From positions 1,693,897-1,757,896 of the forward strand of contig MU004184.1 in the NCBI GenBank assembly GCA_010093605.1: 64,000 nucleotides of DNA. Direction: 5' to 3'. A model generated the notes under the pieces. The model was given only the letters and a program-made list of their open reading frames with translations. It searched no databases and was not told the DNA's origin. Below, one piece after another: positions 1 to 64,000 of the stretch. The stretch's first letter is position 1; every line of letters begins with the position of its first letter. The position numbers were made by a program, and so were the translations under genes. Origin of the DNA: Lophium mytilinum (lineage: Eukaryota > Ascomycota > Dothideomycetes > Mytilinidiales > Mytilinidiaceae).

Positions 1-160
1 AGACACCAGTCGTCCATCCTGTAAGTCTACCCCGGCATCTCAAAGGAACGCTCACATTCCTCTGCTGCCCTCTGAATTTGCGCTTTCTCGCACCTCTCTG
101 AACAACCGGCTAACGTTTGTTTCGCCACCCAGAAGAACCCGACACCCACAAACCGCAATC

Positions 161-525
161 ATGGGAAAGGTCCACGGATCCCTCGCTCGTGCCGGAAAGG
201 TCAAGTCGCAGACACCAAAGGTACGCTAAGCCCAACACAATGAGAGATGGAGGACGGATGCGGTGATGGAAGATGGGGGCCAAGCGCACACGAACGCAGC
301 GGTGCTGGAAGCAACACTTGCTGACGAGAATCTTGCAGGTTGAACCCCAGGAGAAGAAGAAGACCCCCAAGGGCCGCGCCAAGAAGAGAATAACTTATAC
401 CCGCCGATTCGTGAACGTCACGATGACCGGTGGCAAGCGAAAGGTACGGACAAGCTGAATGCCATCACATATTGATGTGCCGGAGTCTAACACTCGTGCA
501 GATGAACCCCAACCCGACCACATAG
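161..525 (+). CDS. RPS30: 40S ribosomal protein S30 (eS30)
   Basis: Small-subunit ribosomal protein of the cytosolic 40S particle. Three exons are inferred: 161-220, 339-443 and 502-525, giving 62 residues, close to the roughly 63 of the yeast protein. The first exon encodes [20 protein letters not shown], the family signature. The second is rich in Lys/Arg and contains YTRRFVNVT, and the last carries MNPNPTT before TAG. Both introns have GT/AG ends, both are in phase 0, and the second has a CTAAC branch-like site. The Met sits directly at the start of the family sequence, so there is no ubiquitin-like FUBI fusion as in animals. The identity is secure; exon edges come from homology and splice motifs. 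Confidence 0.95.
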
Positions 526-1860
526 ACAATTCCAACGAAGGGAAGGGGACGGAGGAGGACAAAACGGAGCGGCGGGGGATTTCCTGATGATTTCTCGACT
601 CTCGGAACTGGCTATGACTCTGGATCAGAGGCACTGGGACTCGCGTCGCCAAGGTGGAAACGTCAGGTTCACTTGATGATACAACCCCATTCTTTGGAGG
701 AAAGGGCATACTCACGGCGTATGTTGTATATTGGGCATCAACGGGATCTTTTATCAACGAAGCTCCTTGTTCTCTCTCTCAATTCTGCACCATGCATGCA
801 TTCTCGTCTTTCTGTTCGTGACAAGAGCCTCTGATCCGGAAAGTGGGACTCGAGGATCCGTGCACAGTCAGCTGGTAATTGAATGCGTCTCCTTTGACTC
901 TCGCACACCTACCTATGCGGACTGTCGCTGACGTCACATCATCAAGATCAACCATTGTATCTCGTCTTAACACGCCAGAAGCACTCAGCTCACCTACTAA
1001 GCACCAATGCAATGAAGGCCTCGAATCAGCCATTATTTTCAACGAATCCGCTTCTCCATTCGTTAGTTATGTCACCCTTGGCGACTCTCTGCTTGCGCGT
1101 GTATTGTAATCCGCAAGACCCATAGACTACCACGGCACAACACCAAAGCGATGGAAACGAATACAGAGCCGGTGACTGGGACGACTTGAACAGTGGTGAT
1201 TTCGTCGTACGAGTTGTTGTCAACGTCCTGGATTACACTAAAAGTGCCCTGCCAAGTTGCGTGAGTGGGCCAAATGCCGCGAAGACATCGGTAAGAAGTG
1301 CCAATGAAGGCTTCCCCCCAACCTCAGATGTTTGGCTTACTCTTCACTACCTAGGAGGTCTGGCCTCTCTACCTTTAGGTATGGTAACTGTGTAGCAACG
1401 TATCCCCATTGGAAAATCTCTCCCAATGCAATACATTCGTCCAATTCACGCCGTCGATAATTTTGATTCCAAGAACAGACGAAGACTCCGCAAAATCATA
1501 GCGCACATACTCTTATTCGCAATCAAGGTAGATTTGATGACGAAGACAGTCTTCTACGCAGAATCTTCCAGCTTGATTCGGGGGCCACGTGGGTGCACTT
1601 CACCTGTGTTCGGACCAGCCAATGAGGAGACTGCCCGATCAGCTAAGCGAGTTCTTATTCACGAACCCAGAACAATAGCAAGATCACAATAGCAAGACTC
1701 AATAACGCAGATTTCGAGTTCAAAATGACTTCTCGAATTATCCTGGTGCAAGACTCTTCTTTACGACAACTCCCTCCTTGGATCTCAAGCAGTACTCTTG
1801 ACCTGACTTTCTTATTTCAATCCAGCGACATTTCAGCGACCAACAGCCCAGTCTGAGAGC
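526..1860. other. intergenic, no gene seen
   Basis: About 1.3 kb between RPS30 and the next gene. Short open frames exist on both strands, but none resembles a known protein or shows a consistent intron pattern. An A-rich stretch near 1670-1700 repeats the phrase aatagcaaga. The last 100 bp probably hold the promoter and leader of the downstream gene. Confidence 0.5.
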
Positions 1861-2985
1861 ATGTTTGATCTATCGAGCGCCAATTCGGCTTGCGACCTCA
1901 ACGGAGTCCTGCAGTCCATCTCTCCCAAAATCCCAGTTCCCACAATCGGCATGTCTCTAGTCATCAAGTCACCAATCGTCACCGCCGCAACTCCTGCCAG
2001 TCTTCAGAAGATCGAAATCGTGCCAGTCTACATTGGGCTTGATTACGAGTACATCACCAGCGCGTCCATCAACATCCTGTCCCAGCGTTGCCCAAAATTC
2101 TTCGACTATCTCTACCATGTCGATGAGAATCGCGAGACGCCGAAGATTCATAGGCCAGAGCTAGGACCGGACACTCCGCAAGAGCTAGTTAATGGGGATA
2201 TCATACGACTCCGCAGAGAGAGCTTGACCAGCTATGGTGTCTCTTCCCTCATCACCTGGCTGTGCGAATCTACCCAAATCAACCAATCCCACCCCATTGA
2301 ACTTGGACCGACCATATCGCACTGCATCGACATTTTCCAAGCGTTCAGCTTCTTCGGCTTCAATCAAGAGTGCGAAGACTACGGCCGCTACATCGACACA
2401 AGCATTTCGAATGCATACTCACACTTCCAACTGCCCGTGGAGCAAGTCCAAGCAATCTGGGAGCGTCGCAATCTGCCCGGCACCACTCGATTCACCAACC
2501 GCCTCGTCGGCTTCCTCGTCGATCACCCTCGGCAGTGCATGATACTAGAAGAACTTCTTATGAGGGAAGGACTTCCATTCGATCCCATGCACCCATCGCG
2601 ACTGCTTATGAGAGATATTATGGCCTACTTGTCCGAGAACTACGAACTCAACGCATGCGTTACGGCCGCCTACAAGCGTATTCACCGACCAACTCTAGCC
2701 TTCTGCCCAATGAACCGCCAAGTCGCGAACTCAGCGTTTATTGAACCACCCAAGGGCCCGACCAAGAGACTAGCGCCGGCGTGCTGGCTGGGCCTTTGCA
2801 CGGCGTGCGCGGAGATTGAAGAGGTTGACTGTACGGCGCGTGAGGCCGAGCCCTCCACGTGGGCCTCTCGAGCCAGGGCAATTTGGGCACGTAATGCAGA
2901 GTGCAAGAAGCAAGAGGCAGAAATGGTGGATAAGATGGAGAAGCTGCAGATTGACACGAGCAACTTGGGTTTCTGCTATATGTAG
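1861..2985 (+). CDS. hypothetical protein, BTB-like architecture
   Basis: Single-exon frame of 374 residues starting at the first ATG after a stop-rich leader. I do not recognise a named family. The layout resembles fungal BTB/POZ relatives: a beta-strand start (VPVYIGLDYEYI, about residues 54-65), a stretch like the BTB core (ILSQRCPKFFDYL), then SSLITWLCES and an alpha-helical section around ISHCIDIFQAFSFFG, as in the BTB-BACK type of orphan common in Dothideomycetes. The C terminus has four Cys in a short span (CWLGLCTACAEIEEVDC) and a charged helix. There is no signal peptide or membrane segment. It lies just upstream of the 151-bp repeat array, in a region of few conserved genes. The BTB resemblance is inference. 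Confidence 0.65.
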   Translation: MFDLSSANSACDLNGVLQSISPKIPVPTIGMSLVIKSPIVTAATPASLQKIEIVPVYIGLDYEYITSASINILSQRCPKFFDYLYHVDENRETPKIHRPELGPDTPQELVNGDIIRLRRESLTSYGVSSLITWLCESTQINQSHPIELGPTISHCIDIFQAFSFFGFNQECEDYGRYIDTSISNAYSHFQLPVEQVQAIWERRNLPGTTRFTNRLVGFLVDHPRQCMILEELLMREGLPFDPMHPSRLLMRDIMAYLSENYELNACVTAAYKRIHRPTLAFCPMNRQVANSAFIEPPKGPTKRLAPACWLGLCTACAEIEEVDCTAREAEPSTWASRARAIWARNAECKKQEAEMVDKMEKLQIDTSNLGFCYM

Positions 2986-3189
2986 TATAAATATCACGAA
3001 GTCTTCGAATTGCTACCCACTATGCAAACCGCTTAGCACGTAGTTTCTACATTCCTGACGAGATAACGGTTACAAGTTCAATAAGCGTGATATCTTGGAT
3101 TCGTGACTTCTGGGACTATTACACGATCTATGCGAAGAAGAAGTCCTTGCAGTAAGTACATGATGACACTAATTCACAATACAGTGCTG

Positions 3190-4062
3190 TGTTATAAGTC
3201 TGGGCGCATGGATATACAACTGCTTCAACTTTAGTCCTGCTCACTCAATACCACTGTAAGGAGCACCCCAGCTAACGAGTAGTCGGTTGGCCAAGAAGTG
3301 GTTCAATATTAAGGGGATAGACCTTGACGCTGCGTCAGAGTAGCTATAAATGCGGCAGTGAGGTATACCGCATCATGAGTGCTATTTTGGAAGCTGGTTA
3401 CCACTGTTAGGAGTACCCCCGCTAGCAGGTATTCGACTGACTAAAAGGCAGTCTAGTATCTACTATGTAAGCCTGAACATTGTGTTAGAGTAGCTATAAA
3501 TTCGGCTAGTCAGATATACCGTCTCATGAGTGCTATTTTAGAAGCTAATTACCACTGTTAGGAGTACCTCCGCTAGTAGGTAGCCGACTGACCAAAAGGC
3601 AGTCTAATATCTACTGCGTAAGCCTTGATGGTAGTTTAGAGTAGCTATAAATGCGGTTAGTTAGATATGCCGCTTTATGAGTGCTGCTTTGGAAGCTAGT
3701 TACCACTGTTAGGGGTAGCTCCGCTGGCAGGTAGCCGACCAACTAAAAGGCAGTCTAATATTTACTGTGTGATCCTTGACATTTGGTTTAGAGTAGCTAT
3801 AAGTCTAGCTACACGGATATGAGCACGCTTGAGTGCTGCTTTGCAAACTACCCGACACTGTCAGGAGTAGCTCCGCTAGCAGGTAGCCGACTGATCAAAA
3901 GGCAGTCTAATATTTACTGTGTAAGCCTTGGTATTAGTTTGGAGTAGCTATAAGTCTAGCCGCATGGATATTAGCACGCTTGAGTGCGACTTTGACAGCT
4001 ATACAACACTGTCAGGATGTGACAGCGTTGATGAGTCACTGCGAACGTTACGTTCAAAGCCT
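3190..4062 (+). repeat. tandem array of ~151-bp units, left arm
   Basis: About five imperfect units plus a partial one. The recurring phrase ACTGTTAGGAGTA starts near 3250, 3400, 3551, 3702, 3853 and 4004, a regular spacing of 150-151 bp. Each unit also has GCTAGCAGGTAGCCGACTGA, AAAAGGCAGTCTAATAT and GAGTAGCTATAAATGCGG-like phrases. A TATAAA or TATAAG therefore recurs at about 3193, 3345, 3495, 3646, 3799 and 3949. The last unit runs into a sequence at about 4018-4062 (TGTGACAGCGTTGATGAGTC...) that recurs inverted at the far end of the right arm. The array lies directly upstream of the J-domain gene. Copies diverge by many substitutions, so it is not recent. Confidence 0.85.
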
Positions 4063-4232
4063 CTACCTTCACTTCTCGTGCCACGTAGAAAGGAGTGTCA
4101 ACAACTCGAGAATACCTATATATTGTCCGCAGAACGCAAATCTAGGAACTTATACTCCTGAACTTACTGCCGAACGCTGCAACATCAAGCATAAAACACA
4201 CAATATCAATCTTCGAGAAGCATTCGGTCACT

Positions 4233-5735
4233 ATGACTGGCTATCCTTTCGAACGCCCCGGCCGCGCTGGCATGTCCCCGATGCAGATATACCTTGACAT
4301 GCTGGGGGCAGAGCGAGTTCCTCCGGACTCACCCTTCTTGCGTCCTTTCCCAAGGCCTCAATCAGAGATCGAGGTATTGGGAGATTTCTATATGGAGATC
4401 TTCGGACCCAAGCCAGGACCTGAGAAGCGAGAAAAGCTACGCGCATTCCAAAAGATTCAGCATGTGCTTGGAATGCGACCTAGAGAGATTATGTACATCA
4501 AACTTTTCTACAGTTTGGATATCTTCCTTTTTGCTTCCGAGCTAGGGCACCGTGTATCCCTCAGTCTGGGAGAGGATCACCCGAAGATGTCGTCCTCGGT
4601 GCATAAAATACAGCGAGGCCGCATAGGTCTCATGATGAACAAAGCAAACACCCGCAAGAATGGCCCTGCCTTGCACTGGGGACGATTCCTTCACGCCCTG
4701 GCCCACGCTTTCTTGGAAATCGAGCTTGGCAGACATGTTGACTGCGGGGGACTCGGTCGCGTACACGAGCATGTCTTCTACGCACTCATGTGCATCATAG
4801 ACGACGCTCTGAACCGAGAAGTGCCCATCGTCAGGTTCGGCAAGATGGACGCGTACTGGATCTATGACTTCGGGAACTCGTGGTACCGCGACTTCAAGCG
4901 CTCCATGGCTGCTGATCTCCGTGGTCAGCGTGGTCCCCTTCATGAGGGGTATGGAGGGGTTCCTGGTTTCGGCGGCTTCGGTGCCCATCCCTTCAATGCG
5001 AATGCCTTCGACAAGTTTGCGTATCAGGAGGAAGACATGGATCAGCGCTTCCCCTCCTGGTTTGGCCAAGACCCCGATTTCGTCGACGAAGACAGTGATC
5101 TGGACACCGACTTCGAAGATGAAGTAGAATTCGGGTTTGATCCGTTCGGGTCTCCTCCCCCAGGGGGCCGTAGCTACGGCAAAGGGGGTCCGGGAAAGAA
5201 CTCGGACAGGGCCGACGGAGAAGGTGGTGGCCGCGAGGGCTTTGACAACTCCAAATCTGGACCTGGGAGCCGTGGCGGTTCTGGTTCGGGCAGACGCGGT
5301 GACTTCGACAAAGAGCGCGGTGGCTACGGCGGCGGGTATCGTAGTGGCTTCGGAGGCGGATCTCGTGGGGGCTTCGACGACGAATTTCGCGATCGTTTCG
5401 GGAGTGGCTTTCGTGGCGGCTTCGGAGGCGGATCTCGTGGTGGCTTCGGCGGCGGGTTCCGCGGTGGCTTCGGTGGAGGTGGATCAAACTTCGAGGGTGG
5501 GAAGCCCAAACTCGAAATCGATCCATATAAGGTCCTTGGCCTCACCCGGAACGCAACTGCGGCCGAGATCAGGAAGGCCTACCACAAGATGGCCAGAGAC
5601 AATCACCCGGACCGTGTTCAAGGAGGAGAGAAGGAGAAGGAGGAGGCCAATAAGAATATGGCAGATATCAACCTGGCACATGAGGTTCTCAGCGATGAGA
5701 AGAAGAAGCAGGACTACGACAATGGATTGTTGTAG
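4233..5735 (+). CDS. degenerate SprT-like domain plus Gly-rich linker and C-terminal J domain
   Basis: Single-exon gene of 500 residues. Residues about 90-200 resemble the SprT-like metalloprotease fold of fungal orphans: LFYSLDIFLF, then LHALAHAFLEIELG at about 153-166 and GLGRVHEHVF about 15 residues later. In active SprT proteins the first motif is HExxH; here it is HALAH (154-158), so the catalytic Glu is absent while the His residues remain. An acidic run (DEDSDLDTDFEDEVEF, about 280-295) and a Gly/Arg/Phe-rich low-complexity region with repeated GGFGGGSRGGF units (about 300-425) follow. A J domain occupies about 427-500 with LGLTRNATAAEIRKAYHKMA and the HPD tripeptide, so Hsp70 stimulation is plausible. 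The gene is enclosed by inverted arrays of a ~151-bp repeat. The J domain is sure; the SprT-like origin is inference. Confidence 0.8.
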   Translation: MTGYPFERPGRAGMSPMQIYLDMLGAERVPPDSPFLRPFPRPQSEIEVLGDFYMEIFGPKPGPEKREKLRAFQKIQHVLGMRPREIMYIKLFYSLDIFLFASELGHRVSLSLGEDHPKMSSSVHKIQRGRIGLMMNKANTRKNGPALHWGRFLHALAHAFLEIELGRHVDCGGLGRVHEHVFYALMCIIDDALNREVPIVRFGKMDAYWIYDFGNSWYRDFKRSMAADLRGQRGPLHEGYGGVPGFGGFGAHPFNANAFDKFAYQEEDMDQRFPSWFGQDPDFVDEDSDLDTDFEDEVEFGFDPFGSPPPGGRSYGKGGPGKNSDRADGEGGGREGFDNSKSGPGSRGGSGSGRRGDFDKERGGYGGGYRSGFGGGSRGGFDDEFRDRFGSGFRGGFGGGSRGGFGGGFRGGFGGGGSNFEGGKPKLEIDPYKVLGLTRNATAAEIRKAYHKMARDNHPDRVQGGEKEKEEANKNMADINLAHEVLSDEKKKQDYDNGLL

Positions 5736-5779
5736 GCTCGGTTTGCTAGCTTGAATTAGACTGCTTCTTGGCCTAGTTA

Positions 5780-6181
5780 AGACTTGTAGGCGGAGCTACT
5801 CCTGACAGTGCTATTGGGCGAGCAATAGTGAAGCACTAGCGCTGCTATATCCTATTTAGTCTCTGAGCTTGTAGCTTTCACATGCTTGATAGATATAAAG
5901 ATTAAGGCAATACATATTAAGATACCTCTTGGCCAACCGGCTCCCAACTCGCTAGAGTGCTCCTTGCAGTGACGTCGAACGAGCAAGAACTGAATGCGAG
6001 TAGTAGGATTCACAAGTGCCCAGGTACTTTTACACTCTAGCTACGGGAAGGCCAGCGGAGTAGAAATAAAAGTAGTTTTTTTAGCCAATACTTGCTCGTT
6101 CAGCTACTCCTAGCAGTGTCGTATAGTTTGCAAAGCAGCTTTGAATGTAACATTCGCAGTGATTCGTCAACGCTGTCACAT
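5780..6181 (-). repeat. inverted right arm of the 151-bp repeat family
   Basis: Degenerate copies of the left-array unit in opposite orientation. GGAGCTACTCCTGACAGTG at about 5794 is the reverse complement of the unit start. A second copy at about 5926-5973 (TTGGCCAACCGGCTCCCAAC...) matches the most divergent left unit, near 3250-3298. A third, at about 6101-6140, reads CAGCTACTCCTAGCAGTGTC. The block at 6137-6181 is the inverse of the left arm's inner edge at about 4018-4062, with GCGTTGA-GA-TCACTGCGAA conserved. The stretch between 5736 and 5780 is the short 3' flank of the J-domain gene. Confidence 0.75.
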
Positions 6182-6474
6182 ACCTCCCGTAGCCTGTGAA
6201 TGAACTATGCTTAATTTGTATTGTTGGCAATGCCTTTCAAAAGGATACTGCGTTTCTTCAATACGTTGTAGATAAAGTGACACTACCCCGATCTGCGTAC
6301 ACTGTGTTACCACTGCTTAGGTACTTTGATCTTCTTTTAGAACGAGCGTAGAATGCGAAAGGAGGTTTGGGACTCACTATAGTAATTCCCGTGGACTTTT
6401 GTCGCCCAGCGTGACCCCAGGCTACCCTAGGCAGTGGTAGAAGCCGCTGAAAGATATTGTTGTCTAGCAAATTG
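6182..6474. other. short intergenic, no gene seen
   Basis: Just under 300 bp between the outer edge of the right repeat arm and the 3' end of the AP endonuclease gene, which is read from the opposite strand. No conserved frame or repeat was found. Confidence 0.4.
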
Positions 6475-7629
6475 TCATGATGCGCTGTCTGGCCTTGATG
6501 ATTGCGACGTCGGTAAAGCTTTCTGCGCCGAGTGCGTAGTCTTCGCATAATCTTCGCTCTGCTCTTCTCGTTGGTCTGCTCCTATCTCTACCCACAGCGG
6601 AACATGATCGCTCGGTCCCCTTTCTTCTGCGCTGTCCAAGATACCAGTGTCAAGAACACTCCCAGCTCTGAAAAAGCGTCTACTGGCAATGATTAGATCT
6701 ACTCGATCACAACTACTACCCCAAGGCGCGCTCCTCGGGAAGTAAGTATATCGTCTCTCAGATCCCTTCAGTTCCCTCCAAACATCTGCTGCTTGTAGAC
6801 CGTCTTCGTCCTCAAAAAACTTGGCATTGAAGTCTTTTCGATTTTTGACATGATCTTCGGGGATTGTACGTAAACCTGGCCAACCATCCAGTGTACTTCT
6901 CGCAATATTTAAGTCTCCAGCAAGAATCACATTCCCGCCCTGTGCTTCTATGCTCTTGCTTTCTTCGAGTAACAGCTTATGAAAAGCAACCTTGCGGTCA
7001 TGCCTAGTACCGACTACGGCTCCGGTGGTGGGCGATCGATATGGGTTATTGGTTCCATTGACAGCATAGATGTTGAAAATGGAAATCTCTTGCTTCAACT
7101 CAATGATATGAACTCGGCCCTCAAGGTCCCAATCCACATCCCTGATCTCCGTAACGGATGAATCAAAGAAATCTGAACGGACAATGCTAGCGACACCATA
7201 AATTCTCCCACCGAAGCCCGTTGCGTTATGGGCATCTCGGGGAAGCGTGAAATGCACCACGTAGCTTGGGCCGTCATCGTCGGATTGACAAGGTCGATTT
7301 ACGGCAACACGAACGGCTCTTTGGGTAGTTTCATCGTTATGGCTAATCTTCACCTCTTGTAGGAGAAGGAGGTGAGGCCAACGATGGCGGAGAAGGAATG
7401 CGCGGAGAGAGCATTGCTGAGAGATAGTGGAAGAAGGTGTCGCAGCACTTTTAAAGAAGTTTGTTATTGCTTGCTGTAGGAAAGGTTTAATTCCATTGAT
7501 GTTCCACGCGAAGATGCGAATGCTTTGAGAGCTGTTAACGGGAGCTGGCGTTTGGTTTTTCGGATTGGCGTCAGACGGCGCAGGGAGCTTTCTCCGTTTA
7601 CGAGGTGGCGGGCTGATATCTCGGTCCAT
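6475..7629 (-). CDS. exonuclease III-type AP endonuclease (EEP family)
   Basis: Single-exon gene of 384 residues in the endonuclease/exonuclease/phosphatase superfamily. This family cleaves the DNA backbone 5' of abasic sites in base-excision repair and needs a divalent metal. The catalytic motifs appear in order: WNINGIKP (about 43-50), LLLQEVK with the metal-binding Glu (about 90), GRVHII, NIYAVNG with the active-site Tyr/Asn, GDLNIA, CDRVDLI and the C-terminal SDHVPLW with the catalytic His. A Lys/Arg stretch in the first 15 residues (RKRRK) looks like a nuclear signal. It is shorter than fungal Apn2 (which carries a zf-GRF tail) and resembles the APEX1/ExoIII class. The C-terminal 40 residues are polar and probably disordered. 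Its 3' end faces the inverted repeat arm. Confidence 0.9.
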   Translation of the reverse strand: MDRDISPPPRKRRKLPAPSDANPKNQTPAPVNSSQSIRIFAWNINGIKPFLQQAITNFFKSAATPSSTISQQCSLRAFLLRHRWPHLLLLQEVKISHNDETTQRAVRVAVNRPCQSDDDGPSYVVHFTLPRDAHNATGFGGRIYGVASIVRSDFFDSSVTEIRDVDWDLEGRVHIIELKQEISIFNIYAVNGTNNPYRSPTTGAVVGTRHDRKVAFHKLLLEESKSIEAQGGNVILAGDLNIARSTLDGWPGLRTIPEDHVKNRKDFNAKFFEDEDGLQAADVWRELKGSERRYTYFPRSAPWGSSCDRVDLIIASRRFFRAGSVLDTGILDSAEERGPSDHVPLWVEIGADQREEQSEDYAKTTHSAQKALPTSQSSRPDSAS

Positions 7630-8943
7630 GTCGCCGATTGATCTTGATCCGTCAGCTTGCTATGAGCAGTCGTTTGTTGATGGATTTTGATGAGCAGTAA
7701 AGGGCATTGAGGTTAACGAGGTAGCAAGCAACAACATACTACATCACGTGATATACAGGTCTGCCGCCGCTTGGTATTCTCCAATCTATTTTGGAAAACC
7801 CGATCTTGATCGATTAGAACAATCAGTAAGCTTGCCGGGCCACCTCATGCAATGGCTAACTTATGTATGCACACTTAGCTATGTCGCTCGTCGCACCAGA
7901 CTTCTATACACATGTTGGATCTCCACAAGCAGTGGCAGAACAATTTGTGAATCAATGACTAGTTTTTGTATATTACTACCAAGCATGAGAAGAGCTACGT
8001 CTATATAGCGTGATGACCAGGCCCCCAAGGAATTTTCAAGTCCTCCGCCAAATCAGTGAAAGCCCTACTGAAACCGTGGTATTAGCAATCGAAGAAGAAG
8101 AGTCTGCTGAATACGATGGGTAAAGTGATGGAGTTCCTCAGTGATCTTGGTGTAATTATGTAATCAGTCTCCGAAGAGTCATTTACTATCTAGGCGTGAT
8201 AATGTTGTAATCATCGGAAGGGTGTTGTGTCGACCGAAAGAGATGTTGTCTTACCTTACATATTGTTAGGCCACGAAGGCTTACGAGACCTGGTCGACGT
8301 GAAAAATCTGCTTGAGTGAGCATCCGATACCACAATGTGCTCGGCCTTGTGTGTTCGGCGAGCTACATCGTGGTCGTCATGTCGCGTCGATTAGCAGAAA
8401 AGAACGCGACGATCTAAGACGAGGGCATCTGAAACCCGCAAGGCGGTGGAAGCGGAGCAGCTACATCTTCGAGGAGTTAGCGAATGCATCTAACAGACTC
8501 TGCGCGAGGAATTGGTGTTGGTGAGTTGGTATCAGAATATGTAAGAATGAATATCATAGCCCCGACGCCGTTAAGAAGCCCCGGCGAGGGCTTCCGGTCG
8601 CCAGAGTCAATCGCAAATTATTTCATCACGAGAGATGGGTGCGGAGGAGGAAAGCGTGGAACTTACAAGTTGGTTGATGTTGGTTGAAGAGAAGAGGAAG
8701 GCTCAAGGACTGAAGATGCAGAAGGCAACGAAAAGTTCCAACTCGCTTAAGGGACTTGGCGCACTAATTTTCTATTCTCCCGAATATTTCCCGCCCACCG
8801 TTGCAATTCGAATCCAGGTTCTTGAGATTCACGACATCACACCTCCAGCCTCACCTCAACACACGACAGTACGTGCAACTCCTCAGAATACCGACTGCTG
8901 TGTTCTTCTCACTGATTACGGCGAGCAGATTCAAACAGTCGCA
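7630..8943. other. intergenic, no gene seen
   Basis: About 1.3 kb between two divergently transcribed genes (AP endonuclease and RPL14). It contains a TCACGTGA palindrome near 7745, the type bound by bHLH factors such as Cbf1/Pho4 homologues. An open frame from about 8635 runs into RPL14 exon 1, but only the part from 8944 is conserved. Confidence 0.5.
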
Positions 8944-9607
8944 ATGGGTGAACCGGACATCCAAACGAGTAACTGGCGACTGGTCGAGGTCGGCCGTGTC
9001 GTGCTCTTCAGCTCCGGAGTGTACGAAGGCCGCCTGGCTACCATCGTCGAGATCATTGATCACAAGCGCGTACGTGGGAACCCAAGGAACGTTTGCGGTG
9101 GAAGCGCAGGATGAAGCATGGCTCGGTTTGGATCGTCACTCACACTCGCACAGGTGCTCGTTGACGGCCCATCTTCCGACAAGGACAAGGTCGTTCCCCG
9201 CCAGTCCGCCGCCCTGTCAGGTCTCTCCCTCACGCCTCTCGTCATCCCCAAGCTACCACGAGCCGCTGGCAATGGATTCGTGAAGAAGATCTGGGAGTCG
9301 GAAGGAGTGGAGAGCAAGTTCGCGGAGAGCAACTGGGCAAAGACACAAGGCCGATTTGCCAAGAGGAAGCAGCTGAACGACTTCGAGCGATTCAAGGTCA
9401 TGAAGCTAAAGAAGGCGGTGCGTTATACTCCTTTCATGCGTTCAACGAATCTACCCCGGAATGTTGCGCTTGGATTTTGACCCGAGCTTGGCCACATCAG
9501 AAGGCGGCGAGAGGGCATTCTATGGAATATTGTACTGACTATACATACAGAGACGCTTCGAGGTCCAGAAGACTGTTGCCAAGCTCCGTGCGAGTGCGAA
9601 GGCGTAG
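8944..9607 (+). CDS. RPL14: 60S ribosomal protein L14 (eL14)
   Basis: Large-subunit cytosolic ribosomal protein. Exons 8944-9069, 9154-9417 and 9551-9607 give 148 residues. The start gives [20 protein letters not shown], matching the family N terminus, although the frame is open further upstream. A KOW-like segment ([14 protein letters not shown]) spans the first intron and continues VLVDGP in exon 2. [12 protein letters not shown] ends exon 2, and the last exon adds [18 protein letters not shown]. All introns are phase 0 with GT/AG ends. NAC-alpha follows about 570 bp downstream on the same strand. Confidence 0.95.
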
Positions 9608-10178
9608 AGAGAAGGCGTGGTCAGAGTTGTGGTTGAATGATATTGGGGACTGGTCCGGAGAGTTCACGAGCGTTCCAACTTTCTTCAATGCATCCGAATC
9701 AAAGATGCTGGTCAGGTCTTTGCGGTCGATTACGGTGCATTTGGGCTTCAGGGACAAAACTTTGCTCAAAACCCTACCTACTTCATCTGCTAGTGAATGT
9801 AGAAAACGGTCAAAAATCTCCAACAGAGGAGTGCCCTAATGAAAATGATGCGTCGTGGTGACTTTGTGTATTGCTCCCTACTACTTCATTTCCTTTAAGA
9901 GAATTGCGCGGGCTAAAGAACCCTGCAATTCGATGGCTGCTCCTACGTAGTAAATTAGCGCTTCTGTTCACTGCTACAGTGATATTGAAGTACAGTAAAT
10001 GAAATCTTGAGCTACTGGTGCATAGTGAGGAAATATCTCCACCTCGTCGCATTGCCGTTGCTCGCGTTCTACTGGCCCTCGCACACGCCAATTCGCCCAC
10101 AGCCGAGAGCTTGCAAAAGTGCGGGCATCACCAAACACTTCGACCACATTTGCTCCATCCCCAACCACACCATCCAAC
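9608..10178. other. intergenic between RPL14 and EGD2
   Basis: About 570 bp, holding the RPL14 3' end and the EGD2 promoter. No supported gene or repeat. Confidence 0.5.
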
Positions 10179-10970
10179 ATGTCGAACCCACGCATTGAGG
10201 AACTGCCAGAAGACGAGCCCGATAAGAAGATCGCCGAGGTCGAAGACGCAGAGTCCAGCTCCGACTCTGAGGTCGAGGCCTCAGGCGAGTCTGGCATTCC
10301 CGCTGGTGCCTCAGTCGCCGTCCACTCCCGCAACGAGAAGAAAGCCAGGAAGGCGATTGCAAAGCTTGGATTGAAGCATGTTGAGGGCATCACCAGGGTT
10401 ACGCTGAGGCGGCCCAAGAATGTAAGACTTCTCTGAGCGAAAGCATGCAGTTCACATCACGGTGGGCATCGCAGACATCGTAATTCTGGCGCATAACAAA
10501 ATCAAGCCTTGAGAATTATTTGCTGACAGTTTTTGGCCAGATCCTCTTCGTCATCAACCAGCCGGATGTCTACAAGTCTCCTACGAGCAACACCTGGATG
10601 TAGGACCATCAACTCCCAGTCCAGAAAGAAACGCAATCTGACATTCTGTAGCATCTTCGGTGAGGCCAAGATTGAGGATTTGAACTCCCAGGCGCAAGCA
10701 TCTGCTGCCCAGCAGCTCGCTCAAGCCGAGGCTCAGGGCCATGACCACTCTGGACACGACCACGACCACGATCACGGCAAGGGCAAGGCCGTCGAGGACA
10801 AGAAGGATGAGGACGAGGACGACGGAGAAGAGGTCGATGACACTGGTCTCGAGGCCAAGGACATCGAGTTGGTCATGCAACAGGCTAGCGTGTCAAGAAA
10901 GAAGGCGGTCAAGGCTCTCAAGGAGAACGACAACGACATCGTCAACTCTATCATGGCATTGAGCATATAG
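10179..10970 (+). CDS. EGD2: nascent polypeptide-associated complex subunit alpha
   Basis: Alpha subunit of the ribosome-bound NAC heterodimer that shields emerging chains and limits mistargeting to the ER. Exons 10179-10421, 10541-10599 and 10652-10970 give 206 residues. The acidic N terminus leads to the NAC domain ([20 protein letters not shown], then [24 protein letters not shown] and [10 protein letters not shown]). A Gln/Ala helix and a His-rich run ([16 protein letters not shown]) follow, then an acidic linker. The C-terminal UBA domain begins about [14 protein letters not shown] and ends at the stop. A His-rich linker is common in filamentous fungal EGD2. The start was chosen because [11 protein letters not shown] matches the family; the frame is open upstream. 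Confidence 0.95.
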
Positions 10971-11713
10971 GCGAGCTCGAAGTAGATTCAGAGCGTCCTC
11001 TATTCCTGTACTTCTGAATAAAAACCGGGGCGGGAGAATTGGCGATAGCAATGGCAAGTTAGGTATCTCCTCCAAGGCTTGCTACAAATCTACAATCTTC
11101 CAATACAATTACCCTTTCAAGGGCTCGTGGGAGCTTTTAGTCAAGGCGGCCTACTGCTTGCAAGGCATTGAAGAATAGATGTCCAGGTAGGCTCTTTTGA
11201 ACATGAAGTGACAAATTACGGAGCTCTTTTCTTCCCTCCAGGCCTGGGTACACCCATTCACCAAGTAATGCTTCAGGTCCCCCAGTACTTTATCACATAT
11301 TTTGAAGCGCCAATTTGGCAAGATGTGTAACTCTCCATGGCCTTTCGAATGATTTTGGGTTGCCACTTACGTTTGCACGGGATCCTACCAGGTCGAAAGT
11401 CAGGAAGCGTTGTTCTGACTTTGAAATGGTATTCAACATTCTGTGAATTAGCAAACAACTGTTCTACGACGTAATCACTTCGAAGTTGAGGAATACGAGA
11501 AGTTGAGCAATAAACGTCCCAATTCAACTCCCAAATTCCCCTTATGCTTAGATACGGTTTATTTTGTAACGGTGGGCAAAAGGAAGTCTTGGTCAGGTGA
11601 CTAGATCGGTGGTGGTCTTGGCAACCGAAGCGATCCTCGAAGCTTTCAAGATCCCGACTTCCTCCCTCCACCGGATACCCTCTCCACTCTTCTCACCGTC
11701 CCTATCCATCACA
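10971..11713. other. intergenic between EGD2 and ATP7
   Basis: About 740 bp with no supported gene. A 132-codon frame on the minus strand (11273-11671) has no recognisable domain and overlaps the ATP7 promoter, so it is not called. Confidence 0.5.
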
Positions 11714-12525
11714 ATGGCCGTCGGAGTACGTTGAAACCCCTCCCATGCTGTTCACCTGGCTGCTTTTCGCGCAATTGACGCATTGAAACCTCCCCTGGCC
11801 TCCGCCGCTTCAATCCGCAAGACCGAATGCTAACTCTTCCGGCTATCACAGCGCAGCGCAGCTCTCAAGCTTGACTGGACGAAATTGGGGACGCAGCTCG
11901 GACTGAGAGGCTCGACTGCCCAGGCCCTCTCCAGCTTCAAAAAGCGCAACGATGACGCCCGCCGCAAGGTCACCGCGCTCTCGGAGCAACCGCAAGAAGT
12001 CGACTTCGCCCACTACCGCAGCATCCTCAAGAACACTGCCGTCATCGACGAGATCGAGAAGAGCTTCTCCAGCTTCAAGCCCGCGACTTATGACGTGAGC
12101 AGGCAGATCAAGGCCATTGAAGCTTTCGAGGCCCAGGCATTGAAGAGCGCGGAGGAGACCAAGAGCGTTGTCGACAAGGAGTTGAAGGACTTGGACAAGA
12201 CATTGAAGAACATCGAGGAGGCACGGCCATTTGAGGACCTCACTGTGGTGCGTATAATTCTGGCCGTTTAATCGCCATGGCGAGGCCTACCGGTATACTT
12301 GCTGTTAGGAAATATGCTAATTCAAAACGCTATGTAGGACGAAGTCGCCGCCGCCCGTCCTGACATCGATGCGCGTACTTCCGAACTCGTCTCGAAGGGT
12401 CGCTGGGCCGTTCCAGGTTACAAGGTAAGCATTTGTTACGCTAGACTCTTCGTTATATTCGAAATTGCTAGGCCCATGGTTAACGATCTCTCCAGGAAAA
12501 ATTCGGCGACCTCTCAGTGCTATAG
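11714..12525 (+). CDS. ATP7: mitochondrial F1Fo ATP synthase subunit d
   Basis: Peripheral-stalk subunit of mitochondrial ATP synthase. Four exons, 11714-11725, 11852-12247, 12338-12424 and 12496-12525, give 174 residues, the same length as yeast Atp7. Exon 1 is only 12 bp (MAVG). Exon 2 starts RSAALKLDW and carries the family core ([40 protein letters not shown]). Exon 3 is [11 protein letters not shown] through RWAVPGYK, and exon 4 is EKFGDLSVL. All introns are phase 0. The N-terminal import signal is weak, as is usual for this subunit. Confidence 0.95.
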
Positions 12526-13471
12526 AATCTTTTCACTTGGCAGCTACCTCCAATCATCTTATCCCATATGGGATTGTACTACTGTGAATAGTCTCTTTCG
12601 TCCTTCAATGTCGTCATAGATAGCACAATTCCATGTGTCCAAGTTGGTTTGCATTGATATGCTTAGGTCCCTTGTCCATTATAGCCAAATGCAAAAGCTA
12701 GAGGAAGACTGAGTAATCCCGCTACAAGCTAGATGGGTCACAGCGTCAAGAACAAGCTCTGGGAAAATCGTGACCTACCTTCTCAAGCTAGGACTACATA
12801 TCAGACCGGAGCCGATATGGAATTGACAAAGCCAACCTGGAGATGAATTGTACGGAAGCATTTTCAGCAGCCTTTAAGGAATTCAACGCATTCGTTGTTC
12901 TCCTGCTTTATATCAGTCTGGACCGAGGAACGACTGCTAAAACGGGAAATCCCGACGGTCTCTAGGAAGTAGGACAGTCCTTCTGATATAGGCTACAGAT
13001 GGTTTTGTTTCCAATTCTCTTACCTATGCTTATTCCATCTAATATTATGGGGTTTCTCGTTTCTAAACAAATACATGTCTACATCGATCATATTGCGCTG
13101 CTTTCTGCTCTTACTCATCTCTGATATATTACTGATTAAATTATGTAGACCGACAAGAAGCTATTCTCTGACTCCGAAGATACGCGGCAGTCCCTGTGCT
13201 TGAAAGTAAGAAGCAAAAACGCGACGGAGAAACACCTGCTTAGTTGAATATGGAAATAATGCGAGGGGTACTGCCGAGTTGCGGGGTCCGGGGAACCAAC
13301 AACAAGTTCATGCATCTTGAATCCTGAACAAGCCGTACTATAGGTTTTATGTGCGATCCGGGCTTTGTCCTTCCGGCCTCCGACACGATGCATATGGCTT
13401 AAGAAGAACGGAAACCACATCAGTGGACCCGTAAACTCCACACTCTGTCACTACTACTCGCTCCAATCAGA
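12526..13471. other. intergenic, no gene seen
   Basis: About 950 bp of AT-richer DNA after ATP7. A weak inverted pair (TATATCAGTCTGGAC near 12912 and its approximate inverse near 12980) is the only structure noticed. Confidence 0.5.
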
Positions 13472-14542
13472 ATGGCGTCCGCGCGTACCATATCGAAAAC
13501 CTCCCGAAAGGTCTCCATCGCGACGTCTCCGAGACCACATCCCTCAAGTGACCGGCCCTCAGGGGTCGTATATTTCTGGGCTGCTCTCGGCGTCGGCATC
13601 GTCGCCTTATTCATCAACAACGTCGTGCGCTGGTCTCTCTCTGAAGACTTCGTCCGCTCTGATCCCGGACCAGACCCATACCCCTACCTCGCAATCCTCC
13701 GAGGGACAGAAGCCCTATCATGCACCATCTTCATTCTATTAGGAACCCGTACCCTCATCCTCCCCTGGCTCCGAACCGGCGTCCCTAGTCTCGACGGCAA
13801 GCTATTCCTCGGCGGCGTCTCCGCCTCCACCCTCGACATCCTCTTCGCCGTATTCCAACCCACCTAAGCCATGAACGCCCACGGCCTCGCCTACGGTAGC
13901 TGGTCGCGCAGCATCCCCCTCTTCCCGGGACCAGGCGCCCACAAAGTCCCGTGGGGGCTTCTATGGTGCCTCCCCGCCTACATCTGGCTCGGCGTCGGCG
14001 CCGCCATCTTCGGCTGCTCGCTCCTCGACGCCCTCCGCCGGAAATTCCCGGGTATGAGCACGATGGCGAGCTACGCAGTCGTGCAGGCAGCCTACTACTC
14101 CATCTTCTTCTGTCTCGCGACCTTCTGGAATAGACACCAGGTGTACACGTACGTTTCGGCGCCGCGCGCGCTGACGGCGTGGTATGGCGAGGTGCACCAA
14201 CTACCACTGTACGAGCCGTTCTTGATCGGGCTGTACTGCTGGGGGTATACGTGGCTGCGGCTTTCGCGGGATGCGGCGGGCAGGTGTGCGATTGATCGGG
14301 AGGTGGATGGGCTGCAGATTAGTAGGTTTCAGAGGGAGGTGCTGAGTACGTTGGCGGTTTGTGGGTGGGCGACTGTGGTGACGGTGGTTGCGTATATGGT
14401 TCCGTTTAGTTGGCTGAGTATGCTGGGGGATGGGCATCCGGTGCTACCGAGTTTCTTGCAGCAGGGGATTTGGTGCGGGCAGCCCGGGGGGCCGTTGTGT
14501 CCGGGGCAGATGCTTGGGGTGATGAGGGAGAGGGGGGTGTAA
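13472..14542 (+). pseudogene. AveC-like (spirocyclase family) membrane protein with one in-frame stop
   Basis: One reading frame of about 357 codons interrupted once by TAA at 13865-13867. The upstream part (131 codons) ends FAVFQPT. The downstream part resumes in the same frame with AMNAHGLAYGSW, the hallmark of the AveC-like family, named after the Streptomyces avermectin spirocyclase. Fungal members have no known reaction. Hydrophobic segments include VVYFWAALGVGIVALFI, LLWCLPAYIWLGVGAAI, ASYAVVQAAYYSIFFCL, PFLIGLYCWGYTW and TVVTVVAYMVPF. No GT/AG intron that keeps frame removes the stop. Everything else is open and codon use is like the neighbours. It may be a recent pseudogene, a natural null allele, a read-through gene or a sequence error. 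Confidence 0.7.
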
Positions 14543-14841
14543 GGCCCGGTATTCCTTGGCTGTGTCAAAGAGTAGTCTAGTCGCGTGTGAGTGATGATTA
14601 GCGTGCAGGTGTGTCCGTAGAAACTGCCGTATCGAGTAATTTGTCAATATATACGTGATAGAAGATGTGATTACTGTTCATGCGGAAATCCGTATGGGGA
14701 GTGAGTGATCTACCTAAACAATCAAAGCTAAACAAATGTATTACAGAGTCTAAGTCGCAGCAAACATAGGAAAGGGTATGTTATCCGATATAGCATCAAA
14801 AATCCACAATTATACGCGAGACACCCGGTTGCCATCCTGAC

Positions 14842-15850
14842 TTACTCCCCATGTTTCTGGAGCTCCGTCTCCGTATATTCCCACAACTTCTTCGCTAGCC
14901 CATCATCCTGTGCAAACTTGCTTCCCGGCTTCAAGATCCCAATCGGCTGGTAGTAGGCGCCACTCTTCACATCTGCCGTTGGTGCCGTCGCGGCCCACAG
15001 GGAGTTCTTCGCACCAGCTTGCACGTTCGGTAGCAAGAGGCCTGGAACGAACGGACCGAGAGTGCGCAAGAGCCAGAAGCAGAAGCGCGCGAAAGCGTTG
15101 GTTTGGAAGTCGTCGTAAAGGTTGGTCAGGATAACGCCTGGGTGAACAGCTACGGATTTGATGGTGGGATAGTGCTGTGCAAGCTCGCGGGCGAAAAGGA
15201 TGTTGGAGAGCTTGGATTGGCCATAGCGAGCCCAGGTGCCTTCCTTCTCGAGTGCGGCTTGGTCCCAGACGAGGCCTTTCTTGGGTGCCATCATGTGGCC
15301 CATTGAAGAGAGATTAACGATGCGGACATCAGAGTTGGGTTCCTCTGCCGTTCTGAGGAGGGTGGGCAGGAGAAGCTTGGTGAGGAGAGCGTGGCCCATG
15401 TGATTCGTGCCAAACTGGATCTCGTAGCCTTCTTTCGTGAGACTGTACGGGGTCGCCATAATACCGGCATTGTTGATGAGGATGTCGAGGCGCGGAGACG
15501 AACGCGTGAAGATGTCGGCTGCGGAGCGAATGGAGCTGAATGAGGTTAGGTCGAGAGGAAGAAACTCGACCTGTGCATCAGGCACGGTTTTCTTGATTTC
15601 TACAATTGCAGCTTCAGCTTTGGATGCCGTTCGTGCGGCGAGGTAGATCTTCGTGGGATGGTGGGCAGCGAGCTGGAGAACTGTCTCCTGACCAAGGCCA
15701 GCATTGCCTAAGGAATGTTAGAGCCATCAGGTGATTGTGATCAGGACATGCGATATCAGTATTCAGTTTTTACATACCTCCAGTGACTAAGATGACTTTG
15801 CCTGAAAGATCTGGAATGTCCTTCGCGGGTTCAAATGTCTTGCCTCCCAT
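14842..15850 (-). CDS. short-chain dehydrogenase/reductase (retinol dehydrogenase-like)
   Basis: NAD(P)-dependent oxidoreductase of the SDR family, 312 residues in two exons (15850-15778 and 15707-14842). The Rossmann motif is split by the intron: VILVTGG in exon 1 and NAGLGQET in exon 2, giving TGGNAGLG. DLTSFSSIRSA, LDILINNAGIM (the NNAG motif), the catalytic Ser in IVNLSSMGHM and the YGQSKLSN active site (YxxxK) follow. VAVHPGVILTNL matches the WW-domain oxidoreductase/RDH branch. The substrate cannot be read from sequence. A TATAAA at 16013-16008 on the same strand lies about 160 bp upstream of the ATG, which suggests a regulated promoter. Confidence 0.92.
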
Positions 15851-17441
15851 TGTGAAGAAAGTGTCGATAAAAACCGGTACAAGGAGTAGGATAGAGATAA
15901 TATTAGAGGTGATTTGTTGGAGGGTTGAGATGATTGAAGAGGATCTGTTGATGACTAGACTGGTTTGAATTGGATCTGAAGTCGAAGCAGCGAGGGCTGG
16001 CTGTCCCTTTATACCAGTGTTGGGATGGCGAGACAGCATCGTTGACGTCGGCCGGCCATGTTCACTCAACTCGCACGGCCAAAGTTCCTCCCGATATGCA
16101 CGGGCCAGGGTATCCTGCCGCACGTATGTTCCAAACAGAGAAAAGAGGCGGTCTCGTCCGTGCCGAATCCAAAGGCCGCTTTAGGGCTCTTTGCGAACCA
16201 CACCAAAATAACCACAACTCACACAGACCTTTATTGATGTTCATCATTGAACTCAATAACGTGAGGTGCATGGAGAGACTTTACTCCAAATGCGTTTTAC
16301 GGAAATCAGATAAGGTTTGGGCAAACTGTGTTTGCTCGAGTGTGGTGGGCACAACCCACATATTTTGGGTCCGAAGAGCGGGCTTGCGCGGATCGCTTGG
16401 AGGCGTTCAGCAGGCAAAAGCTCCTTGCATACTGTGTTCCTACCTCAGAATAACTAGAATGTTGAAAATAGACGATCAAAGGCCGGTACCTTTTATGATT
16501 ACTTGCCATCTTGGCCGTGAAAGCCCGACCTTGCTACTTCGGTAATAGCAGCGGGAAGACTGTCTCCGCTTTGGCGCCACCACCTCATCACTCATGGTGC
16601 CGAGGTCTTGCTGCGTATTCACAACTAGAATTTTGTAAGCGGGTTCATACAGTGCCATGTATGTAATGTCCGTAGCAACACGAGTGTCGTCGTCGTCCAT
16701 GCTGATGCCAAGCCTAGGTCAGCGGGTTGCCTAACCGTCCGGATGAAGCTTAGAGACTTTTGTTAGTCTCTAAATGGCTCATATAGTTCAAGTAGCTATC
16801 AAAGCTTATTCGAAAGACGTTACATACTTCATGTTTATATGCTTAAGGCGTCTATGCTTCATACTATATTATTACATATACCCTACCCCCACTAGGTCTT
16901 ATTTCCGGCGCATACGGAGCACCTCTGGTCCTGCCTCTGGCATCTGGGTTTCACGAACGTGACAAACTTCTAGCTGAATTGTTTCTTGACAATACTAATA
17001 GTACTTCAGTGTAGTAACAGACACCTAGGGCTACAAGTCAATATTAATGTCATTCACACTTTTCTTCCACTGCCTGGGTGGCAGGTAAGGCGTCAGAACT
17101 GTCGAAATAATAGGCCTGAATCTCTAATCAGACTGCTGGCCGTTGGTCAAAGCACCTTAGACGGCGTTTAGAGAAGTGTTAGAGAGCTGATATCTTAGTG
17201 CTGTAGTAGCCGTGCTTCCCCCGATTTCAGAAGTGTCGATCCATGCATGATTTCAGATTTCTTCGCAATAAGCCATGGAAACGTATGGAGAAAATTGTGG
17301 TTTGGTATTTTTGACTCGGCACCCATATGCTTCGTGTCGTCACCTCATCGCAAACATTCCACGATAGAGCAAGCACCAGCAAAATAGCCCTACCCGCCGA
17401 ACCGACATAGAATTAACACCTGATCATCAAGAGAAATCCGC
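15851..17441. other. long intergenic region, no supported gene
   Basis: About 1.6 kb. It begins with the SDR promoter. A 191-codon plus-strand frame at 15970-16545 has no recognisable domain and covers that promoter. The stretch 16700-17400 is AT-richer with scattered stops in every frame. Confidence 0.5.
16008..16013 (-). promoter_or_regulatory. TATA box candidate for the SDR gene
   Basis: TATAAA read on the minus strand within GGTATAAAGGG, about 160 bp before the SDR start codon. The spacing allows a leader of roughly 100-130 nt. Promoter role is inferred. Confidence 0.4.
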
Positions 17442-18346
17442 CTAGTACCTCTTGCCTTCCCTCAGCACGTCGCTGTACTCCTCCAGCGGGCTGCGGTGCA
17501 GAGTACGAGCCTCCCACAGGTTGGGTGTCAAGAAGCCGTAGGTGTTGGTGACGGCGACGAAGGTGGCCTTTAGTGTGTTCTCTAGGGTCTTGGTGGATCC
17601 GGCAGAGGCGGTGTAGATGTCCTGGACACCGGCAAGCTGGAGGAGACGCTTGACAGCAGGCGATGCGACGAGACCAGTGCCACGGGGAGCAGGGATAAGC
17701 TAGAAGAGGGTTAGATAGGGATTCCAAAGTTAGGACCGGATCATTGAAAGTGCTCTACACGTACCCTCACAGTGACACTGCCGCACTTGCCAGACTCCTT
17801 GGTGGGGAGAGAATGAGGTTCACCGAGGTTGGTGCCCCAGTAGCCACGACGGATGGGAACAACGCTGAGCTCTAGAATCACACTGTCAGAAGTGTCTCAA
17901 GTAGCATTGCACAGTTTCCACTCACTCGCAATGATGATAGCGGCGCGGATAGCGGTCGCGACTTCCTTGGAAGTCTTGATGCCGAGTCCAATGTGGCCCT
18001 CCGAGTCTCCAATGACGACGATGGCCTTGAACCTGGTGCGCTGACCGGCGCGGGTCTGCTTCTGCACGGGCTTGATCTTCATGACCTCGTCCTTGAGCTT
18101 GGGCAGGAAGAAGTCCACGATCTGGTACTCCTTGATCGGCAGCGAGTGCAGGTAGATCTCCTCCATCGACTTTATCTTGCCAGCCTTCACCAGACGGCCC
18201 AGCTTCGTCACCGGCTGCCATTCCTTCTCCTCGCTCTTCCCGCCGCCACGGCGTCCACGGCCTCGTCCACGTCCACGTCCACGGTCTCCTCCACGGTCGC
18301 CGCGCGAACCGAATCCGCCTCCGCCGCCTCGGGGAGCGTCAGCCAT
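17442..18346 (-). CDS. RPS2: 40S ribosomal protein S2 (uS5)
   Basis: Cytosolic small-subunit protein needed for decoding fidelity and 40S export. Exons 18346-17926, 17871-17765 and 17699-17442 give 261 residues. The N terminus is an Arg-Gly-rich tail ([15 protein letters not shown]...), a typical site of arginine methylation. The uS5 core follows: [50 protein letters not shown], then [10 protein letters not shown] and [15 protein letters not shown]. The C terminus [18 protein letters not shown] is standard. Introns are phase 1 and phase 0. A TAGGGTTA motif lies about 30 bp upstream of the start codon. Confidence 0.96.
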
Positions 18347-19136
18347 ATTGTATTGTTGGTGAGGTAGTCGGTACTAGGGTTAAGGTTAGAATGGCGGTTT
18401 CGATATTTCGCTGACCCAGGCGGGGTGGAGGGTTCTAAGATTCCACGTACACTGAGGCCTCGGAGCTGCAATTGAGTGTTAGTAAGATTGTTTCTAGGTG
18501 CGCTACGTTTTGAGTAGATGGGACGGTCTTCTTACCTTGTTGTTGGGGCGTTGCTGGCTTGCTGCGTCGTCGTCGTCGTGCGGGCGATTTTCGAGAAGTG
18601 TGTTTCGCTTCTGAAGTGCGCTAGTGGGGCTTTCACTGCCGCGCTCCTATTGGCTCTTACAGTCACGACTTCTCCCTCCGTCTTCAGGGGTGATAAATAG
18701 CTATAATCCCAGTTCCTTAGCTATAATGCGCTGGGCTCTTTAGGTATTATGAAATCAAAAAGGGCGTGCATCATACGGCATATGAAGCTAGAGTTCACCA
18801 TCACCGATCACAGAACTTCAATGTACATACACACGTGAAAAGACACATTTACGATGGTTTTTGCTTTGATTGATATGTAAACTTGTTTGTCCAAGATCTT
18901 TGTTCATTTGTTTTTGCGGCTGCATGAAGGCTTCCGGTTCGTTCTCAGAATTAGAAGTGAGTATCAACTCGCCGAGCCATCTCAAGCGCTGTGTCATCCT
19001 GTTGGGCTGTTGAGGCCCTGCGTCATGGTCTTCAAAGTGTAAGTCATGACTTTAAAAAGTGGAGCGGTTTATAATGCTACGAAGCCACTGTTAGAAGAAG
19101 TTCGCGCCCAGGAACCGTGTCGTGCTCTTCCAAACC
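18347..19136. other. intergenic between RPS2 and ARPC1
   Basis: About 790 bp with the RPS2 promoter and the ARPC1 3' flank. It holds a short GTC triplet run near 18556-18576 and AT-rich stretches, with no supported gene. Confidence 0.45.
18375..18382 (+). promoter_or_regulatory. TAGGGTTA motif upstream of RPS2
   Basis: Telomere-repeat-like octamer about 30 bp before the RPS2 ATG. Such T2AG3-type elements, bound by Tbf1-like factors, occur in ribosomal protein promoters of several fungi. I did not find it upstream of the other two ribosomal genes here, so a regulatory role is only suggested. Confidence 0.3.
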
Positions 19137-20386
19137 CTAGATGGTCCAGATGACGGCTCTTCCATCGACACCGGTGGCTAGATCACGATTAGCAATACTA
19201 AAAGTGCAATTCGAGAGGTAAACCTACTGCTGAGCTTCTTGACAATTCCTCCGCTTTCTTCGTAGCTGCGAATTGTGCTGATCGTGTTCTGATGAACGGT
19301 CTTAAGCTTGGTGTCATCCGAAGACTTGCCCTTCAGGTCCATCTGCCGGAACATGTTCAGGGCAGACTCCTCCCGCTGATCCTGGAGTCCCGGGCGTCCT
19401 TTTGCTGCTTCCAAAGATCCAGCTAGCTGCCAGCCTTGTTCACTGCCTTGAAGTCGGTAGGCTTCACAGTCCTGTAGAAGCGGGTATCAGTAATGAAGAA
19501 AGCACTCCCCCTTGATCAACTTACATAACCTGCGGCAATGATTTCGCTCTCACTGCTCCAAATCAGGCTCATGAAAGGCAAAACTTGAGTGCTAATGCTC
19601 AAGATAGCCTTTGGAGGCTGGTCCGCTCCGCTAGGGTAAACGACAGTAACGGTGCTGTCATGTGCGGCGAATGCCAAAGCGTCTCCACTAGGAGAGAACG
19701 CAACACTGTGCACCCAACCAGCTGTGTTGTTCAGGAACTCGCCACAAACGGTATTGAATGGTAACCGTTCTCCCCATGGCGATGGTTCTGGCCGCGCATC
19801 CACACCTTTGATGAAACTCGAGAAGACTCGAGCATGTCCGTCCGTTGATCCCGCAGCGAGAAGCACCGAGTTGGGGTGCCACGCCACCGTAGTGATAGTG
19901 CTCCGGATAGGCTTCTTCAGGTGCTTAGATACCCACCAGTTGTCCTCCTCTTCAAAGTAGCATACAGGTATCAGGCGAGCTCCGGAGCCTACGGCGAACT
20001 TGGTCTCAGAGGGTGCCCAGCGAACACAGGTAGCGGCACGGTTGATACGGAGGAGAACAAGAGTAGGCTTCCAGCCCTGGGGAGACGGCTCCCAGACGTA
20101 GGCATTTCGATCTAGACAGAGACGTCAGCGTCTACGTTAACGACTATTGTACAACTCAAGTACCTTGCGAGCAAGTGACAATCTTTCCACTGTTGGGAGC
20201 GATATCCACCCCAGTCACAGTCTTATCGTGGCCGCGTAGCTCGTCCTTCAGCTGGAACTTGCCGCCAGTCTTGCCATAGAGCTCGACGTTATTCTCGCGG
20301 GCAACGGCCAGCGTCTCGCGATCTGCGGAGAAGGAATGGTCCGCAATAGGGTGGTGGAACAAATGGTGAACCTCTGGGGGAGCCAT
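19137..20386 (-). CDS. ARC40: Arp2/3 complex subunit 1 (p40, WD-repeat)
   Basis: WD40 propeller subunit of the Arp2/3 complex, which nucleates branched actin at endocytic sites. Exons 20386-20164, 20111-19525, 19471-19228 and 19177-19137 give 364 residues. The N terminus MAPPEVHHLFHHPIADHSFS is followed by repeats with GHDKTVTGVDIAPNSGKIVT, DRNAYVW, TCVRWAPSETKFAVGSGAR, ITTVAWHPNSVLLAAGSTDG, GWVHSVAFSPSGDALAFA and a final TGVDGRAVIWTI ending at the stop. The linker with ESALNMFRQMD and HQNTISTIRSY, typical of ARPC1, lies in exon 3. It shares a 203-bp divergent promoter with MSL1. Confidence 0.95.
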
Positions 20387-20589
20387 AGTGAACCAGGAGA
20401 ATGTGCAATAGGAGGATCTCTCTACTATTGCTCTAATGTATAGTATCGAAAGCAGTGACGCGGTGCCTGGAAGTGAGATGGTGGGGTGGGCGGAAGTGAT
20501 GTCGGCGCACAGACTTTTGACGGAGACGTCAACCTCGCGCGTGAAGAACTTCGACGTCCAGCTTCTTTCAACCTCGCACAGCTGCGATC

Positions 20590-21218
20590 ATGGCTACGAC
20601 TTCCATGGCTATACAGTCGCGAGGGGCGCCCAGAGAGCAGCCGAATCAGACGTGAGTAGTCCTCCCTCCTCCGTTCCTCTTTCACTTTAATTTCGTCAAG
20701 ACTCTACTGCAGCAACCTCCCCGACAAGCTCCAGAAGGCGGATCTCAAGCGCTCACTGTACCTCCTCTTCGTTACCTATGGCCCCATCCTCGACATCGTG
20801 GCCCTCAAGACCTCCAAAATGCGCGGGCAGGCTCATATTGTGTTTCGGGATATCCAAGCAGCCTCACAAGCTATGCGCGCACTGCAAGGATTCGAGTTCT
20901 TTGGCAAAGACATGGTGCGTTCGCCTTTTCACTAAGACTGTAGTTGAGTGCTCATCGAAACAGAAACTTGCGTACGGGAAGGGCAAATCTAACAGCATCG
21001 CGAAACTGGATGGGACCTTCAAGATTCCAGTCATGGAGAAGGAGACTGGACCATTGTCGGTACTACCGGAGACTTTCGGCGGCCTCCCGCCAGGAGCTGA
21101 AGAGGGGCAGAACAACCAGGGCACTAAGAGGACACGAGATGACGAGAGTGACAATGAGGATGCGCCAATGGAGGAGGAGGATGAGGACGCTGCCATGGAA
21201 GAGTCAGATTCAGATTGA
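20590..21218 (+). CDS. MSL1: U2 snRNP B''/U1A-type RRM protein
   Basis: Spliceosomal snRNP protein binding a U-snRNA stem-loop. Exons 20590-20651, 20701-20914 and 20964-21218 give 176 residues. The first intron cuts the RNP2 motif: NQ-T at the end of exon 1, then LYCSNLPDKLQ in exon 2, which fixes the acceptor at the AAG before 20701. RNP1 is MRGQAHIVF, with LDIVALKT before it and LQGFEFFGKDM after. A Lys-rich stretch and an acidic tail (DDESDNEDAPMEEEDEDAAM) follow. Only one RRM is present, unlike human U1A and U2B'' and like yeast Msl1. It is divergent from ARPC1 and convergent with ATG10. Confidence 0.88.
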
Positions 21219-21499
21219 GTGGTCCAGAGACATAGGCGCGTTCACGGTCAAAAATACCCCACCGTCTGAGATACGGAACGGATGAGCATCACAAAAGGTA
21301 TCTTGCATTTCAAAAGCATAGATTAACTATTTGTTCAATTCTAATACTAGTCAGACGCACTTCGGCTTGCTTCCCTAGCTGTCGCTCAGGTCCCTTAAGT
21401 CGGACTTTTGGAAAAAGTGTAGGCTTTTGTGACATTGGATTGTAGGGCAAACCCTCCGCGTGGAAGACAGAGCATGTTGTTTGATGAGGCCGATTGCTC

Positions 21500-22263
21500 T
21501 CATGAAGCGTCCCCGTTCGCGTGTGTACTATTCGCTTGTCCAATTGCGATAGCAGTTGGCACTTGCAGCCCCGCGCATCCTCCCACTAGGCCCATCCAAA
21601 GTAAGATGTATTTGTCTGATGTAATCTTGCTCTCTTGGAAGCTTGCTCTAAGCGCGTCTACTGTGTTGCACGGGTGGACAAAGAACACCGGTCTGTTAGT
21701 AGCTGGGTGGTCCTATACTCTTGGTCAGAATAGTCAAAGACAGCTCTAAAGCTACTTACAGCCATCGTGATGCCGCCTAAGACCCCAAAATGCCTCACGT
21801 GCGACTTGAACTGCTCGGGAATGACGTGCTCGTAGAGTGACTCGATAGTTGGCGGTACCACGCCATTTCGGTCTTCGAGATTGATGTAAAGCACTGGTAC
21901 CTGGTATATTGGGGACAAGAACACTTCGTATTCTATACGCATTTCGCTTTCACCAGTGCTGCGTGATTGAAGTGCCTCCTAGCCTCTCTTAGCCCCAAAT
22001 CCATCTAGAATGCATGGAATTGAGTATACCTCATCATCTTCGTGTACTTCATCTTCTGCTTCATCAGAATCTGACTGCGCTCGATCGATGGCCCGATGGA
22101 GGGTTCTTGTGATGCGCAGATAGGCTAAGTCTTGCTTAAATAACTCTACACGGCTCCATTCGTTCTGTAGGTGACCACAAAGACCGAATCTAGTAACGAT
22201 GGCTTGGCAAGCTTGTTCGAACTCCCAGGCAGTTATCAATGGAAACGAAACTAATGGCTCCAT
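21500..22263 (-). CDS. ATG10: autophagy E2-like enzyme Atg10
   Basis: Ubiquitin-like-conjugating enzyme that transfers Atg12 to Atg5 in autophagosome formation. Exons 22263-22030, 21978-21760 and 21712-21500 give 221 residues. The N-terminal helix region has FPLITAWEFEQAC. The Atg3/Atg10 core reads RIEYEVFLSPIYQVPVLYI, then LYEHVIPEQFKSHVRHFG and LGGITMA at the end of exon 2. Exon 3 opens with DHPATNRPVFFVHPCNT, where the Cys of the HPC motif is the expected catalytic residue. Both introns are phase 0. The stop lies 281 bp from the convergent MSL1 stop. Sequence is diverged, as is usual for Atg10, but the motif order is convincing. Confidence 0.85.
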
Positions 22264-22752
22264 TATGAGTGCTCTGAGCGCAAGCTGCTACAAAGGTATG
22301 ACCGATCTTGAGCAGGTAGTGCAACCGAGAACGAATTGAAGAGCTGCGCGGCGTGTGTATGTTGCGCTTGACGGAGCTCTACGGGTAGCTCACACAAACG
22401 CAAGTGTTTAGAGAACTAGACAAATGCATGGCCGTAGAGATTGCGGAGTTGTAGAGGATATTAAGTGACTAGGTCAGTGAATGAAAGGCAGACCATTCCA
22501 ATTGGACCACAGCGCTACTAGGTAGCCGAGAAATGGCGCTAGTATATTATATATCCCAGACGACACCCAGAGGTATCAAGCCAACAAAATTGGGTTGTTC
22601 ATGTTTGGACATTAATGGAACCAGGGAATTGCAAAGTTATCGTTTGATCTGAAAAATTGGGGCGGATCATGGAGATTCATCCACTTGGAACGCTCGCAGT
22701 TCGGTATGTCTATGCTATGCCCCAAACCTTGGTCGATATCGTACAAGACCGT
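22264..22752. other. intergenic between ATG10 and PRE10
   Basis: About 490 bp, the likely ATG10 promoter. Near 22508 the phrase GCTACTAGGTAGCCGA resembles part of the 151-bp unit at 3-4 kb (GCTAGTAGGTAGCCGA), possibly a solo relic. Confidence 0.35.
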
Positions 22753-23873
22753 CTAGTCCTCCATCTTCTCATCATCATCGTCGTCATCATCCAGAGCCTT
22801 CTTCGCCAGCCGCTCCGCCTCCTCGAGTAGCTCCTTCGGCACCTCCTGATGTCGCCCCTTCGTTGGGCCGTCTAGAGAGCTGACCCACGTCATCTCCAAC
22901 TCGAAGTCCTTGTCCTTGCTATCCTCGTGTGCAGCGTAGATGATACGTGCCGCCTCCTTGACACCCTCCTCCAGCGTGAGGTTGCCCGCAGCGAGATCAA
23001 GCTTCTCAAGCTCAGACTTGGCAGATTGCCGTCCTTTGCCTGTTGCCGCACCGTAGTATCCCTACAATACTATTAGTACTGCTCTATACCCATGCCATAT
23101 GCAGCTTCGACATACCCAGTACAACCCGCTCGGCTCAATCATGTACAAGAACGGACCGCCATGCTTCACGCCCTCCTTCTTGCCTCCACTGCCAGTCGCA
23201 GGTCCCGATCCTACCTGGCCATCCACTGGTAATTCTACCTCCGGATCCCAGCCACCGACAATCGCTGTGATGCCAAACGGCCGTACGCTGGAGTAGAGGG
23301 TGTACATTTGCACGTAGCTGCCCATGCGGTTTGCGAGAGCGGAGGTCGGGATTGGGGCCTTGTAGGTGCGTCGCCATTGGGCTGCTTCGTCGCGGGCGCG
23401 GGAGGCGAAGTGACGGCCATCAGGGAGAAGGCCTGAAGAGACCTGTGTGGGCATTGTCAGACTGAATAATCTCACTCCAAATGTTCGGCGCAGACATAAA
23501 GGCTGGCAGGTTGGGGTCGATTGGGGAAGCTTACAACACCCATATTCCGGTCGACAGTAGATATCCGCTTGTTAGCACCGCTCTTGAGCAACTTGCTACT
23601 GATGATTTTCTCCAGGGCGAGAACAACGCCGTCCTTGCATCTTATGCCGATTGCTGTGCCGCCGTTTTCTACCGCCTTCACTGCATACTCGACCTAATAC
23701 TAGTGAGCGCATATTCTCGTAGCTTGCCTTCACGATCCGGAGTATGTACCTGAAAGTTCCTGCCATCGGGGGAGAAGACGGAATTGGAGAGATCGTATCC
23801 CGTGCCTATTGACGTCTGTGGTGCAGGTTAGCCTGCAGCTCATAGAAAGTCGGGGAGGCTAAAGACTGACCAT
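22753..23873 (-). CDS. PRE10: 20S proteasome subunit alpha-7 (alpha type-3)
   Basis: Alpha-ring subunit of the 20S core particle. Five exons are inferred: 23873-23871, 23815-23750, 23693-23535, 23442-23116 and 23061-22753, giving 287 residues. Exon 1 is only the ATG, and exon 2 continues [22 protein letters not shown], the family N terminus including the proteasome alpha signature. Exon 3 begins [16 protein letters not shown]. Exon 4 has [19 protein letters not shown] and [13 protein letters not shown], and exon 5 has [21 protein letters not shown]. The C terminus is acidic ([12 protein letters not shown]), as in alpha-7 subunits. An insert rich in Gly and Pro near [12 protein letters not shown] is larger than in yeast. 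The ATG-only exon is forced by phase: ATG is directly followed by GTCAGT. Confidence 0.95.
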
Positions 23874-24973
23874 GGTGATGGATCAGGGGAGTAGAGCTGC
23901 GGAAGATGGTGGTATTGTGAGGGCGTCGCAGTGATGGAGGCGGCGGGGAGCTGTGGGTATCGAGAGTTTACAGCTTCGTGTTGAGGTTCCGTTGCAGGCT
24001 ACCAGCTCCGTCGCGTTCATCTTAAGCTTTAGCGCGGATCTAATCACTTGGCGTGTCAACCACTGCGGACTGAGGCACCAATACATTCACGTTGCTCTCG
24101 TCCTATTCGAGTATAAGTTGCGCAGAAATTGACCACGCACAAGCTCCTGCCTCTAAAGACGTGCTATCTTACGACTTCTCCCGAGAGCTGCAGGCGCGAA
24201 GCTTCCAAGTTGCGCGACTTCTTCGAATGTCGATCTGCTATTTCGAAGTGATGAGCTGGCCGAAAAAAAGGCGAGTCGACAAGTTTCTCTATTGGCGCCC
24301 TCGGCTGCTAGCGGGACGATTTGCGTTTCAGGCTGGTATCCCACTGGCCACCTCATCGTTGGGAAATCCATGAACACATGACCGGCCACGACCTCCGACG
24401 CTGCGGTACTTAAGGACCACGCCGCCCCTCCACATGCATAGGTTTACAGCTACATTCTCCTCTACTTCCCACTAACTTCTGTATTCCGAGTCGTCCCCAA
24501 CTTCCTGGCGAGTACTCCGTATTGTCAGCGAAATTGCACGCCTGCGCCCAACAAGAGCCACCTGATAGGCGTAGCTCACGCGCCGGGGACAATAAGGCCT
24601 CAATAACATCACTGCTCCGGACTGCGGCTGCAACCCACTGCTGGTCCGACTTTTCTCTACTAGACGCTTCCTCATAACTGACGATTCGACTAACACTCAG
24701 CCTTTGAAAAGACGACTGACTCTGTTTCTCCGCTTTGGGTTATACCTCATAGCACAATTTCGCTCTCATGCAACCAGTGCTCGTCCACTACTGCATTTCT
24801 TGCTCTTACAACACCCCTATTCCTTTCTCTCCTGCTGTCTTCTCTCAGAATAACTCTTGCAACCACGTAAGCCCAAAGTCCATTTCTATCAACACTCGCT
24901 AACGCTTACGTCATAGTGCGGTGCAATATCAGTGGGCATCGTCTCTCGAGGGAAAACAGAAGAAGCCGCAAAC
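23874..24973. other. divergent intergenic region, PRE10 to orphan
   Basis: About 1.1 kb between divergent genes. The last 250 bp are CT-rich with several intron-like signals (CGTAAGCCC near 24867), so the downstream gene may have a leader intron. No supported gene or repeat. Confidence 0.45.
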
Positions 24974-25882
24974 ATGCAGCAAGATGAGCTCGCGCAGCTG
25001 TTCTCCAACAACCTGACCCTCTCCTCATCCCCCGCCCCTCCCCCTCAGTATTCGCAGGTAGAACCGCCCCCGCAACAGCAGCAGCAGGAACCGCAAGTGC
25101 AGCAGGAGCCTCAAGAACCCTCGCAGCAAGCTCCCGCCCAGCAACCTGTGTACGCCTCGCAGCACTACACTCACACCCACCATGTGGTCCCCATCGTGCA
25201 TAAGCCACGCCCCATCCCCACTCCCCTCTCCACCCCCGACCTCGTCGAAGTACTACTCCGTAACAGCGTCGACCCAACCCTCCTCTTCCCCTCCCAGGTC
25301 TCCCTCTTCCAAAATGCCGACGATGACCAACGCCTGCGTCTCCTAGAGCTCTGGCGCATTTCCCCGCCACAGGGCCGCCAGGGTATCCCCGACGGCATCG
25401 ACTACAACACCTCGCGCCAGTTGTACGACTGGCCGCCCACCAGCTTGGCACAGGAAGAGGCGATGGCGAAGTTGAGGTATGAGAGGCAGATGGAGGAGGA
25501 CCGGCAGAAGGAGGATATCAGGCTGCATGAGCAGAGACTGCAGGAGAGCATGGATGCAGACTCGGCGGCTGTTGAGGCGACGCGTCAGATGCTGTCGAGC
25601 CCAGAGAGGCAGATTGCGGAGCCGTATATTCTCTCGGGGTATGAGGCTCTTGCGGCGCGGGAGTACGAGCGCTCGGCGCAGGAGGAGCAGGGGCTGCGGG
25701 AGAGCACGAAGTATAACCAGGCTATTGATCCGGTGTACAAAGGCAACGGGAATGGGCTGTGGGGGAAGCATATTGGGGTTGTGGATATGGAGAACCAATA
25801 TGGGCAGTATGAACACATGAGGGAGTACGATTCTCCAGGTCCTCAAGTTATGGTCTACGGAGACGATGATATGATCATGTGA
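24974..25882 (+). CDS. conserved fungal orphan, Gln/Pro-rich N terminus and charged helix
   Basis: Single-exon frame of 302 residues. The ATG at 24974 (MQQDELAQLFSNNLTL) is the first in frame; the frame opens earlier but without an ATG. The N terminus is low-complexity (PPPQYSQVEPPPQQQQQ) with HYTHTHHVVPIVHKP after it. A middle section about residues 85-160 looks folded: TPDLVEVLLRNSVDPTLLFPS, RLRLLELWRISPP and DYNTSRQLYDWPPTSLAQEE. A long charged helix (MAKLRYERQMEEDRQKEDIR...) and a C terminus with WGKHIGVVDMENQYGQYEHM follow. I do not recognise a domain. The pattern suggests a conserved Pezizomycotina protein of unknown role. Confidence 0.75.
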   Translation: MQQDELAQLFSNNLTLSSSPAPPPQYSQVEPPPQQQQQEPQVQQEPQEPSQQAPAQQPVYASQHYTHTHHVVPIVHKPRPIPTPLSTPDLVEVLLRNSVDPTLLFPSQVSLFQNADDDQRLRLLELWRISPPQGRQGIPDGIDYNTSRQLYDWPPTSLAQEEAMAKLRYERQMEEDRQKEDIRLHEQRLQESMDADSAAVEATRQMLSSPERQIAEPYILSGYEALAAREYERSAQEEQGLRESTKYNQAIDPVYKGNGNGLWGKHIGVVDMENQYGQYEHMREYDSPGPQVMVYGDDDMIM

Positions 25883-26391
25883 GGAAGGGAAGAGAGGGCA
25901 GGACTTGGACGTTAGAAGTGTGGAGCTATTGTGGATGACCTTGGGCACTGTCACGCTTCGAGTGTGCTGTAGATGGCTGTATTGTTCCTGCACACTCTCA
26001 CCTTTGTATCTTTCGTTTGGTCGATTAGCTGGATGGCCGAAAGAGGAGTAGGATGTTGATACCAGGCGAAGTCTCTGCTCATGAGTATTCCCAATTCTTT
26101 AGCTTACAGTGCGTAGTATTGTCTGCGTCACTTTTGGAGGTTAATAAAGAGAGTGATGACAATCCCGAAGGAAGTTCATTAGTCGAAGATTGTTATAAGA
26201 CTCATAATAGCCTCTCAACTTCAGTAGAAGAGAGTCCTTTCATTCCACGCTTAATGCCAGAAAGTCTAGTGCCATAATACATGTGCCTTTCCAATACCCC
26301 CGGATTGGTGCCTGAATGATTGTATTGGCCTGCCTCGACACAACACTTTGCTCTTCTCCCAGGGTGACGTCCGACTACACATGTGGCCTCT
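25883..26391. other. convergent intergenic region
   Basis: About 510 bp between the 3' ends of the orphan gene and PUP3. A 74-codon frame at 26053-26277 has no recognisable feature. Confidence 0.4.
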
Positions 26392-27230
26392 TCAGTCCTG
26401 CCGTCCCTTTAGTAACCGCTTCGTGACCTTATCCTTCTCAATGATGTAGACATGTGCACCCCAGCCGGAGAGAGCGTCCCTATCGACGGCGTTGAGGAGG
26501 GCTTGCGAGACGGTTTCGAAGAGGTCTTCTGGGGCCTATATCAATGTATCAGCACTGCTCCCATCCCACAATTCAAAGCTTCTAAACAACTACCCCCAGA
26601 TCCATATGACTATAGATCCGGGGTCAGCTGAGGAAGTGAACTGAACATACCAGATCCGGCTCCCACAGCCCCTCACACGTTCCAAACAACTGATCACTCG
26701 CGGTGCCGCTCACAATAAAGTCCTTCGCAAAGTCAATGCACCCGATACTATCGAACCCGCAGATAAACGGCTTCCCCGTCGTGTGGTTGATCCCCGCGAT
26801 CACCGGGCTAACGAAGTAGGGCCCGAAGCGCCGCTCGTACAGCGTGCTGCTGACTAGGTTCGCCATCGTCTGCGGCGAAATGGGCCGCTCCTCGCGCAGG
26901 CGGTACATGTTGACCTTGTAGCGGAACAGGTCGCTGACGGTGGACACGTCGGTGGCGAGGCCCGTCAGCCCTAGGTACACGTCGCCGTAGGGGAAGATCT
27001 TGGGGAAGTTGTTGGAGACGGTGAGGGCTTGCATTCCGAGGCGCAGGTCGCAGGCGATCGCGACGCAGTCTTTACCGACCATGGCTACGCAGGCGCCGCC
27101 GTCTATTAGGGGTCAGGATTTCGGAGTACTATGAGGGGTAAGGGAAGCGGACTTATGGAGAATGGGGAGCCCTGGAGCTTAGGTTAGCTGTGGTCATGGA
27201 TGTGGAGCGGGGAGTTGAGGAGCTTACCAT
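26392..27230 (-). CDS. PUP3: 20S proteasome subunit beta-3
   Basis: Non-catalytic beta-ring subunit of the 20S core. Exons 27230-27228, 27171-27153, 27102-26651 and 26535-26392 give 205 residues, the same length as yeast Pup3. Exon 1 is only the ATG and exon 2 is 19 bp, together MGSPFSIN split in phase 1. Exon 3 continues [20 protein letters not shown], the beta-3 signature, through [51 protein letters not shown] and GTASDQLFG. Exon 4 starts [22 protein letters not shown] and ends LLKGRQD. No N-terminal Thr is present, consistent with an inactive subunit. The 265-bp divergent promoter is shared with the mL59 gene. Confidence 0.93.
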
Positions 27231-27495
27231 GGCTGCGGATTTTCGTCTAGAGTGTTGGTGGGAATGAATGCAAGCCTAGATACTGGGGTAAAGGCACACG
27301 CAACAGAGGAGGAGTCGGAGCGTTGATGGTGGTCGTGAAGTTCGGTTGATGTTGTAGGTAGCAGTTCAATACGCGGCTGGGAGCTTCGAAACTAGCGCGG
27401 AAATCCCGTGACCTCTATTTTTCTACCTTGAACGACATCGATTCCCCGTCTCCACGCTTCACGTCCGCACCCCGACGCCAATTGCCCCGCCCACG

Positions 27496-28138
27496 ATGGA
27501 TATCCGCCCACAGCACGTCCAGCTCGCGACCGCGCTCCCGAAACGCCTCCTCGACTTCTTCAGGAAATATCCGCCGCCCGCGCTCACGCAGGGTCTGTCC
27601 GCCGCCGAGACGCACGCATCTGCACCCCCAGCCGCATCACTCGACACTCCTGCATTGGCATCGAGTACCTCCTCCGCAGACCCTAATGCCCCGACGATAG
27701 AAACGCCTTCCGCCGCCCTCGCAGAACGCCCCTACCGCAACCCTTTCCAGCCAACTAAGAACTTTGCTACTGGCAAATGGAATTCCCCTGTCTTCGGGCT
27801 ACGGCGGCAGGCTGATATTGTAAAGCTCGCACAGAAACATGGCGTGGTGGACTTACTTCCTTACACCATCAAGTTGCCTGGCGAACGGGAGAAGAGGAGG
27901 ATAGAGCGTGGACTACGGGTTAAGGGGACGGGAGTGGGGGAGAGGGTCAAGGGAAAGGCGTGGGAGAGGACGTTGAAGGGAAGGTTGGAGGAGAGGAGGA
28001 ATGCTATGTTGGCAATGCCGCAGATGATCGAGGACTGGAAGCAGGTATGTTTCCCTCGCACTGGAGATTTGGGGGAGCTGGAGGCTAATTGGTGCGCAGA
28101 GGGGTCACGGAAGGGGCTGGAAGAAGTGGCCGAAATAG
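27496..28138 (+). CDS. MRPL25: mitochondrial large ribosomal subunit protein mL59
   Basis: Fungal-specific mitoribosomal protein (yeast MrpL25/YmL25). Exons 27496-28044 and 28100-28138 give 195 residues. Exon 1 has the N-terminal LPKRLLDFFRKYPPPAL, an Ala/Ser/Pro-rich stretch, then NPFQPTKNFATGKWNSPVFGLRRQADIVK, where the NPF...W...P..SLRRQ pattern marks the family. LLPYTIKLPGEREKRR and a basic helix end near MIEDWKQ. The second exon restores the conserved C terminus RGHGRGWKKWPK before TAG; reading through the donor would instead give an unrelated tail. The phase 0 intron has GTATGT and CAG ends. Confidence 0.88.
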
Positions 28139-29171
28139 AGGGACCGGGTTACGAATATCGGGGGATCAAGATAGTGCTAAAGGGCTTCGTGCAGAAGTGC
28201 TGTTGTATTGTATGTATAAAGATGTGGTGCACGACTTTGCATGGGATTTGGAGTTGGAACACCATATTGGAGAATTCGCGAGACTTGTATCATATGTATA
28301 CAACATGGAGTACATTCTCCGCCATACAAAAGTTTACAATTCGAAGTGACTTCAAATTCAGCATTAGTGTTGCCTAGGTAAGATGACCGAGGTACTTTTC
28401 AATTTGCGTTCGCATACGTTTTAGATATACTTTGTATCTTCAAGTACACGCTGGAGCACCCTCAGAAATACTAAGAGTTCATAGTAAGTGATAAAAATTG
28501 TATTTCAGCATGATACATATATTTGCAAAATTAACGTATCGTTGAAATATTGGGGACAATACCAACTAAGGGCACATATGGCCATGGCCATGTGTGGTAC
28601 ATGCTTATACTATGGCTAAATGGAATATCGAAGATCATTACGCCGAGTAGGTAGTAATCAATGTGCAATACTCCCAGAAGATGTTTGTCTTTGAACGTTT
28701 CCAAGGCGATGCTCCACATAGAGACTAGCGCAAGATTCATGCGAATCCCTATCTCTTGCCTTAGCTTTCTTCCATCTTTCTTCCAACAACCCTCCAACTT
28801 TGTCTTTCCCGCTCCTTGCCCGTAATGACCAAACAGAACTAGACTAATGGTGCAGAGGATTTCTACGGGCCGCTTTCAATCAGAGGATGCGCGAAGATGC
28901 AATACTTAAGGTACCCGCAATTAGGACGTCCTCCCTTACCGTGGTAAGAGATGTCCTCAAACCGATGGTAACCATTGCACTGTTAATCATAATTTGGGAC
29001 AATGATTCGATTTTCGAAGTGTCTTAGGACCTTAACTCTTTAAAGCTTGCTAATTATGCTCGCACAATCGAACCTTTTTCTTCAAACCCTATTTCTTAGA
29101 TACTCGCTCGCACTTCTTACCTTTGCCCGTTCACATTCATCAGATCATCGTTGTCTCCTCCCAAGCCTACC
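28139..29171. other. intergenic, no gene seen
   Basis: About 1 kb of AT-rich DNA. Small frames on both strands have no recognisable content. Confidence 0.5.
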
Positions 29172-30011
29172 ATGTTTGACTCGTCTTGCGCCCTTTCGGA
29201 CGCATCCAAGACACAGCCAACTCATGAGCTCCAGAAAGCATCCCAGCCGCTAACGCTCGAACTTCCAGTGGCCTGGCACTTCTCAGAATGCCACATAACC
29301 TGGGATCTAGCTCCGTCGGAGTCTGGATATCACTTCATCGATTGTAGACTCAATTATAAGACCATCTGGTTGGTAGATAGGATAAGTACAGCCAGACCTC
29401 AACAGTTTGTTGGATTTTCACGCACGTTTAACAACGAGTATTACATCAGTCTTGACATCAAGGCCGGTCCGGAACAGAAAAATCACGTTCGTACTATCGC
29501 CGTGAGACCTGGAGCATGGATCAACGACCCTAGCTTCCAAGAATCATTCTACCAACAAGTGGAGGCACTCGTCAAGGATCTACCGGATTTAATGGAGATT
29601 ATAGTGATAGCTCCAAGCTGTGAAGATAGATCGTGCGCTCTTTCGTGTACACTCGCGTCTACCAGTGCTAGGCACAGGATTGAAAGTGCGCTACGAATGG
29701 ACGAGGCGTATGGTATGCATCGCGAGCCTCGAAGGTCACGGATCTATCAGGTCGTCAAAGCGGACGGAAGTTCCAGAAGCTTACTTTTACGATTTGGTTT
29801 CGAGGAAAGGGAGGATGGGCTTGAGAACTGCCCATGTGACGCTTGGATTCAGGAGATGGAGGAGATTCTGAGTGATGAAATGGGAAGATGCGTCTCCCGT
29901 TATCGTTCTGCCGGCACAAGTCGACAATCTCTCAGACGTTTCAAACTAGCTACATCACTCCACGAAAAGATGACAGATGCCCCGGACGCTACTGCACGAA
30001 GACGGATATGA
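29172..30011 (+). CDS. hypothetical protein, 279 residues
   Basis: Single-exon frame from ATG at 29172 (MFDSSCALSDASKTQPTHEL). I do not recognise it. Residues about 35-115 have alternating hydrophobic strands (LTLELPVAWHFSECHITWDL, GYHFIDCRLNYKTIWLVDRI, FNNEYYISLDIKAG), suggesting a beta-rich fold. A helix FYQQVEALVKDLPDLMEIIVIAP follows, then a Cys-containing segment and RIYQVVKADGSSRSLLLRFG. The C terminus is basic. There is no signal peptide or membrane segment. It stands at the start of the accessory block and lies about 150 bp upstream of a second orphan on the same strand. Confidence 0.55.
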   Translation: MFDSSCALSDASKTQPTHELQKASQPLTLELPVAWHFSECHITWDLAPSESGYHFIDCRLNYKTIWLVDRISTARPQQFVGFSRTFNNEYYISLDIKAGPEQKNHVRTIAVRPGAWINDPSFQESFYQQVEALVKDLPDLMEIIVIAPSCEDRSCALSCTLASTSARHRIESALRMDEAYGMHREPRRSRIYQVVKADGSSRSLLLRFGFEEREDGLENCPCDAWIQEMEEILSDEMGRCVSRYRSAGTSRQSLRRFKLATSLHEKMTDAPDATARRRI

Positions 30012-30163
30012 GGGAAGATGGGTGCGTGGCAACGTAGCGCAGCCCAAGCGAAAACCACCAATAGGACTAGATTGGTGCCCGATTTCAGAACCCATCCTTC
30101 AAAACACTCCCAACCAAGTTTACAACAAACTCACTCCTCAAAATCAGGTTTTTTATATTTAAA

Positions 30164-31312
30164 ATGGTCGAGTATCCTAGCCGCCGTACTGCTTATTCGC
30201 AAAGTTATGGCCGACCCTCGGAGGAAAGCCTGAACACACCTCAGAATCGTCCGCCGTACGCTCAAGGTTACAATGGCGGTTATTTCCCCTCTCCTTGCGA
30301 AGACCCTCAAAGAAGCCTTGTGCAGCTCTCATGGAACTGTCGTCCTAGTTGGCCACCAATAGATACCTACCAGCCTCCCTTACCACCCGTCAATGTTCCT
30401 CCCGTCCAACCACCACTCCCACATCCTACGTACAATTACCAGCCACAGGATAGCTTGACAGTCCCACCTCCTCCCTCAGATGTATCTGGTGTGAGCCTTC
30501 CGCTAAATTCAGATATCCTAGCTGGCTTTGGAGACCAATATGATCCTCGGATTCCACCGCCTCTCTTACCACTCTTTCCCAGAAACTTCGAGAGACCACA
30601 CGTATCAGACTCTCGCCCAAATCCTCAAAACCAAATACCCAATAATGACCACCAGGATCCGAGGTACTAGCTTCCAATGGCCCCATTTCAAGACACTCGG
30701 CCTCCACTAGACCCGTATGAACAGCAGCTCCCATTGCGTGTTGACAACCCGTACCCGGTAAAGCAAGAGCCCTGGCCACCATACCGACATCGACATATCC
30801 CGCGATCATCTTCGTCATCCGCAATACGTTCGACGACTCCCTCCACCCCGCCATCAAGACCCAGGAGTCGTCACTTCTCCTTCACACCCTCGTCATTCGA
30901 TGACGATAGATACAGCAGAGCTCCACGGCGACCCGGAGATCTTAGATCGCGATATAGGAACTCACTCGACCAAGGGCGTGTTGGTAGCCCAGCTAATTCG
31001 CAGTATCGTCAAGACGGTGTTCCAACTAGCCGCTTCGAACCGCGGAATGTGTACCCTTCAAGGCCTCAGAATGAGGAGCCGAAAGGGGCTGGACAGCGTC
31101 TAAGGACACCGCCATATCATCGTTTTGAACAGTACCCCAACTTCCGACCGCCTCCGCCCCCGATTGATCGTTGTACGAGACCTGACCTAGATTTCCCTAA
31201 ACCGTCCACGAGTAGTGAGTTGGAACGAACTAGGGACACGAGCGCGCAAAGCAATGAAAGACTGATGATAGAGGGGCGAGATTGGAAGAGACCAAGGCGG
31301 AATTGGAGGTGA
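30164..31312 (+). pseudogene. proline-rich disordered protein gene with one in-frame stop
   Basis: One frame of about 382 codons broken once by TAG at 30668-30670. Upstream, 168 codons (MVEYPSRRTAYSQSYGRPS to NNDHQDPRY) are rich in Pro, Tyr and Asn (PPLPPVNVPPVQPPLPHP). Downstream, in the same frame and after two codons, a 211-codon part starts MAPFQDTRPPLDPY and continues in the same style with RS-rich stretches (SRPRSRHFSF, RRPGDLRSRYRNSL) and ends KRPRRNWR. The similar composition on both sides suggests one gene. No in-frame GT/AG intron spans the stop; the best pair (30664-30692) is only 29 nt and shifts frame. A second ATG lies 7 bp after the stop, so downstream re-initiation is possible. 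Function unknown. Confidence 0.55.
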
Positions 31313-31601
31313 AATCCTCCTCAGGTGATAGTGGGCATGTTACTTCTTGTTCTTCCTTTGTTCTTAGCGTATTCAGAGACCAAAAGAGCATTCTTTCAGA
31401 ATCGATCTACTCTATTCGACATGAGATACAAAACCGTACGTGACAAGGTTCCGAATATTTTAAAAGAGTAGCTCGATTTTATGAGAATAGTTATTTATAC
31501 AATACATACTGTGCCTCTCCATCTCCTACTCAGTTCGCCTCTTCCCCTCTCAAGGTATCCTCGAATGGAGACCAGTGATACAATACCTGCGAAGAGTGCC
31601 A
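31313..31601. other. short convergent intergenic stretch
   Basis: Just under 300 bp between the 3' ends of the proline-rich gene and the F-box gene. Nothing beyond 3' flanks was seen. Confidence 0.35.
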
Positions 31602-32912
31602 TCATTGAGAACGCGTCTTAGATGTGCGGCTTGACCGTCTGTTAGCCTTGACTGCCACCATTAGTCGAGCATGCGCTTTTCCATCTTCGCCTCTGATGGA
31701 AGCCTCCATGCTATCCTGCGTGCCTTCGACGAGCATTCCCTGCGACAAGAACCCGTACGCGAAGATAAGCCGCCCGGGATCCTTTTGCTGAAGTTCCCGA
31801 ACCTCCTTGTTCTTTGCCTCATACTGGTCGCTAAAGTAGATGAGCTGTTCTGCCTTTGGAGTTAGAATATCGACTCTTTCTAGGCTTTTAGGTCCAACGT
31901 CGGTGATTCTGTCGAACAGCCCATACCAAGTTACACACCCGACAGATTCCCGAGAATGCCCATAGCAGTTGTGTAATGATATGTGTTTTAGAGATCTCAC
32001 GTGGGCAGTAAGAAATTGGATAAGCTCTTCGCAGATGAACGTCCATTCCAGGTGGACTGACTCAAGGTTTGGCATCTGGATGTTCGCTATTGGCAGTTTA
32101 GCCGACCAGGCGCTCCTATTCCGACCTAGCATACCATTCCTAGAGGCGATGATGCTGAGCGTCCTGACGGAGTCGAGATGATTAAGGAAATAGACGGGAA
32201 GCCGGCTGACAAATATATGGTACCCCGGACTATGTACACTCCGTGCAACCCCATTAGAGTGCGGCAATCCCCCTAACAGAGAGATGCGAAAATGATATAC
32301 AGTGCTGAGGAACTTGTGAAAGTCCGGGCTTGCGAATGTGGACACCCCCAGAGGAATTATGTCTTGGAGAAGGACTGTTTTGATGCCATGTGATTTGTTT
32401 TCAGAGAGTAATTTGTAGGCGTCAGCCATCAAACGCCTCCACGGCAGCTCCTTCTCCAGTCCGAGTGCCTCTTCGATTGGCTCATCGTCTCTCAAGATGT
32501 CCATAAGAACGTCGACGAAGCTTTGTGCGTTGAATTGAACACTGAGTGTATCCAGTTTCGGAAACAGTTTGAGATTCCTTAGAATGCTTCGTACTGTCTT
32601 GGGAATGAGGAGTCTGGTGGCGAAATATGAATACGGGCTGGTTCGCATCCCGAAGAGATGTGCTTTGAAGTCCAATCGTTTGACATATTGAGCAACGTGA
32701 TTGTTTGCCGCTGCTAGAGCTAGGACAGCACTACTCTCGGTGTTATGGAGCGTGACGCTGTGGAACAGCTCCGGGGCCAGAAGTGACCGGAAACTCGAGC
32801 AGGTGCTGCTAAGGTTGATGACGACCTGCAGCCTATCGTCGTCCAGTTCCTGGAGATGCTCGATGATAAGAAGCTTCAGCTCCGTTGGGAGTGTTGTTAG
32901 TCGGCATTCCAT
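31602..32912 (-). CDS. F-box protein
   Basis: Single-exon gene, 436 residues from the Met at 32912 (MECRLTTLPTELKLLIIEHL). The F-box, which docks on Skp1 in SCF ubiquitin ligases, starts almost at the N terminus: LTTLPTELKLLIIEHLQEL, then LSSTCSSFRSLLAPELFHSV. The remainder has leucine-rich helix/strand segments (LDTLSVQFNAQSF, SVRTLSIIASRNG, MPNLESVHLEWTFI, SLKHISLHNCYGHS) that look like irregular LRRs for substrate binding. A basic tail ends at the stop. The frame is open to another ATG at 33056, which would add 48 residues; that extension looks like leader sequence, so the later Met is preferred. Target unknown. Confidence 0.8.
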   Translation of the reverse strand: MECRLTTLPTELKLLIIEHLQELDDDRLQVVINLSSTCSSFRSLLAPELFHSVTLHNTESSAVLALAAANNHVAQYVKRLDFKAHLFGMRTSPYSYFATRLLIPKTVRSILRNLKLFPKLDTLSVQFNAQSFVDVLMDILRDDEPIEEALGLEKELPWRRLMADAYKLLSENKSHGIKTVLLQDIIPLGVSTFASPDFHKFLSTVYHFRISLLGGLPHSNGVARSVHSPGYHIFVSRLPVYFLNHLDSVRTLSIIASRNGMLGRNRSAWSAKLPIANIQMPNLESVHLEWTFICEELIQFLTAHVRSLKHISLHNCYGHSRESVGCVTWYGLFDRITDVGPKSLERVDILTPKAEQLIYFSDQYEAKNKEVRELQQKDPGRLIFAYGFLSQGMLVEGTQDSMEASIRGEDGKAHARLMVAVKANRRSSRTSKTRSQ

Positions 32913-33584
32913 GATGGTAGTCGAACGAAATAGATGGAATTCGAGTGCACACGTTGAAGAGTAAGGGGAATGGTACAAAGGTACGCACAGCGGAGTGGTT
33001 GATGCCTGCCTAGCCTGATTGAGACACGAGCGTGATCTCGACAGGAAAAGCTGCATAAGTCTATAGGTATAAGTGGGGACATAAGACGAATACTAGAGTC
33101 AATTGAAAAATGAAAACATGTCCCTCCTAGTTTGAGATAGCGGGAGGCATGATTGGACATTAGTCACGTGATATTTCCGATCTCAACACGGTTTAGCTTC
33201 CATTGACTCCAACGTCGACAGCAACTATGTATGTACTCACTCATCATATTCCAGAACATTCGAAAGGTCTTGAGGCAACAAGGTCTACTTCTGATCCCGA
33301 TTTTGCCTCGCACTGCTACCTAGAATCAGCCTTCCTTCAGCCCTTCCAGGGGGTGCATGAATACGCCCAACGCCCCTCATGTCAACCAATGGACGCATGG
33401 CGTTATGGATCAGTCCATGCGATACACGCTCCGAGGCACCTTAGTGCAGGGGGTAACCGGACTGGCCCCAAGATACTCCGTGCCGCCTATCCGTAGCCCT
33501 CTGACCATGTATGCACGCTTCCTTCCCCTCAAAACGAAACTCCAACGTTGAGATGAATCACAATCAAGCCTGAAGACTTCTCTA
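32913..33584. other. divergent intergenic region
   Basis: About 670 bp between the F-box gene and the G-alpha-like relic. It has a TCACGTGA palindrome near 33164. No supported gene. Confidence 0.45.
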
Positions 33585-35310
33585 ATGGCTGATCCTTTCA
33601 CGATCATCGGAACAGCTGGCGCTGTCGCCGGACTCATGGATGTGCTCGCAAAGAGTATCTCAGCCTTGCGTGATATGCACGAGAGATGGAAAGACGCAGA
33701 CTTCATGCTTCTCAATTTGGCCGCTCAACTCAGTGCTCTCAGAGCTGCCTTACGGGAAATCCAGACTTGGGTAGACTCAGAATCTGCCGAACCGCATCAT
33801 CAACTAGTCATGGATCTGGACTTCTCAATGGCCTGCTGCAAGATGCTGGTTGCGAAGATGGACAAGTCTATCTCGGATCTTCAAGTTACCGCGACTCACA
33901 ACCTAGACTTTGGGAGTAAATATAAAAGTCGTGTTCGGGGACAAGACTATGGATAGTTTGCAAAAGATGATCGAGCGTCAGACGAATGCCTTGACGCTGC
34001 TTCTTTCGGCGTGTAATTGGTGAGAACTCTCTTCCATCTCGATGATCCAACTTAGATCGACAAGCACTACTTCAGCGGCTAATACGACAAAGCAACACCT
34101 CAAGAGAGCAGAAGATTCTTCTAGAGAAAACTACCTCTCGCAAAGTTCTGAAACAAGTTCGCGATGACACCTCATCGCTCTACGTTCTTTGCGACTCCTC
34201 CTCCGTTTCAAGCCGATACACAGACTGTCTATCGAAGATTTCTATTGTCTTCCAATTCGATCGTAAGCTCTTCGTGTCGAGAGTGTATGAGCGGGCACTC
34301 CGGGGCTCTCTAAAGGACGTGATGAGACAGCGGCAAATGTATCCGACCCAATCCAGAGTCAAAGAAGACTATCATTTCGTCTCCTTGGGCGGAAAATCCT
34401 GGGAAATGAAAGTGAGATTCGGAACGCAGATACAGGACAAGTATCAAACAAAATTCCCCAGAAATATGCTCTCCAACCGTCAATGGCATATAAGAATGTA
34501 AGTTTTTAGGCTCCTTAAAGCTCTAACAGATGGCTACCACGAGAACCCGACAACCACTAACCAGAAAATCAGTCAATGCATAGACTTGATAGCCAAAGAA
34601 ATGCAGAACACGAACGTAAATATCGGAAAATTCACACCAAGATTGGCTACTGCAGTCAGTGCATTGTGTGAGGTCGAGGACTTCGAGGTCCAGGTGCCTT
34701 GGTTACATGAGGCTGGCAATGTTGAGTGGACTCTTTAGTAGGTTTGCCTTATGTACTGAAGCTTGTAGCTTTTGACTGACCCATATGTTATAGCTTGCTT
34801 CAGGACATTGAAAGGATCGCTCGACAACGTTATGCAACAGCTTTGTTGCAATATTCCCGGCTTGAATTGAACTTCAGCATCGATCTAAAACTAGCCAAGA
34901 TGGACTTTGTCGACTATTCACACGACATTTGCCATTGCTCAAGCTCAATTCTCTTCTTTGATCTTAGCTGCTACGATCAACCTGACATGTTTGGGGACCC
35001 CTTGTGGTTCGATTTGCCTTACAGTCAGGCGCGTTGTCACCTGCCGCTCCACACAATGGTCTTGCTTGGAAACATGGAGCTTTTCGAGAAGAAACTTCTT
35101 AGTACGCCTATTTACGACTACTATCCGGATTATCAGGGTCTCGAGACCGCGGAAGCGGTCATAGAGTATTTCAAACAACGCTTTCGATTACCCGAGGGTG
35201 TGAGAAATCGAAAGATAGAATTTTATATCTACGATTGGTGGAGTACTCGGTCCCCGGACGCTATCATCAAGGGTATCGAGGCGAATCCAGACAACATGCG
35301 CTACTGTTAG
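33585..35310 (+). pseudogene. G-alpha-like protein with Helo-like fungal N-terminal domain, decayed
   Basis: The first ~120 codons (MADPFTIIGTAGAVAGLMDV...) match the fungal Helo-like N-terminal domain found on STAND proteins and on some fungal G-alpha relatives. Past one interruption of the frame near the end of that domain, coding resumes with IERQTNALTLLLSA, then, after an intron, EQKILLEKTTSRKVLKQV and VFQFDRKLFVSRVYERALRGSL, the usual bridge to a G-alpha domain. The G-alpha part is eroded: the P-loop GxGESGKST is missing, and DIERIARQRY takes the place of the switch I approach. NKxD-type LNKxDLF is replaced by LGNMELFEKKL, followed by the recognisable YYPDYQG and EAVIEYFKQRF. GTP binding is therefore unlikely. 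The last exon starts about 34795. Its stop overlaps the stop of the convergent gene. Confidence 0.7.
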
Positions 35311-36116
35311 CTAAGATGACGCCCAAAGAGAACCCAACATCTCGGCCTCCGAAACAGTTTCTTCCTCACCACGCTGAACACAATCTCCGCGAAACTGAAC
35401 GCACCAACAAGAAGGGGAATCAGCTGTCCCACAGATAATGTCTCATTGACTCCTGTAATCCCGTTCGCCTGCAAAAGATACTCCACTGCGACTATGGAGA
35501 TGAACATGATAGTAGTCGATGCGAAGAACAGTTCCACGGAGACTTTTTGCCGCCTAGGCTTGGGTGCTTCAGGGACTCCCGTATAGCGCCGAAAGAATGC
35601 TCTGGCAGTCAAAGCCATGAATACCGCACAAACGCACACTCCGACCACTGAAGCGACCTTGTTAAACGTCCGGAATCGACCAGAGATGGAGACTCGACCG
35701 AAGAACGCGACCGTTTCGCAGCGCTGATCCTGAAGCGTCCCGTCCAGCCCGGTAAACCAGAACCAGCACGCATATCCAGCAACAGCCGTATACAACGCCA
35801 CTCTATACAGGCCAGAAAAGTGTCGAAGCGGATTCATTCCGCTGCCGCTCAGGCTGGAGAGGGCGCCAAAAATGAGCCAAATGGAGATGACGGGCTCGAC
35901 AGGCTCGATCTGGTTCCGGCTTGTCAGGAGTATCAGTCCCATGAATACGGCCGACTGGATCAGGAGGTTGATGACGCGGAGGATCTCTTCGTCTTTTGGC
36001 TCGTAGAGGGTTGTCGTGAGGGTGGTGACCCATTGTAGGTAGAGACCGGTGCGGATGCCGATGCCGTAGAGGTCTGCGTTGCCCGTGAAGGCGCATGGCT
36101 GGGTCGAGGCCACCAT
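35307..36116 (-). CDS. seven-segment membrane protein, fungal ADLYGxGxR family
   Basis: Single-exon gene, 269 residues from ATG 36116 (MVASTQPCAFTGNADLYGIG); the frame extends upstream without an ATG. I count seven hydrophobic segments at about 19-38, 45-64, 74-91, 103-124, 150-174, 192-213 and 227-249, and no signal peptide. The N-terminal motif NADLYGIGIRTGLYLQ is shared with the next gene and with a large family of uncharacterised fungal membrane proteins. Other shared features are FTGLDGTL...RCE after segment 4 and VGQLIPLLVG in segment 7. Its stop codon overlaps that of the G-alpha-like relic by 4 bp (TTAG), tail to tail. Whether it senses, transports or signals is unknown. Confidence 0.8.
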   Translation of the reverse strand: MVASTQPCAFTGNADLYGIGIRTGLYLQWVTTLTTTLYEPKDEEILRVINLLIQSAVFMGLILLTSRNQIEPVEPVISIWLIFGALSSLSGSGMNPLRHFSGLYRVALYTAVAGYACWFWFTGLDGTLQDQRCETVAFFGRVSISGRFRTFNKVASVVGVCVCAVFMALTARAFFRRYTGVPEAPKPRRQKVSVELFFASTTIMFISIVAVEYLLQANGITGVNETLSVGQLIPLLVGAFSFAEIVFSVVRKKLFRRPRCWVLFGRHLS

Positions 36117-36674
36117 TATGAAACCCAATAGATCGCTCGCAATGCTGCGAGTTTGGAAGATAGCCAAGCTTGGGCTTGACAACGGTACGGAAAGAGATGG
36201 TTTATGGTGAGCAGTAAAGAAGTGAACCGAGACTTGTAATGGAACGCAGTGTTCAAAAGCCTGCAAGGCTGCACCATATACCCACTGTCATTTTTCAGCT
36301 CTTAGCGATTTTTCCCTTCGTCCGCCACATCGCAGTCTCTTGCCAGTTCCAGCCCTGTCCAGATGGTGTGTACAGCAACTAATAGGACGTTTCAATTGAG
36401 GAGATGGGTTCGCCAAGAATAGGTGCTGGCGAATGGAGGGGGCTGAAGTATGTGATAGGCGCCGTGGCTGGCGAGCTGAACTCAGCCTTGCAGGGCAACC
36501 CACATCACATCCAGACCACACAAGCCACAGAATCAATATATCGAACCACGATGCGACAAGGAGTAGCGAGGCCCTAACAGACTATAGCCAAGGCAATTTA
36601 CAGCCTGGTCGACAACACTAATATTGCGCTGGACATTCTCATAATGAAGACACCTCCCGTCGTACTGCCCACAA
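36117..36674. other. divergent promoter region of the paralogous membrane protein genes
   Basis: About 560 bp between two head-to-head paralogues. No obvious symmetry or repeat was seen, so the pair does not look like a recent inverted duplication. Confidence 0.45.
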
Positions 36675-37692
36675 ATGCATTCAAAGATGGATTACCACAG
36701 CGCCATCTCTCAACGCGCTCCAGTATGTGGCTACGAAGGCAAAGCCGATCTCTACGGTCTCGGCGTCCGCCTTGGTCTTTACCTCCAACTCCTCGCCGCA
36801 ACTCTCGTCGCTCAATGCCTTCCCGCCTCTCGCAACCGGCGCTTCTTCCGCATTGCGAGCGCAGCTCTAGGCGCATCTACCTTCATCGTCCTAGCTATGC
36901 AGGCCACCAAACGGCAGGTGTTTGGCGTCGAGGTCAACACCATTCTTTGGGTGCTCGGCTTACAATTGATGGGTACTGCAACCCCACCAAGCGTAATCTC
37001 GATTGATTTCCTTGCGCTCGCGAAGTCGACGGTGCTTTACTTTCCCCTGGCAATTTTCCAGCTGTGGTTCTTTTTCCATGGGTTGGATGTGCTACCGCGG
37101 ACGGAGTGTCCGGATGAGTATGCTTTCTTCTTTGCAAAAGTTAGCCTATGGCATTGGTTCCGGAAGCTCTCGGAGGCTTTCAGTATCTTGATGATTCTCG
37201 GGTATACGCTTTGTGAGTTTTTCTTTCTCATATTTTCGTATGTGGGCTGTGAGCTTGCAATTCTTGGGCTAATAACTTGCAGTCTTCGTCTTGATCTTCA
37301 GCGCGAGAAAGGCGTTCAGAGAAGCGGGCGAGGCTAACGCAGAGAGCCAAGCAGCGTCGAACAAGCATCCAGTAAGGCAATTCCTAGGAGCCATCATGTA
37401 CTACGGCTTCGCCAGCATTTTCACCATTATGCCGGCCGAGCTTACGATCAAATGGAACAAAGTGAGGGGAGTAAATAGGATTGATTCGGTGTCTCAACTT
37501 GTCCCTTTCGTCCTAGGGTTAGGGCAGCTTCTAGACGTCTTGTACCGGATTGCTAAGAAGGTAAACGGAGAAAATGTAGAAGAGGCAGAGGATCCAGACG
37601 ATACAGATACGAATAGTAAGTTCTCTGCAATTATCCCACGGAGCCTTCATGAACCAGTTTCCGGGCTAGCTCTAACCGCAAGTTCCCCTTAG
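36675..37692 (+). CDS. seven-segment membrane protein, paralogue of the divergent neighbour
   Basis: Two exons (36675-37212 and 37283-37692) give 315 residues; a second in-frame ATG at 36687 could also serve. KADLYGLGVRLGLYLQ matches NADLYGIGIRTGLYLQ of the neighbour. Segments comparable in order are ASAALGASTFIVLAM, VNTILWVLGLQLMG, STVLYFPLAIFQLWFFFHGL, AFSILMILGYTLFFVLIF, FLGAIMYYGFASIFTIM and QLVPFVLGLGQLLDVLY. HGLDVLPRTEC mirrors the neighbour's loop after segment 4. The intron is phase 1 and lies within segment 5; reading past its donor would give an unrelated, early-ending tail. The C terminus is acidic (EDPDDTDTN). Identity to the paralogue is low, so the duplication is old. Confidence 0.8.
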
Positions 37693-37928
37693 GCCGCTGT
37701 CCAGTCCGTGATCGCCATAAATCAATCAGCAACTCATCGAAGGAGCCATCTGAGGCAGTGGAGGAAGAACATGAGCTTCTCGGCCGGCAGCCCAATGATT
37801 AGGTATCGAAAGTAAACGACGAGGAAAGGAAGCCGTAATGGACACGGAACTACTTTTTGCCAGCGGAGAAACACCCCTCCGAAAGCCCGGCACTCAAGAT
37901 CCGTGTTTTCGAGGCTCTCGACACTTCC

Positions 37929-38320
37929 ACTCGAATAACTCAGCAACCGCACCTCCTATTACGAATCTGACACCAGGACGCGACTCGCCTGGTCGATTAG
38001 TATTTTTGAAGAAGTTTGGGAGAATAAATATCCCGACTTCGTGGGGCTAGATGGGGGGTGTGCAGCGCTCGACACTTTTTGGGACCCTCGTCGGCCCTCC
38101 GCGCCAAGACCTGCCTATTTGAGGTTTTGGTTCGGAGCCTAAGTTTTCGAGCCTCCTCCCGAACTCCGAGCTTGTTACGAATAGCTCAACAATGACACCT
38201 CTAGTTGCAAATCCGACACCAGGACGTGATTCACACGGCCAAGTGGTAGTTTTGAGGAAGTTTTGAAGGGGAAATTCTAAGGCGTCAAGGGGCTAGAGGG
38301 GGTCCTGCAGGGCTCGACAC
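37929..38320 (+). repeat. two imperfect ~145-bp direct repeats
   Basis: Copy A at about 37929-38075 and copy B at about 38177-38320, offset by about 248 bp. Shared phrases include ACGAAT, CGACACCAGGACG (A has TGACACC), AGT-TTTTGA-GAAGTTT, GGGGCTAGA-GGGG, TGCAG-GCTCGACAC. Both copies are preceded by GTTTTCGAG. It could be a short tandem of a 248-bp unit or part of a decayed element. No coding content. Confidence 0.65.
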
Positions 38321-38567
38321 CTCGAGAAGCTCTCACCGCTGCCAAGAGTTGCCGGCAAAAGTCGCGGCGGTGACAGGTAAGGAAGCACATGGGGAAGTAG
38401 TTAGAAATGGGGGGGCGACCAAAGCCAAAATTGAATTCAGCTGGTGTCTTATCAGTTTTCTTTCTTGAAAGTCTTGCATATTTGTATATACATGGCTTTG
38501 TTTATACCTTGCTTGGCGATGTTGGAGGCTGTTGGACAGTTGTGGATTCATCAAGCTCTTCCTTGTA

Positions 38568-38772
38568 CAGCACCTTCTCACGTCCGGTGACCTAGCGTCA
38601 AAATCAAGCCACAGAATTACCGTATGGGGTAACAAATCCGGACGCCTTTAGGGGGGAATAACAGCTGCCTAGCCAATGAATCTTCAAGGTGGCTCATTAT
38701 TAGCCCGGAAAAGGAGGTTTACAGGGGTCAACTCAGTTTCCACGCTAGGTCACCGGACGTGAGAAGGTGCTG
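38568..38772. mobile_element. MITE with 31-bp perfect terminal inverted repeats
   Basis: A 205-bp non-coding element. The left end 38568-38598 (starting CAGCACCTTCTCACG) and the right end 38742-38772 are exact inverted copies over 31 bp. It is flanked on both sides by TA (38566-38567 and 38773-38774), the target-site duplication of Tc1/mariner-type elements, and fungal Fot1/pogo elements often begin with CAG. The 143-bp core has no coding capacity, so movement would need a transposase in trans. Perfect ends argue for recent activity. It lies about 370 bp upstream of the helicase gene. Confidence 0.88.
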
Positions 38773-39139
38773 TACTGTTGTACGAAAAAGGAAGAAGGAA
38801 ACCACAAACACAAATCTTTATTCACCACGACGTCATGACGCCGCGATCAAAGAGTGCCCTGAGCATTCCCCAGATCACAGGATCGCGTGTCTTAGCGTGT
38901 TCCAGTGTGTTCCGTCCACATGGATATGATCGACGCGCTCGGGCCGTATTAATTCTCCGACGCCCAACGCGCCCCCTTCCACCACTCCACCCACTTGCTC
39001 GTCAACTATCTATCGCAGCAGATCTGCCGCGTCGCGAATCCTTGCTGACCACTCTCTTTGATCCGCTATCCTTCGCGACAAAAGCAAGCCTTTGTTGACT
39101 ACCTCCTTTGTCCTTACGCGATTCATCGCGACCGCTGCC

Positions 39140-42100
39140 ATGGCCCCTCATAATCGGAAACGCCCAGCGCAAGACGATGATGACATCCAAATCATCTCGT
39201 CGCAACCCGCCTCGCGATCCTTCTCGAATGGGTACCGTCACAGTTCGCAAGCATCCACAGCACCATCTTCCCAGCCATACACGTCGTCATTCGGATCCTC
39301 GCAGCCTTACTCGCAACCCTCGTCGCAGCCGCGCCCTCCAAAGCATGCCAAAGTAATGGACCCGCGCGGGATGGACTCTTTGTATGCCGCGTACGGCGCG
39401 CCAATAGCACACAGAGGCCCAACTGGCTCTTCCCAGGCGCAGGCCATAGATCTCGACGATGAATTCGACACGGATGACGGCTTAGAAGACGCGCCGGATG
39501 CGACGCAGGCCTACAACTCATCCTCCTTTAGTTTCGAGATATACGGCATTTTCCAATCCAAAATTGTTGGATGTCGCTTCTACAATGGCGTCGCGACAGT
39601 CGGAGAAATGGTCGTGTTGAAGCGGGAGCCCCAGAATCCCTACGACCGCAATGCCATTCAGGTGCTGAACGTGCAGCGCACTCAGATTGGCCATATTCCG
39701 CGTCAGGTTGCTGGGAAGCTGGCTAAGTATATGGATGCCAAGAGCCTTTTGATTGAGGCCTCTATCACCGGGCCAAAGGGCGAGTTTGACTGTCCAATTG
39801 AGTTGAGGCTGTACGGGACGGATGATCCGAGAAAGAGGGATCAGTTGAAGAAGCAGATGCAGGCTGACAGGCTGCCAGTTGGGAATATGGTCAGTAGGGT
39901 GAAGTTGGCGGAGAGGGCCCAGAAAGAACGAATAGCACAGCAGGAGAAGCTAGATAAAGAGAGGAAAAAGGCGATCGAGCTGGCCCAGAAAGCAGCAAGA
40001 AGTGCAGGTGTCTCTGTTGGACTTGGCAGCAGCAATCTACAGATCAGGTCCTCGGGAGAATATGCTGCTGGTATGTTCACCTTGAGGACATCCATTGTTA
40101 AGTTCATCATGCTAACTCTGAACAGGTTCCGCGGGCGGTTTGCCAACCGTCGAACCCCCCAAAACACTTGACAGTATCATCATGGACAGCGAGCAATTCA
40201 ATCCTCGGAACTACGAAGAAATGGTTGATCAGTTTGGGATTAGCGAAGAGAAACTGGCCAGCATGCCGAAGGCCGATCAACCAAAAGGCTTGCTTACCAG
40301 ATTACACCCATTCCAGCTTCAAGGCCTTCAATGGATGCTCGATAAAGAGAGCCCCAAGCTGCCGACAGTAGGCTCAAAAGAGGTTGTCCAATTCTGGCAA
40401 CGGAACAGTAGGAATTCGAATCTGTTCACTCACATTGCTACAAATTTCACTACCAGAGAGTCACCCCGACTCGCGAGTGGTGGTATTCTCGCCGATGATA
40501 TGGGTCTTGGGAAGACCATTTCAGTCATCTCTCTCATACTAGCCGACAAGGCACTTGGTCGGAAGAATGCAGATGTCAGTGGCGCAACTCTGATCCTTGC
40601 GCCCGTTAGCGTCATGAGCAATTGGAGTTCACAGGTAGGTTTTCGAGTGTCCCATATTATCTCCAAGAAACCCCCCTGACATGATGTTAGATGGCGAAAC
40701 ACATCGAGAAAGAGCACTCGCTACGAATCATGTTTTACCATAGCACCCTTAAGAAGCCTCTGAACCCGCAAGAGATCGACAATTACGACATTGTCATCTC
40801 TACTTATGACACAGTGTCTTCGGAGTGGTGGAAATCTGCTAAGCCAGAAGAGGCTGTACGAAAGGACGGGTATGGTCTCTCAAGGAATCTGCAAAATGAG
40901 GTGGCTAACCATCTTAGTGTATTTTCCGTCAACTGGCGCCGCGTGGTGCTTGATGAGGGGCATCATATCAGGAACCCAGCTTCGAAGCGCGCACAAGCAG
41001 CCTGGCATATCAAGGCCCAATCCAAATGGGCCCTTTCAGGTAAATCCATGCTAACTGATGTTTTTCAACTGTGCTTGTTCAAGCTGACGGCCTGTTCTAG
41101 GAACCCCGATTGTCAACAACTTAAAAGATTTGTATTCTCTTGTCAAATTCATCGACCTACCAATTATGAATGACATAACGATATTCAACCATACCATCAT
41201 CAGACCCATGACTAAGGGTGACAAAGCAGCCGTCAAGCTTCTCAAATATCTCATGGGAGAGATGTGTCTTCGGCGGAGAAAGGACATGTCCTTCATCGAC
41301 CTACGACTACCCGAGCTCTCCGAATATATCCACCGCATCAAATTCTCCCCGAACGAGCAAGAGATGTACGACGTCCTCGCGGAAGAAGCCAAGGGCCGAC
41401 TGGACATGTGGCTACAGGAACAACAGACGAGCACGACCAACAAGGTCGCCTCTGGCACAAACTCCTACCGCGGCGTCCTCGAAATCATCCTCCGCATGCG
41501 CCAGGTCTGCAACCACTACGAACTCGTCGGCACCGACCGCCTCGGGGGCATCATGGCCGCCCTCGACGCCAACGGCTTCGTCGACCTGACCCCAGACAAC
41601 AAGCTCGCCCTCCAACAACTCCTCCAGCTGAGCATCGACTCCCAAGAAGACTGCCCTGTGTGCCTCGATACCTTCAAAGACCCCGTCATCACCAAATGCG
41701 CCCACGTCTTTTGCACCCCCTGCATCGAGCGCGTCATCGACACGCAGCACCGATGCCCCATGTGCCGCGCCGAGCTCGACGCCCTGGGCACCACCACCGT
41801 CAAGCCCATGAAAGAGGGTGAGGCGGCGAATGGGGGAGCCTCTACAACTACTCAACCCGAGCCCCCCTCCCTCACCGACCTCAAATCCAGCAGCAAAGTC
41901 GCCGCAATCCTCGCCATCCTCAGGGCCCAGCAAAAGGACCCGTCCAAGGGCAACAAGACCATCGTCTTCTCCCAGTGGACCTCCTTCCTCGACCTCCTCA
42001 CCCCCCACCTGCGCGACGCCGGCTTCGGCCTCACCCGCATCGACGGCACCATGCGCGCCGCAGACCGCGACCGCGCCCTCGACGCGCTCGAATCAGACCC

Positions 42101-42443
42101 GCAGTGCACCGTCATGCTCGCCTCCCTGGCCGTCGCGTCCGTCGGGCTGAATCTCGTCGCGGCCAACAGCGTCATCCTCGCGGATAGCTGGTGGGCGCCG
42201 GCGATCGAGGACCAGGCGGTCGATCGCGTGCACCGGCTGGGCCAGAAGCGGGAGTGCACGGTGTTCCGTATTGTAATTGAGAAGAGCGTTGAGGAGAAGG
42301 TGTTGGGGATCCAGGAGAAGAAGCGGCAGCTGGTGGGGGTTGTGTTTAATGAGCGGGATGAGGATGGGGAGTTGGGCGGGCGGAAGAAGAAGGGGAGGAG
42401 GCGTGTGGGGGGTGTGGAGGATTTGAGGACGTTGTTGGGGTAG
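39140..42443 (+). CDS. HIRAN-SNF2-RING DNA translocase/E3 ligase (HLTF/Rad5-like)
   Basis: Nuclear SWI2/SNF2 ATPase of the Rad5/Rad16/HLTF group, which acts in replication-fork remodelling and PCNA ubiquitination. Exons 39140-40070, 40126-40634, 40691-41039 and 41101-42443 give 1043 residues. A Ser/Gln-rich N terminus precedes a HIRAN domain at about 130-230 (FEIYGIFQSKIVGCRFYNG, NPYDRNAIQVLN, IGHIPRQVAGKLAKY). The ATPase starts HPFQLQGLQWML, has Walker A DDMGLGKT, Walker B DEGH, and continues across the intron into LSGTPIVNN. A C3HC4 RING (CPVCLDTF...CAHVFCTPCIE...CPMC) is inserted before the second lobe, with VFSQWTSFLDLL, IDGTMRAADRDRAL and DRVHRLGQKREC. This order matches HLTF and S. pombe Rad8 closely. 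The start was set at the Met before APHNRKR, which looks like a nuclear signal. Confidence 0.93.
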
Positions 42444-42875
42444 GGGTTTGGTAGGGATGGGGGGTAAGAAGTAGTGTGGGAACGTGTGCGTGTTGGTGTA
42501 CGAGTTAGTTATGTCATGGTGTGGTTGAGGGGTATGGTGTTCTAGAGTCTTTGGGGATTTCTGTCTATTGGGGAGGGAGTATTGGACTAGATGGTGTGTC
42601 ATTATGGTAATTTCGAATAGATATGGTTGCTCAGGCAGAACAAATACCTTGGTAATCTCACTCAACTGGCTGAGGTTTTGAAAACAAAAGGTGTATGCGA
42701 AGTTAGAAATGCGTTAGGTCTTAGGTCGTCAATCTACTCTAATCTCTTTTTCTCGTTTCCATCATGCCCAGCGCAACCATCGTTCGCCGCTCCCTCCTCC
42801 AAGCTCTAGCAAAAAAGGTGTATACAATCGAAGGGAGAAGAAACGTGCTGCACCAACCCCATCACGCCCGCATCT
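42444..42875. other. convergent intergenic region
   Basis: About 430 bp between the tails of the helicase gene and GDB1. It contains only 3' flanking sequence. Confidence 0.4.
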
Positions 42876-45800
42876 CTACTGATCCGCCTCCTTAATCTCA
42901 TACTCGCGCGCATCCTGGAACAAGTCGATGATGCAACTCGCGGACCAGGACTGGGTTGGGCACTATAGTCACACGTTAGCCTAGGATCAGCGGTAGGAGC
43001 AGAAGGTGTATCACTCACCGAATCACCACAGAACGAGCCATCCTTATTCGTTAGCTCCGTCAAACCTGCCCATGGACTCTCCTTGATGGCCTTCATGCAC
43101 CCCTCCAGCCTCTTCGTGACTTGCTGATAAGTCTCCACCCGCTCTGCTGGCGTGTTGCGGCGCATGAGGTCAAACTTCAGCAGCGCGCGAAGGAAGAACC
43201 CCGTAGGCCACACCCACTCGGGGCCCTGGTGGTAATTGCGGCCCTTTGCGGTGTGGAAGTTGTCAGAATCCTCGGCGTTGTTGTAGTAGCCGCGGTAGTT
43301 GAGATCAGACGGGTCGAGGGTTGCCATGCCCTGGGGACCGAGGAGGAACTCGTCCGCTATAGAAAGGGCGTGCAGCGCGTGCTCGGGATCAAAGAGATCG
43401 GGCGCGACGGCCATAGCGACGGGGAAGTTGGGACGGAGTTGGTAGTCCTCGTACTCCTTTCCAGAGCGGTACAGGTCTTTGTAGATACCGCGACGGTTGA
43501 TGATGGCAGTGTTGACGTCGTATTCGGAGTCCTTAGTTTTGTCGAGGGGGACGTAGTAGCACTTCTCGAAGTTCGCTTTGATCCTGGCGGCCCAGTCTTT
43601 GAAGGAGATCACTTTGTCGCCGTCGTCGACGCTGACGCCGTCGTACTTGTATTTTCCTTCTTGACGTAGTTGATCGACCCAGGCTAGGGTGCTGTACAGC
43701 ATGCCGGTGATCTCGACTGCTGCACCGTCTCTTGGGGTGCCGGGAACGCCCTTGCTACCAGCTCTTACGCTCTCGCCCATCTTGTCCATCCAGGTTCCGC
43801 AATTGAATTGATTGCCGCCAAAGACCATGCCCGTGTCCCGGTCAGTCCAGATCTTGATGTTGAACCCTTCCGATTTCATCTGGCTGTCCAGATCTGGTCC
43901 GGCGTTGTACTCTCGGAAGTCCATGCCTGACGCATGTCGTTGTAGAGCCTCTTGAATCACGTCTTCGATAGTAGAGGACTTGGAGTACGCTCTTTTGTCC
44001 GTATCAGGAAACCATGTGTCATCATAAGGGAGGAATCGCCTTTTCGTCTTCTCTTGAAGGATGTCTATGCCATCTGGAACGATCTTGGTATAGTCTTGGA
44101 TATTCTGGAGGAACCACCAGATTGAATCCCTGGAATTGTATCTAGGAAGCTTCCCACTGCTGAGGAGGTTGGGGATCATGCCATGTTTGAGGACACTGGC
44201 AAATGCCAGGATGTGTTCCTTTGCATCGGCAAACCGTCCAGTGCCCATGTAAAGGCCTCGAGCTGAGATACAGATGTCGCGACCCCAGCATCGAGCCCAG
44301 TCGTACGAGAAATGCGGCAAACCTGCTGCCATACTCGCAACCTTCTTTTCTGGCCACAATGAAGTATTGTTCATGTAACCAGTGACTTGTATGCTGACAA
44401 GAGAAAGACTTTTCAAGAACGGTTGCCCTTGTCGAACATTCTCGCCCATAAGCTCAATGGAGCGGTCGTAGGCGGCATTATACGCAGTTTGAATGACCAT
44501 GGCGAAGTATCGGGGTAGAAGAAAGCTTGGGATCTTCCGGATGGCGTCGAATCTCTCCTTAAGCCAGTTGGCTACCGGCTTGATACGATGGTATAATCTC
44601 TTAGAAGATGCCTTCACCAAGCGGTTGACGCAGTAATCCAATGCCCATTGACCTTCTCGAAGGTGCTGGCAGACTGGGTGGCCCAGATTGTTGTCGTTGA
44701 CGATGTCTCGTAGAACACTCCACCAGCCCTGTAGACCTGCATAAACCAGATTTCCATGACCTGGAATATTGTATGTTCCATCCTTCCCATCGCTTGCGTC
44801 CTTTTCTTCTGGGTCGCATCTGTACAAGATGAAGTTGAGGTCCGAGAGATCGCAGCCCTCGAAAGCCGAAGCGGCACCCCGGGTAACGAACTTGTCAAGA
44901 CCCTCTGCATGCTCTGCACTTGGGACTGAGGTCTCGAAGAGAGCTATGCTACCAGGCGGAAAGAAATCGGGAATGGTAATGTTCGTCGAGTCACCCGAGG
45001 CTTCCACCCTGACGCCTTCCAAGTCCTTTGTATGACTGGGCAGTCCGCGCAATGTTGTCGTGTCTTCAATAGCCGCTAGCTTCACTGAATCGCTCGTGTC
45101 GACCTCTAGGTTCCAGGCTCCAATCAACTTAGCCTGCGTGCCAGGAAGGTTGGTCGTAGGGAATCCGCCGTTGCCGTTGCCATATCCAGGGAAAGCTGTG
45201 TGCGCGATGAGGAAGTATCCCTTCCTTGACTTGGGATTGACTCGATGGACGGTGATATATTCGTGGTCATGGTGGATGAAGGTCTCGTCGTATTCTTCTT
45301 TGCCCATCAAAACATGGATTTCATTGAGAATCTTCTTGATTCCACCAATGCCGCCTTCGCCAGCTTCCGCTTTTACAGGACCTCCGGTAGAGTAGGCAGA
45401 AGAGTAGAGTCGTTTCTCGTGCACCAGTTCGATGAGCTTCGGGTAGACCTCATCGAATCCCATAACACTGCCAGTCGCGCACGCACACATTGCTACCAAA
45501 GCAGCGCTGGGCAATGTGTCTCTAGCATCACGCTTTTGAGCAGGCGTTTCATTGTCATGCGTGCAGTCCATGAATAGCGCGTGGACCGGGCTCTGCTTGA
45601 TCTTGTGAATCACTTCGTGGGTTGAGGCCGACTCGACAGACTCTCCATTCTCTATGGCTTTTTCGGCGTTTTCTGCGTTCATGACTTCATCGACCTCAAA
45701 GCTACCGACAGGCCTCCCGCCGTGACGATGAACCAAGCGACTGAGCTCCTGTGTGCTCCATGCTTGCATGCCCTCTCGAATCAATGCACACAGCCCGAGC

Positions 45801-47668
45801 CGCATAACAAACTTGTAATCCATCTCCTCGGAGCCAGAGAAGAGTTCGGCCGCGACGAACAGATTGGGATTGACCTGTCTCGCCTGGTCCAACATGTATT
45901 CGGCCAAGTGTATCGGAGTGGAATGGCAATTGTCGATACGGAAACCATGAAAGTACTTGGCCATGAGCCTGGTGTATTTGGCAATGAAGTCCCACAAGAA
46001 CGGGTTACTCTGGGGACCATCTCCATAGCGAAGTTTGACACAGTCGCCCCAAACGATGACTTCTCGTCGGAGATAGGCTCGAGACTTCCACCCAGCATTG
46101 TCCTTCATGGCGTCCGCCGCCCAGACCCAACCGTTGTTGACTAGGGCCAGTGCTTCAGGATTGTGCTTCTTGGTGATCTCATTAAGAGGCAGCCGCGTGA
46201 AGTACGACTCAATCAAGGGGCTCTTGTCGGTGATTGGGCCCATTTTGGGACCATTATCATCAAGTCGACAGTACTTGATGCGGTTGAAAAGCTGTTCCAT
46301 GATTTCGGCAGTATCTGCGTCATATTCTCGATAGTATTGGAGGTTGATCTCCTCGAGAATCCGGTATATAGTACCATGCGCCGCTCGCGTATCAGGAGTA
46401 TCGGTTGTCGTGGGGTCAAATCGGCCAAACAGCGCGCAGAGAAGTGCAGCGCCTATCGCTGGATCTATCCGTCGCCGAAATCTTTCTCCGAATCTGTCAC
46501 CTCCGAGGAGACCATTCTCTATGCACCAATCCGCCTTCCTCTTGAGCGGCCAATCTTTGACTGCATCGAGACCTCGATCACCGAGGCCGCTGAACGCATC
46601 ATCGGGAAAGGTGGCTTTGCCATCTGACCAAGCTTGTACTGTGGCTTTGGTATCGCGCTCTACGTCTAGAACATAGAACTCCCACAACCGACAAGCACCC
46701 AGCACATGAGTCTTAACACCTTCCATAATCTTCAAGAGGTCGTCGACGGACTTGATATCGGTCGGCTGGCCCAAAGATCGCAAATCCTTGCTGTATTTCA
46801 GCAGAGCGGTATCGAGAACCAGAGCTGGCTTGAGCCATGGAGCGGTCTCTACGTTGTAACCAGCCTCTGGGTGATACTCAAGCCATTTGCTGTTGTTGGC
46901 TGTGTGGTTCCATACAACATCTGTCATGGCAAGCATATTGTACTCTTCTTCCATCTTCTTGACCATTCGGGCAACATCTTTCTCGCCATTCGGGAAAGAA
47001 ACCTTGTCGAAATGATGCTGGTCGTATATGCTGTACGGCGAGTTGGAGTCTCCTCTCATCATTAGCGGCGTAAAATGGACCATGTTGTACCCTCTCTGGC
47101 TGATGCCATGCAGATGATTGTCCCAGTCGTTGGGGTATTTGCCCATGAACTTGGAAATGACAGAGAAGACGATAAGGGAATCAATTGGCATGAAGGACTT
47201 TTGAATTGTGAGTTTCGGGCAGACATCGATGTAGTAGGTAGCCGTTCGAGTGGGCTTCGGGGGTTCGACCGAGGAGGTAGAGAAGGCCGGTAGCGGCGAG
47301 TAGGTTGTGTAGAATGCATAGGCTCCGGCGGTGTGGATGGGAATATCAATCTCGGTGCAACGATTGAAGTCTGGAGTCAACCTATCTGAAAGTCAGTAAC
47401 GTAGGTATTTCGGGTTTTCTGAGCTCACGTACTTGTACTCGTGGTATTTGTCCCTCTTGAAGTGCTCTCCTTTGGCAGGAATGTTCACCCAGAGACTGCC
47501 TTTCCGACATATCGAACTGGTTCCCTCGATCAGGAATCGTACAACGTAGGTATTCTGTGCTTTCGGTGGGGGCAGGTAGATGTAGGTGCCAGGGACATCT
47601 GGAGCACCGCTGTCGGTCAATGGCAGCAGGTACACTTCCTGGGCGGAGGACTGGGAGACTGCGGTCAT
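42876..47668 (-). CDS. GDB1: glycogen debranching enzyme
   Basis: Bifunctional 4-alpha-glucanotransferase and amylo-1,6-glucosidase that removes branch points during glycogen breakdown in the cytosol. Exons 47668-47433, 47381-43019 and 42962-42876 give 1561 residues, near the fungal norm. The N-terminal transferase (GH13-like) shows DVVWNHTANNSKWL, GFRIDNCHSTPIHLAEYML with the catalytic Asp, VAAELFSGSEEMD with the Glu, and MDCTHDNETP. The C-terminal glucosidase (GH133) shows SYDWARCWGRDICISARGL, EYNAGPDLDSQMKSEGFN, NQFNCGTWMDKMGES and PGTPRDGAAVEI. The last intron is needed to reach the conserved SWSASCIIDLF end. The first intron splits AA/G TTG, giving KLTPDF. A 182-codon frame on the opposite strand is a shadow. 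Confidence 0.96.
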
Positions 47669-48866
47669 TTTTGCTTGGGGTGGTTGGGAATTGGGAGCTG
47701 AGACGAAAGCGGTAGGCTGATGTGCAACAAAAGTTCAAGCTGCGAGTTTTGATAGGACTGTAAGGATAACGCTAAAAACGTTGAGAATCGAGGTGGATGG
47801 AGTATGGAGAGAGGGGAGGAGTAGCAATAGATAGCACTTAGATGTTAGATACGGGCGTGGAAAGAGCCATAGCCACTCGAGCAGGTAGAAGCTGGTGGTC
47901 CGATGAGGTCCTGGAGAGCAGGCGCAAAAGGGCAGAAACACAGCTCGACTGAGTGCAGCGCGGGAAGCGGCGCGGGGCTAGTATTTCACGCCGCAACGTC
48001 ATTCAGCAGGGGTATTTTCACCTGTTCACCATGTCAGCGAAGGCGGTGAGGGCCGACTCCACAACAGGATTGTGACAGATGCGATGTTCAGGCACCGTTG
48101 CTGCAATTAGCAGCCGTTCCGTGGTGCTCGACACGGCTTCCCTTCATCAGACATCCCGAGTCGGGTTGCCCTGCCCACGGCGCCTTTGTATGTCCATGCC
48201 AAGCATGGTGGGCAGAGACGCAATTGGCCGCGAGTTGTACATGCAAGATGAATTTTGAATGCACCAGGATATCAGAACTGAAGAGTCGAGACGAGCTCAA
48301 CATCACTTCTTCAAGCAACTATCTCCTCACTCCGCAGTCATCTATTGACGCTGTCCCATCGCATTATGGAACGGAGGGCCATACCCCACTCCTCCTTTCC
48401 TAAAGCAAGTCCGCAAGTCTGCAAATCGCCCCCTTTCCAATAGCTCCGCCCGCCAATGAGTCCACCTTCTCCCATGATATCTTACAAGTCGTGCAATACA
48501 ATAGGCCGAGAGATCGCTGTGCTATTCGGGCTTTCAAGCATCCCAAAAGCCGCAACCACAAAGCCAAACGAGAATCGTTGCGGACGCTAGACCAAATGGT
48601 ATCGAAGCTGGGTATCGCATTTTTGTGTCGTGGCGGCAGCAAAATGACCCAAAACCTGGCCGCAAAATGCAACAGAAAAAGGAAAGAAACAGAAAATCAA
48701 AATTCCAGAAGACACGCTGTGTTGATTAGAGTTCGTTTTGTCCGTCGCATCTGGACTTGAATCCAACACTTTGTCAAAAGACACGCTTAGTGAATCATAG
48801 TGGTATCGGTCCTCTCATTTACGCCCGAGTCCGACTTTGGGTGAGTCAAGCTTCGAACGAAGCCTT
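47669..48866. other. intergenic, GDB1 promoter and RhoGAP 3' flank
   Basis: About 1.2 kb. It contains an AGGGG stress-element-like site near 48009 and a short purine-rich stretch near 48670-48700. No supported gene. Confidence 0.45.
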
Positions 48867-51283
48867 TCAATTGGGGAAGCCGAGTGAGAAGGGAGAGGTT
48901 GGTTGAATCTCCAACCTGTTGGGGTTCGGAGCGCCAAGGCGGGTGTGGCCAGCCTGGGTAGGAGTGGCATTCTCGTCGTCGAAACTTCGTTTTGCAGCCA
49001 CCGGAGTGCCGCGACGTCTGTCTGACATACCCGTCATTGAATTTTTGCTGCTAGCTGAAGAGGACATAGCTCCTGATCGATCCTCAAAGCTTGGCGCAGC
49101 CGTGGAACCAGTCAAGCTAGAGGTACGAGGACCGAAAGATGGAGCATGAGCTTTGGACTGGGACTGAGATTGGGTGCCGTAATAGGAAGACTGTGGCTGG
49201 ACGTGAGACTGGCCACCGTAAGATGAAGCCTGTGACTGGGCCTGGGTTTGGCCACCGTATGAGGAAGCCTGCGACCGGGCCTCGACGTCCAAGCTTGAAG
49301 GATGCGAGTAAGACTGGACACCGTATGAGGAAGCATGCGGCTGGGTCTCAACGTCCAAGTTGGAAAGATGCGAGCGGGCCTCGATCTTCTCACGCGCCTT
49401 CAATTCCGCCGCCAAGTACTCTTTCTCCGTCCAGCATCCCTGCCAACAGTTGCGCCAGTCAAGCACTAGGAATTGGAAGCAGAAAGCGTCGATCTTCATG
49501 CACGGCTGGAAGCAGATGCACAAGTTGCGGTAGTCCATTTTGTTTTGTTCGGAGCAGGAATGGAGCAAGGAGATGTGGCACGTGATCGCGAATAGAAGAT
49601 AGTAGTGGTACGGCGGGAGCTTCGAAAGCTCATCCTTGAGCAGCTGGGGTGTGCTCTTGGCGCCCGGACATTCTTGCTGGATTTTCGCCTGGATGGCTTT
49701 GGGGAAGATCTCATCGGGGATATTGCGCAGCCAGTTCTTGAACATCGAGCCGATGATGTTGATGTCGTATAGCTCAGGCTCGTCGAAGAGGTTGATATCG
49801 AGCTCTGTAGTAATTCATGAGCTACTGCTACTGCACGCATGTACAAATAATTGGCAATCTCACCTTTGTCGAATCGCTGCTCCCAGTATTTGATTTCCCT
49901 ACCACTGCCGGGAACGCGGTACAGACCCTCTTCCTCGCAACCTTTCATGTTGAGGTAACTACATGTACGGTTAGCGCTGGCTCATTGAGCATAGAGAGCT
50001 ACTCACTCGATGCATCGCCATGGCAGAGCAGGCATCCAGAACTCGGTCTTGTCCTTTGAGTTCTCGAGACGCTTGGATATGCGAGTCTTTAGGGTCTGCT
50101 CAATCAACGGCTTGTTGATGACTTGGATCTCGTGCTCAACGGTTGGAGCATCCTTGTCGTTGGAACTACCAGTTCGGTGGAGTTTGTCAAACATAGCTCG
50201 GGCACCCTTCCCCAATCCGTCTGCGGCTTTGGTAGAGCCTGTCTTTATGGCGGTCATGAAGGATCCACCGCGGGGTTCGTTGTATGATGAGGACAGATGT
50301 TGCTCCCCCGTGTTCGTAGCCCGGGCGTCTTCTGAGTGGCCTCCCTTGTGGCGATCTTCGGAGTGAGTGCGCATTCCGCCGATGTTCATGTTCTGTCGCC
50401 ATGACCTCTGGCCCTCCAAGGGCGCAGTCTTCATGTTGCCCGTGTCTTTGGACTCGTCATATGCTGCGGTGTTAGTCTCAGCAAGGCGCCTAGGTATGTT
50501 AGCCTTGAGTTTCGAACGTGGTGCTTCAGGGCGTGGTGAGATTGACTCATCCACTTTGATTGACCTTGATCGACCCAAGATTCCTCCGAACTTGTTCTTG
50601 CTGGTGCCGCCATTTTTGTTGGCGTTATTCTTCTTGTTGACGTCAGCGTTCTTGTCGGCGGCACCGTTCTTGTCGTTCTTGCGTTTGCCGAAAGCCATGT
50701 CGCTGTTGAGATAGGGGACGCTGGTCGACTTTATGGATCCGCTGTTGCTACGTTCGTCTGATCCGTCTGCGGTAGACGTCGCACCTATGCCAGTCAGAAT
50801 CGAAGCTTCATGGGGGTGAATCGGTAGCGCACCGTTCCGCTGACTCGAGCTGTCCTGTGAGCGGCTGCTCAACTCCGGACTGGAGCTCTGCTTGTGCCCT
50901 GAGGGGTAAACTTGGCTTGCTGAAGATTTGGAATCAGTAACTTGTCGCAACGAACCATCCGCTGTCCCCAGGCGTGGCGACGACGACGACGTGATCCTCG
51001 GCGACGACTTTGAGGCTTTGATGTTGGCGAAGAAGGTGCGTGAGCTCTCTTTGCGGTGTCGAGGCGAAGTAGGCGAATCTGGCGGCTGGAACGGAGCTAT
51101 CGGCGTCGATTGATCCGGCTCACGAAGCGCGTCGCTGTTAAGCGCGTCGGCGTCATATCTGGACCCTGATGGTGGAGGCGATTGAGGACTTCGCGGGCTC
51201 AGCGCTTGGGTAGGCTTCCCCTCTTTGTGTTTATTCGTCCTCGCGGGCAACGTCGTTATGGAAAGGGAGGATGACTTCGGCAT
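48867..51283 (-). CDS. RhoGAP-domain protein with Ser-rich N terminus and SSYG-repeat tail
   Basis: GTPase-activating protein for Rho-type GTPases, acting in polarity or actin control. Exons 51283-50007, 49958-49864 and 49804-48867 give 769 residues. Residues 1-400 are Ser/Pro/Lys-rich and probably disordered. The RhoGAP domain (about 405-570) has PWRCIDYLNMKGCEEEGLYR, where EEGLYRVPGSG holds the arginine-finger region, then KNWLRNIPDEIFPKAIQ, LKDELSKLPPYHYYLLFAI and KMDYRNLCICFQPCMKID. The C-terminal third repeats SSYGxQ-like units (QASSYGGQTQAQSQASSYGG), a prion-like composition. The tail resembles fungal RhoGAPs related to S. cerevisiae Bem3/Rga types only in the GAP core. Confidence 0.9.
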
Positions 51284-53085
51284 CTTGCGAAGTGTTTTGT
51301 GCGGCAGTTCCCAAGTATTGAAAGTCTGGTGAGTTGTCAGCCGTGTTGTTCAGGGATTGACATTCACCCAGAACTGGTATCATTCTGAGGGCCGTCACAA
51401 CACGCTCCTACGCCGTATTCACCACCTTGAGAAGATTCCCAACGAGGCCAGAGACTGGGACCAAAAGTACATACCTGGGAGCGAGTATTCAGCAACGCAG
51501 GGGGCCGGCCGTAAAGAGCAAAGGTGTTCCCAAGGAAATGGCCAGATCGCGGCGGCGGCGGTTGAGCTGTTGAGGATACTACGGAGGGTTGCACATGCAG
51601 CGGACAGTCGTCAAGCCAGTATCTATCAAAGCTCCGGGCGACTCGAGGACTCTGTGTGGACATTCTGATCAGCAGTGGTTCATGGGAATGTCGGTCAGGC
51701 ACGGTTGGGCTTGGGGAAGGCCTGGGGTCATGGTGGCACAAACCGTGGCGACCCTGCTGGGAATAGAGCTCTCCCGTCGTATGCCGACTGTGGCAGTCCA
51801 ACAACGTCGACGGCACGCAAAGGAGCTTGTATCCCCAAGCGCAGAAAGGAGTGTTGCAGAGACGCAGGAACCCGCTGCGATTTGAAAACGGGAGCGTGTA
51901 CGACAGCACTCTCCGAGTGAATTCGTGAGTTCGGCGCCTTCACGGGCGAGAGGGGCTTGGGACTAGGATTCCTGGGGATGGTGGAGTGCTCAATGGGTGG
52001 GTGGCTTCTACGGATCAATCAGCTTCGCTGCCCAACATGAAAGGATCCATGCAGATGCCAGATGCTGTGGCACCGCACGTTGTCTCGCACCAAGGCCGGG
52101 CTGGGACAAAGAGGAAAGGCAAGCTTTTTCTGCACAGAAAGAAACATACCAGCGCTTCCTGGACAACAGAGACGGCCTGGTTCCGGTCGGGGGACAAAGG
52201 CGGCTCCCGCCCACAGCAGTGGGTGCAATGCTGAGACCAAGCCCCTGTAACTGCAACGAGACCCCGGGCTGCTCGTGCTCGCGAGCGATATATGGCGGTG
52301 AAGGGTGTTGATATGGCGATGAGTCTCCTGGCGGGCGTCCGGAGTTGAGGGCTGGTCGAGGGACGACGGAGACTGTCACAGTGGAGTGCTGGGAGCGTGC
52401 AGCGGGGCCCGTTCAGGGTCAGCGCGAGCCCATACTGTTGGTGCAGGACATGTGCAGTGCGGCGGCAATGGAGTGAGCGATGGGCGGCCGGGATTCGAAG
52501 AGGTGCGGCTCGTTTGAGGGACGGGGAGCGGGTGCTATACTGGGCAGGCACGGGACGAGAGGCTAGGTGTATAGGGTGAAAGTGGTGGGCAGCAGACTGC
52601 GGGGAATGGAGCTCGCGGTGAACGGCTCAAGCAGCAGGAGCACGGTGGGGATGGGACAGGCTTAGGGGGATCTCGCTGCCATTATTGCGACAGTTGAAGA
52701 TGCAGCGGGCCCGCAACCCTGCGCTGGTCCCTGTATGCTCAGTCGTCCACTCTTGGTAGCGTTTCAGCGCTTGGCTGCCGACTGCTTGGGCACTTTGGCC
52801 CTTTGGCCCCTCCTGCCCTTTTCCTGCTCCCGAAGCACTCTTTCACCGTGCCGCCAGCCGTGCAGTCCGTTAGGGCTACCGCAAAGCCACTGGTCGTGCT
52901 GTGCGACTGCTCTGTGTCCCCGGATTGCCCCTATTTTCCGTCACCGGGGGCTATTCCTGCTATTCCTGGCCGCCGAGAGACGCATAGTCAGCCTTGCCCA
53001 GAGGCCCCAGCGTCGTTCTGCCAGGCTGCAAAACCTCAAATCTCCAGACGTCCATGCATCACCAACAACTCGACCGTCCAACACA
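51284..53085. other. long GC-rich divergent intergenic region
   Basis: About 1.8 kb between RhoGAP and BET2. Several long frames exist on both strands (51364-51909 minus, 52803-53085 plus), but none has a domain or a family-like start. The high GC explains their length. A leader exon for RhoGAP is possible near 51300. Confidence 0.5.
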
Positions 53086-54337
53086 ATGTCGCTCGTCTCT
53101 GGCCCCGGCCGCGGGGGCGGTTCCGACAGTGCTTTGCCCCAGGAGCTGCAGCTCTTCGTCGACAAGCACGTCCGCTACATCCAGAGCCTCGACAAGGTGC
53201 GCAGCGCTGGTCTTACCCTCGCCCCAAGCAGCTGTTCTCTACGCCCCGAGCCTCTTGGCTGACCTCGCAACAGCGCAAAGATGAGCTTGAGTACTGGCTG
53301 ACAGAGCACCTGCGTCTCAACGGCCTGTACTGGGGCTTGACGGCTCTACATCTGCTCGGCCATCCCGACGCCCTCCCACGCAACGAGGTCGTCGACTTTG
53401 TGCTGTCGTGTCTGCATGACAGCGGTGGCTTCGGGGCCGCCCCAGGCCACGACGCGCACATGCTTTACACGGTGAGCGCCGTCCAAATCCTCGCCACGCT
53501 GGATGCCTTTGACGACCTGGAAGCGCGCGTCGAGGGTGGCAGGCGGAAGGTTGCCCAGTGTAAGTGCGGCCCTTTGAGCCCCCGATTAGTGTTGCTGACT
53601 CTCCAGTCATTGCCAACTTGCAAGATGCCAAGAGCGGCACCTTCGCCGGCGACGAATGGGCCGAATGCGACACGCGCTTCCTCTACGGTGCTCTCAACGC
53701 CTTGTCACTCTTGGGTCACATGGACCTAATCGATGTAGACAAGGCCGTCGACCACGTGAAAACCTGCGCTAACTTTGACGGCGGCTATGGCACCGGCCCT
53801 GGTGCCGAGTCTCACGCCGGCCAAATCTTTACCTGTGTAGGTGCTCTGTCCATCGCTGGCCGTCTCGATCTGGTAGATCGAGACAAGCTAGGGGGATGGC
53901 TGAGCGAGAGGCAGCTGAAGAATGGCGGACTGAACGGTAGGCCGGAGAAGAAAGAAGATGTGTGCTACAGTTGGTGGGTTGCTAGCAGCCTTGCCATGAT
54001 TGACAGACTGCACTGGATTGACCAAAGCAAACTGACTGCTTTCATTTTGAGCTGTCAGGTAGGTGATCAGACGGCCTCTACCAAACTCCGCCTGACTGGT
54101 GTAGGACCCTGAACTGGGCGGGCTGGCAGACAGACCCGGGGACATGGTGGATGTCTTCCATACCCATTTCGGAATCGCCGGATTGAGCCTCCTCAAGTTC
54201 CCAGGCCTGGCCGAGATAGATCCCATCTAGTAAGTCGTTGCCGTTTTGAAGAAAGGAGAACGTGAATCCTGGGATCGGGCTGACGCTAACGCAGCTGCAT
54301 GCCGTTGTCGGTAACGCGACGTATGGTGGGGAAGTGA
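53086..54337 (+). CDS. BET2: Rab geranylgeranyltransferase (type II) beta subunit
   Basis: Catalytic beta subunit of GGTase-II, which attaches geranylgeranyl groups to Rab GTPases with the alpha subunit and escort protein. Exons 53086-53196, 53274-53559, 53607-54058, 54105-54229 and 54295-54337 give 338 residues. The N terminus [28 protein letters not shown] is typical. The prenyltransferase repeats show [48 protein letters not shown] and [20 protein letters not shown]. The zinc ligands are in [11 protein letters not shown]...[11 protein letters not shown] and in the [12 protein letters not shown] helix. The final exon supplies [14 protein letters not shown]. All introns are short with consistent phase. 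Confidence 0.95.
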
Positions 54338-55128
54338 AATAGGGGCTCTTTAGAGAACTGCTCAGTGTCTCTTCAGAGGTCTGTGTACACATCTTTGTCA
54401 TCGTTGACGTGCTTTAATGGTGTCCTATACATCTAGCCGAGATGGAACATGCTCACCACGTAGACAAACTCGCAGCTTAGGCGTAAAGACAATGGACACT
54501 TGCTGCTGTCATGTGCTCCAGTATACTCTGGAAAGTCCAGGGACGATGTAATGATGCGAGGCTGGGGAGCTTTCAAGGTTTGGCACGGTGTGCTTCGGGG
54601 CCACTTCCGAGATCACCGACTTGACGTATCGGCCTGATTAGGCTGTCTTTGACGATAGTTACACAGCTTGATGGATGATAGACTGTAGACCGCCTCAGCC
54701 CCGCGGCCGATGTCGCTGTAGATTAGAGCTAGAAGCCCTCCCGCTATCTAATACCTCCCGTCTCCTGCTCATGAGACGCGGGATACAAAGCCGGGGGAGA
54801 GCGAAGCCGTTGAGCGGTCACGATTGCGTCCACACGTGGCGTACCCTCTCCTCTCGACGGCTACATAATCAATCTTTCCTCGTCGCCCTGTTCTTCCTTC
54901 TTCACCGTCTAGCAAACAAGCCCTATGCCGCGGCAGTAGTCTCCAACCAACCTTGGGCGGCCCCTCATCGCTGCTCGCTCCGAACCTCGTCTCTCTTCCT
55001 TCTCGACACCAACCAGCCCGCTCCTTTCTCCATCATACACTCTCTCAGCACCCAAGCACTCTCCTTTGCACCTCTCTAATCTTGCTTGCCGACTACCTCT
55101 ATATCCCACTCCCCATTGCCTCGCCAGC
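54338..55128. other. intergenic, BET2 3' flank and CT-rich leader
   Basis: About 790 bp. The 3' half, from about 54880, is CT-rich and likely the promoter and leader of the zinc-finger gene. No supported gene. Confidence 0.45.
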
Positions 55129-56603
55129 ATGCCCGTCACTGGCACCATTCCCTTGCATTGCAACATATGCCCAAAGAAACCAAACTTCAGCGATGTTTCC
55201 CACCTCCTGACTCACATAGCCAGCAAAGGCCATCTGTCACACTACTACAAAGTCAAGGTCCGTTCCAGCTCCGAAGACGCGTCTCGCCGCCTCATTGAGG
55301 CCTACGACCGATGGTACGCCGAATGGAACGTCGAGAATCTGATGTCGGACCGGATGAGCCAGAAGGATAAGAAACGCACCCGAGCCCGCCCATCCAGTAA
55401 GTTCCTCCTCGCCTTTAACGTAGTCTGATGTCTGACTGCGTTCCTCTTGCTGCAGATCGAGCCTCATCTACCTCTACGTCGACGGCTCCGGCGGCCCCGC
55501 ATCGGTCTCGGCCACGCTCTTCGCTCAACCCGCTTGACCCTCGTCTATCTGAGAATGCTGTCAAGGTGGAAGATCACACGCCCACTCCTCCTCCCATGCT
55601 TGACCAGGCTATCCGTCACCGGTCCTTCGCCCCCGGGATGCAACTCTGGCCACCGTCACGCTCGCTTTCTCGACGCTATGGAAGTCCTGACTACGAGGAT
55701 GATGACAGCATCTCAGAGCCCGTTGGTAGACGTGCATACTACTATGGGGCTAACGAGTCCGCCATTATGGACGATGATACTACAACCGTCACCACCGAGG
55801 AGAGCACCATGAGCGAGTGCACAAAGCTGAAGGGTGTGTATTGGCCAGGTATGGACATCTTTGACTCTGCCACCCCAGAGATGAGACGGAAGAGAAACCA
55901 GAAAAAGGACAGCTCTGTGCTGGAGCAGCTCGAGGTCAACTCCAAGGAGGTCGAACCTACCGAGATCATCTTCACACCCCAAGGCACTTTCAAGAAGCAG
56001 CGTAGAATCTCCGGCTCAAGCTTTGAGGAGAGCAGCCCTATCAAGCTTGAGAACTCCCCGAAGCGACCTTTCGTCACTCGCCCGGTGCTTGCTGAGATGG
56101 ACACCAACCGTCCCCGACGCACTCGGCAGCACATACGCCAAGGCACGTTTCCAGGCGCCATACGCAACAACTACGATGGTGCAAGTTCAGGTCTCGACTT
56201 TGAATACGGCGACTTCGGTCAGAAGAAGAAGGGCGCATTCGATGTCTTTCAAGATCAGGAGGTAACCTTCGCACATCCAGCGGGCTTCAACTACCTCACA
56301 TCCGAGTTCCACTACACGCCACCAGCACCATCTCCTGCTTTTTCGTTCAAGCCGCTTGCGAATGGTTTCCAGTACGACAACAAAGAGAACGTGGATACTC
56401 TGCATCACCAGCCGGGGTTCTATGGTGGCGGCCTTCCCTTCCCTCAACCTCACTTCCACCACGCCCCTTCCGGACACGATCCGCATGGCTTGTACTACAG
56501 CAGCAATCAGATGAGCAACTACTTCAACGCCTATCACCCACAAGACGAAGAAGTCGACGACCAGCGGACCTTAACGGCCCCGCCATCCCCGTGTCCACAT
56601 TAG
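55129..56603 (+). CDS. fungal protein with single N-terminal C2H2-like zinc finger
   Basis: Two exons (55129-55396 and 55456-56603) give 471 residues. The N terminus has LHCNICPKKPNFSDVSHLLTH, then IASKGHLSHYYK: two Cys and spaced His in a U1-type/C2H2 arrangement (about residues 9-45). WYAEWNVENLMSDRM follows. The long remainder is probably disordered, with acidic and Ser-rich stretches. A conserved-looking segment is KGVYWPGMDIFDSATPEMRR, where the frame passes PGMxxFDSA, a pattern I associate with conserved Pezizomycotina proteins of unknown role. Basic KKQRRIS and RPRRTRQ could be nuclear signals. A nucleic-acid binding role is inference. Confidence 0.8.
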
Positions 56604-57474
56604 ACACATTGCTGGCCACGTCTATTCGACCTACTCTATCTTCCGTTTATTCTCGGTCGTCTCAATAGTTTGAATGGTCTTGCTTTTCTGTCGGTCGCTA
56701 CAGCAGTTGAATTGTTTGCTTTTCCTTTCCTTTTTCGTCTGTCGCTAAAGCCGTTGAATCGCTCTCACGTTTTTTGGGATCATCATTTACGCGTCATGGC
56801 AAGGCTTTGATGGAGTAAAGTTCTGTCTTCCCCACATTGCTGCCATTGGTCTACTTCCTTTTTTTACAACATGAGCTATACCATTATGAATGTACTGGAC
56901 GATGGGAGCGGTAATGTGTGCTCTGTAATGGAAGAGGGTTCTGTGTGTTCTACCATTGTCGTGCGAGCATCGTTGCGTGGAGGGCAGGGGCCATCGCGAT
57001 GATACTTGTAGAACAGAATGGGAATTGCTTGTTTGTTACGATTTGCGAAGATACCTATTTGATTTTCTGAAGCGTTCGCTTTGTGGAGTCGTTTGATACA
57101 GTCTAAGCTAAGGCATGGAATATGATACCCATATATGTTATCTCTAGACTTTCTCTCCCTCTCTCCCTCCGCTCTACCCCTAGTTTCCAACCTCAGGACG
57201 ACATTAACATCCCGGCACACAGATATCAGGACAGCTTCCGGATCTGAAACCTTTTTAGTGCACTGCACTACTACCCTCCTGACCTCCACCAGCGACGATA
57301 AACCATTCGCTCGGCCGCCGCGTCTCGACAACCTACACCGCCTCCCGGTATCCGGGCTGCTACCCAACCTCCAGATACAACAGAAACCACTCGCCATCAA
57401 CGCAATACGACACTGAAACTCCGCCACATCGCCTCACCACATACCCCCTTCCCTCTTTCCTCCCTCTCCATTCC
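56604..57474. other. convergent intergenic region
   Basis: About 870 bp between the zinc-finger gene and the AIG1-family gene. T-rich near 56730-56870. A 183-codon minus-strand frame (56876-57427) has no recognisable feature and is not called. Confidence 0.45.
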
Positions 57475-58567
57475 TCAAACCCCCTCCCCACCATTCACCC
57501 ACCGATAAACCACCCCCAACCCGAGCGCACTCCCACTCATCAGCGCGCCGCTGAACGCAAAGAGCCCCACCCGCTGCGGCGTGCTCAGCGCCTCGAACAA
57601 GGGATACGGGTAAAAACCGTTATGCGAGTAGCACAACTCAACCCAGAACCAGTACGCGAAAGCTAGGAACGTGCTGGTGAGGAAAGCGGGCAGCCCGACC
57701 GTGCGGGGCGGCGAGAGGAGGAGGAGGTCTAGCACAAGGAAGAGCGAGGGAAGGGCGTGGAAGGAGATGTCTGCGGGGAGGGTGTTAGTATATTGGGGGG
57801 ATCAGAGAATATTGGGAAAGTACCGGCGGGGAGGGTGAGGGGGTCCGCCCAGTCGGGCATTACTAAGGACGCGTCGGTCTGGGGAGCTGTCAGTGAAGGC
57901 CTAGGAGAGCGGGTTGCGGGTTGAGGGGGAAGAGCGGAGGGGGAAATGGGGACGTACGAAGCGTAACGTCCAGTACAGGATGCTGATTAGGACCTCGAGG
58001 GGGGCGGCGGTCGCGGCGAGGGTGTTTTTGATGGAGAAGAGGCGGCGGGATGAGGTTAGGTCGGCGGCGAGGCCGAAGAGGAAGGCGGTGGCGGCGACGG
58101 TTAGGCCGATGATGGTGAGGAATTGGAAGTGCCAGCCGTAGGATTCGGAGCTGGGGGGTGTTAGTCGGAGTTGGGAGGGGTGTGGGAAATTCTGGGATTG
58201 GGGGATGATATTGATGGTTGAAAGTAGATGGCCCCTATTCAGGTAGCGAGACGGAAATTGATATGGTATAGAATTTTGAGAACACCTACATGGGATTTGG
58301 AAAATCGAAGAGACTGCACATGACATCAGTATTCTATAATCCCGCAACTATTCTACCAGATCAGAAATACTCACTACTTATACGAATAAGAAAAGCTCGC
58401 GAGTCCAATGACCTAGATCCTATCAGCATGAAAGTTTTCTTCTTGTACAAAAAGCTTTTGAGTCGTCGGCGTACATGAATCAAAGCAGATATCCCTGTCG
58501 AAGGGGACTCAAGACGCTGAAGCGGATGCTTCCGGCTCAGCTCTTGAGAAATCTTAGTGGCACTCAT
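57475..58567 (-). CDS. AIG1/FAR-17a family integral membrane protein
   Basis: Multi-pass membrane protein of the androgen-induced 1 family; animal members are threonine hydrolases of fatty-acid esters. Six exons are inferred: 58567-58475, 58412-58378, 58313-58290, 58150-57958, 57878-57824 and 57770-57475, giving 231 residues. Exons 2 (35 bp) and 3 (24 bp) are tiny and were placed from conserved text: VIGLASFSYSY, then NLFDFPNPI. Exon 4 has SESYGWHFQFLTIIGLTVAA and PLEVLISILYWTLRF. Exon 5 is TDASLVMPDWADPLTLPA, and exon 6 is DISFHALPSLFLVLDLLLLS, carrying the family's conserved His. WVELCYSHNGFYPYPLF follows. About six hydrophobic segments. The microexons make the 5' part less certain than the 3' part. 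Confidence 0.85.
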
Positions 58568-59138
58568 CGTGATGACGTTTGAAACACTCCAATGCAAAGT
58601 AATAGCCGGAATTCTGGATGGAAAGGCAAGATCGATGAGCAAGGAAAGTATTCAGAGAAATTTTGGCCGAGGAGCGCGAGACGTTGCCGGTGGGTCCATG
58701 CTGGCACTGTGTTTCGTTCCAAGGTTTGATTGGCTGAGGCCCTCAGCTTAAGTCCGACGACAACTCAAGAGTTTTACGAGACATTGCAATCGTACTGCTG
58801 TAGGAAGGATGCAATTGCATCACGGAGGCCCTATAATGTAACTCAACTGTATATCCCAATCAGGTCATGTCACATGATAAGATTCAGTACCTCGAGATAA
58901 GTATATCTCCTATTTCCATTCTATCTCCGTCATCGAGGCATCTAGAGCGATCAAAGGAAATGGAACCGATCAGCTTTTGCATGACGTCTGTGTGAACATT
59001 ACATTTAAGCTATGGAGCTACTACTCCGGGACTCCGCAATCCTTGTCTCCTCTATTCTCAAGATTTATTAAATGCCCGACTACGTCCCCGCATAGCTCTT
59101 CTTCAGTTTCATACACACCAAGACCTATCTAAGTCAGC
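58568..59138. other. divergent promoter region, AIG1-family and ADH genes
   Basis: About 570 bp between divergently transcribed genes. No supported gene or repeat. Confidence 0.4.
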
Positions 59139-60379
59139 ATGACATCAAACAGCACAATGGCGCCCTCAAACATCCCAGAAACCATGCTCGCCGCCCAAAT
59201 CGAAGAGGTAAGTACTCCCCCTCCCTCGAACAGCCCATCCCCTAAACACTCCCCCAGTTCCACAAACCCTACAAACTCAACACCATCCCCGTCCCGTCCC
59301 AGCTCGGCCCCCATGACATCCTCGTCCGCACCGCCGTCGCTTCCCTCTGCCACACCGACTTCATGGCCCTCGAAGGCATCATGAACTCGCCCCTCCCCGT
59401 CACCGGCTCGCACGAAGGCAGCGGCACCGTCGCCGCCGTCGGCTCCTCTGTCAACGACTTCGCGCCCGGCGACCGCGTCATGTGCAACCTCCTCTACTCC
59501 CTCTGCGGTAAATGCGGTGACTGCAAGGGCCCCGAGAACTACTCGCAGTACTGCACGCAGCACGGCGGCCACCTGGGCATCACGAGAGATGGCAATTTTG
59601 CGGAGTATGTCAAGGTTGATGCGCGGACGGCAGCGAAGTTGCCGGATAATCTGAGCTTTGAGACGGCGGCGCCGTTGGCGTGTGCGGGGTGTACGGCGTA
59701 TCGAGGGATTCTGCAGGCGAAAGCGGAGCTGAAGGCGGGGGAGTGGATTGGGATTGTGGGGAGTGGTGGTGGGCTGGGGCATTTGGGGGTGCAGTTTGCG
59801 AAAGCGCTGGGCGTGAAGACAGTGGGCATTGAGGCGCGGGATGTGGGGATTGAGCTTACGAAGAAGGCTGGGGCGGATGCGGTGGTGGATGCTAGGATTG
59901 GCAATGAAAAGGTTGTGGAGGAGGTGAAGAGGCTTACGGGGAGCGATGGGGTGGGAGCGACAGTAGTCTTGAGTGATGCGAAGGGGGCGGCGGCACTGAG
60001 CTGTGCGATTACGAGGATGCATGGGACGGTCATTCAGATTGCGCAGGTAAGTTCACGATTGATTAGTGCGCATGTCGTGAGTATAGTTGCTAACGAACAG
60101 ACCTAGCCCAAAGAGTTCTCGATTCCCTTCCACGAACTAGTCTTTCGGGATATCAGGGTAAAAGGGTCCCTCATCTGCTCTGTACAGGAGGCGCGCGATA
60201 TGCTCGAGCTGGTTGGGAAGCACAAGATTTCCGTCAACACTAATGCATTCACTGGGCTAAAAGAGTTGCCGAAATTGTTTGAATTAGCGGAGAGTGGTAA
60301 GATGAAAGGTAAAGGCATCATAATCGTGGATCCAGAGCAGATCAAGAAGGAGAAGGCGTCGGGGCTGGAGATGGTGTAA
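59139..60379 (+). CDS. zinc-dependent alcohol dehydrogenase (MDR family)
   Basis: NAD-dependent medium-chain dehydrogenase. Exons 59139-59207, 59258-60046 and 60107-60379 give 376 residues. Catalytic zinc ligands are seen in VASLCHTDFMA and GSHEGSGTVAAVG. The structural-zinc lobe is CGKCGDCKGPENYSQYC with four Cys. LACAGCTAYRGI precedes the Rossmann loop GSGGGLGHLGVQFAKALG. VVLSDAKGAAALSCAITRMHG and VKGSLICSVQEARDML follow, typical of fungal ADH1-like enzymes. No import signal is visible, so it is probably cytosolic. Substrate cannot be read. The first Met is followed by a second at codon 7, and either could start. Confidence 0.93.
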
Positions 60380-61505
60380 GGGTTTCGAGGCCCTCCGAGC
60401 TGGAAACAAGAGGTCAGATCGAATATAATCAATGTCCAGGATGACGGCCCCAAGCTACGGTTGGAACATCACTTCTTGTTATGCACGCCGCGCCCACGCA
60501 AATTTCTATCACACGGTTGATTTCGTTACTTCTTCCAACACTTTCTCCGTTAACATCAACTAAGTGACTTCACGTAATCATCACTTTGCTTCCTTTACCC
60601 TCCTAAACCTAGCCACGAATCGCGGCAGATGGTTGAAGATAATTTACGCCAAGCGAATCCCACCCCGCGTACACGTCGTGTCAATTAGAAATATGTTCAC
60701 GCGGTTCGATTCGTGACTTCTTTCTACAAAAGGACCGTCAGTGTTTACGGACGTGCTCCACGATTCCCTCTTCGGCTTCACGTCGACTTCGCAAATGCTA
60801 CCCAACTTATGGGGACCTCTGGCGAAGGACAATGTGGAACTACGAAGAGGTCAAATTGTGCATGTCCACCCCGTCTGCAAAAAGCCCGTTCATACGGTTA
60901 GATTCGTTACTGTTTCCAACAAAAGACGCTGTACGTCCACGGACATGCTTCACGAGCTGTTGGTCGCTTTCTCTGAACACTATCACCTTAGGTCCAGTAG
61001 CATGGCTCAGGATTGTGGTAGATTTTAGGGTACGCATTAGTCAATATATTCCTCCAAATTTCCACACATTTCACACCGAGAAAACTTACATAGTCTGCGG
61101 ACTGATCGCTTCGAAGCTTCTTCCAAGGATTCCTTCCGGCGGCCACCAAAAGGTGGTGGGCTCACTCCAATGAGCACCAGGTTTTGCTTACCTAATGTCC
61201 TGGATTGAGTGCTGCTAGTGTTTACTATGCTCATATATTTCTGCTCTTTTTTTTTGAGAGGCCCACAGTTTACTTCGTAGGACTATCTTTTGTCACCATT
61301 CTAGTTCCCTAGAGCGTGGTATTTAGTAGTGATAGTTTTCCATGTCAGACCTGATGTTTCTATCTAACCTGCTGTAACCAAATGAAATCGAAAGTTGGAT
61401 ATCATGACCCTCGTTGCCTAACCGCTCGTGCCTATCACGCCCCTAATTCCCGACTCCCATTCCTCTCAATCCCAATTCCCAGACCATTTCTCCTAGACAT
61501 TGTCT
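60380..61505. other. convergent intergenic region with a degenerate repeat
   Basis: About 1.1 kb between ADH and the J-domain gene. It includes the three degenerate repeats at 60480-60990 and a T-run near 61248. Otherwise nothing supported. Confidence 0.45.
60480..60990 (+). repeat. three degenerate copies of a ~190-220-bp sequence
   Basis: The phrase CACGCGGTTCGATTCGTGACTTCTTTC near 60698 recurs in altered form near 60512 (CACACGGTTGATTTCGTTACTTCTTCC) and near 60892 (CATACGGTTAGATTCGTTACTGTTTCC). Each is followed by an AACAAAAG or similar stretch, and two by GTCCACGGACATGCTTCACGA-like text (GTTTACGGACGTGCTCCACGA). The copies are diverged and short. Origin unknown. Confidence 0.5.
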
Positions 61506-62356
61506 CTACGACCCCACGGCATGCGCAAACACCTTCGCCGCAAGATCGCTCAACAACCTCGCCTTATCCGCCTGCGGCAACTCACCAAACACCGCATAAA
61601 CACTCTTTCCCCTCGCATCCCTCACCGCCCCCAACCTATTTCCAGCAACCGCGCCGGCCACAGCGCCCGGGAAGTTCGCAACAATGAACCCCATCGCGCC
61701 TCCACTAAGCCCCCCAACCACGCTCCAGAATTTCCCCGTTGGCGACGCCTTCTCTCCCTCCGCCATCCCCTCCTCCCGCAGCATCTCCTCAAATACTCCG
61801 CCAAACTGCTCTTGCGAGAAGCGGTCGTGCTCCTCCGCAGACGGCTGGGTGCCACTACCACCGCCGAAGCCGAAGGCCGACCAAGGGAACCCGCCGCCAC
61901 CGCCAGAGGGGCGCGGGACCTCTTCTTCGTAGTCTGGGGAGGCGGAGGGGGGTCCGCCGAAGCCGTGGTATGTGCGGGCGGCGTCGTAGTCGCGGCGACG
62001 GGAGGGGTCGCTGAGGGTGTAGTAGGCGTCGTTTATTTGCTGGAACTTCTTGGTGCGGGCGGTGCGTTCGGGGGAGTCGGAGGGGACACGGTCGGGGTGA
62101 TAGCGGAGGGCGGCTCTGTGAAGGGGTGTGTTAGGAGTGGTTCATAGTTGAAGCTTGAGGCATGCGGGACGTACTTCTTGTAGGCATCCCGAACCTGCTG
62201 CTGGGTTGCTTTGGGATCGACTTCTAGAGACGCATCTGAAGGTTTGTGAGCATTTGTGGTAACTACGTATAGGAGGGAGCTTACAGTAGTCTACTGGTGG
62301 GGCTGAAGAGTGTTAGCCTTGCGTGTATAGAGTCGTGCGGTGGACTTACTGGACAT
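61506..62356 (-). CDS. J-domain co-chaperone with Gly-rich region and C-terminal glycine-zipper-like segment
   Basis: Exons 62356-62350, 62302-62285, 62235-62175 and 62115-61506 give 231 residues. The first two exons are only 7 and 18 bp. Together they encode MSTPPVDYYASLEV, then DPKATQQQVRDAYKKAALRY with HPDRV (J domain, about 7-75; HPD spans the canonical loop after the fourth exon start). A Gly/Pro-rich stretch with FGFGGGSG follows. The C-terminal half has a hydrophobic segment (GGLSGGAMGFIVANFPGAVAGAVAG) that looks like a glycine-zipper membrane insertion region, then VYAVFGELPQADKARLLSDL. This architecture is common in fungal DnaJ proteins of unknown client. Confidence 0.88.
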
Positions 62357-63033
62357 GGTGGGTATAGCCGGAGGAATTAGAGGCTTGCGTAGAGTATAGG
62401 TTGTTAGATAGTGTAGAGAAAGGCGTATGGGTAATGTTTGTTCAAGACAAGAGGACAGATAGGTTGGGCTGTTCAAGTGTCAAGTTTCGTCAATGACGTC
62501 TCACACGCTAGCGGGAGTTTGCGCCACATATTTCACTATGGCGTCTGCTGCGCCACAGATTCTCCAAACTCAACCCAAAAATCTATACGGCCCAACTCAC
62601 ACCGCTCAGTATGGAAATTCCACCCAATTCGATATAAAAAAGGGTCCCTTTGGGCCAGACCTCTTCCTGCTGCCCAACCAATCGCCACGTAGCACTGATC
62701 GCCCTGAACGACCCCCTTGGCGGTGGCTGGGAGCTGCACCACCTGCATTAACGCAGCGGGGATTCACCAACCACCAAAAAGCGGTCAGTGAGCTACATAA
62801 GCCCATCAGCGATCTGAACTCTCCCCACGAGCTCGCATACTCCACATTGACGAGCACGACTATCGCATCCTTCAGTGAGGCCAGTGCTTTAGTGACATCT
62901 GAAACCCCTCACTTAGTTCTCTCATCCTTCAACCCTCGCCACCGCAACTTCAGCTCAGCTCCGGATAGCTGTTCTATTACAATTCTGCGACCAATCCATC
63001 TCTGAAACGATTACAACACATACAGGAGTCATC
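62357..63033. other. divergent promoter region
   Basis: About 680 bp between divergent genes. A 170-codon plus-strand frame at 62493-63005 ends 28 bp before the next ATG but has no recognisable feature. Confidence 0.45.
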
Positions 63034-63504
63034 ATGGGCTGGTTCACAGGCTCCAACTCTCGCTCCTCCCACAGCCGCCCCGGGTATGCCCGCTCTTCAG
63101 CTGGCTCGTCGTACTCCACCCACCGCGGCTCCACCTCCTCCTACAAACGCCGCCCGCGCGACGGCTACATCCAATATATGATACACAAATTCAAGCGACT
63201 CTTGCGACAAGTAATGGACTACGCACGCCGCCACCCGTACAAGGTCTTCTTCATGGTCATGATGCCGCTGATCTCGGGCGGGGTGCTACACAAGACCGCC
63301 AAGCAGTTTGGGATTCAGCTGCCGGATTTCCTGAAGGGAAACAGTGCGCATCAAAGTAGAGGAGGTGGGGGATACTATGGTAGTGAGGGGTACGGACGCG
63401 AGGAGATAGGTGGTGGCATGGGTGGTATGGGTGGACTGAGTTCTATTGCGAGCGGTCTGGGCGGAGTGGGCGGCATGGTCAAGATGGCGCAAGCGTTTAT
63501 GTGA
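63034..63504 (+). CDS. small conserved fungal membrane protein
   Basis: Single-exon gene of 156 residues. The N terminus is Ser/Arg-rich (MGWFTGSNSRSSHSRPGYAR) and ends in basic RRPRDGYIQYMIHKFKRLLR. One hydrophobic segment, KVFFMVMMPLISGGVLHKTA, at about residues 71-90 is a likely membrane anchor. LPDFLKGN and a Gly/Met-rich tail (GGGMGGMGGLSSIASGLGG) with a final VKMAQAFM follow. I do not recognise a named family; the layout is conserved-looking for Pezizomycotina. Basic residues before the segment predict a cytosolic N terminus. Confidence 0.75.
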   Translation: MGWFTGSNSRSSHSRPGYARSSAGSSYSTHRGSTSSYKRRPRDGYIQYMIHKFKRLLRQVMDYARRHPYKVFFMVMMPLISGGVLHKTAKQFGIQLPDFLKGNSAHQSRGGGGYYGSEGYGREEIGGGMGGMGGLSSIASGLGGVGGMVKMAQAFM

Positions 63505-64000
63505 AGTAACGGATGAGATGATACCGTGCGGCGGGCGTTGGCTCGCGCTCTCGGGTTGCGAGCGGCGGGCCAGTGGCAGGATGCTCTCTCGTTACCTGGT
63601 CTCCACGATTATACCCAGATTGAGATCTTCCGAGGTGGCTCACATTCGAAGATCTCATATTTCATTGGCTCGGCTTGACGAAATTGGACTTAAAGGGGGT
63701 TTTACTTGGGAGTCTCTACTTTCATTGGCACTATCGGACGGCTTTACGAATCGGCATCTGAAAATTTACGATTGGATATGGCTGGTTCGCCTTGTTCGCT
63801 TATTGTATAAACTTGGTCATCCCAAAAGGAGCTAAGCAAGTGTACAGTACAGTGCATGCAAGGTGGACAGAAACTCGGACTTGTACGAGATGAAAGCGGC
63901 TGGTCTGAGAAGGAACTAGAGGGGAGGATGTTTGCTATTTATTCGATCAAAACTGAAGCATACGTTATGATAATTTGCAATTGTTAAATCTATCTAATTG
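63505..64000. other. window end, no gene seen
   Basis: About 500 bp after the small membrane protein gene, with only short frames. A gene reaching in from beyond the window cannot be excluded. Confidence 0.4.

Follow-up and report, generated by a model that had tools for sequence, protein, structure and literature searches.

Arrays around a J-domain gene of Lophium mytilinum are probably relics of a dispersed, tandemly multiplied MITE family

Introduction

The closest described relatives of the repeat reported here come from fungi and from Drosophila. In Fusarium, the mimp elements, Tc1/mariner MITEs paired with impala, are reported as 180–220 bp (PMC5579170) or 200–220 bp (PMC3599309) in the available excerpts of those papers. 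The excerpted account of Zymoseptoria tritici (Mycosphaerella graminicola) gives TA target sites for 8 of 13 MITE families and a higher prevalence of MITEs in gene-rich regions (PMC4522978). In Drosophila, the element Tetris carries internal tandem repeats of ∼220 bp in its terminal inverted repeats (TIRs), and a route from transposon to satellite-like DNA has been reported (PMC4079207, in part). A related MITE, DAIBAM, has been implicated in inversions (PMC6278893, in part). When an inversion arises by staggered breaks, a stretch that was once single-copy ends up at either end of the turned segment, the two copies facing opposite ways, as described for Drosophila in the excerpt of PMC3355041.

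We analysed a stretch of 64,000 bp from contig MU004184.1 of Lophium mytilinum (assembly GCA_010093605.1), referred to below as the window. In this stretch a single gene lies between two arrays of a ∼151-bp repeat in opposite orientation (Table 1). We conclude that the arrays were probably left behind by a scattered family of non-autonomous, Tc1/mariner-type MITEs and that the gene between them is a likely bystander.

Table 1. Features of the array locus, in window positions.
Feature	Position	Strand	Evidence
Left terminus of left element: TA at 3180–3181, terminal repeat from 3182	3180..3208	+	
Left array of ∼151-bp units, five complete and a sixth partial	3209..4017	+	TRF, iterated profile, core listing
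44-bp sequence, left copy of inverted pair	4017..4060	+	Inverted-repeat search, 91%
Single-exon ORF, 500 aa, uninterrupted	4233..5735	+	Translation, Pfam, genome protein search
J domain, residues 430–496, HPD present	5520..5720	+	PF00226 E 2e-18, above cut-off
Right array of three degenerate units	5752..6138	-	Iterated profile, core listing
44-bp sequence, right copy of inverted pair	6138..6181	-	Inverted-repeat search, genome pattern search
Further eroded element of the same family (missed in the original prediction)	6273..6437	-	Inverted-repeat and core listing

Results

Two arms in opposite orientation that are not mirror images

The left arm contains the tandem units of ∼151 bp that the original prediction described: TRF reports an array at 3337–3953 with a period of 151, 4.1 copies and 80% matches. 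An iterated profile resolves six units on the + strand, the sixth partial, at successive spacings of 151, 151, 151, 152 and 151 bp. Their cores start at 3251, 3401, 3552, 3703, 3855 and about 4006. The arm opens at 3180 with an element-type end that had previously been missed, reading TA followed by CAGTGCTG (TA followed by CAGTGCTGTGTTATAAGTCTGGGC across 3180–3208; the element-type end itself is TA followed by CAGTGCTGTGTTATAAGTCTGGG). At its other side the array stops 11 bases past the start of the final core, and the closing end found in complete copies is absent.

At least three degenerate units in opposite orientation had been predicted for the right flank, and three are found on the - strand, with spacings of 161 and 146 bp and core starts at 5811, about 5972 and 6119. 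Outside them lies a further eroded element whose closing (B-type) end runs from a TA at 6273–6274 and whose A-type core starts at 6437 on the - strand; no second terminus could be recognised for it.

The predicted inverse copy of the left arm's inner edge exists as a 44-nt pair with 91% identity, and its right copy sits at the outer edge of the right arm. Since the left copy lies on the inner side of its arm, the two arms do not mirror each other. A genome search with a 28-base part of the 44-bp stretch, allowing up to 3 mismatches, found two places, both at this locus, and a control search found none. As the stretch is confined to this locus, both arms appear to share a local event, and we infer, with less confidence than for the MITE family, that the two sides took part in one local rearrangement.

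The gene between the arms

The enclosed ORF consists of an N-terminal part that includes HALAH, a Gly-rich spacer and a C-terminal J domain. The DnaJ domain and the HPD tripeptide in the translation identify it as a J-domain protein, in agreement with the predicted single-exon gene with a C-terminal J domain, and the predicted HALAH motif is likewise present. The SprT-likeness was not borne out: residues 1–230 match no Pfam family at E values up to 10 (a search in which the tool dropped most matches above about 0.1), and a single-sequence fold of the N-terminal part is unusable (mean pLDDT 36). With neither a Pfam match nor a usable model, the term SprT-like is a reading of the HALAH motif. 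There is no second copy of the gene in the genome. The 26 other genome matches listed for the 500-aa protein all fall within query residues 418–500, the J domain and its edge, and no further match was found outside the J domain. A search of viral contigs found no relatives of the protein.

The repeat is dispersed through the genome

We searched the 43.18-Mb genome (24 contigs) for the core ACCACTGTNAGGAGTAGCC with up to 3 mismatches and found 872 places (445 forward and 427 reverse), as compared to 38 (19 and 19) for a control with the reversed pattern. The repeat unit occurs at 59 or more BLAST places genome-wide, a minimum obtained with 40 of 128 candidates scored. We then read 15 stretches around other repeat matches of the first search (14 of ∼9.9 kb and one of 5.1 kb) and eight smaller loci; these 23 loci were picked by similarity to the repeat and are biased towards arrays. 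With the profile, 167 units in 44 arrays were identified in the 23 loci and the window. None of the 44 arrays (0/44) overlaps an intronless ORF of at least 200 aa, a count that covers intronless ORFs only.

A pair of inward-facing + and - arrays that encloses an ORF of at least 150 aa is found in 2 of the 15 other loci, L013 and L023. The ORF enclosed at L013 matches the UTP15 C-terminal family of Pfam; UTP15 is a housekeeping protein of ribosome biogenesis. The ORF enclosed at L023 matches no Pfam family at E values up to 0.01. The repeats are thus not specific to the J-domain gene, since inward-facing arrays surround unrelated ORFs elsewhere. Nor do the data support the originally predicted mobile or amplifiable unit around the gene, because the repeat occurs genome-wide without the J-domain gene, which is unique outside its J domain, and because arrays lie around other ORFs. 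Genome-wide occurrence without the gene is an outcome that the original prediction itself named as its refutation, and an association of the repeat with the gene is refuted. Most likely the position of the arms around the J-domain gene is incidental.

Several further repeats were observed. The arrays at L013:5–259 (65-bp units) and L017:7918–8543 (units of ∼181–214 bp) have a core like CACCGTNAGGGGTACCC and little else in common; they are perhaps sister families with the same core. The motif TTAGYCAYTGYRTGAGGTGGCCCGGCAA is common to window position 7855 (- strand) and L010:4433 (- strand), and may represent another terminal type akin to the core. The window also contains tandem repeats of 39 and 66 bp at 49156–49374.

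Structure of the element

Listing the cores by strand revealed two types: many arrays close with an inverted one, the inverse of CCACTGCTTGGGGTACCCC, which comes after the A core (CCACTGTNAGGRGTAGCC). The span from the A core to the inverted closing core is 124–125 bp in 13 of 19 hand-picked pairs; the remaining six, at 102, 120, 130, 132, 243 and 310 bp, fall off the 125-bp rule. Beyond the closing core the sequence resembles the inverse of the unit head, and the better kept copies reach CACTG and then TA. An extended pattern of this closing end occurs at 20 forward and 19 reverse genome places and at none on either strand in the reversed control.

Three single copies, L061, L062 and L063, picked because the core and the closing pattern lie close together in the genome listings, were read whole. 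They measure 227, 217 and 216 bp, and all three (3/3) have terminal inverted repeats, which agree at 18, 23 and 24 of 28 positions, respectively. With the termini placed partly by eye, TA abuts five of the six ends (both ends in 2 of the 3 copies) and CG abuts the sixth. In a loose terminal-motif scan of 177 rows, many of which are inner units or chance matches, CAGT occurs 13 times at −13 and at most 3 times at any other offset. In the same scan TA occurs at −15 in 29 rows, as compared to 8.4 expected, and also 27 times at −6 and 28 times at −2; we ascribe the latter two peaks to the TAGCTA that inner units themselves carry ahead of TAAGT. Empty sites of the family were not encountered, and at a single locus a 2-bp target-site duplication is inseparable from chance. 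The inverted ends, the flanking TA and the CAGT starts together fit the build of a Tc1/mariner-type MITE.

Judging from these copies, a complete element measures ∼216–227 bp. Its first terminal inverted repeat, ∼28 bp long, follows a TA, in most cases begins with CAGT and passes into ATAAGTCTGGGCACAC. Next come an inner core ACCACTGTNAGGRGTAGCC, some 100 bp of body and an inverted core GGGGTACCCCAAGCAGTGG; the second terminal repeat closes the element with CACTG and is followed by another TA. In many copies the 5′ part, of ∼151 or 162 bp and less often 107 or 129 bp, appears to have been multiplied in tandem, which would account for arrays such as the left arm. The copies were presumably spread by a transposase supplied in trans and later decayed, and the two arms would be such elements, in opposite orientation, beside a bystander gene.

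Candidate partner transposases

The genome contains 14 DDE_3 places, all with in-frame stops, and 10 DDE_1 places, 9 of them with in-frame stops; introns were left out of account in both counts. In the 4 of the 14 DDE_3 places that were read there is no transposase with ends of the MITE type, and no impala-like partner was found among them. Two of these four have clear inverted repeats, which differ from those of the MITE family. A 1,295-bp stretch at L058:664–1958 has a DDE_3 match and identical 52-bp inverted ends starting with TACACTCTCCC; it is perhaps a different, younger Tc1/mariner family in the same genome. The sole stop-free match among the ten DDE_1 places, at 244271–244780 of a 588,212-base contig (C23), lies in an open frame of 426 aa and is possibly a younger element.

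Origin of the inverted arrangement

Two histories of the local rearrangement have to be weighed. Two independent insertions in opposite orientation, followed by local inverted copying or gene conversion of ∼44–90 bp between them, have in our estimate slightly less than an even chance of being the true course. Among the loci read, the nearest relatives of the two arms differ: the five left units are closest to one another, and the two inner pieces of the right arm are closest to an array on contig C14 (79% over 160 bp and 87.5% over 56 bp). In the whole genome, the best match of the right flank elsewhere is also on C14 (76% over 326 bases). Clustering of elements is common, with at least two arrays in 11 of the 15 fetched loci, and towards its outer side the right arm is similar to the left one (inverted matches of 82% and 91%); the cost of this history is the extra conversion event. 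Alternatively, a small inversion of about 4018–6181 may have split one array, turned the gene and left inverted 44-bp copies at both ends through staggered breaks. The single-locus 44-bp pair, inverted and 91% identical, is one piece of support for the predicted proneness of the locus to inversion, and flipping the segment back would bring all units into the same direction. The same signature is described for Drosophila inversions (PMC3355041, in part), and a MITE is implicated in 8 of 9 Drosophila inversions in the excerpt of PMC6278893. Against an inversion, the closest relatives of the inner right units among the loci read lie in the C14 array and not in the left array, and by arithmetic the rejoined array would contain a unit of ∼74 bp, which is absent from the observed spacing classes. 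A small inversion may thus perhaps have carried the J-domain gene, and we regard this course as possible yet on the doubtful side. A broader, speculative proposal builds on it: the ∼2-kb inversion that turned the J-domain gene and left the 44-bp inverted scar would have had a breakpoint in a tandemly multiplied fungal MITE array, and one-sided, self-multiplying arrays of this sort could quite generally give rise to small gene inversions in the genome. We consider this reading rather unlikely.

Two further explanations give the arrays or their contents a role. A mobile unit with the 44-bp inverted repeats as its ends (4018–6180) could carry the J-domain gene as cargo, as the 91% identity of the inverted ends and the TA adjoining the right end might suggest; the restriction of these ends to one locus, the single copy of the gene and the lack of a target-site duplication (GA flanks the left end, TA the right) disfavour it, and we hold it to be extremely improbable. 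Alternatively, the arrays could be functional host DNA, acting as boundary, promoter or nucleosome-phasing modules under selection. Here the core is better conserved (80% identity to the consensus) than the 5′ part of the unit (64%) and the stretch between (68%), in 123 of 126 hits from units found via the 3′-part profile alone, at loci whose choice by whole-unit similarity introduces some bias. Core spacings also give a power of 74 at 10.7–10.75 bp (n = 125). The terminal-repeat structure accounts for the core, and conservation of the core would agree with a site that transposition required during the active life of the family. The periodicity is gone once each of the 18 spacing classes is counted a single time, and helical phasing was rejected (P = 0.57 over the 18 classes and 0.98 over the 10 of them shorter than 180 bp). 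TATAAA or TATAAG does occur at a matching position in all six left units, as predicted; it is found in neither of the two right units with the head in view and in only 19 of 134 such units over all loci and the window, mostly as a local feature of the left array. It sits where the terminal repeat has ATAAGT. Since TATAAR is a terminal-repeat remnant in this minority of units, the proposed promoter or boundary modules are not supported, and a host function is in our judgement very unlikely.

Other candidate properties of the arrays were rejected. No conserved pairs indicative of a structured RNA were found across 60 units. An RNA gene was rejected on a single Rfam match over 3000–6500, at 13.7 bits against a threshold of 50. 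The TA/AT index is 1.84 and 1.58 in the arms versus 0.74 in the whole window; as the unit consensus itself has an index of 1.78, the value in the arms proves nothing on RIP in these copies, and RIP was rejected as the cause of the TA-rich index.

Discussion

A common dispersed repeat can produce the striking picture of a gene held within inverted arms. The relics described here present a case in which the 5′ part of a MITE has multiplied in tandem, the kind of path by which transposon sequence can turn satellite-like, as reported in Drosophila (PMC4079207). The locus also offers one place where a comparison of strains could test for a small inversion at a MITE array.

The original prediction knew of no described element of this type; MITEs have been described, as have elements that, like Tetris (PMC4079207, in part), contain internal tandem repeats. 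Among the papers listed by a literature search for fungal MITEs with internal tandem repeats, none was recognised as describing this family, which leaves its absence from print unproved. Membership in the mimps was rejected: none of 12 termini (0/12) matches the published 16-mer, with 2–9 mismatches, and in the loci read the 16-mer has no match at up to 1 mismatch and 14 at up to 2, as compared to 8 for the reversed control.

The family is of a known kind, MITEs, and is apparently a new one. It is like the mimps in size, CAGT ends and non-coding body; mimps are described as uniform in size in the available excerpts, whereas many copies here contain multiplied units. The Zymoseptoria tritici MITEs, compared by description alone, are likewise fungal, and the excerpt mentions no internal tandem units. 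Tetris and DAIBAM, a Drosophila foldback element and a MITE with shared ends, are non-autonomous and have internal tandem repeats, as here, in a comparison of architecture and not of sequence. They differ in host and, according to the excerpts, in carrying tandem units in both TIRs, in contrast to the one side that is multiplied in the closed copies of the Lophium family.
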